Positions 1 through 64,000 of a DNA stretch of 64,000 nt are shown here, piece by piece (position 1 is the stretch's first letter; each line of letters starts with the position of its first letter). A model generated the notes under the pieces. The model made no database searches and was not told the DNA's origin. It worked only from the letters and a program-made list of their open reading frames with translations. The DNA comes from Clostridium sp. (GTDB taxonomy: Bacteria; Bacillota; Clostridia; Acetivibrionales; Acetivibrionaceae): NCBI GenBank assembly GCA_012517995.1, contig JAAYTS010000144.1, positions 23,879-87,878 of the forward strand, read 5' to 3'. The position numbers were made by a program, and so were the translations under genes.

Positions 1-104
1 ATTCACATTAAAAAATACTAAATCTACTTAAAATGAATGTTTTTATAATGTGTAAATATTTATTTAACTACTATAAAATATTTTATTAAAGGAACTGATT
101 GCAA

Positions 105-1310
105 ATGAAATATGTATTAATTTTAGGGGACGGTATGTCAGATTACCCTTTAGAACAATTAAATAATAAAACACCTTTGCAGTGTGCTAAAAAGCCCAAT
201 ATTGATTTTTTGGCTCAAAATGCTGAAGTAGGAATGGTTAAAACAGTACCCCAGGGTTTGCCCCCTGGAAGTGATGTGGCTAACCTTTCAGTTATGGGAT
301 ATGACCCGAAAATATATTATACAGGTAGATCACCTTTAGAAGCAGTCAGTATGGGGCTTAAATTATCTGATACTGATGTGACATTAAGATGTAATTTGGT
401 GACTCTTTCTGATGAAGAACAGTATGAAAATAAAGTAATGGTAGACTATAGCGCTGATGAAATAAGTTCTGAAGAGTCTAAAATATTAATAGAAGAAATA
501 AATAAACATTTTAAAACAGATAAAATATCCTTTTACTCTGGAATAAGCTATAGGCACTGTATGGTATGGGGTAATGGTCTGACAAAATTAAATTTAACAC
601 CCCCCCATGATATATTAGAAAAGAAGATAGGCAGCTACCTTCCAGATAACAAAATGATTTTGGATATGATGGTTAAAAGCTATGACATATTAAAAGACCA
701 TCCAGTAAATAAAGAAAGAGTCTCTAAAGGACTTAATGCTGCCAATTCAATTTGGCTATGGGGGGAAGGCAAAAAACCTAATATCCCTAAATTTTATGAT
801 ATGTATAAAATTCAAGGCTCTGTTGTATCCGCTGTTGACCTTGTTAAAGGAATAGGAATTTTAGCTGGTCTAAACAGTGTAGAAGTGGAAGGTGCTACAG
901 GCAATATTCACACAAATTTTAAAGGTAAAGCTTTGGCAGCACTAGAACAACTAGAATCAGGATGTGATTTTGTATACCTGCATATTGAAGCACCCGATGA
1001 ATGTGGGCATAGGTATGAAATAGAAAATAAAGTAAGATCTATAGAGTTAATAGATGAACAGGTTGTTGGTACAATTTTAAAAGGACTCCAAAAATATGAG
1101 GACTATAAAATTTTGATTCTTCCTGATCATCCTACTCCATTATCACTTAGAACTCATACTTCAGAACCTGTGCCATATTTGCTTTATCAAAAATCCTCAA
1201 ATAAAGATTCTGGCTTAACAGGATATGATGAGTTGCAGGCAAAAAGCACAAATGTTTTTATTGATGAAGGTCATAAACTTATGAAACATTTTATTTTAGA
1301 TGATAAATAG
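105..1310 (+). CDS. apgM: cofactor-independent phosphoglycerate mutase, archaeal/ApgM type
   Basis: Protein starts MKYVLILGDGMSDYPLEQLNNKTPLQ (alkaline-phosphatase-superfamily metal site) and ends ILPDHPTPLSLRTHTSEPVPYLLY. The ORF-track start at 99 is a TTG; the ATG at 105 has an AAAGGA ribosome-binding site upstream. Confidence 0.9.
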   Translation: MKYVLILGDGMSDYPLEQLNNKTPLQCAKKPNIDFLAQNAEVGMVKTVPQGLPPGSDVANLSVMGYDPKIYYTGRSPLEAVSMGLKLSDTDVTLRCNLVTLSDEEQYENKVMVDYSADEISSEESKILIEEINKHFKTDKISFYSGISYRHCMVWGNGLTKLNLTPPHDILEKKIGSYLPDNKMILDMMVKSYDILKDHPVNKERVSKGLNAANSIWLWGEGKKPNIPKFYDMYKIQGSVVSAVDLVKGIGILAGLNSVEVEGATGNIHTNFKGKALAALEQLESGCDFVYLHIEAPDECGHRYEIENKVRSIELIDEQVVGTILKGLQKYEDYKILILPDHPTPLSLRTHTSEPVPYLLYQKSSNKDSGLTGYDELQAKSTNVFIDEGHKLMKHFILDDK

Positions 1311-1327
1311 GGAATGTAAATAATAAG

Positions 1328-1386
1328 AGCCTTGCCAATTGTTGGGGTTTTGCACATAGATTTTTCAGTAACTGGCAAGGCTTATT
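1328..1386. terminator. long-loop inverted repeat, probable terminator between apgM and the recombinase gene
   Basis: GCCTTGCCA (1329-1337) pairs with TGGCAAGGC (1373-1381), and flanking AATAA/TTATT also pair; the loop is about 35 nt. Confidence 0.5.
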
Positions 1387-1399
1387 TGTTTGTCAAATT

Positions 1400-2919
1400 T
1401 TAGAAATCATATTCTATTATAACAGCTCCATTTTCTTTTATGTTCTTTTTTTCCTCATCTGAAATATTTAAATCCCACAATTTTTCACTATATTCTTCTC
1501 CTTTTTCAAAAACCACTATTTTATTTATAACTAGTTTTGCAATTTTATGAGTAATTCCCTTTTTGCAAATATTATTTTTTATAGATTCTAAAAAATTATT
1601 TATATCTTTAATTTCAAAATTTCTTTTCTCTATACTTTCAATTTCTTTTTTTAAAACTAAAATATTTTTCTCTATTTTTTCATTGATTCTTAAAAATAAT
1701 TCTTCAGATATTTTACCTTCAAGCCTGTCTTGATAAATTATTTCCTGCTGCCTTTTTTTATATTCAATTTGTTTTTTTATTGTATCAATTAAAGCATCTT
1801 TTTTATTATTTCCCCATTTTTCCCTGGAAATTATTTTTATTACATCTTTATTTTTGAAAAAAATAATTAAATCATTTAATATAATTTCAGCCAAATCCCT
1901 TTCACATATATGATGACTGGTGCATGAAGATTTACCCAACTTACTGTAACTGCTGCAAATGTAGCCCATAGGTCTTTCCTTTCGCTTTCTGGCATACATT
2001 AGGCTTCCACATCCTCCGCAGTACAATAATCCCTTAAATGTATGTAATTCGCCCTTGTGAGGACTTAATATTTTATTCCTTCTTTTTCTAATCTCCTGTA
2101 TTTTTTCATACTCCTGCCTTTTTATAATTGGCTCATGAGTGTTTTTTGTTATTATCCATTTATCCTCTGGAAGCCTTCTTATCTTTTTACTTTTAAAACT
2201 TATCTTCTCACTTACCCCTTGTACAGTATCACCTGCATAAACTCTGCTGCAAATAATCCTTCTAATAGTTGTAGCATTCCAAGCCCCCCCACCTGGTGAA
2301 GGACATCCCTCTTTGTTTAAAAAATTTGCTATATAAGAGTATCCATAACCCTCCCCATAAAGGCTGTATATTTTTTTAACCACCACCGCCTCATCCCTTT
2401 TTATAATAAGTTTATTTTTATGGGAGGGGGATTTTTCATAACCATATGGTGCCTTTCCAATATACTCACCTTTTTCAATTTTAAATCTTAGACTTGCCCT
2501 GATTTTTCTAGAAATATCTTGAATATATCGCTCATTATACCAAGTCTCAATGCCAACCGTCTCATTATCCTTTAAACTATCATATCTTCCATCAAAAGTC
2601 TTTACTCTTACTCCATTTTCTTCTAAAAAATCAAGAAATAATAGGGTTTTGGCATTATTTCTTCCTAAACGGGATAAGTCTTTTATTATAAGTAAATTAA
2701 TACTTTTATTTAAAACATCTTCTTTTAAGGCTTCTATCCCATCTCTTTCAAAACCCGCCCCGGATACATTATCATCTATGTAAATCCTCTTTATATCTCC
2801 TAAATTATTGGTTTTTACATATTCTATGAGCAGATCTCTTTGAGTCTCAATAGTCTCATAATTCTCTTCCCTATCGTCTCTGCTCTCCCTCACATAAATA
2901 GCAGTTTTATAAAATTCAC
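1400..2919 (-). CDS. large serine recombinase (resolvase domain, recombinase domain, zinc ribbon, coiled coil)
   Basis: Extending the frame upstream gives VNFIKTAIYVRESRDDREENYETIETQRDLL, the canonical Y-x-R-x-S catalytic start. Also LIIKDLSRLGRN and a CGGCGSLMYARKR zinc ribbon. GTG start proposed at 2919; the ORF track starts at 2893. Confidence 0.85.
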
Positions 2920-3142
2920 ATATAATTGCCTCACTCCATTAACAACCTTATTAATTTTTTAATGATAATTTCCCATTTTTCATTTTTATATTTGTATTTT
3001 TTTATAACAATTTTAGATTTTAATTTTTTAAATTTCATAAATACCATTTTAAACTATATGCTTTTCTAATTATTAATATATGCATTAAGTTTAAGGCATA
3101 AAAATTGTCCTTAAATTAAATTAAGAACTTATTTAAAAAACC

Positions 3143-3727
3143 CTATCTTATTATTCTTTCCTCAGTAACAATCATATCTAATGGTACATCATGTTCTTCT
3201 GTGGGTATGTGGCTGCAAATTTGAACTTCAAAGGCAATCCCCACCTTATGACATCCTTCTTTGGTATCTTTTAAAAAGGCATCATAATACCCTGCTCCAT
3301 AACCAATTCTATTTCTTTTTTCATCAAAAGCAACTCCCGGAACCACAACCATATCTATTGTTTTTCCATGAACTTTTTTAGCTGCCTCTTCTTTTGGCTC
3401 TAAAATACCATATGTACCTTTACTTAACTGGTTTTTTATATCTGTTATTTGATAAACTTCAAGGTATCCTCTTTTTGATTGGCGGACAACTTTTGGCAAA
3501 AAAACTTTTTTCCCCATTTCAAAACATTTTTCTATTATAAATTTAGTTGAAACTTCATTGGAAAAATCCATATAAACCATAATGTTTTTACTTTCTAAAA
3601 ACTCCTTTAGTACTATAATTTTATTTGTTATGATTTTACTTTTTTCCAATACATCCTTTTCTAAAAGTTCTTTTCTAAGTTCTAATACCTTTTTTCTCAT
3701 TTCTTTTTTGCTTTTCAAAAATACCAC
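3143..3727 (-). CDS. 5-formyltetrahydrofolate cyclo-ligase
   Basis: Motif VVVPGVAFDEKRNRIGYGAGYYDAFL typical of the 5-FTHF cyclo-ligase family. Confidence 0.9.
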   Translation of the reverse strand: MVFLKSKKEMRKKVLELRKELLEKDVLEKSKIITNKIIVLKEFLESKNIMVYMDFSNEVSTKFIIEKCFEMGKKVFLPKVVRQSKRGYLEVYQITDIKNQLSKGTYGILEPKEEAAKKVHGKTIDMVVVPGVAFDEKRNRIGYGAGYYDAFLKDTKEGCHKVGIAFEVQICSHIPTEEHDVPLDMIVTEERIIR

Positions 3728-3731
3728 ATCC

Positions 3732-4793
3732 TCAAACCTGTTCTACATACTGCTTTATATTTGCATCTTCAAATGTCCCCATATTTTTATACGCGTACAA
3801 AGCGCACTCAATAATATTAAAAGCTAAAGCTGCTCCTGTACCTTCACCAAGTCTCATGCCTAAATCAAGCATTGGTTTAAGTTTTAGTGCTTCCATCACC
3901 TTCTTGCTCCCTGGCTCTGCTGAAGCATGGGAAGAAATAATAAAGTTTTTAACTTTTGGCTCTAATTTAACAGCTGCCAGTGCCGCTGTAGCAGATATAA
4001 AACCATCTATAACTATTGGAATCCTATATGCCGCAGCACCGATAAAACAGCCTGTAAGACCAGCTAAATCAAATCCCCCCACTTTAGAAATAACATCTAA
4101 AACATCATCAGCATCAGGCTTATTTAACTGTATAGCTTTTTTTACAACTTCTACTTTATTTCTAAACCCTTCAAAAGACAAGCCTGAACCATATCCCACC
4201 ATCTCTTCTGGTTTACTCTTTGTAAGAACAACTGAAACAGCACTGCTTGTGGTTGTATTTCCTATTCCCATCTCACCGGTTCCTAGCAATTCAACACCTT
4301 TATCCTTTAAATCCCTCACAATAGAAATACCTGTCTCAATTGCCTTTACTCCTTCTTCCCTGGTCATAGCAGGCCCTTTTGCTATATTCCATGTTCCTCT
4401 TCTTATTTTTCTGTTTAATATTCCTTCACATTCAATATCATCATCCACTCCTATATCCACCACAACTATATCTGCATTTACAAATTTAGTAAAAACATTT
4501 ATACCCGTAATTCCTTTTAAAAAATTACGGGTTACCGAAGCTGTAACACTTTTAGGACACGAGCTGACTCTTTCTTCAACAACCCCATTATCTGCACACA
4601 TAATTATAACAGTTTTTTTATGTACATTGGGAAATAGCTGTCCTCTTATGCCAACAATTTGTTGTACCAACTTCTCAAGTTTACCTAAACTTCCTAAAGG
4701 CTTTGTCAAACTATCAAGCCTTTTTTTTGCCTTATCCACTAATTTCTCATCTAAATCCCCTATACATTCTAATGTCTCCCTAAGAACCATCAT
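3732..4793 (-). CDS. cobT: nicotinate-nucleotide--dimethylbenzimidazole phosphoribosyltransferase
   Basis: DSLTKPLGSLGKLE, MCADNGVVEERVSSCPKSVT, GTGEMGIGNTTTSSAV and MRLGEGTGAALAF are CobT family motifs. Confidence 0.93.
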   Translation of the reverse strand: MMVLRETLECIGDLDEKLVDKAKKRLDSLTKPLGSLGKLEKLVQQIVGIRGQLFPNVHKKTVIIMCADNGVVEERVSSCPKSVTASVTRNFLKGITGINVFTKFVNADIVVVDIGVDDDIECEGILNRKIRRGTWNIAKGPAMTREEGVKAIETGISIVRDLKDKGVELLGTGEMGIGNTTTSSAVSVVLTKSKPEEMVGYGSGLSFEGFRNKVEVVKKAIQLNKPDADDVLDVISKVGGFDLAGLTGCFIGAAAYRIPIVIDGFISATAALAAVKLEPKVKNFIISSHASAEPGSKKVMEALKLKPMLDLGMRLGEGTGAALAFNIIECALYAYKNMGTFEDANIKQYVEQV

Positions 4794-4813
4794 TATCCTC
4801 CCATAATATAAAT

Positions 4814-5122
4814 TTATATACTTTCTTTATGTATTTCTTCTTTATAATATAAATACAATAATGCTTTAATTATATCATTATAATTTTCATATGTTACTGG
4901 ATGCACATCATTCTTGTCAACCTGTACACAAACAGAAATTTTATGTTTATCATTGTTGTCAATAACAGTACTTATCATTTCAATAGCATCTAAGGGTTTT
5001 CTGTAAACATAAATCCACTGCTCTACTCCATCGTCTATATCCAGCTCTTTTTCATAGAATTTTTCTAAAAAACACTTAATTGCCCCAGCCTTCCTTGAGG
5101 ATAGATTTACAGTAACGTACAT
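4814..5122 (-). CDS. hypothetical protein, probably cotranscribed with cobT
   Basis: 102-aa ORF with AGGAGGTAATTAAATG ribosome-binding site; 20-nt gap to cobT. Confidence 0.6.
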   Translation of the reverse strand: MYVTVNLSSRKAGAIKCFLEKFYEKELDIDDGVEQWIYVYRKPLDAIEMISTVIDNNDKHKISVCVQVDKNDVHPVTYENYNDIIKALLYLYYKEEIHKESI

Positions 5123-5324
5123 TTAATTACCTCCTGTTTTTTGTTAAATGAATTGATGTACCTCCATCAATACTTAAATTAGACAATATAATTTAAAATC
5201 CTTTATGTAATTTTTTCTTTAAATCTATATAAAATAAAATACCATTTGAAAATGTTTGTTTTTTTTAAGCTTTTTGAGAATAATATTTATAAATTATAAA
5301 TAGGAATGGAGGAGTATTTTTAAA

Positions 5325-6239
5325 ATGAAAAATAAAATAATTATATTATTTTCTATAATATTAACAGCTTTTTTTGGATGCAGTGTAAACAGTGAAAATA
5401 ACCAGCAGCTACAGCAACAACAGCTAAGTTTTGAAAAAAATAAAAATGAAGTACCTAAAGATTTAGAAAAAATAGAAGAAAGTATTGAAAAAATTTTTCT
5501 AGAATTAAACGGTCCTGCTTCAAATGTTGAAAAGGATAAAAATAACCAAGACTTAAAAGATAACAAAGATAAAAAAGAGGAAAATGGTGAAAATAATCAA
5601 GATAGCAGTAAAGAAGGAAAAAAGGAAGGAGAGAATAAAAAAGAAGAGGATAAAAAGCTTCAAGATGAAAATAAAGATGAAAGAAAAGAAGAACAAACAG
5701 ATAAAGACAATGAACAAAATGATTGGGAAAAAACTTATGGCATAATAAATAATTTGCATTATCAGTGGAACAATTTTACCTCTTTTGCTATGGAAATAAA
5801 TGCACCCAGAGAAATTATTGATAGTTTTAGTGTATCTTTGAACAATCTTACAAATATGGTTTTAAACAAAGATACAGTTAATTCACTAATGGCTGCAAAC
5901 ACTCTTTATTCTTATATTCCAGACCTATATATGCTTTTTGATACACCCTACTCTCCTGAAATAAAAAGACTTCGCCACTATGCCAGAAGTACAATGTTAA
6001 ATGCTTTAACAGAAAACTGGACTGATTCAGAAAAAGACCTGCAAAATCTTAAATCATCCTGGTCTTTTTATAAAACTTCCATACAAAAGGACCGTCCTGA
6101 AAGAACAAATAAATTAGACTATTCCATTTACGAACTTGAAATGGTTATAAATGAAAAAAACAAAACTCTTTCTGACATAAAAGGCCGGGTAACTTTAAAT
6201 AACATTGATGTTTTGGAAAAGGAGGAAAAAAGAAAGTAG
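5325..6239 (+). CDS. putative lipoprotein with Glu/Lys/Asn-rich linker
   Basis: N-terminus MKNKIIILFSIILTAFFGC carries a lipobox-like Cys; long charged low-complexity segment, then a helical domain. Confidence 0.75.
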   Translation: MKNKIIILFSIILTAFFGCSVNSENNQQLQQQQLSFEKNKNEVPKDLEKIEESIEKIFLELNGPASNVEKDKNNQDLKDNKDKKEENGENNQDSSKEGKKEGENKKEEDKKLQDENKDERKEEQTDKDNEQNDWEKTYGIINNLHYQWNNFTSFAMEINAPREIIDSFSVSLNNLTNMVLNKDTVNSLMAANTLYSYIPDLYMLFDTPYSPEIKRLRHYARSTMLNALTENWTDSEKDLQNLKSSWSFYKTSIQKDRPERTNKLDYSIYELEMVINEKNKTLSDIKGRVTLNNIDVLEKEEKRK

Positions 6240-6314
6240 AGCACAAATTAAAAATTTAATATATAATAAAATTACCAGTTTAAAATAAACCCTTTTAAAG
6301 AAAGGATTTTTTAT

Positions 6315-7571
6315 ATGAAAGTATTAGGACTGATTGTAGAGTATAATCCTTTTCACAATGGACATCTTTATCATATTAATGAGGCAAAAAAAATCACTGG
6401 TGCCAAATATGTGGTTTGTGTAATGAGCGGTAATTTTATTCAAAGAGGAGAGCCTGCAATTATAAATAAATGGGCAAGGGCAAAAATGGCACTGTTAAAC
6501 GGTGCAGATTTAGTAATAGAACTTCCTGTGGTTTATGCACTATCTAGTGCTGAATATTTTGCTTATGGGGCTGTGAAAATTTTAAATGACATTGGAATTG
6601 TAGATTATTTGTGTTTTGGAAGTGAAATAGGAAAAATAAAGCCTCTTGATGATATTGCCAATATTCTCTGTGATGAACCTCTATTATATAAATCACTATT
6701 AAAAAATGAGCTTAAAAAAGGCTTATCTTATCCAGTGGCAAGAAACCAGGCTTTAATAGGTTATTTTCACGCAAAAAAAGACTTTTATAAAGACAGAGAT
6801 GATTTATTAAACAAATCAAATAATATTCTTGGTATAGAATATTTAAAAGCTTTAAAACGTTTAAACAGCAGTATAGTACCTGTTACAATTAAAAGAATTA
6901 ATAATAATTATAATACAGAAGAAATAACAGGAAATATTTCAAGTGCCACAGCTATTAGAAAACACCTTTTAAAATCACATAATTCTTTACAAAATGTTTT
7001 AGATACAACTTTGCCTGAACCCTGCTACAACATCTTAAATAAAGAATTCTCTTCTGGCAGAGGTCCTGTTTTTGCTTCTGATTTTTACCCTATTATTTCT
7101 GCCCTGATAAGAAAATTCCCTGGATGCCACATAAAAGAAATAGCATATGTGGCAGAAGGCTTGGAAAACAGAATAAAAAAAGCAGCAGACAGCAGCGGTA
7201 CATATGATGAGTTGATAAATAAAATATGCACAAAAAGATATACCACTACAAGAATACAGAGAATTCTTATGAATATAATGATAGGAATCACTTCAAGGGA
7301 TATAAAAAATTTTATTCACTTTGGACCCCAATATGCCAAAGTGCTTGGATTTAATGAATCGGGGAAATTTTTAATGTCTCTTATTAAAAAAAATTCCATC
7401 ATTCCCTTAATTCTAAAAACTGCTAACTTTACAGGCTCCTGTAATCCTCTATTGAAAAAGATGCTTGAACTGGAGTGTATTTCCACAGATTTGTATGTAC
7501 TAGGTTATAAAAATCCTGAATATAAAAAAGCTGGACAAGAATTTACTCAAAATATAATTAAAGTTGAGTAA
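6315..7571 (+). CDS. tmcAL: tRNA(Met) cytidine acetate ligase, YlbM/TmcAL family
   Basis: MKVLGLIVEYNPFHNGHLYHINEAKK nucleotidyltransferase start; VVCVMSGNFIQRGEPAIINKWARAKMAL. Confidence 0.92.
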   Translation: MKVLGLIVEYNPFHNGHLYHINEAKKITGAKYVVCVMSGNFIQRGEPAIINKWARAKMALLNGADLVIELPVVYALSSAEYFAYGAVKILNDIGIVDYLCFGSEIGKIKPLDDIANILCDEPLLYKSLLKNELKKGLSYPVARNQALIGYFHAKKDFYKDRDDLLNKSNNILGIEYLKALKRLNSSIVPVTIKRINNNYNTEEITGNISSATAIRKHLLKSHNSLQNVLDTTLPEPCYNILNKEFSSGRGPVFASDFYPIISALIRKFPGCHIKEIAYVAEGLENRIKKAADSSGTYDELINKICTKRYTTTRIQRILMNIMIGITSRDIKNFIHFGPQYAKVLGFNESGKFLMSLIKKNSIIPLILKTANFTGSCNPLLKKMLELECISTDLYVLGYKNPEYKKAGQEFTQNIIKVE

Positions 7572-7583
7572 ACTCTTTTAAAA

Positions 7584-9587
7584 CTAATATTTAAACTTTT
7601 CTATTTCCATCATCATTTTTTGTGATAATTCAGCTAAAAAGTCTGTGGATTCTGCAATCTCCATAATAGATGCAGTTTGCTCTTCTACCGATGCAGAAGC
7701 TTCCTCAGTTCCTGCTGCATTTTCCTGGGAAATTGCCGATAAGTTTGAAATCACATCTATCATATCTTCTTTTTTTCTTTCCATTCGCTCGCTAAACTCA
7801 TTTAATGTTTTAAGCTCCTTTTTCATTATCTCAATAGCGTTAGAAATGCCTTTAAATTTTTTACTTGTATCATCAACAATTTCATTTTGTGATTTAACAA
7901 TCTCTGCTGCCTGTTCTATTGAAATAACAGCTTCTTTACTTTTATCAGAAAGTTCTTGAATGATTTTTAAAATTTCATTGGTAAATTTTCCTGACTGCTC
8001 TGCTAAACCTCTTATCTCATTGGCAACAACTGCAAATCCTTTTCCTGCATCTCCAGCCCTGGCAGCTTCTATAGAAGCATTTAATGCAAGCATATTAGTT
8101 TGGGCTGCAATATCCTTTAACATTTCGCCAGCACTTTCTATTTTTTTTGCACTCTCATTGGTCTCAAAAACAACGCTATTTATTCTTTTACTAGCTTCAC
8201 TATTTTCAATGGTCTTTTCTACTAAATGTTCTAGTACACGAATTCCATCATTTTTAAATATATCAACATTTTCTATAGAATTATTTAAATTATTCCTTAT
8301 TGTTTGAGTATCTTCTATGTAACTTCCCAGCTCTGTAATACTCCCAACACCTTGTTCATTTTCTTTCGCTTGATCAGTGGCTCCTTTTGCAATCTCTTCT
8401 ATTGTTTTTGCTATTTCTCCAGCTGCTAAAGATAGTTGCTGACTGTTAGAAGATAATTCTTCCGAAGAAGAAGTTAGCCTGTCAGACATTTGGGAAATAC
8501 TTTTAATAAGTGATATAAGATTGCTCTGCATCTTTACTACTGACCTGGTTATCACTCCTATTTCATCGGATCTATTTATAGACTTTAAAGCTTTATGATT
8601 TTTATCAAATTTAAGATCATATTCAGACATTCTTTTAATTATATCTACTAAATATTTAATTGGATTTGAAATGGTTCTGGCTAATACTATAGAGGCTAAC
8701 ATACCTAAAATAAACACAAGGATAAAAACCAGTAAAATCATGTTTTTTAAAGATGTAACACTATGCAAAACCTCTTTTTTGTCTGCTGCAATTCCAAGAA
8801 CCCAGTGAGAATTTGGGATTTTTGCTATTGCTGTAATATATTCCTTCCCTAAAAATTCATGATTTGCTAAACCGCTGTTTCCTATTCCTAAACTCTTAAT
8901 AGCTTCTCCTAAGCTTTTTAAGCTTCCCTCACCTTCAATATCTTCAAAAATATTTCTTTGCTCCATTACAAATTCTCTGTTAGGATGTGAATAAAAAGTG
9001 CCATCAGGTCCAAGTAGAAAAGCAAATCCCTTGTCACCTAATCCCATTTCATCTGTTATGTCATTTAATGCTGTTCCATCCTTTCTTCCAATTAAAACAG
9101 CCTCCACTTTTCCATCAACTTCTATTGGTGCAGCAAACATAACCACTACACCATTTGTTACTCTGCTTATTATTGGGTTGGAAATATTTGACTCACCTTG
9201 AAAAGCTTTTTTTACATATTCTCTGTCTCCTAAATTTGCCGTTTCTTCACCTAAAACATAATGTGCCATTCCATCTGGCATCACCACTGCCAAATCTAAA
9301 TAATCTAGTCTCTCTACATCTTCTCTCATTGATTCTTTTTGAATCTGCAAATCCATCGACCTAGTTCTTTCTCTGTTTGCAACTTCATACAAAGATACCA
9401 AGCTAATATTGATGCGCGTTTCGATATGTTTAGCTCCTTCTTCTGCATATCTAATCATTGCCTCTTCAACTTCTTTAATTACGGAATTAGAAGAAACTTT
9501 AATGGAAATTAGCCCAATGGATAAAGATATGAGTAATACAAGAATACCTACAAAAATAGTAATTCTCTTGGATAAATCTAGTTTCAT
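7584..9587 (-). CDS. methyl-accepting chemotaxis protein (extracellular Cache-like sensor, HAMP, signalling domain)
   Basis: Two TM segments, HAMP-like region, and signalling tip [40 protein letters not shown]. Confidence 0.95.
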
Positions 9588-9831
9588 TAGCTACACCTTC
9601 CTAACGTTTTTTAAGTACTGCCATGCATTAAGATATTAATTTAAATTATGAAATTTTCTCATTATTCCTTGAATTTCTATAGAATTGATAATGTTTTTTT
9701 GCTAAATACAATAAGTTTGGGTTTAAGATGTAATATTCTACATTTTAGTTAAAAATCCTTTTTGTATATTTATTATATTTGTACTTTTGTAATTTGTTTT
9801 TTTAACTACCATTTGGTTAAAACTTGTAAAA

Positions 9832-9880
9832 AAGCTTTAGGCAGCTATTTTTTCACCACCTAAAGCTTATTTTAGACCTT
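9832..9880 (-). terminator. terminator downstream of the RNase J gene
   Basis: AAGCTTTAGG ... CCTAAAGCTT inverted repeat flanked by T/A tracts. Confidence 0.6.
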
Positions 9881-9915
9881 TTTTACCTGTTAGATTATTT
9901 ATTTAAACTGCCTTT

Positions 9916-11583
9916 TTACACTTCCATAATTATAGGAAGAATCATTGGACGCCTTTTTGTTCTTTCATATAGGTAATCCCGTAATGCATCTCTTATAATA
10001 CTCTTTTTTGTTGCCCAATCACTCTTTTTCTTTTCATCACACTTTAGCAATGCCTTTCTGGAAATTTCTCGGATTTCTTCCATAAGGTCCTCCGACTCTC
10101 TCACATAAACAAAACCTCTAGAAATAACATCCGGACCTGCAACCAATTCTCCACTGCCGCTTTCAATTGATATAACAACTACAATCAATCCATCCTGTGA
10201 AAGATGTTTTCTATCACGAAGAACAATATTTCCTACATCCCCTACTCCTAATCCGTCAACTAAAACTCTTCCAGAGGAAACACTTCCATTTAACTTTGCA
10301 ATCTCATCAGTAATTTCTAAAACATTGCCTATATCCATTATAAAGATATTCTCCTTGGGCATGCCTAATTCATGGGCAAGGTTTCCATGTTGTTTGAGAT
10401 GCCTATACTCACCATGTACAGGTACAAAATATTTAGGCTTTATAAGGCTGTGAATAAGTTTCAATTCTTCCTGGCATGCATGTCCAGATACATGTATATC
10501 TGCTAAAGCTTCATATATCACTTTTGCACCTTTTTTAAATAAATCATTTACAACCCTTGAAACAAATTTTTCATTTCCTGGTATTGGAGTTGCTGAAATA
10601 ATAACTTGATCTCCAGCTACAATTTCAACTTTTCTGTGTTCACCTGATGCCATTCTTGACAAAGCTGACATAGGTTCACCTTGACTCCCGGTTGTAATAA
10701 TAACTAATTTTTCTGGAGGATATTTATTAATATTGTCAATATCTATAATTACACCTTCAGGAACATTCATATATCCAAGCTCCATAGCTACATTTACCAC
10801 ATTAACCATACTTCTGCCACAAATAGCCACTTTTCTTTTAAATTTAACAGCAGCATTTATCACTTGCTGCACTCTGTGAACATTAGAAGCAAAGGTAGCA
10901 ACTAATATTCTGCTTTTACTATCCATAAATATTTCATCAAGAGTTTGTCCAACTGTCCGCTCGGACATGGTATACCCTTCTCTTTCCACATTTGTGCTAT
11001 CTGCCATAAGTAATAAGACACCTTTTTTGCCTAACTCTGCTAACCTTGCCAAATCAATTGGTTCTCCCTCTATAGGTGTATAGTCCACTTTAAAATCCCC
11101 AGTATGCACAATAATACCAGCAGGAGTAAATATTGCAAGGGCAACAGAATCTGCAATACTATGACTTGACCGTATAAACTCCACCTTAAAACATCCTAGT
11201 TGAATCACATCTGACTGCTTTACAGTTTTAAGCTTTACAATACCTAAAAGTTCATGTTCTTCAAGTTTTTGTTCAAGCAGACCTAAAGTTAATTTGGTAC
11301 CATATACAGGCACATTTATATCTTTAAGTACATAAGGAAGTGCCCCAATATGGTCCTCGTGACCATGTGTCAAAATAATTCCTTTGATTTTTTCTTTGTT
11401 TTTGTTTAAATAAGTTACATCAGGTATCACCAAATCAATACCTAACATATCATCTTCAGGAAATGCAATTCCACAGTCTACTACAATGATATCTTCCCCA
11501 TATTCAAACACAGTGATGTTTTTTCCGATTTCACCTAAACCGCCAAGGGGAATAATCCTTAGTTTTTTCTTTTTTTTTGCCAC
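9916..11583 (-). CDS. rnj: ribonuclease J
   Basis: KLRIIPLGGLGEIGKNITVFEYG, LTHGHEDHIGALPYVL and KYFVPVHGEYRHLKQHGNLA are RNase J motifs. Confidence 0.95.
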   Translation of the reverse strand: MAKKKKKLRIIPLGGLGEIGKNITVFEYGEDIIVVDCGIAFPEDDMLGIDLVIPDVTYLNKNKEKIKGIILTHGHEDHIGALPYVLKDINVPVYGTKLTLGLLEQKLEEHELLGIVKLKTVKQSDVIQLGCFKVEFIRSSHSIADSVALAIFTPAGIIVHTGDFKVDYTPIEGEPIDLARLAELGKKGVLLLMADSTNVEREGYTMSERTVGQTLDEIFMDSKSRILVATFASNVHRVQQVINAAVKFKRKVAICGRSMVNVVNVAMELGYMNVPEGVIIDIDNINKYPPEKLVIITTGSQGEPMSALSRMASGEHRKVEIVAGDQVIISATPIPGNEKFVSRVVNDLFKKGAKVIYEALADIHVSGHACQEELKLIHSLIKPKYFVPVHGEYRHLKQHGNLAHELGMPKENIFIMDIGNVLEITDEIAKLNGSVSSGRVLVDGLGVGDVGNIVLRDRKHLSQDGLIVVVISIESGSGELVAGPDVISRGFVYVRESEDLMEEIREISRKALLKCDEKKKSDWATKKSIIRDALRDYLYERTKRRPMILPIIMEV

Positions 11584-11796
11584 AACTAAACCTCCATTTA
11601 TTATTATATATATTTAAACGAGACTTTTTAAAAAAGCCCAAAAAAGCCCAGTATATAATTCTCATAAAATAATTAATAACTTTATTATTATAGCATATTT
11701 CTAATAAATATAAACAATAATTTCTGGATTGAGTATATAAATTAAGTGTAATACATGCATTTCCAACATTTCCCCTGGCTTTGAATGAAAATACCA

Positions 11797-11832
11797 TGAA
11801 AAAAAGAGGAAGGCAACTGCCATTCCTCTTTT
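11797..11832 (-). terminator. rho-independent terminator of the GH9 cellulase gene
   Basis: AAAAAGAGGAAGGCAACTGCCATTCCTCTTTTTT: GC-bearing stem with T tracts both sides. Confidence 0.7.
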
Positions 11833-11846
11833 TTACTTTATGGATA

Positions 11847-14414
11847 TTATTTTATAAATTCAATTTCTAATATGTGTCTTGACAATAGTGAGTAGTCTAA
11901 ACTGTTAATTCTTCCATCTTTATTTATGTCTGCAGCATTCTTATCTGCTTCTACACCGTCCATTTCAAGTATAAGTCTTGACATTAATGTTGCATCTAGT
12001 GAGTTAATAATTCCATCACCGTTAAGGTCTCCTAAATTGCTATCACCTATTGGTGGTGTTCCTTCTTCAGCAATTTCTGTTAAGTAACCAGTTACCCAAG
12101 CTAATGGAGCATTCCAGTTAATTGTAACTTCGTTTGTTGACCATGATTCAATATTGTCTAAGAAGCACTTTTGTGGTGGGAATCCACCTGGCTTCCAACC
12201 CATACCTTTAACCCATGGGTCTTGTAATCCAGAGTTAGGTCCACCTGACAACCATCCTGGAGGTGCCTTTGGAAAACTTGGATCTAGCTGGTATGCAAAC
12301 CATCTGTGGTGAGGATTTGTTAGTGGCATAGATCCATAACCTGAAACATAACACTGATTATTTGGGTTACGTCCCATGATATAGTCCATAGCTGTTGTTA
12401 ATGCGTTAAAATATTTAGCATTATTAGATATATCATATGCATATGCAAATACTATACACTGATTTATAACAAATGAGTTTGAACCCCATGGATAACCAAC
12501 TAAGCTTGGGTCATCAAAGAATACAGGTCTTTGCTCAATAGTGATTCCATATCCTTGCTTTTGTTGGATATCAATCCATGCATCTGCTGCTTTTTTAATA
12601 TTGCTTTCTAAAGTACTTGCTTCACTTGATGACAACTTATCTTTATTAAGAAGAAGTGATATTGTTCCTAGTCCTTGTGTGTTACCCCAGTCAAAAGCAC
12701 CTATAAAACCATGTTTTGCTTCTCCGCCTGTCAGTTCGCTAGGCATTTCTAAGAAATGCTTTGATTTCTTAATATAGTCATAGTATGTTGATTTACCAGT
12801 AGTTATATATAATTCTGCTGCTGCCCAGTAGAATTCGTCTTCTACATAGTCATCACCATAAGGTCCTCCACCCATAGTTGCTGTGAATGGAGCATAAATT
12901 GAAGGGTTAGCAAGTGCAGCTTCCCATGCTACTTCTGCAGCACTTATAAGTTCATTTGCAAATGAAGAATCTATATCTTTAAATAGACGTGATCCCATTG
13001 CAGCAGCTGCAGCCATATTAAGTGTTGCTGCTGTTGTTGGTGGCTTTAATACACGTTCTCTCTCAGCATCATCAGCAGGTGCTAATCCTAGAGCCGTCCA
13101 ACGGTCATCATGAACTTTGTGGTGAACCATACCTGCTCTTTTGTAGTTAGAAGGAACTTGCATTTTAAGCATAAACTCTAACTCTGGACGTACTTCGTCA
13201 AGTATATCAGGTATTCTATTTCCGCTTTCAGGGATGTTCATTGTGTTATCCCCATAGTATTTATCAGCTGTACCAGCTGCTAGTGCACGCTCATATTGGT
13301 TCATAAGCGTCCATGCAGCTATACCACCATTAACAACGTATCTACCATAGTCACCAGCATCATACCATCCACCAGTAACATCAAGTGAATGAGTTCCACC
13401 ATATGTATCTCTTGACTCTGCAAATTCAACACATTTAGCAACGTCTCTAGTGTGTCCTGCAGCACGTGCAAAACTTGGATCATGTGAATAAGCTGCTTCT
13501 ATTGGCTGTGCAGATCTATTATAGTAGAAGTACTTTAATGCATCATACATAAGATCGCTGTAAATATCATTTCCTATTTTAAATTCATAGCTGCTTTCTC
13601 CACCAGCTTCTATATAGTAGGTTCCCTCTTGTGTAAAGTCTGAAAAATCAATTAACTGAACAGTATCTCCAGAATCTTTGTCTAAACCAAATGACTTGGT
13701 GCTTCCACTTTTAACTGTTCTTCCGCTGCTATCCTTTAATTCCCAAGTACTTGCAGAACCTATTAAAGTAGCTACTTTTTGGGAGTTTGGATAGTAACCA
13801 ACCTGGTTTACACGGATTTCTTTTCTAGGTGTTGGTGTTGGTTGTGGTGTTGGTTTAAAACCTTTACCTTGTAAGGTTACCTTGCTAAATTTTATAACTG
13901 TACCTGCTTTAACAGTAGCTTTGTCATACTGTGTACCTTCACCGTCACCAAGGTGGAAAGCCCACTCTGCTATAGGGTTATTAGTATTACCTGTAAACTC
14001 TCCTTCATGAGTATACCACTGATTTGCCTGTAATTCATGTGATTGCCACTGATTATTCCAATACTCAGCATAATCTCCATCCATTTCACCTATTTTGGAG
14101 TAAATTTTACAGCTTTTACTTGCCTGCACTGTAAAAGACACTCTGTACTGCATTCCTGATTCAATAGGAATTTGTCTGTGTCTAAATTGAATGCCCCATT
14201 GTGCCTCTCCAGGATCAATTACTTCAATTACATACTCGTTGTTAGCAATTTCAAACTCTGCCTTTGCCGGATAGTCCTCAACAACGTGCCAAGGAAGTCC
14301 TACGCCTCCCTCAAAGTTTGTGTTGGTAACAATGTCTGTCCATGCAAAAGAAACTACTTGAGTAGCTAACAATGCAAAAATAAGGACAGTTACCAATGTT
14401 AATTTTTTTAACAT
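11847..14414 (-). CDS. secreted cellulosomal cellulase: signal peptide, CBM4-like, Ig-like (CelD_N), GH9 catalytic domain, dockerin type I
   Basis: Signal peptide MLKKLTLVTVLIFALLATQVVSFA; PTPQPTPTP linker; Ig-like EIRVNQVGYYPNSQKVATL; GH9 motifs DVTGGWYDAGDYGRYVVNGG and MDYIMGRNPNNQCYVSGYG; duplicated dockerin LGDLNGDGIINSLDATLMSRLIL / ADINKDGRINSLDYSLLSRHIL. Confidence 0.95.
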   Translation of the reverse strand: MLKKLTLVTVLIFALLATQVVSFAWTDIVTNTNFEGGVGLPWHVVEDYPAKAEFEIANNEYVIEVIDPGEAQWGIQFRHRQIPIESGMQYRVSFTVQASKSCKIYSKIGEMDGDYAEYWNNQWQSHELQANQWYTHEGEFTGNTNNPIAEWAFHLGDGEGTQYDKATVKAGTVIKFSKVTLQGKGFKPTPQPTPTPRKEIRVNQVGYYPNSQKVATLIGSASTWELKDSSGRTVKSGSTKSFGLDKDSGDTVQLIDFSDFTQEGTYYIEAGGESSYEFKIGNDIYSDLMYDALKYFYYNRSAQPIEAAYSHDPSFARAAGHTRDVAKCVEFAESRDTYGGTHSLDVTGGWYDAGDYGRYVVNGGIAAWTLMNQYERALAAGTADKYYGDNTMNIPESGNRIPDILDEVRPELEFMLKMQVPSNYKRAGMVHHKVHDDRWTALGLAPADDAERERVLKPPTTAATLNMAAAAAMGSRLFKDIDSSFANELISAAEVAWEAALANPSIYAPFTATMGGGPYGDDYVEDEFYWAAAELYITTGKSTYYDYIKKSKHFLEMPSELTGGEAKHGFIGAFDWGNTQGLGTISLLLNKDKLSSSEASTLESNIKKAADAWIDIQQKQGYGITIEQRPVFFDDPSLVGYPWGSNSFVINQCIVFAYAYDISNNAKYFNALTTAMDYIMGRNPNNQCYVSGYGSMPLTNPHHRWFAYQLDPSFPKAPPGWLSGGPNSGLQDPWVKGMGWKPGGFPPQKCFLDNIESWSTNEVTINWNAPLAWVTGYLTEIAEEGTPPIGDSNLGDLNGDGIINSLDATLMSRLILEMDGVEADKNAADINKDGRINSLDYSLLSRHILEIEFIK

Positions 14415-15031
14415 TCCTTTTTCCTCCTTTATAGAAATGAATTAATATATAAATTTACACAAATACACAAAACCTAAAAAGAAATATATCTTTCTCCTAT
14501 AATATATAAGGTTGAATTTTAGGCACTACAAAAAAGTAGTATTTTATGTTCAATACTTATGTTTTCTAAAAAGACATTTTATATAGATACTATATAATTA
14601 TTTACAAATACAACAATAATGATTTTGGAAGACAAGATCTGATTTTAAAAATACAAAAAGGGCTAGATTTAAATTACTAGATTTTTTATTAAAGAAATAG
14701 CAAGGAAATTGTATTGGAGTACAAAAACATAAAGTGCTACGCATAATCTAAAACAACCACAACTAATAGGAACTTGATATATTTACTTTTCAAGGTTCTT
14801 TTATATTTGGTAAATTTAACTCAAGTATTAATTTAAAAATAATAATTTCAATGCAGGAAAAAGAAATATCTTCCCGACAAACATATACCCCAATATTTTA
14901 ATTAGAATCTTATATATTTGAAATCTTTATATATCAATATAATAAATAATTTTTAATTTTATCAACTTCATTTAATTTAATTTTACCTAATATAATTAAA
15001 AAGGTCAACATTATATATAAAAAAACTATAA

Positions 15032-16249
15032 TTAATCTAAGTTATTTTTCATGATAGGTACACTCCAATTGGATTTTTCACTTTCATTTATAATACCTTT
15101 ATATACCTCAATTGTTTTGTCTGTGATAACCTTCCAGTTGTAAATACTGTGAACTTTTTTTAATGCATTTTCCTTCATTTTTTCCGCCTTTTCAGGATTG
15201 TGAAGTATCTCCAGTATACTGTCTGCAAGGGAATTTGCATTGCCTGTATATGATTTCATTCCATCCACTCCATGTTCCACTATGCCGCTTAAGCCCCCTG
15301 TATCTGAAACAACAACTGGTACATTTGCAACCATCCCCTCTAATGCCACTATCCCAAAAGGCTCATAAAGACTTGGAAAAACTGCAACATCGGCACATTT
15401 GTATATTTTTAAAAGCTCTTCGTCTTTTATATAGCCTGTAAAATATACTTTATGGGATACTCCCATATAATTTGCTTTAGCTTTTAAATGTTCAAGCTGG
15501 GGACCTTTACCAGCAATAATAAATTTAGCACCATTATAGTATTGTAAAACTTTAGGTACAGAATCTATTAAAACATGAACTCCTTTTTCATTAACAAGTC
15601 TTCCTACAAAAAATATAATTTTTTCATTGTCCTCAGCATATTTTCTTCGAAAATTCATATCTTTTTCATATCCATCAAATTTATTCAAATCAACCCCATT
15701 GGGAATTATGTCTATTTTATCTTCAGGCACTCTAAATACATGTTTTACTTCCCCCTTCATATATTCACTGTTTACAATAATTCTCCATGATTCATAAGCC
15801 ATCCACCATTCAATATTATTTATATATCTTTGGGTATCATCATGTATCCCACAATTTCTACCATACTCAGTTGCATGAATGGTGGAAATAAGGGGCGTAA
15901 AATAAGAATGTTTTAAAACTCTTGCTGCAAATGCAACTATCCAGTCATGAGCATGAATAATATCAAATTTTCCCGTTTCATTTATAAGCTTTATACTATG
16001 CTCTATTAAAGAAAAATTTAATTGCAGTACCCAATCAACAAAATTATTTGGTGTAACATCATAAGAATGTATTCTATGAATATATACCTCTTTGTCTTTT
16101 TCAAATTCTTTTGTTCCCATTTCCCAACAAGTTATAACATGAACTTCATTTCCTCTCTCACCTAGTTTTTGAGCTAAGCCATGTACAACCCTTGATATAC
16201 CTCCCACAATCCTGGGTGGATATTCCCATGATAGCATTAAAATCCTCAT
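15032..16249 (-). CDS. glycosyltransferase family 4 / glycogen-synthase-like
   Basis: MRILMLSWEYPPRIVGGISRVVHGLAQKLGERGNEVHVIT ... FFVGRLVNEKGVHVLID ... FPSLYEPFGIVALEGM. ATG at 16249 is preceded by GGAGGAG; the ORF-track start at 16264 is a TTG. Confidence 0.92.
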   Translation of the reverse strand: MRILMLSWEYPPRIVGGISRVVHGLAQKLGERGNEVHVITCWEMGTKEFEKDKEVYIHRIHSYDVTPNNFVDWVLQLNFSLIEHSIKLINETGKFDIIHAHDWIVAFAARVLKHSYFTPLISTIHATEYGRNCGIHDDTQRYINNIEWWMAYESWRIIVNSEYMKGEVKHVFRVPEDKIDIIPNGVDLNKFDGYEKDMNFRRKYAEDNEKIIFFVGRLVNEKGVHVLIDSVPKVLQYYNGAKFIIAGKGPQLEHLKAKANYMGVSHKVYFTGYIKDEELLKIYKCADVAVFPSLYEPFGIVALEGMVANVPVVVSDTGGLSGIVEHGVDGMKSYTGNANSLADSILEILHNPEKAEKMKENALKKVHSIYNWKVITDKTIEVYKGIINESEKSNWSVPIMKNNLD

Positions 16250-16491
16250 AATATTCTCCTCCAAACCCTGCCAAACTTGCCCTGTTTATTATATAAATGT
16301 TTTACAAAATCAATTATTTTAATGATATCTAATTCATATTATACTCAATATTTGTTTATATTATTGAGAAACAGTAAAACAAAAAGTAAAAATTTTTACC
16401 AAGAGATTATCCATAAGTTTATTATAATTCTTCAAAACCTGAAAAAATCCTTCTTATATATATTATTTATGTAATAGTTTTTAAAAAAATA

Positions 16492-17880
16492 TTACAACAT
16501 TCTCCTTGCACTTTCATATGCCAGCTCTGAACGTTCACATTCTTCATCAAAAAGCGTTAGCTGATAACACAAATGACTTCCTTTCATTCTCTCAGAAGCA
16601 TAACATAAACCATTTGTTCGTATATCTAAAAAAGGCTGGTCAATTTGCTCTGGATCGCCTATGAGTATTATTTTTGTACCAGCCCCTGCTCTTGTTATAA
16701 TTCCTTTAACCTGTTTTGGCGTTAAGTTTTGCGCCTCATCTATTATAACCCATTGTTTTACTATAGATCTTCCTCTTATAAATGCAATTGCTTCTGTATT
16801 AATTATTTTTCTATCAAACAGTTCATCAATTTTATCTTTTAATTCCTTTTCGCTGGAATATCTTTCATTTTCATCATTGTCAATAAGCACTTCTAAATTA
16901 TCAATAATAGGTCTTAAATATGGAGCTATTTTCTCCTGTTCTGTTCCAGGTAAAAATCCAATATCTTCATCTAACTTTACATTAGGCCTGCATACCAAAA
17001 TTTTCCTATACATTTTATTTTGCTCAACCATAATTTTGTGCAAACCCACAGCCAGGGAATAAAATGTCTTGGCTGTCCCGGCAGGTCCTTTAATAATAAC
17101 AAGAGGCGCCTTATCAGCATCTGTCATAAGTGCTTCTTGCATAAATTTTTGTCCCGCATTCCTTGGACAAACTCCAAAGGGTCTTTCCTTTAAAAAAGCC
17201 AGTGGAACTATATTTTTGCCATCATAACGTCCTAATGCAGTTTGTTTTTTATTTGTTTCTGAATGTATTATCAAAAATTCATTTATAGTTAATGTTGGGT
17301 TTACTCTCTCTGTATATCCGGAACTATAGATATAAACATCATTTACACTCATATAGCCTTTTGAATAAAAATCATCAAGTTTCTCTTTGGCTGTATATAC
17401 TTCCTTTCTTCCCCTATACTGCTTGTCATACTCTGGTACTTGCTCTGCAAAAAAATCTTGTGCAGTTATACCTAATATATCTGCTTTTATTCTTACAAAT
17501 ATATCTTTGGTCACTAAAAAAACATTTTCCTTATCCTCCTGCAGTCCCTTACAAAGCTTTAATATTCTATTATCATTATTTGAATCATCCCAGCTTTCTG
17601 GTATTTGTACATTGCTGTAATTAAGCTCAACTCTTAAAGTACCGCCATTTTCTAATTTTACACCTTTATTAAGGCTCCCTTTTTCTCTTAAATCATCTAA
17701 AATTCTTGCAGCATGACGAGCATTTGCTCCTAGTTCTGTATTTTCCTTTTTAAATTTGTCCAATTCTTCTAATACAACTTCAGGTATCACTATTGTATTG
17801 TCTCCAAAAGAATAAAGTGCATAAGGTGTTTGTAAAAGTACATTGGTATCAAGAACAAAGGTTTTTTTCAACTGCAACAT
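16492..17880 (-). CDS. PIN-PhoH family ATPase (YlaK-like)
   Basis: N-terminal PIN KTFVLDTNVLLQTPYALYSF; PhoH motifs IIKGPAGTAKTFYSLAVGL and WVIIDEAQNLTPKQVKGIITRAG. Confidence 0.93.
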   Translation of the reverse strand: MLQLKKTFVLDTNVLLQTPYALYSFGDNTIVIPEVVLEELDKFKKENTELGANARHAARILDDLREKGSLNKGVKLENGGTLRVELNYSNVQIPESWDDSNNDNRILKLCKGLQEDKENVFLVTKDIFVRIKADILGITAQDFFAEQVPEYDKQYRGRKEVYTAKEKLDDFYSKGYMSVNDVYIYSSGYTERVNPTLTINEFLIIHSETNKKQTALGRYDGKNIVPLAFLKERPFGVCPRNAGQKFMQEALMTDADKAPLVIIKGPAGTAKTFYSLAVGLHKIMVEQNKMYRKILVCRPNVKLDEDIGFLPGTEQEKIAPYLRPIIDNLEVLIDNDENERYSSEKELKDKIDELFDRKIINTEAIAFIRGRSIVKQWVIIDEAQNLTPKQVKGIITRAGAGTKIILIGDPEQIDQPFLDIRTNGLCYASERMKGSHLCYQLTLFDEECERSELAYESARRML

Positions 17881-17977
17881 CTCCTATCTTAATGATTTTT
17901 ATAAAGCAATTTTCTAGTATAATAGGAATTGCAAACAATTTTTTTAGCTGAAATAATATTATTATATCATAATATGT

Positions 17978-18005
17978 ATATCGGTAGAACAATTCTATTC
18001 TTTTA
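17978..18005 (-). promoter_or_regulatory. candidate sigma-28/SigD-type promoter upstream of phoH
   Basis: Minus strand reads TAAA-N16-(A)CCGATAT, close to the sigma-D consensus TAAA-N15-GCCGATAT, about 100 nt upstream of the phoH start. Confidence 0.3.
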
Positions 18006-18106
18006 AAAAATATATACCTTTATATTCATAGAAATCATTAATTTTACCCCATCTCTTGAATAATTACAATACATAAAGTAAAATAGTTATATTAATTCAT
18101 ATAAAG

Positions 18107-18514
18107 GTGGCGATTAACATTTATATTTCACCAGCAATTGTAAATATCATTATATTTAGCGAAATAACTAGACTTCAGGGAAGGAGTCTGCTTTTTAATC
18201 CATTTTTAAAAGCACCTCCTGCACCTTTAACATTTGTTACATATACTACAGTGGCAAATATTCCAAATGGTATAAATAATTTTAAATACAGACTTACCAA
18301 TCCAAATAACGAAAAAATACACGAGACTGGTTTGAGTGCCGTTGAAGTGAAACAGAATTGTTTTTCAAATGTGCTTATTTGGAAAAACGTTCATTTTAAA
18401 ACAAAGGGAGAACATACTATAACATTATACCTTTCTACTAAATCAGGTTTTGAGCCTGCTGGAAGTGCTGTGTTATTTATTGATGACATTAATTTAAAAG
18501 CCCATGATGTCTAA
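18107..18514 (+). CDS. hypothetical protein (beta-rich; possible phage/DUF6941-like fold)
   Basis: 135-aa ORF with GTG start at 18107 and no clear standard RBS; weak pattern similarity only (IIFSEITRLQGRSLLFNPF ... FKYRLTNPNNEKI ... GEHTITLYL). Confidence 0.45.
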   Translation: MAINIYISPAIVNIIIFSEITRLQGRSLLFNPFLKAPPAPLTFVTYTTVANIPNGINNFKYRLTNPNNEKIHETGLSAVEVKQNCFSNVLIWKNVHFKTKGEHTITLYLSTKSGFEPAGSAVLFIDDINLKAHDV

Positions 18515-18568
18515 CTTTCTTATTTAGGCCATTCTTTTCATTATTAATTTTTATAACATAATGAACTT

Positions 18569-18618
18569 CAAATAAAAAGCTTTAAAATCCTTTAAAGGAT
18601 TTTAAAGCTTTTTATTTG
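18569..18618. terminator. 50-bp perfect palindrome, probable bidirectional terminator
   Basis: CAAATAAAAAGCTTTAAAATCCTTT|AAAGGATTTTAAAGCTTTTTATTTG; the two 25-nt halves are exact reverse complements. Confidence 0.8.
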
Positions 18619-18690
18619 GCTGCGGGAGAAGGATTCGAACCCTCACAGAATGATCCAGAGTCATTTGTGCTACCCTTACACAATCCCGCA
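18617..18690 (-). tRNA. tRNA-Gln (anticodon CTG)
   Basis: Minus strand TGCGGGATTGTGTAAGGGTAGCACAAATGACTCTGGATCATTCTGTGAGGGTTCGAATCCTTCTCCCGCAGCCA: 7-bp acceptor with T1-A72, anticodon loop CTCTGGA, T-arm GGGTTCGAATCC, encoded CCA. Confidence 0.92.
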
Positions 18691-18762
18691 ATCTCTTTAA
18701 CAAAAGGATTATAGCACAATTTTTTTATTAATGCAAGGGCATTTTTAAATTCTTATTAGAAT

Positions 18763-20637
18763 TTACATATAATATATTTTGTATATTATAGCTGCCAACT
18801 CAGCTCTTGTAGCATTTCCACGAGGATTTATTTTGTTTTCACTACCTAGTACTATGCCTTTTTTAACTAGTGTAGCAACCCCTTCAGCTGCATAGGATGC
18901 AATTTTATCTTTATCGTCAAATTTAGATATATCAGACTCACTACCTGTATCTGAAATTTTACCGGCAATTTTTAAAGCATTTGCTGTAAGTACCATCATA
19001 TCTTGTCTAGTTATTTTTTCTAAAGGTTTAAACATGTTGCCTCCAACTCCAGAAGTAATTCCCAACTCCTTAGCTATACCAACATATTCATAATAATAGC
19101 TTCCAGGCAAAACATCATCAAAATTAACACTAACCTCACAATGAAGTCCTAAAGATTTTATCAAAAGAATGATAAAATCAGCTCTTTTTATATCTTCCCC
19201 TGGAGTAAATGTAGTTTCAGAGGTTCCATTTATTATTCCTTTAGATGCAAGAACTTCTATTTGCTTTTTAGCCCATGAGTATGAGTCTACATCATTAAAT
19301 GTCTTGTGGTTGTAGGCAACTGCAAACTTGCCAAAAGTATTCGTCATAAATTCAACTGCATTTAGTGGAGCAGCCTTGTACTGCCCGCTTGTAACAGGTA
19401 TTATTTTCTTTGAATCTTTTTCAATATGCCATACTACAATATACTCATAATTTTCTGGCTCTTCTATAGCATTATAAGGTATTGAAACTTTTAAAGGTAT
19501 AGAAAAACTATCCCATTCTATTATCTCTCCATCTACTAATATATTAATTTCTATAATAGGTCTTTTATCTATTTTATTTTTTAAATCTTGGTCCACTCCT
19601 TCTAAATCAGATGTTTTAATAAAAATAGAAAGGGTAGGGCTTTTAGTAATTTTATCTGGAACTAATTCTTGATAAAAGAAATTTGATGGAATTTCAACGC
19701 TTCCAAATTCTGTAACAATTAAAATTTTATGTACTAAATTATTATAAGACAATAAATCTGTAGGAAGATCTACAACATATGATTTAGTTCCCTCAACTGC
19801 TTCAACATTTAAAACAAGCTTTTTAACTCCATCCTCTACTTTTGCATAATTAAAAGCTGTCAACAAATCTTTTATCTCAACTGCCACATTTGCCTCTCCT
19901 GTGTAATTATTTAGATTTGGAATCAACAGCATAGACTCCTCCTCGTAAGGCTCTAAAGTTGGTTGTATAGTAGGCTCAGAACGTGGGTCTGGAAAAGGTG
20001 TTAAAGAAGGTTCTGCAGTAGGCTCTACAGTTGGTTCTACAGTTGGTGCTGCTGACAAGTTTATTTTTTGTGGTGATGAAACTACATAATCTTTTATAGG
20101 ATTTGCATCCCAGTCAAACAGAGCAGTTCCCTCTACTCCATTTGGAAGACCTTCAGCGGTAAACCCAATTTCTGTCCTTTCCTTTTTTAATATTTCAAAT
20201 GCTATTTCAAACAAAACACCGCTTTCTTTTACTTGTCCACTTTCTTTATAATCATCTAGATGTAAATATATCCTACCTATGGCAATTACTCCTCTTTCTT
20301 TGTTATTTGACATAAGAGGAATAATTCCGTATTCTTGATTGGTTATTAAGTCTCCTGACACAACAACTGAAGAATCAGACCCTGTATTAGGGTTTACCAC
20401 TTTAACAACATCTGGATCATAACTTATATTCACCTGATAACCTGCTAAATTCTTGATGTTATTAAGACTTACCTTTGCCTTTACAATTTCACCAACTTCA
20501 GCTTCTGTCTTATCAAATTCCAATATCACATTTGATTGGCTGTTGGCATTAACAAAAGTCAATGAAAAAACACAAGTGGTCAGCATTAATATTATTAAAA
20601 ATACTTTAATAATATTAAAATTTATAAGCTTTTTCAT
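18763..20637 (-). CDS. cell-surface anchoring protein: signal peptide, type II-like cohesin, PT-rich linker, unclassified middle domain, three SLH repeats
   Basis: Cohesin VILEFDKTEAEVGEIVKAKVSLNNIKNLAGYQVNISYDPDVVKVV ... RGVIAIGRIYLHLDDYKESG ... GTALFDWDANPI; SLH segments FNDVDSYSWAKKQIEVLASKGIINGTSETTFTPGEDIKRADF, VNFDDVLPGSYYYEYVGIAKELGITSGVGGNMFKPLEKITRQDM, SKFDDKDKIASYAAEGVATLVKKGIVLGSENKINPRGNATRAEL. Confidence 0.9.
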   Translation of the reverse strand: MKKLINFNIIKVFLIILMLTTCVFSLTFVNANSQSNVILEFDKTEAEVGEIVKAKVSLNNIKNLAGYQVNISYDPDVVKVVNPNTGSDSSVVVSGDLITNQEYGIIPLMSNNKERGVIAIGRIYLHLDDYKESGQVKESGVLFEIAFEILKKERTEIGFTAEGLPNGVEGTALFDWDANPIKDYVVSSPQKINLSAAPTVEPTVEPTAEPSLTPFPDPRSEPTIQPTLEPYEEESMLLIPNLNNYTGEANVAVEIKDLLTAFNYAKVEDGVKKLVLNVEAVEGTKSYVVDLPTDLLSYNNLVHKILIVTEFGSVEIPSNFFYQELVPDKITKSPTLSIFIKTSDLEGVDQDLKNKIDKRPIIEINILVDGEIIEWDSFSIPLKVSIPYNAIEEPENYEYIVVWHIEKDSKKIIPVTSGQYKAAPLNAVEFMTNTFGKFAVAYNHKTFNDVDSYSWAKKQIEVLASKGIINGTSETTFTPGEDIKRADFIILLIKSLGLHCEVSVNFDDVLPGSYYYEYVGIAKELGITSGVGGNMFKPLEKITRQDMMVLTANALKIAGKISDTGSESDISKFDDKDKIASYAAEGVATLVKKGIVLGSENKINPRGNATRAELAAIIYKIYYM

Positions 20638-20661
20638 AAGTTCTTCCTCCTTTTAATGGGG

Positions 20662-22002
20662 TTATTTCTTGATTTTTCTTACAAAATGCATAATTATAAA
20701 CGTCAATACCAAAACTATTGAAAGTCTTATAGCAACTTCAATCATTTTTTTCAATATATTTTCCCTAAGTTTTTGAATATCTTTTTGGTCATTGTCTTTC
20801 TTTTCACTTTCTTTGTCATTGTTTATATTATTTTCCTGTTTTTCAACAGTTATTGGTATTTCTAGTGTCTTTCCATCATAAAACACTTTAATTGCTGATT
20901 GTCCAGCATTTAAAGCTTTTATTAAATCCCCTTTTTCTAAAGTTATTACATTTTCATCAGAAACCTCATACTCTATATATCGGGTAATATCCATTTTTAT
21001 ATCAAAGGGAAATTTAGCCAAAACTTGAAGAGACTCCTCTTCATTTTCTAAAAGGGTATACTGTTTTTCCCCTGCAGATAATTTAGTCAGGTTTTCCCAA
21101 TTCTCCCCGCTTTCAGATACTACAATGATCCCATCCTTTCCAACTCCAACTAGCCTGTCTCCATCTGTAGAAAGTGACATTATGGACTTTTTAGTAACTT
21201 CCATTTTCTCCGTCCATGTCCTTCCATCCCCTGAAAACATAATAATTCCGTCCTGCCCTGCTGCTATAAATTTATCCTTATGCCACAAAACACTGTTTAT
21301 ATTTTTATCAGTAAGCTCTTTTTTTAAAACTTCCATATAGTCATCATTATATTCCCAGTCCACTCCCTCTTCAGATGTCAAAATCCTCATTTTATCTCCC
21401 ACTATCAGGTATTCCTTACCATTCCACACAACATCATTAAAAGCTACATCTGAGTGCTCTATATTTATTTGTTCCCAAGAAATACCGTCATCAGAAGATA
21501 AAATAATCTTGTCCTCCCCAACTACTAAGAAAATCCCGTTAACCCACTTTACCTTTTTAAGTACCTCCATAGTAGCCATTCTTATTCTTGACCATCTTAT
21601 TCCATCCGGTGATACAAATATTTTCCCCATATCACCTACTGCTATAAATTTATCCCCATTGCCCTCTATTCCATATATATCAGATGATATATCAGAATCC
21701 CTTTTAGTCCAGTTTTTCCCGTCTTCAGAAGTAAATATTACCCCCTCTTCACCTGCCGCAACAAACTTATTCAGCCCCCATGTTATCCCATACAGGTTTT
21801 TGTCACTGCCTACACTGCCTAAAGACCAGTTCAGCCCGTCAAAAGAGGTTATAACACTTCCCTTTTCTCCCACCGCAACATAATATTCTCCATTAAAGAC
21901 AATATCATAAAAATCAGGAGCTTTATCAGTATTTTCTGCTAAAACAAATACACAGTTTAATAATATCACCGTTAATATAAAGAAGTACAGCATCCTTTTC
22001 AT
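20662..22002 (-). CDS. secreted/membrane-anchored beta-propeller protein with bacterial Ig-like segment and C-terminal TM
   Basis: Signal-like MKRMLYFFILTVILLNCVFVLA; repeated units of the form FVAAGEEGVIFTSEDGKNWTK / FIAVGDMGKIFVSPDGIRWSR; Big_2-like YEVSDENVITLEKGDLIKALNAGQSAIKVFYDGKTLEIPITV; C-terminal hydrophobic helix. ATG at 22002 has a GGAGG site. Confidence 0.85.
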   Translation of the reverse strand: MKRMLYFFILTVILLNCVFVLAENTDKAPDFYDIVFNGEYYVAVGEKGSVITSFDGLNWSLGSVGSDKNLYGITWGLNKFVAAGEEGVIFTSEDGKNWTKRDSDISSDIYGIEGNGDKFIAVGDMGKIFVSPDGIRWSRIRMATMEVLKKVKWVNGIFLVVGEDKIILSSDDGISWEQINIEHSDVAFNDVVWNGKEYLIVGDKMRILTSEEGVDWEYNDDYMEVLKKELTDKNINSVLWHKDKFIAAGQDGIIMFSGDGRTWTEKMEVTKKSIMSLSTDGDRLVGVGKDGIIVVSESGENWENLTKLSAGEKQYTLLENEEESLQVLAKFPFDIKMDITRYIEYEVSDENVITLEKGDLIKALNAGQSAIKVFYDGKTLEIPITVEKQENNINNDKESEKKDNDQKDIQKLRENILKKMIEVAIRLSIVLVLTFIIMHFVRKIKK

Positions 22003-22147
22003 ATATTTTTCCTCCGAATTTTTTATAAAATTTATAAAATACTTATAGCAATATAGTATTACAAATAGCACTAATACTCAATAGTTTAAATTAATTTGTA
22101 ATTTAGTTTTCTTTATTTATTAAAAACAAAAAAGTGGCTTTTGCCAC

Positions 22148-22573
22148 TTAAAAACACTGCAGTGCTGCTTTGACAATTCCAATAAAATATTCTGACTCCC
22201 GCCTTATATGGTTAATTACAGCCACTGCTATTTCATTATTGCTTACTGCTTCACTTTCAGCAACAAGCTGATTTAAAAATACTACAAAACTTAAACTTTG
22301 ATTAAATGCAAAAATAGTAAAATTTCTAATGTTCTCACATAATACAGGGGTTATTACTCCTTTACATCTAATAACTTCTTCAATATAGCGCACTGCAACT
22401 CCCTCTGTCTTAGAAAAAGCTAATTCCCAATTTTTAAGCTTTTCAACAAAATCTCTTTCTAAATTTGTTGCAACCTGGCGAATTACAATGGTGTGCTCAG
22501 TCTCTTGACGCTTCCAAAACTCTATTTCATCTAAAACCCTTAAAGGAGTTTTATCTCCATAAAAATACCGCAT
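22148..22573 (-). CDS. DUF2935-like four-helix protein
   Basis: LRVLDEIEFWKRQETEHTIVIRQV signature at the N-terminus. Confidence 0.6.
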   Translation of the reverse strand: MRYFYGDKTPLRVLDEIEFWKRQETEHTIVIRQVATNLERDFVEKLKNWELAFSKTEGVAVRYIEEVIRCKGVITPVLCENIRNFTIFAFNQSLSFVVFLNQLVAESEAVSNNEIAVAVINHIRRESEYFIGIVKAALQCF

Positions 22574-22660
22574 AATAACACCTCACCTATCTACTAATTA
22601 TTAATACTCTAATATCTTATTCAAAAAGAATAAAAAGGTGATAGGTTAAGGTTAAATAAA

Positions 22661-22708
22661 AAGACAAGGATATTGTTTTTTTAAGCAACAATATCCTTGC
22701 CTTTTATT
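22661..22708 (-). terminator. terminator downstream of ppdK
   Basis: GACAAGGATATTGTT ... AACAATATCCTTGCC inverted repeat next to T/A tracts. Confidence 0.75.
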
Positions 22709-22716
22709 AAAATTTA

Positions 22717-25350
22717 TTACTTATTGTTTTTTTCTTTAATAACTGCCTGAGCTGCTGCAAGTCTTGCTATTGGAACTCTAAATGGTGAACATGAAACATA
22801 TTCTAAACCTACTCTGTGACAGAATTCAACAGATGAAGGATCTCCACCATGTTCTCCACAAATACCTAATTTAATATCAGGTCTTCCTTGTTTTCCAAGT
22901 TTAACAGCTGTTTCAACAAGTTTTCCTACGCCTTTTTGATCTAGTCTTTCAAATGGGTCAAACTCGTATATCTTCTTGTTATAGTACTCATCTAGGAAAT
23001 TAGCTGCGTCATCACGGCTGAATCCAAAAGTCATTTGTGTAAGGTCATTTGTACCAAATGAGAAGAATTCTGCTTCTTTAGCTATCTCATCTGCTGTAAG
23101 AGCTGCTCTTGGAATTTCTATCATTGTTCCAACCTGATATTTTAAGTCTACTCCTTCTCTTTCTATAATTTCATTTGCAGTATTAACAACTACATCTTTA
23201 ACATATTTTAACTCTTTAAGTTCACCAACTAGAGGAATCATAATTTCAGGTACAATACTCATACCCTTTTTGTTTAAGTTTATAGCTGCTTCAATAATAG
23301 CTCTAGTCTGCATTTCAGCTATTTCTGGATAAGTAACAGCTAAACGACATCCTCTGTGACCCATCATTGGGTTAAACTCATGAAGTTCATTTACTATTCC
23401 CTTTAACTCTTCAAAGGAAAGTCCCATTTCTTTTGCAAGCTTTTCTATATCACTGTCTTCCTGTGGAAGGAACTCATGTAGTGGTGGGTCTAAAAGTCTT
23501 ATTGTCACAGGATAACCTTTCATCTCTGTGAAAAGAGCTTCAAAGTCGCCTCTTTGCATTGGAAGAAGTTTTTCTAGAGCCTTTCTTCTTTGTTCTTCTG
23601 TTCTTGAAACAATCATTTCCCTCATTGCAGGAATTCTGTCTGCTTCAAAAAACATGTGCTCTGTACGGCAAAGTCCAATACCTTCAGCACCAAAACTTCT
23701 TGCCTGTGAAGCATCAGCAGGATTGTCCGCATTTGTTCTTACTTTTAATCTTCTTATTTCGTCAGCCCACTCCATAAGTGTAGCAAAATGTCCTGTCATT
23801 TCAGGGTCTACTGTTGGAAGCTGCTCTCCATAAACATTACCTGTTGAACCGTCAAGAGAAATCCAATCTCCTTCATTGTATCTCTTTCCGTTTTTGTCAG
23901 TAAAGTACTTTTCATTTTCATTTATTTTTATCTCACTACAACCTGCAACACAGCAAGTACCCATACCTCTTGCTACAACAGCTGCATGAGATGTCATTCC
24001 TCCACGTGCAGTAAGTATTCCAGTTGACACATGCATACCTTCAATATCTTCTGGAGATGTTTCAAGTCTAACAAGTATAATATTTTTCTCTCCATTTTTA
24101 TTTGCATTAACAGCACACTCTGCATTAAAATATATTTTTCCTGTAGCTGCTCCTGGTGAAGCTGGAAGTCCTTTTGCTACTGGAGTAGCATTTTTTAACG
24201 CATTTGGCTCAAAATTAGGATGCAATAATGTATCTAGCTGTTTTGGATCAACCTGCATAACAGCTTCTTCTTTGGAAATCATTTTTTCTTCCACAAGCTC
24301 AACTGCTATTCTCAATGCAGCAGGCGCTGTTCTTTTACCACTTCTTGTTTGAAGCATGAACAGTTTACCTCTTTCAATTGTAAACTCCATGTCCTGCATG
24401 TCCCTATAGTGTTTTTCTAGTTTTTCAGCTATGTCTACAAACTGATTATAAACATCAGGCATTACATCTTTTAACTGATCTAGAGGTTGTGGAGTTCTGA
24501 TACCTGCAACAACGTCTTCTCCCTGTGCATTCATCAAAAACTCTCCATAAAGTTTTTTCTCCCCTGTGGATGGGTTTCTTGTAAATGCAACACCTGTACC
24601 TGAATCATCACCCATGTTTCCATATACCATTTCCTGTACATTTACAGCAGTACCCCAGTCCCCTGGTATATCATTAAGTCTTCTATATACTATAGCTCTA
24701 GGGTTGTCCCATGAACGGAAAACAGCTTTTATAGCTTCCATCAACTGAGCTTTTGGCTCTTGTGGGAAATCAAAACCTTTTTCTTTTTTAAATAATTCTT
24801 TGTATTTTTTAACAACTTCTTTTAAATTTTCAGCGGTTAAATCAGTATCAAGTTCAACACCGTTTTCTTCCTTAATTCCGTCAAAAATTTCATCAAATTT
24901 TGGTTTTTCAATTTCCATTACCACATCGCTAAACATTTGAATAAATCTTCTATAGCTGTCATATGCAAATCTTTCATTATTGGTAAGCTTTGCCAATCCT
25001 TCTACAACAACATCATTAAGACCAAGATTTAGTATTGTGTCCATCATACCTGGCATAGACGCTCTTGCACCAGAACGAACTGAAACAAGTAAAGGATTAT
25101 TTGGATCGCCAAATTTTTTACCCACTATTTCTTCAGTTTTTGCCATTGTTTCGTATATTTCTTCTTCAATTTCTTTAGCAATTTTTTTACCATCATCATA
25201 ATATCTGGTACATGCTTCAGTAGTAACTGTAAAACCTCTTGGTACAGGAAGACCTAAACTTGTCATTTCAGCAAGATTCGCTCCTTTACCACCAAGAAGA
25301 TTTCTCATTGTTGCATTGCCCTCGCTAAAAAGATATACGTATTTTGCCAT
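22717..25350 (-). CDS. ppdK: pyruvate, phosphate dikinase
   Basis: MAKYVYLFSEGNATMRNLLGGKGANLAEM; GGMTSHAAVVARGMGTCCVAG phosphohistidine site; LGICGEHGGDPSSVEFCHRVGLEYVSCSPFRVPIARLAAAQA. Confidence 0.97.
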   Translation of the reverse strand: MAKYVYLFSEGNATMRNLLGGKGANLAEMTSLGLPVPRGFTVTTEACTRYYDDGKKIAKEIEEEIYETMAKTEEIVGKKFGDPNNPLLVSVRSGARASMPGMMDTILNLGLNDVVVEGLAKLTNNERFAYDSYRRFIQMFSDVVMEIEKPKFDEIFDGIKEENGVELDTDLTAENLKEVVKKYKELFKKEKGFDFPQEPKAQLMEAIKAVFRSWDNPRAIVYRRLNDIPGDWGTAVNVQEMVYGNMGDDSGTGVAFTRNPSTGEKKLYGEFLMNAQGEDVVAGIRTPQPLDQLKDVMPDVYNQFVDIAEKLEKHYRDMQDMEFTIERGKLFMLQTRSGKRTAPAALRIAVELVEEKMISKEEAVMQVDPKQLDTLLHPNFEPNALKNATPVAKGLPASPGAATGKIYFNAECAVNANKNGEKNIILVRLETSPEDIEGMHVSTGILTARGGMTSHAAVVARGMGTCCVAGCSEIKINENEKYFTDKNGKRYNEGDWISLDGSTGNVYGEQLPTVDPEMTGHFATLMEWADEIRRLKVRTNADNPADASQARSFGAEGIGLCRTEHMFFEADRIPAMREMIVSRTEEQRRKALEKLLPMQRGDFEALFTEMKGYPVTIRLLDPPLHEFLPQEDSDIEKLAKEMGLSFEELKGIVNELHEFNPMMGHRGCRLAVTYPEIAEMQTRAIIEAAINLNKKGMSIVPEIMIPLVGELKELKYVKDVVVNTANEIIEREGVDLKYQVGTMIEIPRAALTADEIAKEAEFFSFGTNDLTQMTFGFSRDDAANFLDEYYNKKIYEFDPFERLDQKGVGKLVETAVKLGKQGRPDIKLGICGEHGGDPSSVEFCHRVGLEYVSCSPFRVPIARLAAAQAVIKEKNNK

Positions 25351-25470
25351 TTAAAATACCTCCTATTATATTATTTTTTTCTGTTTAGAAAAAGTATCTT
25401 GTAACATAAATTACTTTTTTAAATGGATTTATATTTATAATTTCTAAATGGAGTAATATCCTCCTTCAAA

Positions 25471-25555
25471 AGTCATAGTCTTAAGCATTAGCCAATAAAT
25501 TTGCTCCTAGACTGTATGACTGCTGGACTCTACAATAAGAATAATTTCCCACAGC
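25471..25555 (-). ncRNA. candidate structured 5' leader of ppdK
   Basis: Minus strand: AGTCAT-(AC)-AGTCT-(AGG)-AGCA-loop-TGCT-(TA)-AGACT-ATGACT, 15 bp with small bulges, plus an adjacent GCTG(T)GG/CCAGC stem, between a TATAAT box and the ppdK start. Confidence 0.45.
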
Positions 25556-25636
25556 CCATATAATTATAACATATAAAAATAATATTTCACTATTTTTTTA
25601 AATTTTATTAAAAGTTTTTGTCATTTAACAAAACCT

Positions 25637-27025
25637 CTAAAAGTCAAATTTATCACTAAAATACCCATCTAGCTCATCTATTTTTATTCTTATCTGCTCC
25701 ATGGTATCTCTATCTCTTATTGTTACACTTAAGTCCTCTTTTGAATCAAAATCATATGTCAGACAATATGGTGTTCCAATTTCATCCTGTCTTCTGTACC
25801 TTTTACCAATACTTCCCGTTTCATCGTATTCGCATACATATTTTTTAGAAAGCATTTCATAAACTTTTTGTGCTTCATCACCTAGTTTTTTAGAAAGGGG
25901 AAGAACTGCAATTTTTATAGGTGCAATAACAGGGTGGAATCTTAAAACAACTCTTACATCTCCTTCTTCTATTTCTTCTTCATCATATGCCTCACATAAA
26001 AATGCAAGGGCAGCTCTATCCACTCCAACTGATGGCTCAACACAATAAGGTATATATTTTTCATTTGTTGTTGGATCAAAGAAGGACATATCTTCTTTAG
26101 AGTGCTCAATATGTTGTTTTAAATCATAATCTGTTCTGTCTGCTATTCCCCAAAGCTCGCCCCATCCAAATGGAAATTTGTAATCAATATCTGTAGTAGC
26201 TTTACTATAATGAGATAATTCTTCTTTACTATGGTCACGCATTTTAAGGTTTTCTTCTTTAATTCCCAAATTCACAAGCCAATTATAGCAAAAATCCTTC
26301 CAATACTTAAACCATTCTAAATCCTCTCCTGGTTTACAGAAAAACTCCAGTTCCATCTGTTCAAATTCTCTAGTTCTAAATATAAAATTACCTGGTGTTA
26401 TTTCATTTCTAAAGGATTTTCCAATTTGACCTATTCCAAATGGAATCTTTTTTCTTGTTGTTCTTTGAACATTTTTAAAGTTTACAAATATTCCTTGTGC
26501 TGTTTCTGGTCTTAAGTATATTTCTGCTTGTGAATCTTCAGTTACACCTTGAAATGTTTTAAACATAAGATTAAACTTTCTTATATTTGTAAAATTGTCT
26601 GAACCACATTTTGGACATTTTACAGAATTCTCTTTTATGTACTGCATAAGTTTTTCATTTTCCCATCCATCTACATTAACATCAACATTATTGGCCTTAT
26701 TCCACTCTTCTATCATTTGATCCGCTCTTTGACGGGTTTTACAATCCTTACAGTCAATTAAAGGGTCGCTAAAACCCCCAACATGACCTGAAGCCACCCA
26801 AACCTGGGGATTCATCAATATGGCACAATCCACTCCAACATTATAAGGACTTTCCTGTATAAATTTACGCCACCAAGCACTTTTTACATTGTTTTTAAGT
26901 TCAACACCTAATGGACCATAATCCCAGGCATTTGCAAGACCGCCATATATATCTGAACCCGGATATACAAATCCTCTATTTTTAGCCAATGCCACTATTT
27001 TTTCCATAGTTTTTTTTACTTCCAT
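25637..27025 (-). CDS. glyS: glycyl-tRNA synthetase, homodimeric type
   Basis: [67 protein letters not shown]-type motif ([17 protein letters not shown]). Confidence 0.97.
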
Positions 27026-27118
27026 TTAAATACCTCCTTAATAAAATGAGCAAGAATATGTTATTATATAATTGTTTTTATTGTAAATTTATATTAAAAC
27101 ACCAAGAAATGCAAAGTA

Positions 27119-28366
27119 TTAGCACCCCCTGGTGTTTTTAATTAACAGTATTTCATCTAAAATGTTATCCGCAACTTTTATCTTGTCCATAAGTGGAAGG
27201 CTTTTTATATATTCTTTTCCCCTTATAATTTTGACAATATTAGTATCAGTAGAAAATCCAGCACCTTCCTGTGTTACATCATTGGCAACTATCATATCCA
27301 TATTTTTAGATTCAAGTTTTTTTAGTGCATTTTCTTCCATATCATCAGTTTCAGCACTAAAACCTACTAAAATTCTATTACCTTTTACTTTTCCTAATTC
27401 TTTTGCTATATCAGGATTTTTAACAAGTTTAATGGTCATTTCTTCTTGAGATTTTTTTATTTTATTTTGTGAAACTTCTTCACATCTATAATCAGCTACA
27501 GCTGCCACCATTATTAAAATATCATAATCTTTATAACTTTCCATTACTTTTTGATGCATTTGCTGCGCACTTGTTACATTTTCTACTTCTGCACCAAAAG
27601 GTACCGGGATATTTACAGGACCTGAAATAAGTTTTACCTTTGCACCTCTTTTTAATGAACACTGGGCTATAGCATATCCCATTTTACCTGAAGAATGATT
27701 TGTTATATACCTTACAGGGTCAATGGCTTCTCTGGTAGGACCTGCAGTAACTAAAATATTTAAATCCTTTAAATCCTTTTTCTCATCAGAAAAATCAGCA
27801 TCTTTATAAGAATTAATATTTTTAGATTCAAAAAAATCAACTATGTATTCTACAATATCAGAAGGCTCTGGCAAACGTCCCCTTCCCGTTGTTCCACATG
27901 CCATAAGACCAGAATCCGGTTCCATAAATACATAGCCTAGATTTTTAAGCTTTTCTATATTAGATTGGACAATTGGATTTTCATACATATTATGATTCAT
28001 TGCAGGCACAAAAATAACCGGTGCATGGGTTGCCATTATGGTAGTAGAAAGCATATCATCAGCAATGCCCCCTGCAACTTTTCCTATAATATTAGCTGTC
28101 GCAGGTACAACAACAATAAAATCTGCTTTTTTAGCAAGGGAAATATGCCCTATATCCCAAGTTAGAGGGTTATCAAACATTCCTATTGTAACAGGATTAG
28201 CAGATATAGACCTGAATGTAAGAGAATTAACAAATTCAGTAGCATTCTTTGTCATTATAACATTTACATCTAAGCCAAGTTTTTTTAATCTACTAACAAC
28301 TTCAACAGCCTTGTATGCCGCTATACCACCACACACTCCAACAACTGCAGTCTTGCCTTTGAGCAC
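27119..28366 (-). CDS. coaBC: bifunctional phosphopantothenoylcysteine decarboxylase / phosphopantothenate-cysteine ligase
   Basis: LKGKTAVVGVCGGIAAYKAVEVVSRLKK; VPAMNHNMYENP; VTAGPTREAIDPVRYITNHSSGKMG. Confidence 0.96.
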   Translation of the reverse strand: MLKGKTAVVGVCGGIAAYKAVEVVSRLKKLGLDVNVIMTKNATEFVNSLTFRSISANPVTIGMFDNPLTWDIGHISLAKKADFIVVVPATANIIGKVAGGIADDMLSTTIMATHAPVIFVPAMNHNMYENPIVQSNIEKLKNLGYVFMEPDSGLMACGTTGRGRLPEPSDIVEYIVDFFESKNINSYKDADFSDEKKDLKDLNILVTAGPTREAIDPVRYITNHSSGKMGYAIAQCSLKRGAKVKLISGPVNIPVPFGAEVENVTSAQQMHQKVMESYKDYDILIMVAAVADYRCEEVSQNKIKKSQEEMTIKLVKNPDIAKELGKVKGNRILVGFSAETDDMEENALKKLESKNMDMIVANDVTQEGAGFSTDTNIVKIIRGKEYIKSLPLMDKIKVADNILDEILLIKNTRGC

Positions 28367-28396
28367 AGTTTCAGCTCCTCCCCATAATAAAACAAT

Positions 28397-28621
28397 CTAT
28401 TTTATTCCACTCTTTGTCCTAATGTATGTAATCTTTCTTTCATCAATTTCATTAATAGCAATGGTCACAGATTTTTCTGACTCACATTCTGTAAGTTTTG
28501 GGGCACCTTCTGTCAGCTGTCTAGCTCTCTTTGCAGCAGCCACCACCAATGTATACCTGCTATCCACTTTCTCCAGTAATGAACCTATTGGTGGTTCAAT
28601 CATTCTTCTGGTTTTTTTCAT
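28397..28621 (-). CDS. rpoZ: DNA-directed RNA polymerase omega subunit
   Basis: MIEPPIGSLLEKVDSRYTLVVAAAKRARQL. Confidence 0.92.
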   Translation of the reverse strand: MKKTRRMIEPPIGSLLEKVDSRYTLVVAAAKRARQLTEGAPKLTECESEKSVTIAINEIDERKITYIRTKSGIK

Positions 28622-28777
28622 AATACTCTCACATCTCCTTCCCTTATATTAGCAAAAGCGGAAATATAAACATGTTTAAAATGCAACACAAAAATAATGG
28701 CAAATTTTATTTAGGTTTAAAATTTACCTTCCTAATAAATCGAATCTTTTTTAAATTTAACTGTAGGGTGAGAAGAT

Positions 28778-29047
28778 TTAATCATCCATATCTTCTTCTG
28801 CTACTTCTACATCTTTGGCATTTAATCTATGAGCAACTGTCTCTGGTTGGACCGCTGACAATATAATATGGTCACTGTCAGTTATTATCACCGCTCTTGT
28901 TCTTCGTCCATAAGTAGCATCTACAAGCATTCCCCTGTCACGCGCTTCCTGTATAATTCTCTTTATAGGTGCTGATTCAGGACTAACTATTGCTATAAGC
29001 CTATTTGCAGAAACAATATTGCCAAAGCCTATATTTATTAATTTCAT
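28778..29047 (-). CDS. remA: RemA/DUF370 family regulator
   Basis: [58 protein letters not shown]. Confidence 0.95.
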
Positions 29048-29075
29048 CTAATATTCCTCCCATTTATCCGTCATA

Positions 29076-29963
29076 CTACTCTATATTTTGTGTTTGTTCC
29101 CGTATTTTTTCCAACTCACTTTTGATTTCTATAACTTTTTTGGATACCATCAAATCATTTGCTTTTGAACCAATTGTATTTACTTCCCTATTCATTTCCT
29201 GAAGTAAAAAATCAAGCTTTCTTCCAATGGGTACATCCATTTCTAATGTATCCCTAAACTGGCTAATATGGCTGTTTAGGCGCACCAATTCTTCATCAAT
29301 ATTACATCTGTCAGCAAAAATAGCAATTTCCATCATCATTCTGTTCTCATCTATTACCTGTTGCTCTAATAACTCTTTTATTCTATTTTCTAATCTATAT
29401 TTATATTCTTTTACAATTTCGGGGCATCTTATGCTTATTTCCTTAATAATATTTTCAATTAAAAATGTCCTTTTAACTAAATCAGCCTTTAAGCCCTCTC
29501 CTTCAGCTTTTCTCATATCAATTAATGATTCTAAAGCACCATCTAAAGCTTCTGACAACAGTTCCCAAAGTTTCTTTTCATCTTGTTCTGCTTTCTCAAC
29601 TTTAATAACATCTGGAAACTTTGCTATTAATGATACAGATATATCATCCTTTAGTTCATATTTATCTCTTAAAAGTTCCATACTTTTTATATATGCTTTA
29701 ACAAGTCCCTCATCTATTGATATACTTTTAGAATCCTCTGAAAAATCATCAAAATTAATGTAAATATCTGCCTTACCCCGTGATATTACCTTTCCCACTT
29801 TTTCTCTTATCTTATCTTCTAAAAATGAAATTTGTCGTGGAATCTTTATATAAAGGTCACAATATCTATGGTTAACTGTTTTTATTTCAACTAAGAATTC
29901 CCTGCCATCTCCTTGGGATTTTCCCCGACCAAAACCTGTCATACTATAAACCATTTTTTTCAT
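29076..29963 (-). CDS. YicC family endoribonuclease-like protein
   Basis: MVYSMTGFGRGKSQGDGREFLVEIKTVNHRYCDLYIKIPRQISFLEDKIRE ... GRKLDFLLQEMNREVNTIGSKANDLMVS. Confidence 0.94.
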   Translation of the reverse strand: MKKMVYSMTGFGRGKSQGDGREFLVEIKTVNHRYCDLYIKIPRQISFLEDKIREKVGKVISRGKADIYINFDDFSEDSKSISIDEGLVKAYIKSMELLRDKYELKDDISVSLIAKFPDVIKVEKAEQDEKKLWELLSEALDGALESLIDMRKAEGEGLKADLVKRTFLIENIIKEISIRCPEIVKEYKYRLENRIKELLEQQVIDENRMMMEIAIFADRCNIDEELVRLNSHISQFRDTLEMDVPIGRKLDFLLQEMNREVNTIGSKANDLMVSKKVIEIKSELEKIREQTQNIE

Positions 29964-29970
29964 CCTCTTC

Positions 29971-30030
29971 TATATGGACTTAATATCTAGATATATATTC
30001 CATATGGGCTTTATATCTAAACATATACCT
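29971..30030. repeat. imperfect 30-bp tandem repeat upstream of yicC
   Basis: TATATGGACTTAATATCTAGATATATATTC followed by CATATGGGCTTTATATCTAAACATATACCT. Confidence 0.5.
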
Positions 30031-30152
30031 AAATATGTATAAATCTATGTTTTTAATTAATATTTTATAAATACCAAAATTTATACGTATTTTTCAATAC
30101 GTATTATAACACAACCTTTTTAAAGCTGCAAACAAAATAAATTACTATAAAC

Positions 30153-30524
30153 TTATCCTTCACAAACATTTTTTATTGCCTGTAAAACCCTGGATTTTTC
30201 AAAAGGCTTGACAACAAAATCCTTAGCCCCCATTTTTATAGCTTCAACAACCATGGATTGCTGTCCCATTGCAGAAACCATTATTATTCCTGTTTCCGGA
30301 CTATACTTTAATATTTCTTTTATAGCAGATATTCCGTCCATCTCAGGCATTGTAATATCCAATGTTATAATATCTGGTTTGTGAATTTTCACCTGCTCAA
30401 TAGCCTCATATCCATTGGAACCTTCTCCAACCACCTTGTAGCCTTCCACTTCTTCTATCATTTTCTTTAAAAGAGTGCGCATAAAAACAGCATCATCAAC
30501 TACAACAAATCTTAGATCATACAT
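30153..30524 (-). CDS. CheY-like response regulator
   Basis: VVVDDAVFMRTLLKKMIEEVEGYKVVGEGSNGYEAI ... PDIITLDITMPEMDGISAIKEI ... GAKDFVVKPF; single receiver domain. Confidence 0.93.
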   Translation of the reverse strand: MYDLRFVVVDDAVFMRTLLKKMIEEVEGYKVVGEGSNGYEAIEQVKIHKPDIITLDITMPEMDGISAIKEILKYSPETGIIMVSAMGQQSMVVEAIKMGAKDFVVKPFEKSRVLQAIKNVCEG

Positions 30525-31263
30525 AGCCCACATCTCCTAATTCATACATTAGTATTGATAAAACAACAATTCCAGCCGTTTCTGTTCTCAGTATTCTTGG
30601 TCCTAAAGAAATGATATTAAACTGATTTTTAAGTGCTAATTCTATTTCCTTGTCACAAAATCCTCCTTCAGGTCCTATAAAAATAAATACATCTTTAGTA
30701 TTTGATTTTTCCTTTAAAATACCCTTTATCCCTTGAGATTTTTCCTTTTCATAAGGTAATATTTTAAAGCCATTATTAGGAAGTGTATCTACTGCATCTT
30801 TAAAATTTATTGGATACTCTACTTTAGGAATAATTCCTCTATTACACTGTTTTGCTGCCTCCATGGAAATTCGGTTCCATCTTTGATGTTTCTTTTTATA
30901 ATTATCCTTTGAAATTTTAACAACTGTTCTTTCTGTAATAACAGGAACTATTTTTTTTACACCTAATTCTACTCCTTTTTGTATTATAAAATCCATTTTG
31001 TCAGACTTAGGTAATCCTTGAAAAAGAACTATATCCACAGGTGGTTCTGAAGCATTTTTACAAGAACTAATAATTTTAGTATCCACTGTAGAGGAATTTA
31101 TTTTTTCTATCTTTACATGATAGTCAATTCCTAAACCATCAGATACTATTATATTATCTCCACTCTTTAATCTCAATACTTTTTTTATGTGAACAACATC
31201 TTCACCTGTAATGGTAATTGAATCAGATGAAATGTTTTCACCATTTACAAAGAATTTGGACAT
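30517..31263 (-). CDS. rsmE: 16S rRNA (uracil-1498-N3)-methyltransferase
   Basis: FIFIGPEGGFCDKEIELALKNQFNIISLGPRILRTETAGIVVLSIL. Confidence 0.94.
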   Translation of the reverse strand: MSKFFVNGENISSDSITITGEDVVHIKKVLRLKSGDNIIVSDGLGIDYHVKIEKINSSTVDTKIISSCKNASEPPVDIVLFQGLPKSDKMDFIIQKGVELGVKKIVPVITERTVVKISKDNYKKKHQRWNRISMEAAKQCNRGIIPKVEYPINFKDAVDTLPNNGFKILPYEKEKSQGIKGILKEKSNTKDVFIFIGPEGGFCDKEIELALKNQFNIISLGPRILRTETAGIVVLSILMYELGDVGYV

Positions 31264-32186
31264 CTAAAAACAATCGCCACCCATTCTCCTAATTCTAGTA
31301 CTTCTTCACAGCTAAATGCTTTTTTTGTATACTCATCTATCACTTCTTGCTTTCTTTCCTTTATAATACCTGATGTAATAAAAATACCTTCTTCTTTTAA
31401 ATATGAAGAAATGTCACTAGAAAGTCCTATTATTACATCTGCAATAATGTTAGCCACAATTAAATCCGACTTTATTTTTTCTATATCAGTTAACACACCT
31501 TTTACAGCATGAATATTTTCAACTTTGTTTATTATAGAATTTTCCTTTGCAATCTTTACTGCTACTTCATCTATGTCAAGAGCTGTAATATGGGATGCTC
31601 CTAATTTAGAAGCAATTATTGATAAAATCCCAGTTCCACATCCCACATCAATAACTCTATCCCCTTTATTTATATACTTTTCCAATAGCACTGCACACAT
31701 GCTTGTAGATTCATGAGTACCTGTTCCAAAAGCCATACCAGGGTCAAGTTCAATAACTATTTCATCATCCTTTTTATTATAAACTTCCCAAGACGGCTTT
31801 ATTACTAATTTATCTGTAATATGAAATGGCTTGTAGTGTTTTTTCCACGATGTACTCCAGTCTTCTTCATCAACTTCAAAATATCCTGAAAATCCTTCTC
31901 CTATATCAAGAAAATTTTTAATAAAATGCAATTTCTCCTCTATCAAAGCCACTATTTTAGAAATATCCTTTTCCTGAGAAAAATAAGCTTTAATTACAAC
32001 AGTATTGCCTAAGGATTTTATAAATTCTTCATCAGCATAGTCTAAAGAATCCTGCCTTAAAATCTGTTTTTTTATATCATTTGGGTCTTCAATGGAAGAA
32101 CCTGCTGCACCTATAGAAGAAAGCATTTCACATATTGCATCCTGAGCTTCTTCAGTTGTCTTTATCACAATTTCATACCATTTCAT
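31245..32186 (-). CDS. prmA: ribosomal protein L11 methyltransferase
   Basis: LDPGMAFGTGTHESTSMCAVLLEKYINKGDRVIDVGCGTGILSIIASKLGA. Confidence 0.95.
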   Translation of the reverse strand: MKWYEIVIKTTEEAQDAICEMLSSIGAAGSSIEDPNDIKKQILRQDSLDYADEEFIKSLGNTVVIKAYFSQEKDISKIVALIEEKLHFIKNFLDIGEGFSGYFEVDEEDWSTSWKKHYKPFHITDKLVIKPSWEVYNKKDDEIVIELDPGMAFGTGTHESTSMCAVLLEKYINKGDRVIDVGCGTGILSIIASKLGASHITALDIDEVAVKIAKENSIINKVENIHAVKGVLTDIEKIKSDLIVANIIADVIIGLSSDISSYLKEEGIFITSGIIKERKQEVIDEYTKKAFSCEEVLELGEWVAIVFRCPNSL

Positions 32187-32216
32187 TATTTTTCCTCCAG
32201 ATAAAATCTTTAATTA

Positions 32217-33350
32217 CTACATTCCCAATGCACTTTTCATTTTATCAAAAAAACTCTTCCTCTGCTCATGAACTTCATCACCAATTAACTCTGCAAACTC
32301 TCTTAGCACACTTTTTTGTTTCTCGTTAAGCTTTCTGGGCACTTCCACATTTACAGTAAAATATTGATCTCCCTTTGAATTTGTTCTGGCAATGGGTGCT
32401 CCTTTTCCTTTTAGTCTAAATCTTGTACCTGTCTGGGTTCCTTCTGGAATAACAAACTTTTCTTTACCGTAGACAGTAGGTACCTCCAATTCTGCCCCTA
32501 GAGCCGCCTGAGCAAAAGTAATAGGTATTTCACAAAAAATATTATTCCCTTGACGAATAAATATTGGGTGAGACTTTACCTTAACTGTAAAATAAATATC
32601 TCCAGCTGGTCCTCCATTAGAACCAGGTTCTCCAGCACCTCTTAAAGGAATGGTCTGACCATCTGAAATTCCCGCTGGAACTTTTATTTTTAATCTTACA
32701 GTTTTTTTCACTCTTCCTCTTCCATTACACATTTCACAAGGATTTGTGATAATCTTTCCCTCTCCATGGCACACATCACAAGTTTTAATGTTTACAAAAT
32801 GTCCAAATGGTGTTCTTTGCTTATATTGAACCTGACCTGTACCTGCACACTGCTGACATGTTGTGGGCTTGCTTCCAGCCTTTGAACCACTTCCATCACA
32901 TTTTGGACATATATGCATTTTATTTATAGGAACTTCTTTTTCAACTCCAAATATGGATTCTTCAAATGTTAATTCCATTGCAAAGTGTAAATCAGCACCC
33001 TTTTGAGGACCTCTTCTGGTTCTGGTTCTTCCTCCAAACATGGAGCTTCCAAAAAATGTCTCAAATATATCTCCAAAATCAAAATCACTAAAGCCGCCAC
33101 TAAAGCCACCAAATCCACCTGCGTCATTAGATACATGACCAAATTGGTCATATTGGGCTCTCTTTTGAGAATCACTTAATACCTCATATGCTTCAGCAGC
33201 TTCTTTAAACTTGGCTTCGGCAGTTTTATCATTGGGATTCATATCAGGATGATACATCTTTGCCAGTTTTCTATATGCTTTTTTTATATCGGCATCAGAT
33301 GCATTTCTATCAACCCCTAAAACTTCGTAGTAATCCCTTTTATGAGCCAT
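32217..33350 (-). CDS. dnaJ: chaperone DnaJ
   Basis: J domain [33 protein letters not shown]; Gly/Phe region; CxxCxGxG zinc-finger repeats. Confidence 0.97.
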
Positions 33351-33437
33351 CCAATCAACTCCTCTGAATTAATCCTTCTTTTCATATATAATCCAAGTTA
33401 TTTTTATAACTTGGATTATATATGCTATAAAACCTAT

Positions 33438-35345
<1,908 letters not shown>

Positions 35346-35365
35346 TTAGTTGCGTTATCTTCTCT

Positions 35366-35974
35366 TTAGTTAGCAACTTTAACCATGCTATACCGTATTA
35401 CTTTGTCTTTACATTTATAGCCTTTTTGTAATTCTTCAACAATTATGTTTTCTCCAAAGGAATCATCTTCCACATGCATAACAGCATTATGCTTGTTTGG
35501 ATCAAAGGCACTGCCGACTCCCTCTATTTCAGTGACCTCTAGTTTTCCCAACACTTCTTTAAACTGCTTATAGATTAAGTTAATACCTTCTGCTAATGTT
35601 TTAGAGTCTGCACCTTTATCTAATGCCTCAACGGCCCTTTCAATATTATCTATCACAGGCAAAAAAGCCTTTACCACGTCAGTTAAGGCACTATCATATA
35701 TTCCAACTTTTTCCTTTGCAGTTCTCTTTTTGTAATTATCAAACTCTGCAGCCACCCTTTGAAACATATTTATATACTCTTCACACTGTTTTGATTTTTC
35801 ATCAAACTTAGCCTTTAACTGATCAACTTTCTCTGAATTATCATCTGACTCTTCATTAACTACAGTATCTTTTTTTACTGTTTCTTCTACAGCTTCCTCT
35901 ACAGTTTCTTTTACATTGGCTTCATTATTTTTTAATTCTTCGTTTTTGCCATGTAAGTTTTTATCTCTAGTCAT
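35366..35974 (-). CDS. grpE: nucleotide exchange factor GrpE
   Basis: FQRVAAEFDNYKKRTAKEK ... GVGSAFDPNKHNAVMHVEDDSFGENIIVEELQKGYKCKDKVIRYSMVKVAN. Confidence 0.96.
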   Translation of the reverse strand: MTRDKNLHGKNEELKNNEANVKETVEEAVEETVKKDTVVNEESDDNSEKVDQLKAKFDEKSKQCEEYINMFQRVAAEFDNYKKRTAKEKVGIYDSALTDVVKAFLPVIDNIERAVEALDKGADSKTLAEGINLIYKQFKEVLGKLEVTEIEGVGSAFDPNKHNAVMHVEDDSFGENIIVEELQKGYKCKDKVIRYSMVKVAN

Positions 35975-36058
35975 TTGAACACTGGCACCTCCTTATATTT
36001 AAAATTCATTTGTAAAAGCTCAATTAATTGTATATAAAATAAAAACTTCAATGATATA

Positions 36059-37123
36059 TTAAATATTTTCTTCATTTTCTCCAATTAGTTTTCGAATTTC
36101 TTCATTTGCCTTTTTTCTCATATAGTTCATAGCAGCCAGTACCTTTGAATACTCCATACGTGTAGGACCTATTACTCCAACCGTCCCTACCACAACATTT
36201 CCTAAACTATATGTGGTGGTAACAAGACTGCAATCCTTCATTTCTATAATTTTATTTTCTTCTCCAATGGTAACTTTAATATAGTCACCTTGTTTATAAA
36301 CACTATTAAGAATCTTCCTTAGAACATCCTTAGCATCCATAAAATTTAAAAATTCCCTTGCCCTCACAACATCGCTAAACTCTGGATGATTAAGCATATT
36401 AATTGCACCATCAAGATAAATTTCAGGATAATCAATTTGATTTATACAATGGGTTACACCATTTAATACAGGATGCAAAACACTGCTGTCATTTCCCAAT
36501 AACAGTTCTATTTCTTTTATAACAGACGCATTTATATTATCTATAGTAAGGCCTTTTAATTTATCATTAAATATATTAGAAACAGTTATTAAATGTTCTG
36601 GAAGAACTGTTTCAGGAATATTTATTATTCTGTTTTTTATAACTCCTGCATTTGTTAAAACCACAATAAGAGCTTTTCCCTTTTCAACAGGCACTATCTG
36701 CACAGTTTTTAATATACTGTTTTGTTTTCCAGGAGTTGAAGCCATAGATGCATATTTGGTAATTTGTGACATAATAACAGATGCCCGTTTTAAAAGCTGA
36801 CTTAATTCATTTATCTGTGTTTCCATTGCATCTTTTATACTGTATATTTCTTCATCAGTAAGCTCACTAAACTCCATAAGCTGATCTACATAAAAACGGT
36901 AACCTTTATCTGAGGGAATTCTTCCAGCTGAAGTATGTGGCTGGGTTAAATATCCCATATCTTCTAAATCAGCCATTTCATTCCTTATTGTTGCAGAACT
37001 TAAACCAAGTCCATGTTTTCTTGCAAGTGTTCTTGATCCAATTGGCTCTGCAGTACTGATGTAATCGTCGACAACAGCATGTAATATGCTTTTTTTCCTA
37101 TCGTCCAAAAACATCTGCATCAC
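36059..37123 (-). CDS. hrcA: heat-inducible transcription repressor HrcA
   Basis: ILHAVVDDYISTAEPIGSRTLARKHGLGLSSATIRNEMADLEDMGYLTQPHTSAGRIPSDKGYRFYVD. Confidence 0.97.
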   Translation of the reverse strand: MMQMFLDDRKKSILHAVVDDYISTAEPIGSRTLARKHGLGLSSATIRNEMADLEDMGYLTQPHTSAGRIPSDKGYRFYVDQLMEFSELTDEEIYSIKDAMETQINELSQLLKRASVIMSQITKYASMASTPGKQNSILKTVQIVPVEKGKALIVVLTNAGVIKNRIINIPETVLPEHLITVSNIFNDKLKGLTIDNINASVIKEIELLLGNDSSVLHPVLNGVTHCINQIDYPEIYLDGAINMLNHPEFSDVVRAREFLNFMDAKDVLRKILNSVYKQGDYIKVTIGEENKIIEMKDCSLVTTTYSLGNVVVGTVGVIGPTRMEYSKVLAAMNYMRKKANEEIRKLIGENEENI

Positions 37124-37130
37124 TCCTTTG

Positions 37131-37157
37131 TTAGCACTCTATTTAGTTGAGTGCTAA
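37131..37157 (-). promoter_or_regulatory. CIRCE operator upstream of hrcA-grpE-dnaK-dnaJ
   Basis: Exact TTAGCACTC-N9-GAGTGCTAA. Confidence 0.97.
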
Positions 37158-37212
37158 TTCTATTTTAAAAATACCATCGTAATTTTCTTTTGTCAAGATG
37201 TTTTATACCACT

Positions 37213-38355
37213 CTATTCTAATAAAAATTCCATAAACACTTGATTTGCCAAGTCTAACCCCAAAGATGTAAGTTTTAACATATTACCATCTATTCTAATA
37301 AGATTTCTTTTTATAAGATTTTCTATCTCTTTATTATATACCTCAAATATTTCCATTTTAAACTTGTTTTTAAAATCTTCTAAACAGATGCCCTCTGTCA
37401 GCCTAAGCCCTAATATCATATATTCTGAAATTCTGTCTTCTTTCTCTATTAACTGTTGATTTTCCAAAATAGATATATCTTTATTTACATTATTTACATA
37501 TTTGTCTAAACTAACTATATTATTATATCTTATATTGTCAAAAAATGAATGAGAACCTGCTCCTATTCCAATGTATTCTAAATTTTTCCAATACACAAGA
37601 TTGTGTCTGCACAAAAAACCCTCTTTAGAAAAATTAGATATCTCATAGTGCTGATATTTTTTCTTACTTAGCTTTTCTATTGCCATCCAATACATTTTTC
37701 TATCACAATCATCACCAACAGGTGTAATCTCACCTCTATTTAGCTTTTCTCCAAATACTGTTCCTTCCTCAATTTTAAGGCTATAACAAGACAGATGAGC
37801 TGGGCTGCATTTTATAACATACTCTAATGTTTCATTCCAATCATCTAAAGTTTGATGGGGTATCCCAAAAATAAGGTCTATATTGATATTTTTAAAGCCT
37901 GCCTTTAATGCCAGATTATACCCTGCATCAAACTCTTCTAAACCGTGAACTCTTCCTAATTTTTTTAACAATCTGTCCTGAACTGCCTGAAGTCCAATGC
38001 TAAGCCTGTTAATTCCACTTTTTATATATGTATCAAGCTTCTCATCTGTCAATGTTCCAGGGTTTGATTCTATTGTTACTTCCCCATCTTTATCTATATC
38101 AAAATTTTCATTTAATAATAACATCAATCTATATATATTATTTGAATCAACTACAGAAGGTGTTCCACCACCAATAAAAATGGTATTTATTTTGTAATGT
38201 TTTAACTTTTTTTGGTATTGGATTAATTCCTTTTCTAATGCATTAAAATATGCAGGAATAAGCTCATCCCTGCATGGAAAAGAATTAAAATCACAATAAT
38301 AACATTTTGACTTACAAAAAGGTATATGAATATATAAACTAATACTTTTTTTCAT
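37213..38355 (-). CDS. hemW: radical SAM heme chaperone HemW
   Basis: SLYIHIPFCKSKCYYCDFNSF; FIGGGTPSVVDSNNI; INRLSIGLQAVQDRLLKKLGRVHG. Confidence 0.93.
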   Translation of the reverse strand: MKKSISLYIHIPFCKSKCYYCDFNSFPCRDELIPAYFNALEKELIQYQKKLKHYKINTIFIGGGTPSVVDSNNIYRLMLLLNENFDIDKDGEVTIESNPGTLTDEKLDTYIKSGINRLSIGLQAVQDRLLKKLGRVHGLEEFDAGYNLALKAGFKNINIDLIFGIPHQTLDDWNETLEYVIKCSPAHLSCYSLKIEEGTVFGEKLNRGEITPVGDDCDRKMYWMAIEKLSKKKYQHYEISNFSKEGFLCRHNLVYWKNLEYIGIGAGSHSFFDNIRYNNIVSLDKYVNNVNKDISILENQQLIEKEDRISEYMILGLRLTEGICLEDFKNKFKMEIFEVYNKEIENLIKRNLIRIDGNMLKLTSLGLDLANQVFMEFLLE

Positions 38356-38388
38356 TTTTTACACCATTTCTCTTTATTCTGTCCTTTT

Positions 38389-40200
38389 TTAAGTATCCAA
38401 TTTAAGAACACTCATAAAAGCTTCTTGAGGAACTTCTACACTTCCCACTTGACGCATTCTCTTTTTACCTTCTTTTTGTTTTTCTAAAAGTTTTTTCTTA
38501 CGGCTAATATCTCCACCGTAACATTTAGCTAAAACATCTTTTCTGTATGCTTTTACAGTTTCCCTTGCAATTATTTTGCCCCCTATACATGCCTGTATAG
38601 GTATTTCAAATTGTTGCCTTGGAATTGTTTCTTTTAATTTTTCTGCAATTCTTCTCCCTCTAGAATATGCCTTGTCCTCATGAACAATAAAAGAAAGAGC
38701 ATCTACAACTTCACCATTTAGCATAATATCTAATTTTACAAGATCTGATTTTTCATATCCCATTAAATCATAATCTAGTGATGCATAACCCTTTGTCCTT
38801 GATTTTAACGCATCAAAAAAATCATATATTATCTCATTTAAAGGCATCTCATATGTTAGCATCACTCTACTGTCATCTATATAAGACATATCTTTATATA
38901 TTCCTCTTCTTTCTTGAGAAAGTTCCATAATATTTCCTACAAATTCTGTAGGTGCCATAATAGAAGCTTTTACAATGGGTTCTTCCATATATTCAATTTC
39001 TGTTACAGGAGGCATATTTGTTGGATTATCAATATCAAATACCTCACCGTTTTTCTTTTTCACCTTGTAAACAACACTTGGTGCTGTAGTAACCAAGTCA
39101 AAGTCATATTCCCGCTCCAATCTTTCCTGGATAATTTCCATATGTAAAAGTCCTAAAAAACCACATCTGAATCCAAAACCTAAAGCAATTGATGTTTCAG
39201 GTTCAAATATAAGTGATGCATCATTTAATTGAAGCTTTTCTAGTGCCTCTCTTAAATCCCCGTATTTTGAACCATCAGCAGGGTAAATACCACAAAACAC
39301 CATAGGGTTAACTTTTTTATAGCCTGGTAAAGGCTCAGATGCAGGATTGTCCAATAATGTAACAGTATCCCCTACTCTTGTATCTTTTACATTTTTAATG
39401 CTTGCCACAATATAGCCCACTTCTCCAGCTATTAAAGAATCACATGGAGTCATACCTCCTGGCCTTAAATAACCTAATTCAGTAACAATAAATTCTTTTT
39501 TGGTGTTCATCATTTTTATTTTATCGCCTACTTTGATAGTTCCTTCTTTTACCCTTATATACACAATTACACCTTTGTAGCTATCATAAAAAGAATCGAA
39601 AATTAACGCTCTTAATGGTTTATCTGGACTTTCAACAGGATAAGGCACTTTTTTGACAATTTCTTCAAGTACATCCTCTATGTTTATTCCATTCTTTGCA
39701 GATATTAAAGGAGCATCGGATGCCTCAAGTCCAATTACATCTTCTATTTCCTTTTTCACAAAATCAGGTCTTGCACTTGGTAAATCAATTTTATTTATTA
39801 CAGGAATTATTTCTAAATCATGTTCTAATGCAAGATAAACATTTGCTAAGGTCTGAGCCTCTATTCCCTGTGCAGCATCAACTACAAGAATTGCACCTTC
39901 ACATGCTGCCAAACTTCTTGACACTTCATAATTAAAATCCACATGCCCGGGAGTGTCAATAAGATTTAATATATATTCCTCTCCATCTTTAGCTTTATAT
40001 AACATCCTCACCGCCTGGGCTTTTATTGTAATACCTCTTTCTTTTTCTATATCCATATTGTCTAATATTTGGCTCTCCATCTCTCTTTGACTCAAAACGC
40101 CTGTAATCTCTAACATCCTGTCTGCAAGTGTAGATTTACCATGATCAATATGTGCAATTATACAAAAATTTCTAATTTTCTCTTGTCTTACATTTGGCAT
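38389..40200 (-). CDS. lepA: elongation factor 4
   Basis: [54 protein letters not shown]. Confidence 0.98.
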
Positions 40201-40307
40201 TTACTCATCCTCCTGTTATCTAAGGAAGTATAAATTAATATTTTTCATATCAACACATTATTATAGCATAACAAATACCATGTGAACAGGAAATTTTTAA
40301 GCATTTT

Positions 40308-40613
40308 TTAGTTATTCACATTCAAAGTCCTATTTAGCCACTCTGCGAGTCTGTTAAAATCTTCCTTTATGTAATTTGTGTTAAGATACAAGCTTTTATT
40401 AAAGATTATAATTTGATAGCATTCATCTTCTATTTTTTTTACAGCAAATAATTTAATGCCGTTTTCGCCATTCATAAGAGTATTTAATGAATAATCCACT
40501 GTAAGTATACCTGTAAAAATTATAATAAAGCACATTAAAGATATAAATATGCATTTTTTTCGTGCTATTCTTATAGCTCTGTATTTTTCTAATCTTTTCA
40601 TTTTATATACCAC
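40308..40613 (-). CDS. hypothetical single-pass membrane protein
   Basis: Basic N-terminus and one hydrophobic helix (CIFISLMCFIIIFTGIL); sits between lepA and spoIIP. Confidence 0.6.
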   Translation of the reverse strand: MVYKMKRLEKYRAIRIARKKCIFISLMCFIIIFTGILTVDYSLNTLMNGENGIKLFAVKKIEDECYQIIIFNKSLYLNTNYIKEDFNRLAEWLNRTLNVNN

Positions 40614-40700
40614 AACTTTTCTTTAGTGTTTTTTAGTATTTTTAGTATTTTTCTTTAGCATTATTTATTCAGTTCACAATAGTATTATCGCCAATTGAAC

Positions 40701-41930
40701 TTAGTTTAAAACTTCATTGATTACTTCAGCAAGATATTTGGTGCTCTCTAAACACTCGCTTATTAAATTTCCGTCCCCTCCAATTTCAATTATTAAGGCA
40801 CCATTAGATAAATGCTGGTTGTACCTGTACTTACTCATATAAATAGGTCTTGTAATGCCGGGATGCTTTTCATTTAACATGTTTTGAAGTGTTATCGCTA
40901 GTTTTAAATTTTCTTTCCATTGGGGGTGATCAGTGCCCACTACAAACATTATTTTAGCAACTTTTTTTCCATTTATTTCAGTTACTGTTCGTAACTTTTT
41001 CCCTTCTATTCCATCCCTATGAATATCTATTACAATTTGTATAGAAGGATAACTGGTTAAAATATTTGAAGCTGTATTTAAAGATCTTCCATAAGCACCT
41101 GTATCACTTGGATAGTTGTGTATCGTTGAATTATGTATAACTTCAATATTATATTTTTTTCTTAAAATCTGAGCTAGTTCCTCCCCTACCCTTACAACAT
41201 TATTTGTAGCATCTGTAGTTCTGTTGGGTATTCCAGTTTTTTCTAATTCTCCTAAATCTGTTATAAAACTTTCTGTAGTATGGGTGTGATAAATTAATAC
41301 TTTAGGTCCTCTTTTCTGGGAATTTAGCTTTAAAGGTGTTTCCATTATCTTTTCAATATCTATATCAAAATTGGTTTCACTGTTAGTAATTGCTATTTCA
41401 CCTATAGTTACTGCATTTTTTTCAGAATCACCTTTGTTGTCATTATCATCTTCTTCAACATTATATGTTATGCTGCTTTCTCTATTTTGAAAATCCTTTT
41501 CTAAATCTTCTTCTACATCTAAATCTGCAATATAAACATATGGTTTATAAATTTTATTATCTTCATTTAAATAAGCATTATATCCATTTATATAAAAGTT
41601 GTGAAAAAACGGGGACTGGGCGTTTAATACCGTTATAGGATATCCTAAATCAAAATGAAATATAGTCTTTATAATCCCTCTTAATTGCCCGGAAAATGAA
41701 AGGCTGATATTTCCACTGTTGTATATAGTTTCAATAACAGGCAAAGTACTGTTTAATGTACTTCTTAATATCTCAACATCCACACTTTCAATAATTTCAT
41801 TTTCTGAATTATAAAAAATATCTCCAAAGATTATACCTACTCTAATTGCTAATAAAAATGCTACAGATAAACATAAAATTTTTTTCACTATCAAAAGCTT
41901 TTTATAGCGTTTTTTTGCTTTAGCTCCCAT
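40701..41930 (-). CDS. spoIIP: stage II sporulation protein P
   Basis: VLIYHTHTTESF ... NVVRVGEELAQIL ... IQIVIDIHRDGIEG ... MSKYRYNQHLSNGALIIEIGGDGNLISEC. Confidence 0.93.
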   Translation of the reverse strand: MGAKAKKRYKKLLIVKKILCLSVAFLLAIRVGIIFGDIFYNSENEIIESVDVEILRSTLNSTLPVIETIYNSGNISLSFSGQLRGIIKTIFHFDLGYPITVLNAQSPFFHNFYINGYNAYLNEDNKIYKPYVYIADLDVEEDLEKDFQNRESSITYNVEEDDNDNKGDSEKNAVTIGEIAITNSETNFDIDIEKIMETPLKLNSQKRGPKVLIYHTHTTESFITDLGELEKTGIPNRTTDATNNVVRVGEELAQILRKKYNIEVIHNSTIHNYPSDTGAYGRSLNTASNILTSYPSIQIVIDIHRDGIEGKKLRTVTEINGKKVAKIMFVVGTDHPQWKENLKLAITLQNMLNEKHPGITRPIYMSKYRYNQHLSNGALIIEIGGDGNLISECLESTKYLAEVINEVLN

Positions 41931-42024
41931 GTTTTTGTCCTCCGTTACTTACACTAAATTATCCCTCTTGTGTTTTTTAAATTTTTTATCAATAAAATAT
42001 ATTCGAATAATAATTTTTTTATTC

Positions 42025-42128
42025 TAGGACAAAATTAAAAGCATTGTTTGTTAAAATATTGTCACAAACAAAGTCAAAAGTTATAAAAGTAGGACTTATA
42101 TAGGACTAAAATTTTAAAATTCTAGGAC
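42025..42128. repeat. four TAGGAC direct repeats in the spoIIP / zinc-ribbon intergenic region
   Basis: TAGGAC at 42025, 42090, 42101 and 42123; start-to-start spacings 65, 11 and 22 bp. Confidence 0.6.
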
Positions 42129-42396
42129 TTGATTTGTTTATGGAAAAGTTATATAATGATAATACGTCCAAAAGAGAGTGTCAACATAGTGTTTCAAGTC
42201 TTAGTTTTCTTATTTTTACAATGCAACAAAGTGTTTATTATCACTTTATTTTGTGTCGATTAGTAGCTATTATGGTCGTTTGCTTTAAGTGTGTATCAAT
42301 TTATAATACAATGATTTTATCGTGGTTTAAATTCTGTAATAATTCCATTATTTAAATCTATAAACTAATAATATACTATTTAAAGGAGGAACTCTC

Positions 42397-42609
42397 ATGT
42401 ATGATTTCAAGTCTTTAATATGCTACAATTGTAAGTCAGTTATTTTAAACCTGCCTAAATCTGAAATTTCCAAATTAAACGGTCTTAATTTTCAATGTGA
42501 ACTATGCGGACATAGAAATTTTCTTACTGAATTTACATTTTCTAAAAGCACTGAAGTAAATGATCCGTATATTAATATCCAAAGTGTAGATAGTTTATTA
42601 GCTTTGTAA
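42397..42609 (+). CDS. small zinc-ribbon-like protein
   Basis: AAGGAGGAACTCTCATG start; two CxxC knuckles (ICYNCKS, QCELCGH). Confidence 0.65.
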   Translation: MYDFKSLICYNCKSVILNLPKSEISKLNGLNFQCELCGHRNFLTEFTFSKSTEVNDPYINIQSVDSLLAL

Positions 42610-42636
42610 TCTCTAAAACCCTATACATAAAAAAAT

Positions 42637-42728
42637 AAAAAGGATTGCCTGCATAAAGCTCTATACCTAGCATTTAGATATAGTTACCCATCCCCTTGTT
42701 TATAAGAAACTAACAGGCAATCCTTTTT
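42637..42728. terminator. long-loop inverted repeat between convergent genes
   Basis: AAAAAGGATTGCCTG (42637-42651) and CAGGCAATCCTTTTT (42714-42728), 15-bp perfect stem enclosing 62 nt with an internal CTATA...TATAG pairing. Confidence 0.6.
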
Positions 42729-42755
42729 TTAATGAAATTTTATATGTTTTTTAGC

Positions 42756-45700
42756 TTATACTGTTGTTTTTATATCCTCTTCAATACTATTATCATGTGG
42801 CTCATTTTTCTTAAATTCATTAAAAGCTGTGGAAAGCATCAGCTTTATTCTGTTTATCTGATTTACCTCACTAGCTCCCGGGTCATAATCTATCGCTGTA
42901 ATGTTTGCATTTGGGTATCGCCTTTTTAACTCTTTAATCATTCCTTTTCCAGTAACATGATTAGGTAAACATGCAAAAGGCTGCATACAAACTATATTTT
43001 GTGCACCAGTTAAAATAAGCTCAATCATTTCAGCTGTTAAATACCATCCTTCACCAGTCTGATTTCCCAATGACAATACATCAGTTGCAAGCTTTCCCAA
43101 CTCCTCTATTGAAATTGGCGGTTGAAAACGTTCACTTTCTGAAAGGGCCTTTTTCATGTGCCTTCTATAGTATTCAATTAATTTTATTCCACCGGTGTTT
43201 ATCATTGCATCAATCTTTTTACCTGAAAGATGGGAGTGCCTGAAATCAGCGCAGTAAGCCACGTATAGGAAAAATCCAATTAAATCAGGCATAACTGCTT
43301 CTGCTCCTTCTCTTTCAACAATGTCAACTATATCGTTATTGGCTGTAGGATGATATTTAACCAGTATCTCGCCTACCAAGCCAACTTTTGGCTTTTTTTC
43401 ATCGGTTATTTTAAAATTATCAAAATCTCTTACAATATTATAAATATTTTCTTTGAACTCCTTATGTCTACCATTTCTTACAGATTCTTTGCATTTCTCA
43501 ACCCATGTATTGTATAAAAGGTTGGCAGAACCCTTTATCTTTTCATAGGGACGTACTCTGTATAAAACTTTCATAAGAAGATCCCCGTAAACAAGGGCAA
43601 TTAGCAGCTTGTTTATAAGTCCTGGTGAATATTTGAAACCAGGATTTTTTTCAAGACCTGCAAAATTCAAAGAAATCACAGGTACATGGGAAAGACCGGC
43701 ATCTTTAAGAGCCTTTCTTATAAAAGCTATATAGTTGGTAGCCCTACATCCGCCAGCAGTCTGAGATATAATAAGGGATGTATTGTTAATATCATATTTC
43801 CCGGATTTTATAGCTTTCATTAATTGACCTACTACAATTATTGAAGGATAACATGCATCATTATTTACATATTTAAGACCTTCATCAATGGCTTCCTTGT
43901 CAACTGAAGGCAAAACTTCCACATTATACCCCGATGCCTTAAAAGCTTCTTCTAAAAATTGAAAATGTATAGGCGACATTTGTGGTGCTAAAATAGTATG
44001 AGTTTTTTTCATATCTTTTGTAAATAAAACTCTCTTGCAACCATATTCTCTTTTAACTGGGGTAAAGTTGTTTTTATCCCTTTCATCAACTGCAGCCTTT
44101 AAGGACCTTATTCTTATTCTGGCTGCACCTAAATTGTCTATTTCATCTATTTTTAAAACTGTATATATTTTGTCACAACTATTTAAAATTTCTTCCACCT
44201 GGTCAGTTGTAACCGCATCAAGTCCACAGCCAAATGAATTAAGCTGTATAATTTCAAGAAAGCTTTTATCTTTAACAAAATTGGCTGTTCTATACAATCT
44301 TGAATGATACATCCACTGGTCCACAACTCTTAGTGAAATCTGTTCTTTTGCTAAATGGGATATAGAGTCCTCTGTCAAAACAGCCATTTTGTACTCTGTT
44401 ATTATATTGGGAATACCATGGTTAATTTCAGGGTCTACATGATATGGACGTCCTGTCAAAACCACACCTTTCATTCCCGTCTTCTCAAGATACTCTAAAA
44501 CTTCCTCACCTTTTAATTTAATATCTTCTTTAAATTTCTCATCTTCTTTTCTGGCAAGAATTACAGCTTTTTTTATTTCTGATTTAGAAATATTAAATTC
44601 TTTTAATTCTTCATAAAGCCTCTCAATCAACCTTAAATCATCATCATAAGGTAAGAAAGGATTTTTAAATTTTATATTGTTTTCCTTTAATACGTCCATA
44701 TTGTTTTTTATAACTTCAGGATATGAAGTAACTATAGGACAATTAAAGTGATTGTTGGCATCTTCAAATTCTATCCTTTCATACGGGATACAAGGATAAA
44801 ATATAAAATCCACATTTTTGTTTACAAGGCTCATTATATGTCCATGAACTAATTTCCCAGGATAACATACAGACTCAGAAGGGATGGTTTCCATTCCAAG
44901 CTCATATATCTTTTTTGTAGTCCTGGGTGAAATTTCCACTCTAAATTTTAATTGAGTAAAAAAAGTAAACCAAAATGGGTAGTTTTCATACATGTTTAAA
45001 ACCCTTGGAATTCCAACTGTACCTCTTATAGCCTCATCCTTACTAAGGGGTTTATATGAAAACAATCTTTTGTATTTATAATCGTATAAATTTGGAATAT
45101 CCTTATCTTTAGATTCTATGCCCGCACCCTTTTCACATCTGTTTCCTGAAATAAACTTTCTTCCATCCTGAAAAGTATTAATTGTAAGAAGGCAGTTATT
45201 TCCGCATTTTTGGCACCTTTTCATATCTACATCAGCTTTAAACTCACTGAGATTTTCCATTGTAATAAGTGAACTTTCATTTGAAGCATTTCTTTCTAAA
45301 GCAATAAGTGCAGCACCATAGGCCCCCATAAGTCCAGCAATTTCTGGTCTTACAACCTCTTTTTCAGAAAGAATTTCAAAACATCTTAATACTGCATCAT
45401 TATGGAAGGTTCCACCCTGAACAACTATTTTTTCCCCCATTTCCTTTGGGTCTCTTATTTTTATTACTTTTTGAAGGGCATTTTTCACAACAGAATATGA
45501 AAGACCTGCTGAGATATCTCCTACAGTTGCTCCTTCCTTTTGAGCTTGTTTAACTTTAGAATTCATAAAAACAGTACATCTAGACCCTAAATCAACAGGT
45601 TGTTTTGCCATTAAAGCGGATTTGGCAAATTCCGTCAAATCCATATTTAAAGAATAAGCAAAAGTTTCTATAAAAGAACCACAACCTGAAGAACAGGCTT

Positions 45701-47075
45701 CATTTAGCATTATGCTATCTATTACACCATTTTTAATTTTCAGGCATTTCATATCCTGACCGCCAATATCAAGGATAAAATCCACACCTGGTAAAAAAGC
45801 CTCAGCAGCTTTAAAATGTGCAATTGTCTCTATTTCACCAATATCAAAGCCTAATGCAGCTTTTAAAAGAGCCTCTCCATACCCTGTAACTGTTGAATTT
45901 ACTATTTTAGCCTCTTTAGGCATAAGAGAATAAATCTCTTTTAAAATATTAATTGCAGATGCAATGGGACTTCCGTTATTACTTCCATAAAAAGAATATA
46001 AAAGGGCACCTTCTTTATCAATAAGCACAGCCTTTGTGGTTGTAGACCCTGCATCTAATCCAAGGAAACATTCTCCTTTAAAAGTTTTTATATCACGCCT
46101 TTTTAACTTGCCAATATTATGTCTTTTTTGAAATTTATCAAATTCATCACTGTTCTTAAATAATGGCTGTAATCTTTCAACTTCGTGAACTTCTACTTCT
46201 TTTAGTGCTTGAAGCTTTTTTTCCAATGTCTTTACTGAAATTACCTTTGTATTTTTTGATTCTAATGCTGCACCTAAGGCAACAAAAAGCTCGGCATTTT
46301 CAGGGAAAATCCCTTGATGCTCTTCAAGTTTCAATGTTTCTATAAATCTTAATCTTAATTCAGATAAAAACTGCAAAGGACCTCCTAAAAAAGCCACATT
46401 ACCTCTAATTGGCTTTCCACAGGCTAATCCACTTATTGTCTGATTGACAACTGCTTGAAAAACAGAAGCAGCTATATCCTCCTTTGATGCACCTTCATTT
46501 ATCAAAGGCTGTATATCAGTTTTAGCAAATACACCACATCTAGATGCAATAGGGTAAATAACCTTATAGCCTTTTGCTAATTCATTTAACCCTTGGGCAT
46601 CGGTCTTTAAAAGAGATGACATCTGGTCTATGAAAGCCCCTGTCCCGCCAGCGCAAGTACCATTCATCCTCTGCTCTATACTTTCTTCTAAATAAGTTAT
46701 TTTAGCATCTTCTCCACCTAATTCTATAACAACATCTGTATGGGGTATAAATCTTTGAATTGCCTTTGTACTTGCAATAACTTCTTGAATAAAAGGGATT
46801 TCCAACCACTGGGAGACAGACATTCCACCTGATCCTGTTACCATTATTGTTATATATCTGTTTGCAAATTTTTCACATGTTTCACTTAAAAGTTCAAATA
46901 TGGTGTTTTTAATATCGGAATAATGTCTTTGATATTTACTAAATATTATTTCATCATTTTGGTCAATTAAAACCAATTTTACTGTAGTGGAACCAACATC
47001 CAATCCCATATTTAATATTTTTTTCATAAGACAGCAGCTCACTAAAGCTACATTCACGCCCCTTTCAAACTGCAT
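42756..47075 (-). CDS. giant 2-hydroxyacyl-CoA dehydratase-activator-family protein (two BcrA/BadF ATPase modules, DUF2229, HgdB-like C-terminus)
   Basis: ASKHA repeats [17 protein letters not shown] and [30 protein letters not shown] and [13 protein letters not shown]; central [11 protein letters not shown]-terminal region. Exact start uncertain (47075, an internal GTG, or the [13 protein letters not shown]). Confidence 0.88.
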
Positions 47076-47101
47076 TTAAATAATATGCAGCAAATAATCT
47101 G

Positions 47102-47719
47102 TCAATCCCTTAAAAGACTTATTCTGCTAAAAGGAAAAAATCTTAAGACAGCTTTACCACCGATATACTCGGTTTTTACAGGTCCAAATTCCCTGCTGTC
47201 ACTGCTTTGTCCAAAAATTCTATTATCTCCTATTACATATACATAACCTTCAGGAACTTTAACATTGCTAAATTCATCTCTTATCGGGTAAGTCTCATCT
47301 CCTCTTATATAATCTTCTTCTAATATTTCACCATTAACAAAGACATTTCCGTCACGGATTTCTACCAAATCACCTTCTATCCCAATAACTCTTTTTATTA
47401 TCGGGCTGTTTCTTAAATATATTCCATCATCACCATCAGGATCATTTACCGTTACAATATCACCTCTGTTAATTTTTCCAAACCGGACACTTAATTTTTC
47501 AATAAGCAGTCTGTCTTTTTCAGAAAGAGTATTTTCCATAGAACTTCCTTGCACCACAGTAACTTGTGCAACAAAATTCACAATTAAAACGGCTAATAAT
47601 ATTGCTATTGCTATATGAATAGTCCAATCTAAGGCTTCTTTCATAATAGTTTTTTTTGACGTAGTAAGCCCCCCTTTTTTTGTTTTTGAGCTTATTATAT
47701 TAAGTTTAAAAAACAACAT
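47102..47719 (-). CDS. lepB: signal peptidase I
   Basis: TVVQGSSMENTL catalytic Ser motif; RGDIVTVNDPDG; IIKRVIGIEGDLVEI; YVIGDNRIFGQSSDSREFGPV. Start may be internal. Confidence 0.94.
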   Translation of the reverse strand: MLFFKLNIISSKTKKGGLTTSKKTIMKEALDWTIHIAIAILLAVLIVNFVAQVTVVQGSSMENTLSEKDRLLIEKLSVRFGKINRGDIVTVNDPDGDDGIYLRNSPIIKRVIGIEGDLVEIRDGNVFVNGEILEEDYIRGDETYPIRDEFSNVKVPEGYVYVIGDNRIFGQSSDSREFGPVKTEYIGGKAVLRFFPFSRISLLRD

Positions 47720-47834
47720 AATTTATATTATATAAATTCTATATAATTTATAATAACTTTTCAAGTATGTGTATATAATTTAATATTAAAGAAACATCCA
47801 TATTCTTAAATAATTTAAAATACATGTAAGTTTT

Positions 47835-49616
47835 TTAAATATTAAAATTAATATGAAGTTCTTTAAGCTGCTTTTCATCAACCACGTCAGGAGCACTTGT
47901 CATAAGACAAGAAGCATTTTGAACTTTTGGAAAAGCAATTACATCTCTGATGCTGTCACAGCCTGCCATTAACATAACAAGCCTGTCAAGCCCAAAGGCC
48001 AATCCCCCATGTGGAGGTGTTCCATATTTAAATGCATCTAATAAGAAACCAAATCTTTCTTTAGACTCCTCTTCCGTAAAGCCTAAACATTTAAACATGG
48101 TTTTTTGAAGTTCTTGGTCGTGTATCCTTATGCTTCCTCCGCCTATTTCATTTCCATTGAGAACCATATCATATGCTTTAGACCTTACCCTTTCTGGTTC
48201 TGTTTCAATATATTTTATATCCTCATCCATAGGTGCTGTAAATGGGTGATGTTTTGCAACATACCGCTCCTCTTCTTCATCATATTCAAAAAGAGGAAAC
48301 TCTGTAATCCATAAAAATTTAAACTCTTTATCATTAATTAAATTTAATTTTCTTGCTACCTCAAGTCTTAACTCACTAAGGGCACTAAATACAATTTTAT
48401 CTTTATCTGCTATAAAGCAAATAAGGTCTCCTGGCTCAGCTTTTACTTTTTCCAGTATAGCCTTAATTTCATCTTCTTTTAAAAACTTTGTAATAGGTGA
48501 TTTTAGGTTGTCCTCTTCTACTACTATCCAAGCCATTCCCTTTGCATTATAATTCTTTACATACTCACCTAGTGCATCTATTTCTTTTCTGCTAAATTTG
48601 CTTCCGCCCCCTTTTGCATTTATAGCTCTGACACTTCCGCCATTTTTTACTGCATCTGAAAAAACCTTGAAACCACAGTCCTTAACTATATTGGATAAGT
48701 CTATAAGTTCTAAGCCAAACCTTGTATCCGGTTTGTCTGTTCCAAACCTTTCCATGGCTTCTTTATAGGACATTCTCTCAAATGGACATTCAACTTTTAC
48801 ACCTAGAACTTCTTCAAAGAGTTTTTTAATAAATCCCTCATTAATTTTGATTACGTCTTCCACATCCACAAAGGACATTTCCAAATCCATCTGAGTAAAC
48901 TCTGGCTGCCTGTCAGCCCTTAAATCTTCGTCTCTGAAACATTTTACAATTTGAAAATACCTATCAAATCCTGATACCATCAAAAGCTGTTTAAATAACT
49001 GAGGTGACTGGGGCAGGGCATATAACTTTCCTGGGTGAACCCTGCTTGGCACTAGATAATCCCTTGCTCCTTCCGGAGTACTTTTTGTAAGGGTTGGAGT
49101 CTCTATTTCAAGAAAACCATTGGCATCAAAATAATCTCTTGCAATTTTTGCCACCCTATGCCTTAACATAATATTTTTTTGCATATCAGGTCTTCTTAAA
49201 TCAATATATCTATACTGAAGCCTTAAAGCCTCATTTACCTGTGAATTCTCTTCAATGTACATAGGAGGAGTTTCTGCAGTACTTAATATTCTAAGTTCCT
49301 CTGCTAATATTTCTATTTCTCCTGTAACCATATTAGGATTAATGGCATTACCAACTCTTTTTACAACTTTTCCCCTTACTGCAAGTACAAATTCATTTCT
49401 TATTTTTTCTGCCTTTTCAAAAATTTCTTTTTTTGACTCAGTACCAAATGCAATTTGAATAATACCGCTTCTATCTCTTAAATCAACAAATATAAGCTTT
49501 CCTAAATCTCTTCTTTTTTGAACCCATCCCATTACAGTAACCTCTTTATCCACATGGTTAACTGTAACTTCAGTACAATAATGAGTTCTCTTTAATCCAC
49601 AAATTGATTCTCCCAT
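47835..49616 (-). CDS. aspS: aspartyl-tRNA synthetase
   Basis: LKRTHYCTEVTVNHVDKEVTVMGWVQKRRDLGKLIFVDLRDRSGIIQ; FRDEDLRADRQPEFTQMDLEMSF; GGLAFGLDRLVMLMAG. Confidence 0.98.
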   Translation of the reverse strand: MGESICGLKRTHYCTEVTVNHVDKEVTVMGWVQKRRDLGKLIFVDLRDRSGIIQIAFGTESKKEIFEKAEKIRNEFVLAVRGKVVKRVGNAINPNMVTGEIEILAEELRILSTAETPPMYIEENSQVNEALRLQYRYIDLRRPDMQKNIMLRHRVAKIARDYFDANGFLEIETPTLTKSTPEGARDYLVPSRVHPGKLYALPQSPQLFKQLLMVSGFDRYFQIVKCFRDEDLRADRQPEFTQMDLEMSFVDVEDVIKINEGFIKKLFEEVLGVKVECPFERMSYKEAMERFGTDKPDTRFGLELIDLSNIVKDCGFKVFSDAVKNGGSVRAINAKGGGSKFSRKEIDALGEYVKNYNAKGMAWIVVEEDNLKSPITKFLKEDEIKAILEKVKAEPGDLICFIADKDKIVFSALSELRLEVARKLNLINDKEFKFLWITEFPLFEYDEEEERYVAKHHPFTAPMDEDIKYIETEPERVRSKAYDMVLNGNEIGGGSIRIHDQELQKTMFKCLGFTEEESKERFGFLLDAFKYGTPPHGGLAFGLDRLVMLMAGCDSIRDVIAFPKVQNASCLMTSAPDVVDEKQLKELHINFNI

Positions 49617-49653
49617 ATTTTCACTCCCTATCATATTCCCTTTAAAATTATTT

Positions 49654-50943
49654 TTAAACATTTGTTATTGTGGTGTTGGATTCTGCCTTTATATTTTTGA
49701 GTCTGTCGATAACTGTATCTAAACTTATTTCCTTTTCTTCTCCAGTATCCATATTTTTCAAAAAGGCTTTATTTGTATCAATTTCATTATCGCCTAAAAC
49801 AATAGAAAAACAAGCCCCTAATTTATTGGCATATTTCATCTGAGCTTTAACGCTTTTCCCCATTAGATCTGTCTCAGCATTAATTCCCTCTTTTCTTAAG
49901 TCATATACTAATTTTTGAGCATAATACTGAGCCTTGTCTCCTATAGTTGCAATAAAAATATCAGTACTTTTAGGATTAGGAAATTCAATCCCTTGATTTT
50001 CCATAACCATAATAAGCCTTTCTATCCCAATGGCAAATCCAATGCCTGGAGTTGGCGAACCACCGCAAACCTCTACAAGCCCATCATATCTGCCCCCGCC
50101 ACAAACAGTTCCCTGGGAGCCAATATTTTTTGACACAAACTCAAAAACCGTCTTTGTATAATAGTCAAGTCCCCGTACAATATTTTTGTCTATATTATAT
50201 TTAATCCCTAAATTCTCCAATCCTTTTTTTAACCCCTCTAAATGTTCATAACATTCTTGGCACAAGTTATCTACAAGGGCTGGAGCTTCCCTGGTAATTT
50301 CTTTACATGCCTCTTCTTTGCAGTCTATAATCCTTAAAGGATTTCTGTCAAATCTGTCTTCACAAGTTTTGCATAATTTTTGTAAATTGGGTTTTAAATA
50401 TTCTTTTAGCTTTGTATTGTAATCACTTCTGCACTTTTTACACCCTATGCTGTTTATATTAAGCTCAATATCATCAATACCTAATTTATTCAAAAAAACT
50501 TCTATCATTGATATTATTTCAACATCTATGGAAGGTCCTTCAGAACCAAAAGCCTCCACTCCAAACTGATGAAACTCCCTGTATCTTCCCTTTTGTACAT
50601 TTTCATATCTATAAGCAGTTATATTATAGTAAAGTTTCACTGGCTGGGGTAAAGATGCCATTCCATGCTCAATATAACTTCTCACAACACCTGCTGTACC
50701 TTCCGGTCTTAGGGTAATACTTCTTTTCCCTTTGTCCAAAAATGTATACATTTCCTTTTGAACTATATCTGTTGTATCTCCTACCCCTCTTTGAAATAAT
50801 TCTGTATGTTCAAAAACAGGAATTCTAATTTCCTTGTAGCCAAAATTTTGGCAAACCTCAGATATTATATTTTCTAAATATTGCCATTTATGTACCTCGT
50901 TTGGTAATATATCTCTAGTTCCTTTTGGCGATTTTGTTAACAT
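49654..50943 (-). CDS. hisS: histidyl-tRNA synthetase
   Basis: SPKGTRDILPNEVHKWQYLE; TLRPEGTAGVVRSYIEH; VRGLDYYTKTVFEFV; GGGRYDGLVEVCGG. Confidence 0.97.
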   Translation of the reverse strand: MLTKSPKGTRDILPNEVHKWQYLENIISEVCQNFGYKEIRIPVFEHTELFQRGVGDTTDIVQKEMYTFLDKGKRSITLRPEGTAGVVRSYIEHGMASLPQPVKLYYNITAYRYENVQKGRYREFHQFGVEAFGSEGPSIDVEIISMIEVFLNKLGIDDIELNINSIGCKKCRSDYNTKLKEYLKPNLQKLCKTCEDRFDRNPLRIIDCKEEACKEITREAPALVDNLCQECYEHLEGLKKGLENLGIKYNIDKNIVRGLDYYTKTVFEFVSKNIGSQGTVCGGGRYDGLVEVCGGSPTPGIGFAIGIERLIMVMENQGIEFPNPKSTDIFIATIGDKAQYYAQKLVYDLRKEGINAETDLMGKSVKAQMKYANKLGACFSIVLGDNEIDTNKAFLKNMDTGEEKEISLDTVIDRLKNIKAESNTTITNV

Positions 50944-50976
50944 TACTAACCTCCAATTTAATTATTAGTTTTTCTA

Positions 50977-51579
50977 TCAATAATAAATACTTTCAGCTCC
51001 AATGGTTGTAGCTGGACCATGACCTGGATAGACAATGGTCTTTTCATCTAAAGTCATAAGTTTATTTTTTATTGAGGAAAGTATTTCCTCCTCATTTCCA
51101 TCTCCTAAATCTGTTCTTCCCCTGGCCATTTTAAACAATGTATCTCCAGTAAATAATTTATCTCCTGCTTTTATGCAAATACATCCTGATGAGTGACCTG
51201 GAGTATGGATTATTTCAAAATCAATGCCACCCACAGTGATTTTATCCCCGTCCTTTAAATTCCTGTCAGCAGGTTTAAAAGCCATTCTTTGTCCATATAA
51301 TTCAGATCCGTTTAATGATGGGTCTAAAAGCTTTTTACTGTCATTTTCATGAACTAAAACTTCAGCCCCTGTTTTTTCACGAATGTCATCCACATGACAT
51401 ATATGGTCAATATGAACATGGGTTAGAACAATGTATTTTATTTTTATTTTTTTCTCATCTAAAAACTTCATAACTTCATCAGCGCTAACACCAGCATCTA
51501 CAATAATTCCTTCGTTGTTATTATAAACAATGTAACAATTAGAATCAAACATTCCTGTAGATAAGCATTTAATTAACAT
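50977..51579 (-). CDS. MBL-fold metallo-hydrolase (glyoxalase II-like)
   Basis: VLTHVHIDHICHVDDIREKTGA ... IIHTPGHSSGCICI ... LFTGDTLF ... VYPGHGPATTIG. Confidence 0.93.
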   Translation of the reverse strand: MLIKCLSTGMFDSNCYIVYNNNEGIIVDAGVSADEVMKFLDEKKIKIKYIVLTHVHIDHICHVDDIREKTGAEVLVHENDSKKLLDPSLNGSELYGQRMAFKPADRNLKDGDKITVGGIDFEIIHTPGHSSGCICIKAGDKLFTGDTLFKMARGRTDLGDGNEEEILSSIKNKLMTLDEKTIVYPGHGPATTIGAESIYY

Positions 51580-51600
51580 AAAAAAAACCTCCCTGTAAAA

Positions 51601-52050
51601 TCAAAATTCTTTTTTACTGTCTAAAAGTATGGTAACAGGACCATCATTATGTATCTCTACAGACATCATAGCTTGAAACTTACCTGTTTCAACTTTTACA
51701 CCCTGTTTTTTGCACTCTTCTATAAATCTATTATAAATTTCTTCTGCATCATCTGGTTTTGCAGCCATATCAAAACTTGGTCTTCTTCCCCTCCTGCAAT
51801 CCCCATACAATGTAAATTGTGATATAACAATTAACTTACCATCTATATCTTTTAATGAAACATTCATTTTCCCATTTTCATCTTCAAAAATACGCAAATT
51901 TATTATTTTATCCACTAAATACTCAATATCTTTTTGTCCGTCTTCTTTACCTATGCCTAAAAGAACATTCAGTCCTTTATTAATTTCGCCAATTATCTCA
52001 TTTTCCACTGTAACTTTAGAATAAGTCACTCTCTGCACTACTGCCCGCAT
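51601..52050 (-). CDS. dtd: D-aminoacyl-tRNA deacylase
   Basis: [33 protein letters not shown] ... [28 protein letters not shown]. Confidence 0.97.
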
Positions 52051-52068
52051 ATTACCTCTCCTTAACTA

Positions 52069-54249
52069 TCAGCTATTACTTCTTGTCACTTCAAAAACAG
52101 ATTCAACTTTTCTTATTTTTTTAATTATTTTCTCAAGCTGTTCTGTATTTGTTATCTCTAATGTAAGATTCATAATTGCAATTTGTTCTCTGGTAGTTCT
52201 TGCATTTATGGCCTTTAAAGGAATTTTTAATTCTGCAATGGCATTTGTTATATCCATCAAAAGAGCCGTCCTGTCATTAGCCATAATTGTAATATTGGCA
52301 TTGTAGGATGCATTCTTTGCAGTATACCAGGAAACTTCAATAAGTCTGTTGTCTCCATCTATGGTATTGGTAACATTAGAACAATCATTCCTGTGAACAG
52401 ATACTCCTCTTCCCCTTGTAATATATCCAACTATATCATCTCCCGGTACCGGGTTGCAACATTTTGCTATTCTAACTAAGCAGTTTTCTATCCCCTTTAC
52501 CACAACACCATTTTCAGGAAATTTCTTTTTGCTTTGTTGTTCTCTAGGTTTTTTTGCTGTTTTAGCAATATTTTCTGCAAGTTCTTCTACTTTAACGGTT
52601 TTTTTGTATTCTTCCCTAAGCCTTGAAATTACTTTGTTTGCAGTTAATGTTCCATAACCTATGGCTGCATAAAGATCCTCTAAAGAAAGAAATGTATATT
52701 TTCTAAGTACAATTTCAACCCATTCCGGTTTAAACAACTGATTAAAGGTAAATGATTGTTTTTTTAATTCTTTTTCAATCATTTCCTTACCTCTAATAAT
52801 ATTCTCTTCTCTTTTTTCTTTTTTAAACCACTGATTAATTTTACTGCGTGCCTGTGAACTTTTAATAATTTTAAGCCAATCCCTACTTGGACCATGGACA
52901 TTGGAAGATGTTATAATTTCTACTATATCTCCATTTTTTAATTCATATTCGATAGGTGTTATCTTACTGTTTACTCTGGCACCCGCCATTTTATTTCCAA
53001 TTGCACTATGAATTGCATATGCAAAATCAATAGGGGTTGAACCAGCAGGAAGGTTTATAACATCACCTTTTGGAGTGAAAACAAAAACTTCATCTGTAAA
53101 AAGGTCAACCTTTAAATTCTCCATAAATTCATCTGCATCTCGGGCATCTTTCTGCCACTCTAAAAGCTGTCTTAACCAGGCAAGTTTTTTATCTAAACTA
53201 TTGTCTCCTCCGTCTCCTTCTTTATATCTCCAATGAGCTGCTATCCCCACTTCTGCTACCCTGTGCATTTCCCAGGTTCTTATTTGAATTTCAAAAGGTA
53301 CACCTTCAGGACCTATAACCGTGGTATGCAAAGACTGATACATATTAGGTTTGGGCATTGCAATATAGTCTTTAAACCTTCTGGGCATGGGTTTAAAAAT
53401 TTCGTGAACAAGACCTAACACCGAGTAGCAATCTTTTACAGTGTCTACAATAACCCTGACAGCAAAAAGATCATATATTTCTTCTAATGTTTTGTTCTGA
53501 TTAACCATTTTTCTGTATATACTATAAAAGTGTTTTGGTCTTCCATCAAGATGTGATTCAACACTAATTTCTTTTGTTTTCTCTTTCAAAATTCTTAAAA
53601 TATTATCTATATAGTCTTCCCTTTCGTTTCTTCTTTTGGCTATTTTCTCTACTAAATCATAATATCCCTTTGGGTCTATATATCTTAAACAAATATCTTC
53701 AAGCTCCCATTTTATTTTAGAAATCCCCAATCTATGAGCTATTGGGGCATAAATTTCTAAAGTCTCCTTTGCTTTTTCAGCTTGTTTTTCAGCTTTCATA
53801 TACTTTAATGTACGCATATTATGAAGCCGGTCAGCAAGTTTAATGAGAATAACCCTTATATCTTTTGCCATAGCAAGAAACATTTTTCTCAAATTCTCAG
53901 CTTGCCTCTCCCGTTTGGTTGTATAAGGAATTTTACCTAACTTGGTAACACCATCTACTAAATCCGCCACTTCCTGACCAAATATTGATTTAATTTCCTC
54001 ATAAGTGTGGGGGGTATCTTCGATGGTATCGTGAAGAATCCCAGCAATTATTGAAGTACAATCCAGCTCAAGCTCTGCTAAAATAAAAGCTACTTCTAGA
54101 GGATGTGTGAAAAATGGCTCTCCAGACACTCTATTTTGGCCTTCATGTGCTTTTTTTGAAAAATCATATGATTTTTTAAGTAATTCAAAATCGCAATTAG
54201 AATTATATTTTTTTATTTTTTCTACTAACCTGTTAAATTCATCACACAT
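52069..54249 (-). CDS. relA: bifunctional (p)ppGpp synthetase/hydrolase
   Basis: HD domain FFTHPLEVAFILAELELDCTSIIAGILHDTIEDT; synthetase DLFAVRVIVDTVKDCYSVLGLVHEIFKPMPRRFKDYIAMPKPNMYQSLHTTVIGPEG; TGS and ACT domains. Confidence 0.97.
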   Translation of the reverse strand: MCDEFNRLVEKIKKYNSNCDFELLKKSYDFSKKAHEGQNRVSGEPFFTHPLEVAFILAELELDCTSIIAGILHDTIEDTPHTYEEIKSIFGQEVADLVDGVTKLGKIPYTTKRERQAENLRKMFLAMAKDIRVILIKLADRLHNMRTLKYMKAEKQAEKAKETLEIYAPIAHRLGISKIKWELEDICLRYIDPKGYYDLVEKIAKRRNEREDYIDNILRILKEKTKEISVESHLDGRPKHFYSIYRKMVNQNKTLEEIYDLFAVRVIVDTVKDCYSVLGLVHEIFKPMPRRFKDYIAMPKPNMYQSLHTTVIGPEGVPFEIQIRTWEMHRVAEVGIAAHWRYKEGDGGDNSLDKKLAWLRQLLEWQKDARDADEFMENLKVDLFTDEVFVFTPKGDVINLPAGSTPIDFAYAIHSAIGNKMAGARVNSKITPIEYELKNGDIVEIITSSNVHGPSRDWLKIIKSSQARSKINQWFKKEKREENIIRGKEMIEKELKKQSFTFNQLFKPEWVEIVLRKYTFLSLEDLYAAIGYGTLTANKVISRLREEYKKTVKVEELAENIAKTAKKPREQQSKKKFPENGVVVKGIENCLVRIAKCCNPVPGDDIVGYITRGRGVSVHRNDCSNVTNTIDGDNRLIEVSWYTAKNASYNANITIMANDRTALLMDITNAIAELKIPLKAINARTTREQIAIMNLTLEITNTEQLEKIIKKIRKVESVFEVTRSNS

Positions 54250-54279
54250 TAAAATTCCTCCAAAAACCCTATAACACAA

Positions 54280-54795
54280 TTAAAACTGTACTATTGATTT
54301 TACATTATAGCCTTCTAATTTTTTTCTGCCATTTAAAAACCCAAGCTCTATAAAGTATATAATTCCTACAACCTCTCCACCTAATTGTTCAACAAGTTTT
54401 ATGTTAGCTTCAGTAGTTCCACCAGTAGCAAGCAAGTCATCAACAATAACAACTTTTTCACCTTTAGATATTGCATCGCTATGTATTTCTAAAATATCAG
54501 TACCATATTCCAGTTGGTATTCCACTGATATAGTTGTATAAGGCAACTTACCTTTTTTTCTTATCGGTACAAATCCCTTTTCAATTAAGTATGCTAAAGG
54601 AGTTCCAAAAATAAATCCCCTTGATTCAGGTCCCACTATAACATCAAAATCTCCAAATTGCCCCATTTCCTCTTTCATTTTATCTATACACACTTTTAAA
54701 GCTTCTGGATCTTGCAGCACTGTTGTAATGTCAATATAGTTAACACCTTCTTTAGGAAAGTCCATGATTTGACGTAATTTTGATTTTAAATCCAT
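54280..54795 (-). CDS. apt: adenine phosphoribosyltransferase
   Basis: DFPKEGVNYIDITTVLQDPEAL; PRPP motif VVIVDDLLATGGTTEAN. Confidence 0.97.
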   Translation of the reverse strand: MDLKSKLRQIMDFPKEGVNYIDITTVLQDPEALKVCIDKMKEEMGQFGDFDVIVGPESRGFIFGTPLAYLIEKGFVPIRKKGKLPYTTISVEYQLEYGTDILEIHSDAISKGEKVVIVDDLLATGGTTEANIKLVEQLGGEVVGIIYFIELGFLNGRKKLEGYNVKSIVQF

Positions 54796-54921
54796 AATTT
54801 TCCTCCTAATGAATTCGTTAAATTTAATTTACTTTTCTTTTAATACCCAATTTATATTAAATATTAAAACAAAAACTTAAATACATAATATCATATTTTT
54901 TATTTTTAGCACAAAATATAT

Positions 54922-57384
54922 TTAAAAATTAAGAGCATTTAAGCTTTTGTAAAGAAATGAATTTTCAATATTTCTTTTTTGTTTATGAGTATCCAACATA
55001 TTTATAACCACTCCATATTTACCGTGTAATTCACTTTTTAAAAAGGATAATTCATCAAAAATCTGAATAATTTTTTTTGCTTTAAAATAATTCATATTGA
55101 TGCCATATTTTATTGATAAAAAATCTGAAAAAGCAAATAAATTATCTATAACAAAATTCTTATCATAATTTGCTTTTAGGTGTTTATAAACAAAAACCAT
55201 CTCCTGCCTGTTAGGAATAACGCTATCTTTGTTAAAATTGAAATTTATTTTATTATAAATATAAATTTTACTTAAATCAATACTATTTAATACTTTATTT
55301 AAATATTTCTCACAAAACCACTGTCCATATACTATTACTTTGTCAAATTCTGACACATCCAGTTTGTAAGGATGAGGATTTACTAGTATATGCAAATCAG
55401 AATTGTTGATTTTTATTTTTGAAAAACTCATAGAGTATTTTAAATTAAATTCAAAAGCACAGTTTTTAACCAAATTTATAATTTCTTTTACTGTATCAAT
55501 TGAATTTAACATAATCATCATTTTCTTTTTTTGTAAATTATAATTATATATATATTCTTTTAAATCCTTATTCTCTCCAATTAAAGAAATTTTTTTAATA
55601 TAATTTTCTTCTGTTGTATTTTCTTCAAAAGTTAAGGATTTATCAAGGCTAAAAAAGAATTTATTTTTCAACAAAACTTCAAAGGCGGGCTTTATATCTA
55701 TTACTTTTAGTTGTACGCTTTCTACATCCCTCCAAATGTTTATATCTAATGTGCACACAATGTCCAATATATCTGATTTTTTATATACCTTTGCTAAATC
55801 CCCCTTTTTAAAAGCAATTGCATCCACTTTAGAGCCACTATTTTCTACTTTTAGTTTTAAGTGACTTTTATCACTTCCTACTGCATTTATCTCGTTTATT
55901 TTTGCATTTTCAAATTTAAATAAGGGTTCTGGGTTATCAATACCAAAAGGTTCTAAAAAATCTAACTCACGTACATTTTCTAAAGTAATCTCTTCTATCT
56001 CTACTGTGGTATCTATTTTTATTTTCTCAGTATACTCAAATGTATCACTAAAGGAGCTGATATACTCATTTATGAGTCTGTTAAAATCATGAATTTTTTC
56101 TTCCTTTAAGGTCAATCCCACTGCCATTTCATGCCCTCCAAATTTCTCTAAAGTCTCTTTACAAGAAGTAAGGGCGTTAAATAAATTTATACCTTCTACG
56201 CTTCTTCCTGAACCTTTTCCTATTCCATCAGATACAGTAATTAATATACATGGCTTGTTGTATTTTTCTACAACTTTAGATGCAACTATTCCAATAACTC
56301 CCTGATGCCAATCTCTTCCTGATACCACCATAATGCTGCTTTTTTTAATATAAGATTCTTTTTCTATTTTACTTATCACTTCTTCAAAGATTTCTGTTTC
56401 TATTTCCTGTCTCTTTTTGTTATGCTCATTTAATTTAGAGGCAATTTCATTGGCTTTTACTTCATCTTCAGTAGTCAAAAGTTCTACCACCATTGCGGCG
56501 TCCCCAATTCTTCCTGCGGCATTAAGCCTTGGCGCTATTATATAGCCTATATCCCTGGAGGTGATTTTTTTGCCAAAAATCCCCACTTCTTTCATAAGTG
56601 ATTTAAGTCCTACATTTGAGGTATTGTTTATCTTTTTTATCCCATACTTAACTAAAATTCTGTTTTCGCCAGTTAAAGGCATGACATCTGCAATAGTTCC
56701 AAGGGCTACCAAGTCTAAAAATTCTAATTGATTGATTTGTATATTCATTTCAAAGGAAAGTGCTTTTATAAGTTTGAAAGCAACCCCAACTCCGGATAAA
56801 TTCTTGTGAGGGTACATACAGTCTGGTCTTTGAGGATTCACCAAAGCTTTAACAGAAGGCAGCTCTTCTTTACATTCATGATGGTCTGTAACCACCACAT
56901 CTATTCCTTTTTCCATCAACATCCCTGTTTCTTCTATAGAAGTAGTCCCACAGTCTACAGTAACAACCAAATCAACTTGCATATTTATAATTTTTTCAAC
57001 AGAACTTTGAGAAAATCCATATCCCTCTTCAAATCTATTGGGAATATAATAATCCACCCAGGCATTTTGTGATTTTAAAAATTTATATAAAACAGAGGTG
57101 CTGGTAACACCATCTACATCATAATCACCGTAAATCAATATTTTTTCTTTGTTTTCAATTGCTTTAGCTATCCTTTTTACAGCTAAATTCATATCTTTTA
57201 AAAGGAAAGGGTCATTTAAATCATCTAATGTTGAATTTAAAAATTTATCTATAGTTTCAGCATTATCCATCTTTCTGCTTAAAAAAATCTTTGCAAGAAA
57301 AACTGAAATCCCAGCTTCACAGGCCAGTTTCTCAGCTTTTTCAACAGGAACATAGTTTGTATCCCATACCTTTTTTATTTTCAC
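54922..57384 (-). CDS. recJ: single-stranded-DNA-specific exonuclease RecJ
   Basis: ILIYGDYDVDGVTSTSVLYKFL; VVVTDHHECKEELPSVKALVNPQRPD; APRLNAAGRIGDA; GGHEMAVGLTL. Confidence 0.95.
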   Translation of the reverse strand: MKIKKVWDTNYVPVEKAEKLACEAGISVFLAKIFLSRKMDNAETIDKFLNSTLDDLNDPFLLKDMNLAVKRIAKAIENKEKILIYGDYDVDGVTSTSVLYKFLKSQNAWVDYYIPNRFEEGYGFSQSSVEKIINMQVDLVVTVDCGTTSIEETGMLMEKGIDVVVTDHHECKEELPSVKALVNPQRPDCMYPHKNLSGVGVAFKLIKALSFEMNIQINQLEFLDLVALGTIADVMPLTGENRILVKYGIKKINNTSNVGLKSLMKEVGIFGKKITSRDIGYIIAPRLNAAGRIGDAAMVVELLTTEDEVKANEIASKLNEHNKKRQEIETEIFEEVISKIEKESYIKKSSIMVVSGRDWHQGVIGIVASKVVEKYNKPCILITVSDGIGKGSGRSVEGINLFNALTSCKETLEKFGGHEMAVGLTLKEEKIHDFNRLINEYISSFSDTFEYTEKIKIDTTVEIEEITLENVRELDFLEPFGIDNPEPLFKFENAKINEINAVGSDKSHLKLKVENSGSKVDAIAFKKGDLAKVYKKSDILDIVCTLDINIWRDVESVQLKVIDIKPAFEVLLKNKFFFSLDKSLTFEENTTEENYIKKISLIGENKDLKEYIYNYNLQKKKMMIMLNSIDTVKEIINLVKNCAFEFNLKYSMSFSKIKINNSDLHILVNPHPYKLDVSEFDKVIVYGQWFCEKYLNKVLNSIDLSKIYIYNKINFNFNKDSVIPNRQEMVFVYKHLKANYDKNFVIDNLFAFSDFLSIKYGINMNYFKAKKIIQIFDELSFLKSELHGKYGVVINMLDTHKQKRNIENSFLYKSLNALNF

Positions 57385-57414
57385 TCCATCACCTCAAAAT
57401 AAAAACCCTTCATT

Positions 57415-57444
57415 ATATATTCTCACAATATATATTTTCACAAT
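57415..57444. repeat. 15-bp tandem direct repeat upstream of recJ
   Basis: ATATATTCTCACAAT + ATATATTTTCACAAT, adjacent, 14/15 identical. Confidence 0.6.
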
Positions 57445-57451
57445 TACAAAA

Positions 57452-57471
57452 AGCCCGACTTTCATCGAGCT
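57452..57471 (-). terminator. rho-independent terminator downstream of rpsU, upstream of recJ
   Basis: Minus strand AGCTCGAT-GAAA-GTCGGGCT-TTTT: 8-bp stem (two G-U) with GAAA tetraloop and U tract. Confidence 0.8.
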
Positions 57472-57524
57472 TTTTTATATTTATTTTTAGAATTCCTCAC
57501 GATTCTATTTTCCGTGTTTGCCAC

Positions 57525-57632
57525 TCGGAAGTACCTTTCATATTTATCATCTATAAAATGGAAGACATTTCAAATATGATCACACCATTACCATCAAGGG
57601 TATTTACATCTTCTTACCTGAAGCACTTCCGA
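57525..57632 (-). ncRNA. candidate structured RNA between rpsU and recJ
   Basis: 12-bp closing stem (57525-57536 with 57621-57632), inner 8-bp stem (57538-57545 with 57572-57579), apical hairpin (57556-57560 with 57566-57570), loop complementary to 57609-57613. Confidence 0.5.
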
Positions 57633-57698
57633 CTTACCACACAATCATACTACTTCATATCACTTAAGAGACATTCCATTCGAAATACAGTTTCTTAC

Positions 57699-57875
57699 TT
57701 ATCTAAATTTTCTTTTTCTTGCTGCTTCAGATTTTTTCTTCCTCCTTACGCTTGGCTTTTCATAGTGCTCCCTTTTTCTTACTTCTGCTAATACGCCTGC
57801 CTTAGCACATTGTCTCTTAAATCTTTTTAGAGCACTATCAAGAGACTCATTTTCTTTTACCCTTATCTCAGACAT
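57699..57875 (-). CDS. rpsU: 30S ribosomal protein S21
   Basis: [58 protein letters not shown]; start moved inward from the ORF track. Confidence 0.97.
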
Positions 57876-58197
57876 GTATTTCCCTCCCTCCGATGGCAAC
57901 AATTGTGCTACACTGCTAATCTATATCCATAACATGGATTAAAATGGAAATGACTGAAATATAGCACACCTTATATTATATATTATTCTTCAAATTCGTG
58001 TCAACTGTTATTTTAGAAGCTTTTTGAAACTTCTATCATTGGGGTTTCGTAAGTTTTGCACAAATACACATATGAGAGGTTAATAGAAATATATACATGT
58101 TCATAAAAATATAATTAAACTTTAATAACGGAAATAGTTGATTTTAACTGAAACTATCTATAGCCAAAAAAGCAAAAGCTATTTTGGGATATAAAAA

Positions 58198-58234
58198 AGC
58201 TGTGCACTAATTTTTTAGTACAACAGCCTGCCCT
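58198..58234 (-). terminator. probable terminator downstream of ssb
   Basis: Minus strand GCTGTTGTACTAA-AAAA-TTAGTGCACAGC followed by TTTTT. Confidence 0.65.
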
Positions 58235-58309
58235 TAAAAACAACCTTTTTATATAAATAAAATGCATCTTAAATTCAATATTTATAGAAAAAAGTCTTAG
58301 AAAATTAAA

Positions 58310-58717
58310 CTAAAATGGTAATTCATCATCAATTTCATCACTAATACCATTGTTTTCGGCTACATAATTATTAGAAATACTGTCTGAACTTGATTCTTTT
58401 TTGCTGTCTGCAAAATATGCTTCTTCTGCAATAACTTCAGTTATATAATGTCTCTTACCGTCATTATCATCCCAAGTTCTCACTTGAAGCCTTCCTGTTA
58501 CTGCAACTTGCTGTCCCTTAACAAAGTATTTAGAACAAAATTCTGCTAATTTATCCCAAGAAACTATAGGTATAAAATCTGCCTGCCTGTCTTCCCCTTG
58601 CTTTTGAAATCTTCTGTCAACAGCTAAGGTAAAATTACACACAGGTATATTGCTTACATTAGTATACCTTAACTCTGGATCCTTAGTCAGCCTTCCCATT
58701 AAAATCACTTTGTTCAT
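58310..58717 (-). CDS. ssb: single-stranded DNA-binding protein (stand-alone copy)
   Basis: MNKVILMGRLTKDPELRYTNVSNIPVCNFTLAVDRRF ... C-terminal acidic tip DEIDDELPF; no rpsF/rpsR neighbours. Confidence 0.95.
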   Translation of the reverse strand: MNKVILMGRLTKDPELRYTNVSNIPVCNFTLAVDRRFQKQGEDRQADFIPIVSWDKLAEFCSKYFVKGQQVAVTGRLQVRTWDDNDGKRHYITEVIAEEAYFADSKKESSSDSISNNYVAENNGISDEIDDELPF

Positions 58718-58759
58718 AATACCACCCTCTCACAATCTTTCAAAAAATTCTATATTTTA

Positions 58760-58788
58760 ATTATACCAAACGCATGTTCGTTTGTCCA
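58760..58788 (-). promoter_or_regulatory. ssb promoter with LexA/SOS-like box in the spacer
   Basis: Minus strand TGGACA-N17-TATAAT; spacer contains CGAACATGCGTTTG (consensus CGAACRNRYGTTYC, 13/14) within CAAACG-N6-CGTTTG. Confidence 0.65.
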
Positions 58789-58928
58789 TAGTTTTTTAAT
58801 TATTTTTTAAGATATGATAAATTTAGCAGGTAATTACATTGCCATAATAAATATTTGTATACTAATTGACTAAAACTAATATAATAATTAGAATGAGTAT
58901 AACAACACTTTCGTAAAGGGGATAAATA

Positions 58929-59774
58929 ATGTTTGAAATTGTAAAAAAAAGGGTTTTGAATTCTCAAGTTAAATTGATGGATATATATGCACCACATATT
59001 GCAAAGAAAGCTGAGCCTGGGCAATTTATAATTTTTAGAGTAAATGAAAAGGGGGAAAGAGTTCCTTTAACAATTGCAGATTTTCATCGCGAAAAGGGAA
59101 CAGTTACAATAATATTTCAAGAATTAGGCAAAAGCACAAAGGAATTAGGAGCATTAAATGAAGGAGATACTATACTTGACTTTGTAGGTCCTTTAGGTGT
59201 TGCTTCTGAGTTTGGTCATGTTAAAAAAGCTGCTGTTGTAGGCGGTGGACTTGGTGCGGCAATTGCATATCCCCAGGCAAAAAAACTAAATTCTTTAGGA
59301 ACTGAAGTTCATACAATCATTGGCTTTAGAAATAAAGACCTTATAATACTTGAAGAAGAAATGAAAGCTGTAAGTAATAAACAATTTGTTACCACTGATG
59401 ACGGTTCAAACGGAACAAAAGGTTTTGTAACAGATGTATTAAAGAAATTAATTGAAGAAGGCAACCAATACGACCTTGTAATTGCAACAGGGCCTTTAAT
59501 AATGATGAAAGCTGTAAGCAATCTTACAAGACCATATAATATAAAAACAATTGTAAGTATGAATCCTATTATGATTGACGGGACTGGAATGTGCGGCGGC
59601 TGTCGGGTAACAGTTGGAGGGGAAATAAAGTTTGCATGTGTAGATGGTCCTGATTTTGACGGGCATAAAGTTGACTTTGACGAAGCTATAAGAAGGCAAA
59701 ATATGTATAAAAAACACGAAACAGAATCTGTAACTAAACATCAGTGTAAGCTAGGAGGCGGTAATAATGCCTAA
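58929..59774 (+). CDS. FAD/NAD-binding ferredoxin-NADP reductase subunit (NfnA / SudB-like)
   Basis: YAPHIAKKAEPGQFIIFRVNEKGERVPLTIADF ... MCGGCRVTVGGEIKFACVDGPDFDGHKVDF; overlaps next gene by 8 nt. Confidence 0.9.
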   Translation: MFEIVKKRVLNSQVKLMDIYAPHIAKKAEPGQFIIFRVNEKGERVPLTIADFHREKGTVTIIFQELGKSTKELGALNEGDTILDFVGPLGVASEFGHVKKAAVVGGGLGAAIAYPQAKKLNSLGTEVHTIIGFRNKDLIILEEEMKAVSNKQFVTTDDGSNGTKGFVTDVLKKLIEEGNQYDLVIATGPLIMMKAVSNLTRPYNIKTIVSMNPIMIDGTGMCGGCRVTVGGEIKFACVDGPDFDGHKVDFDEAIRRQNMYKKHETESVTKHQCKLGGGNNA

Positions 59775-61161
59775 TATGTCACCCAAAAAAATTCCTATGC
59801 CTGAACAAAATCCTAATGAAAGGATTAAAAACTTTTTAGAAGTTGCTTTGGGCTATACTGAAGAAATGGCTGTAGAAGAAGCTCAAAGATGCCTTCAATG
59901 TAAACACAGACCTTGTATGTCAGGCTGTCCTGTAAATGTGAAAATTCCTGAATTTATAAAACTTGTAGCCCAAAGAAAGTTTTTGGAGGCATATGAAAAA
60001 ATAAAAGAAACCAACAGCCTACCTGCTGTATGCGGCAGAGTGTGCCCTCAGGAAAACCAGTGCGAAAAAGTTTGCGTAAGGGGGAAAAAAGGCGAGTCAG
60101 TAGGCATTGGCAGACTAGAGCGTTTTGTTGCTGATTGGTATATAAATAATGTACATTCTAAATTGGATGTGCCAGAGAAAAACAATAAAAAAGTTGCAAT
60201 TATAGGCTCAGGACCTGCTAGTCTTGCGTGTGCTGGTGATTTAGCCAAAATGGGATATAATGTTACCATTTTTGAAGCATTTCATGAACCTGGCGGTGTA
60301 TTAGTATACGGCATTCCTGAGTTCAGGCTGCCTAAAAATATAGTAAAAAAAGAAATAGACTCTCTTAAAGAAATGGGAGTAGAAATAAAGACCAACATAG
60401 TTATTGGAAAAATTTATTCTATAGATGAATTAATGGCTGAAGGTTATGATGCTATATTTATAGGCTCTGGTGCAGGACTTCCAAAGTTTTTGGGGATACC
60501 TGGTGAAAACCTTAATGGAGTATATTCAGCAAATGAGTTTCTTACAAGGGTAAATCTCATGAAAGCTTATAAATTTCCTGATTATGATACTCCTGTATAC
60601 GTTGGCAAAAACGTTGCAGTTGTGGGAGGCGGGAATGTGGCAATGGATGCTGCAAGAAGTGCTAAAAGACTGGGAGCAGAAAATGTATATATTATATACA
60701 GACGTTCTAAAGAAGAGATGCCTGCAAGATTAGAAGAGGTAAATCATGCAAAGGAAGAGGGAATTATATTTAATTTTTTGGAAAACCCTACTAAAATTAT
60801 TGGTACAGATGACGGATGGGTTAAAGGAATAGAGTGCATAAAAATGGAGTTGGGAGAACCGGATTTAACAGGCAGAAGAAAACCTATTGCCCAAGAAGGA
60901 ACTGAACACATTATAGATGTAGACAGTGTAATTATTGCAATCGGACAAGGACCTAACCCCCTTATATCATCCAGCACAAAAGAGTTAAAAACTAAAAAAT
61001 GGGGTGGAATTATTATTGACGAAGACACTGGAGCTACAAGCAAAAAAGGTGTTTTTGCCGGCGGGGATATAGTAACTGGTGCTGCAACAGTTATTTTGGC
61101 AATGGGTGCAGGTAAAAAAGCTGCAGAAGCAATTGATAATTATCTAAAAAACAATAATTAA
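59767..61161 (+). CDS. NADPH-dependent glutamate synthase small-subunit-like (NfnB / SudA / GltA-like)
   Basis: CLQCKHRPCMSGCPVNVKIPEFI Fe-S ligands; VAIIGSGPASLACAGDLAKMGYNVTIFEA; VAVVGGGNVAMDAARSAKRLGAENVYIIYRRS. Confidence 0.92.
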   Translation: MPNMSPKKIPMPEQNPNERIKNFLEVALGYTEEMAVEEAQRCLQCKHRPCMSGCPVNVKIPEFIKLVAQRKFLEAYEKIKETNSLPAVCGRVCPQENQCEKVCVRGKKGESVGIGRLERFVADWYINNVHSKLDVPEKNNKKVAIIGSGPASLACAGDLAKMGYNVTIFEAFHEPGGVLVYGIPEFRLPKNIVKKEIDSLKEMGVEIKTNIVIGKIYSIDELMAEGYDAIFIGSGAGLPKFLGIPGENLNGVYSANEFLTRVNLMKAYKFPDYDTPVYVGKNVAVVGGGNVAMDAARSAKRLGAENVYIIYRRSKEEMPARLEEVNHAKEEGIIFNFLENPTKIIGTDDGWVKGIECIKMELGEPDLTGRRKPIAQEGTEHIIDVDSVIIAIGQGPNPLISSSTKELKTKKWGGIIIDEDTGATSKKGVFAGGDIVTGAATVILAMGAGKKAAEAIDNYLKNNN

Positions 61162-61176
61162 TAAAACAATAATAAA

Positions 61177-61207
61177 GCTTGCAAAATATCCACAGTATTT
61201 TGCAAGC
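61177..61207. terminator. bidirectional terminator between convergent genes
   Basis: GCTTGCAAAATA-TCCACAG-TATTTTGCAAGC, perfect 12-bp stem, 7-nt loop. Confidence 0.8.
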
Positions 61208-61215
61208 AAAAGCAT

Positions 61216-62154
61216 TTAACTGTCAAAAGAACTTATAGAACCAAGATAATTATAATTTTTGCCCTGAAACCTGTTTTCCTCTTCCATCTTTTTTTCTAAA
61301 AGCTCTTGGACTTTCCACCAGCTTTTTCCCCAGTTGCAAAACAGTGTCCGTTCTTTTGGCGCACGCCCAATAAGCCTTTGGACTACTATTTTAGGACTTA
61401 GGTATTCTAAAAAGGAAATAGCCCTTTCAATGTATTCCTCCAAACTAACAGGTGTAATCTCCCTTTTTTGGTACATTTCTCCTAAAGGAGTGTCTTTTAA
61501 AATATAAAGGGAATGGCATTTAACTTGCTCCACCCTAAGGGCGGACAATATTCTTGCTCCTTCTATTGTATCATCTAAAGAATCCATAGGAATATCAAGA
61601 ATATAGTGGGCACAAACCTCCAACCCATATGATTTTATTAAAAGTACTGCATCTATAAACTCTGCTAAAAGATGCCCTCTGTTTAGTTTTTTTAATGTAT
61701 GATAATTAACTGTCTGTAGACCAAGTTCAATAACAATATCTATTCCCTTTGTAATTTTTATATTTTTTAAATATTCAAGATAATCTTTCCATATACAATC
61801 TGGACGGGTTGATATATATATGGCTACAATATCATCTACACAGGCTTCACCAATATATCTTTTAAAATCTTCTAAAGGAAGATATGTATTTGAATAGTTT
61901 TGAAAATATGCTATAAACTTTTCTGACTTATAGTTTTTCCCTATGTATTTTGAGTTTTGGGAAAGCTGTTCTTTAACTGAAAGATAGTTGGGTAAATTTT
62001 CAAACCCTGTTCCCTCTTCCCCACAAAAAACACAGCCTTTTTTGCTTATTTTTCCATCTCTATTTGGACAGGTAACTGGTAAATTTAAAGGCAGTTTGTA
62101 AACTTTTGCATTGTATCTTTCTTTTAAGTATTGTGAAAATTTATTGTACAGCAT
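61216..62154 (-). CDS. TIGR01212-type radical SAM protein (YhcC-like)
   Basis: LPLNLPVTCPNRDGKISKKGCVFCGEEGTGF; YISTRPDCIWKDYLEYL; IELGLQTVNYHTLKKLNRGH. Confidence 0.9.
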   Translation of the reverse strand: MLYNKFSQYLKERYNAKVYKLPLNLPVTCPNRDGKISKKGCVFCGEEGTGFENLPNYLSVKEQLSQNSKYIGKNYKSEKFIAYFQNYSNTYLPLEDFKRYIGEACVDDIVAIYISTRPDCIWKDYLEYLKNIKITKGIDIVIELGLQTVNYHTLKKLNRGHLLAEFIDAVLLIKSYGLEVCAHYILDIPMDSLDDTIEGARILSALRVEQVKCHSLYILKDTPLGEMYQKREITPVSLEEYIERAISFLEYLSPKIVVQRLIGRAPKERTLFCNWGKSWWKVQELLEKKMEEENRFQGKNYNYLGSISSFDS

Positions 62155-63421
62155 TTTTCACCTCATCATATACTTTCCATAGAGGAATGTTTCTCTCTTT
62201 TGCCACCCTTTTACAGTCTTCATACTCTGGACTTACTTTTTTTAACCCCTCCGCCAAAGATATTTTAACTTTTATTTCCCCGTATTTAGTCATTACACTT
62301 TTTTCTTCTCTATTTAAGGTTTGTCTTTTACAAATAGTTTTTCGGATTCCAAGGGTTGAAGTTTCCCTTAGTATTATTTTAGAAAGTTCATCTTGCTTTT
62401 TTTCATCAGCAAGAACTGTAAGCACCACTGCAGGTCTGTTTTTTTTCATATAAACAGGAGTATAAAAAACCTCTAGTGCTCCTCTTTCTAAAAGTACTTC
62501 CATTACATATCCTAAAAGCTCAGGGTTCATATCATCAATATTTGTCTCTAAGACATATACTTCATCGCCTTTTTTTAATTCATCAGCCAATGTACCTAAT
62601 ACACACCTTAAAGCGTTAAATCTTCCAATTTCCCTCTTCCCTGCGCCATAGCCCACCTTTTCTATTTCCATAGGGGGCATAACCCCATATTCTGAACACA
62701 AAGATTTTATAAGAGCTATTCCTGTAGGAGTTACCAATTCAGTATTAATATCCTCTGTTATGTAGGGTATTTTGCTCATCTTTAGCATTTCCATAACTGC
62801 TGGAACTGGAACTGGCAACATTCCATGCTGACATTTTATAAAACCATTTCCATCACGAAGAGGGGAGGAATATATTTTATCCACCCCAAGTAAGTCTATA
62901 CAAATAGCCACTCCCATTATATCTACAATTGAATCAACAGCACCTACCTCATGAAAGTGAATTTCATTTATTCCTTTGTTGTGAACTTTTGCTTCTGCCT
63001 TTGCAATTTCTTTAAAAACCTTTTTCCCAAATTCTTTTACATTAGGTTTTAAATTGCTTTCATCTATGATTTTTTCAATATCTTCTAAATTACGTGAGGG
63101 ATGGTGATGATGGTGGTGGTGATCATGACTATGGTCATGCCTATGTTCGTGGTTGTGTTCGTGCTCATGCTTGTGTCCATGCCCGTGGTTGTGGTCATGG
63201 CTGTAATCCTCAATTCCTTCAACAATAATATTTACATCTGTTACTGTAATGGAGTCTTTAACCTTTTTTTCTATAACAATGTCGTAACCTGATAAATTTA
63301 GTTTGCTAAGTTCATCCAAAAATCTCCTCTCATCTATTCCCAAATCTAAAAGGGCACCAAGCATCATATCGCCGCTAACCCCTGAAAAGCAATCAAAATA
63401 CAGTGCTCTCAATGCTCTCAA
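62141..63421 (-). CDS. larC: nickel-pincer cofactor biosynthesis protein LarC
   Basis: ALYFDCFSGVSGDMMLGALLDLG; His-rich stretch; NEIHFHEVGAVDSIVDIMG; VETNIDDMNPELLGYVME-type motif. Two tandem TTG candidate starts. Confidence 0.95.
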   Translation of the reverse strand: MRALRALYFDCFSGVSGDMMLGALLDLGIDERRFLDELSKLNLSGYDIVIEKKVKDSITVTDVNIIVEGIEDYSHDHNHGHGHKHEHEHNHEHRHDHSHDHHHHHHHPSRNLEDIEKIIDESNLKPNVKEFGKKVFKEIAKAEAKVHNKGINEIHFHEVGAVDSIVDIMGVAICIDLLGVDKIYSSPLRDGNGFIKCQHGMLPVPVPAVMEMLKMSKIPYITEDINTELVTPTGIALIKSLCSEYGVMPPMEIEKVGYGAGKREIGRFNALRCVLGTLADELKKGDEVYVLETNIDDMNPELLGYVMEVLLERGALEVFYTPVYMKKNRPAVVLTVLADEKKQDELSKIILRETSTLGIRKTICKRQTLNREEKSVMTKYGEIKVKISLAEGLKKVSPEYEDCKRVAKERNIPLWKVYDEVKNAVQ

Positions 63422-63439
63422 TCCTTTCTAAATTTAAAA

Positions 63440-64000
63440 TTATTCCCTGTTTATTATAGCTGCAAGATAACCTGCTCCAAACCCGTTATCTATATTAACA
63501 ACCCCTATGCCTGTTGCACAGCTATTTAACATAGTAAGAAGAGCAGATAATCCTTTAAAACTTGCTCCGTAGCCAACACTGGTGGGAACTGCAATAACCG
63601 GTCTGTCCACAAGCCCGCTTACCACACTGGCAAGAGCTCCTTCCATACCTGCAACCACCACTAAAACATTGGCCTTCATTATCACATCAGACTTTGCAAA
63701 AAGCCTGTGAATACCAGCAACACCCACATCATAAACTCTTTCCACAACATTTCCCATTATCTCACATGTAACTGCGGCCTCTTCCGCCACTGGAATATCA
63801 GAAGTACCTGCTGAAACAACTGCAATAATTTTTTTACTCTTTAAAAATTCCCTTTTTTTAACCACCACTATCCTTGCCATTTCATAATATATTGCATCAT
63901 GAGCAATCTCTTTTATGCCTTGATAAACTTTATAATCTGCCCTAGTTGCCATAATATTATTATTTTTTTTAATTAGCTTTTTAACAATTTCTTTTATTTG
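63440..64000 (-). CDS. larB: nickel-pincer cofactor biosynthesis protein LarB, truncated by the window edge
   Basis: [41 protein letters not shown]; frame stays open to 64000 with [22 protein letters not shown], so the ATG at 63952 is internal. Confidence 0.93.

Follow-up and report, generated by a model that had tools for sequence, protein, structure and literature searches.

Long-range pairing within an mRNA has been described as a means of control in several bacteria. A close case is icaR of Staphylococcus aureus, where pairing between the 5'-UTR and the 3'-UTR at the Shine-Dalgarno sequence creates a substrate for RNase III (PMC3868564). The product of rpsU itself, bS21, sets its own level in Flavobacterium johnsoniae through an extended Shine-Dalgarno sequence (PMC9976891). 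Long-range mRNA structure also controls a ribosomal protein operon, infC-rpmI-rplT, in Escherichia coli (bL20 operator, reviewed in PMC10931766). A literature search returned no description of pairing between rpsU and yqeY, nor of a mechanism controlling bS21 in Clostridia. The locus compared below with these systems lies in a contig segment of 64,000 nucleotides, referred to as the window. The reading judged probable is that the wreck of a yqeY gene is kept as the 3'-UTR of rpsU for a cis-acting RNA element that once lay inside the yqeY frame order-wide, and that a long-range helix, H1, hides the rpsU ribosome-binding site and probably represses rpsU.

Layout and origin of the stretch

The preliminary description had placed a candidate structured RNA at 57445-57698 on the minus strand. 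The position between the rpsU stop (57699) and recJ was confirmed, as were a terminator at 57471-57452 and the lack of a plausible ORF. What the description overlooked is the yqeY origin of this DNA and a partner lying outside 57445-57698. The features needed in the following are listed in the direction of transcription:

57975..58004, minus strand: candidate rpsU promoter, TTGACA-18-TATAAT, proposed on its consensus match only (12/12 positions)
57886..57902, minus strand: rpsU leader segment UUGUUGCCAUCGGAGGG, the 5' partner of helix H1, running into the Shine-Dalgarno sequence
57882..57890, minus strand: rpsU Shine-Dalgarno sequence GAGGGAGGG, identified by sequence and conserved through the class
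57699..57875, minus strand: rpsU, ribosomal protein bS21 (58 aa), identified by its ORF and order-wide conservation
57723..57732, minus strand: 3' end of rpsU, AUCUGAAGCA, possible partner of B1 (helix H2)
57452..57698, minus strand: decayed yqeY stretch, now the rpsU 3'-UTR
57616..57632, minus strand: B1, UCGGAAGUGCUUCAGGU, which supplies the 5' arm of stem P1 and possibly pairs with the end of rpsU
57585..57600, minus strand: B2, CCCUUGAUGGUAAUGG, 3' partner of the rpsU leader and Shine-Dalgarno sequence (helix H1)
57525..57536, minus strand: 3' arm of P1, AGGUACUUCCGA, identical at 11/12 positions across the five species of the genus
57452..57471, minus strand: intrinsic terminator of the former rpsU-yqeY operon, the same one that follows intact yqeY in relatives
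57384..54922, minus strand: recJ, downstream of the stretch and followed by apt, relA and dtd

The region from the candidate promoter to the terminator is presumably transcribed as a single RNA. Judged by homology and position, the stretch is a dead yqeY ending in the old operon terminator and no new stand-alone RNA. In an nhmmer search with a nucleotide profile of intact yqeY, the window remnant was the top match in the 64 kb (E = 4.9e-5), and the remnants of relatives were recovered with E = 5e-16 to 1e-3. The remnant sits directly after rpsU and before the shared terminator, and a single frame retains the traces MSLK, SEVLQV and NRIVRNS. Stops and frameshifts break the ORF in every frame and only about 250 nt are left; the stretch is therefore not a yqeY gene. 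As had been suspected, no known RNA family is represented: Rfam returned no match, the best sub-threshold score, 24.7 bits, falling short of the cut-off (115).

In neighboring genera the same site is occupied by yqeY, the usual partner of rpsU. A DNA search of the family located the stretch in the other four genomes of the genus, with very different end-to-end lengths. Other copies were sought in the genome, in plasmids and in phages, and none was found. The gene yqeY is present in 43/58 genomes of the order and absent from all five of the window genus, including elsewhere in the window genome. Compared with YqeY (GatB/YqeY family, Pfam PF09424), encoded by the gene adjoining rpsU, the DNA origin of the whole stretch is thus the same; what differs is that the protein is gone in the window genus, leaving fragments only. 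Loss of yqeY is a repeated process in the order, by frameshifts, stops and deletions directly after an intact rpsU (G010, G011, G012, G044 at L095, G055 at L100, and genus g1). Two further genomes, G045 and G050, were not recognized by nhmmer as carrying yqeY remnants and were assigned on position and leader complementarity, the assignment of G050 being weak.

Constraint on the remnant and on intact yqeY

Comparison of the five species of the window genus shows, as far as conservation can tell, a remnant under selection and not merely dead. Three segments are invariant, UCGGAAGUGCUUCAGG (16/16), CCCUUGA (7/7) and GGUACUUCCGA (11/11), against 11 of 53 fourfold sites of recJ (21%) in the same species. 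The 12-bp closing arms of the earlier fold, UCGGAAGUGCUU (57632-57621) and AGGUACUUCCGA (57536-57525), are present and kept in all five species though the intervening DNA measures from about 75 to 410 nt, which is more than chance would provide. Neither the inner UCAUAUUU/AAAUAUGA hairpin nor the apical one of that fold is kept in relatives, and the complementarity noted between UCUUC and GAAGA (57613-57609) does exist. In old remnants the recognizable part is the same block of ~60 nt (about codons 28-52), in agreement with the order-level profile. These results support the former suggestion of a minus-strand rpsU 3'-UTR RNA. Fold energy is of little help in this respect: the minus strand of the stretch folds at -61.4 kcal/mol (z = -3.9 versus shuffles) and the plus strand does better (z = -5.0), so that energy cannot tell the strand. 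Once the transcript is folded from its predicted 5' end, the fold obtained is a different, long-range one. The sequence GGGGG(G)TCTTCT was also observed in the decayed middle of the G004, G006 and G007 remnants (L048, L039, L050), and is missing in the window species and G005.

Constraint is already visible while the gene is alive. In 33 intact yqeY of the order, codons 31-37 (B1) and 43-49 (B2) show strong synonymous constraint, measured as codon identity in excess of codon usage; in 82 yqeY from other orders this excess is about zero. Codons 43-49 read CCCUUGAYGAYGAUGGUA, the complement of the rpsU leader UACCAUCG and of the Shine-Dalgarno GAGGG. Aspartate is encoded by GAT in 15/32, 21/31 and 32/32 cases at codons 45, 46 and 47, respectively (GAT/GAC 15/17, 21/10 and 32/0), and of the three, codon 47, the fixed one, is the only one whose third base has to pair, its partner being an A of the leader. 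A pyrimidine closes codon 43 in 30/31 cases and codon 44 in 32/33, and at codons 43, 44 and 48 the third position remains able to pair (Fisher P 3e-5 to 1e-15). H1 leaves two conserved features unaccounted for, the third base of codon 49 and the GCA of codon 32.

A search for a local consensus hairpin within yqeY codons 1-56 (RNAalifold) gave essentially none. Two other candidates were rejected: a hairpin of B1 with B2 (CUUCAGG/CCUUGA), which CTC codons disrupt in several species, and alternative reading frames across codons 31-49, which are closed in remnants. Two further observations concern intact yqeY. Codons 2-3 carry an unusually conserved UCCCUU order-wide, complementary to the rpsU Shine-Dalgarno sequence and often to that of yqeY itself, and codons 47-50 read GATGGTATAAT in intact relatives and resemble an extended -10 promoter (TGnTATAAT).

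Pairing of the rpsU leader with B2

Almost every species of the order carries the leader UACCAUCG-GAGGGAGGG, which the rest of the class sample lacks; the order-wide motif is UACCAUCGGAGGGAGGG, with UGCCAUCG... in the window. Its complement in B2 is laid out as YGAUGGUA facing UACCAUCG and CCCUU facing the Shine-Dalgarno GAGGG. When the leader was scanned exhaustively against whole yqeY, the leader octamer had a conserved site in B2 alone, with 6-7 bp in 75-81% of species; the next site reached 9%, none was kept in the class, and the Shine-Dalgarno repeats additionally matched the UCCCUU of codons 2-3. RNAalifold, run on the leader, rpsU and the 5' part of yqeY, produced the outer helix between leader/Shine-Dalgarno and B2 unprompted, and nothing for the class. 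Further matches of a pattern scan, in Rickettsiales/alphaproteobacterial MAGs (L051, L054, L055, L058, L060, L061, L064, L065, L067), belong to a dispersed repeat rich in palindromes, TCGGAAGTGCTTCAGGCTGTAGCTCCCCCCTTGAGGGGGAGC, that is unrelated to the rpsU locus.

In intact genes read in the codon register, 97.4% of the pair cells are paired, against 30-72% when the register is slid. A two-sided compensatory change in that register was seen for a single pair in one species, a number that shuffles reach as well; with near-complete pairing and almost no two-sided changes, a strict covariation count is uninformative by itself. The support for H1 in intact genes is accordingly conservation and wobble-compatible change, not classical covariation. 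Much of the H1 covariation, and several variant cases, need a second register three bases off. A test across 53 species nevertheless shows better pairing of a leader with its own B2 than with a swapped one (P = 0.00025), as do tests on 30 genus-level representatives (P = 0.005 and 0.001).

Individual lineages illustrate this partial tracking of leader changes, which together with the complementarity itself emerges from comparison across the order. Locus L085 combines UGCCAUCG with CGAUGGCG, as opposed to UACCAUCG with UGAUGGUA in its own genus. The variant leader ACAUCAUCG of G045 is matched over 9 bp by CGAUGAUGU at the dead-yqeY site, and GUAACAU is matched by AUGUUAU inside the dead copy of G055. 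G017 and G024 carry UAUUAUCG with CGAUGAUG, which the common leader no longer fits, and in G056 leader motif and remnant are both gone. Exceptions were met too: L083 keeps the leader and has lost B2, B1 and B2 are weakened in genus g8, and the pairing is short in G007 and G050. No convincing conserved helix of leader and yqeY was found in other families of Clostridia. Family f35 has a B1-like block and the leader GCACAATTG, without UACCAUCG and its partner. This GCACAATTG segment (window 57907-57899, minus strand) shows a degree of conservation close to that of the octamer and appears in f35 as CGCACAATTG; a partner was looked for and none was found.

In the window, H1 would join leader positions 57902-57886 to B2 at 57600-57585 in 16 pairs with one bulge (-19.6 kcal/mol), deletion of the GAYGA bulge of other species having made it longer. 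It is part of the minimum free energy fold of the full predicted transcript, from promoter to terminator, with a pairing probability of about 0.4, and is mildly unusual against shuffled 3'-UTRs (P = 0.02); the case for H1 is comparative and not a single-genome one. Stem P1 displays one C-G to A-U double change relative to intact or decaying relatives (G009/G010). It uses B1 and encloses B2 and so cannot nest with H1, and its duplex energy (-18.3) is close to that of H1; P1 and H1 may be two alternative states. A third helix, H2, would pair B1 (GCUUCAGG) with the end of rpsU (UCUGAAGC). In a scan of the rpsU 3' end with yqeY no other helix was kept in 75% of species or more; H2 reached 82% and is broken without compensation in some lineages, which leaves it a possible pairing.

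Proposed function and comparison with known systems

The proposed mechanism can be briefly summarized as follows. B2 would pair across ~300 nt with the upstream rpsU leader and the Shine-Dalgarno GAGGG, closing the mRNA into a loop. H1 would most likely lower rpsU translation, or expose the mRNA to cleavage; as it covers the ribosome-binding site, the natural reading is translational repression or an RNase III site as in icaR. The output of bS21 would thereby be limited, and perhaps fed back. P1, in the window genus, would hold part of B1 and might alternate with H1, and the element would persist as a 3'-UTR once yqeY dies. B2 outlives independent deaths of yqeY, which points to a role for rpsU and not for YqeY. 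We infer the formation of H1 in the cell, the repression of rpsU and any trigger; translation starting cotranscriptionally could outrun a partner ~300 nt downstream, and this counts against H1. A wider generalization is offered tentatively: a ribosomal protein control element would reside order-wide in the frame of the neighboring gene, whose death would leave a preserved 3'-UTR co-changing with the ribosome-binding site, some lineages gaining P1-type stems and possibly a two-state switch for bS21 autoregulation.

The alternative closest to repression is that the leader:B2 pairing stabilizes or circularizes the mRNA, or makes an RNase III site, and so acts on mRNA lifetime, in either direction, rather than on ribosome access. 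The icaR precedent makes such an effect conceivable by analogy; H1 covers the Shine-Dalgarno sequence, however, and would predict an effect on translation. We regard action through lifetime as rather unlikely. Less probable still is processing of the remnant into a trans-acting 3'-UTR-derived sRNA with other mRNA targets, the rpsU pairing being one of several or incidental. The structured, terminated 3' end would suit an sRNA, as would the P1 arms, which are invariant in a genus with dead yqeY and are not explained by H1, but what is constrained is a linear segment complementary to its own mRNA's leader, the partners co-change within one operon, and the genome has no second copy.

A plainly decaying pseudogene, in which two Ala-Val-Leu codon runs happen to form the stem (GCAGTACTGC being palindromic) and nothing is functional, is strongly disfavored. 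It would account for the clear yqeY homology, for the 11-bp arm complementarity already present in G009/G010 and for the visibly dying copies elsewhere in the order (G010, G012, G044). It would not account for the identity of CCCTTGA and of 27 arm positions across five species in which recJ fourfold sites are 21% invariant, for survival of one and the same block in old remnants, or for synonymous constraint on that block in intact genes. Equally improbable is a DNA element, namely a promoter internal to yqeY whose extended -10 (TGGTATAAT, codons 47-50) would be the reason for the codon conservation. At codons 47-49 the third bases do fit TGnTATA, yet the window genus has not retained this -10 (TGGTGTGAT, TGGTGATTA), no -35 is conserved, and codons 43-44, the leader match and the co-changes are left unexplained. 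Finally, an attenuating leader of recJ-apt-relA, proposed earlier for the stringent-response/tRNA-synthetase genes and suggested by a terminated stretch upstream of that cluster, can hardly be retained, given that the terminator is the ancestral rpsU-yqeY end family-wide, that conservation stops there and leaves the recJ side unconserved, that the conserved parts pair with the upstream rpsU leader, and that the next gene in relatives is not always recJ.

Control of rpsU by an element housed in yqeY, the preferred reading, would explain synonymous-site conservation in one gene by regulation of its neighbor. The several independent losses of yqeY would then represent natural knock-outs of the host gene in which the RNA function outlives the protein, a dead gene giving birth to a conserved 3'-UTR RNA, and control of bS21 in Clostridia would become open to experimental test.

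As in icaR (PMC3868564), a C-rich 3' segment displays conserved complementarity to the Shine-Dalgarno region of its own mRNA, implying long-range pairing. The gene is a different one, in most species the segment is contained in the coding frame of the downstream gene and becomes a 3'-UTR only where that gene died, and the effect on translation is here a predicted one. With F. johnsoniae rpsU (PMC9976891) the locus shares the gene and an unusually strong Shine-Dalgarno sequence; control is exerted there via bS21-less ribosomes and mRNA:16S pairing, and the part of that report considered here describes no long-range mRNA partner. The E. coli bL20 operator (PMC10931766) likewise subjects a ribosomal protein operon to long-range mRNA structure, but it involves another protein and a bL20-binding pseudoknot, with no decay of a coding gene.
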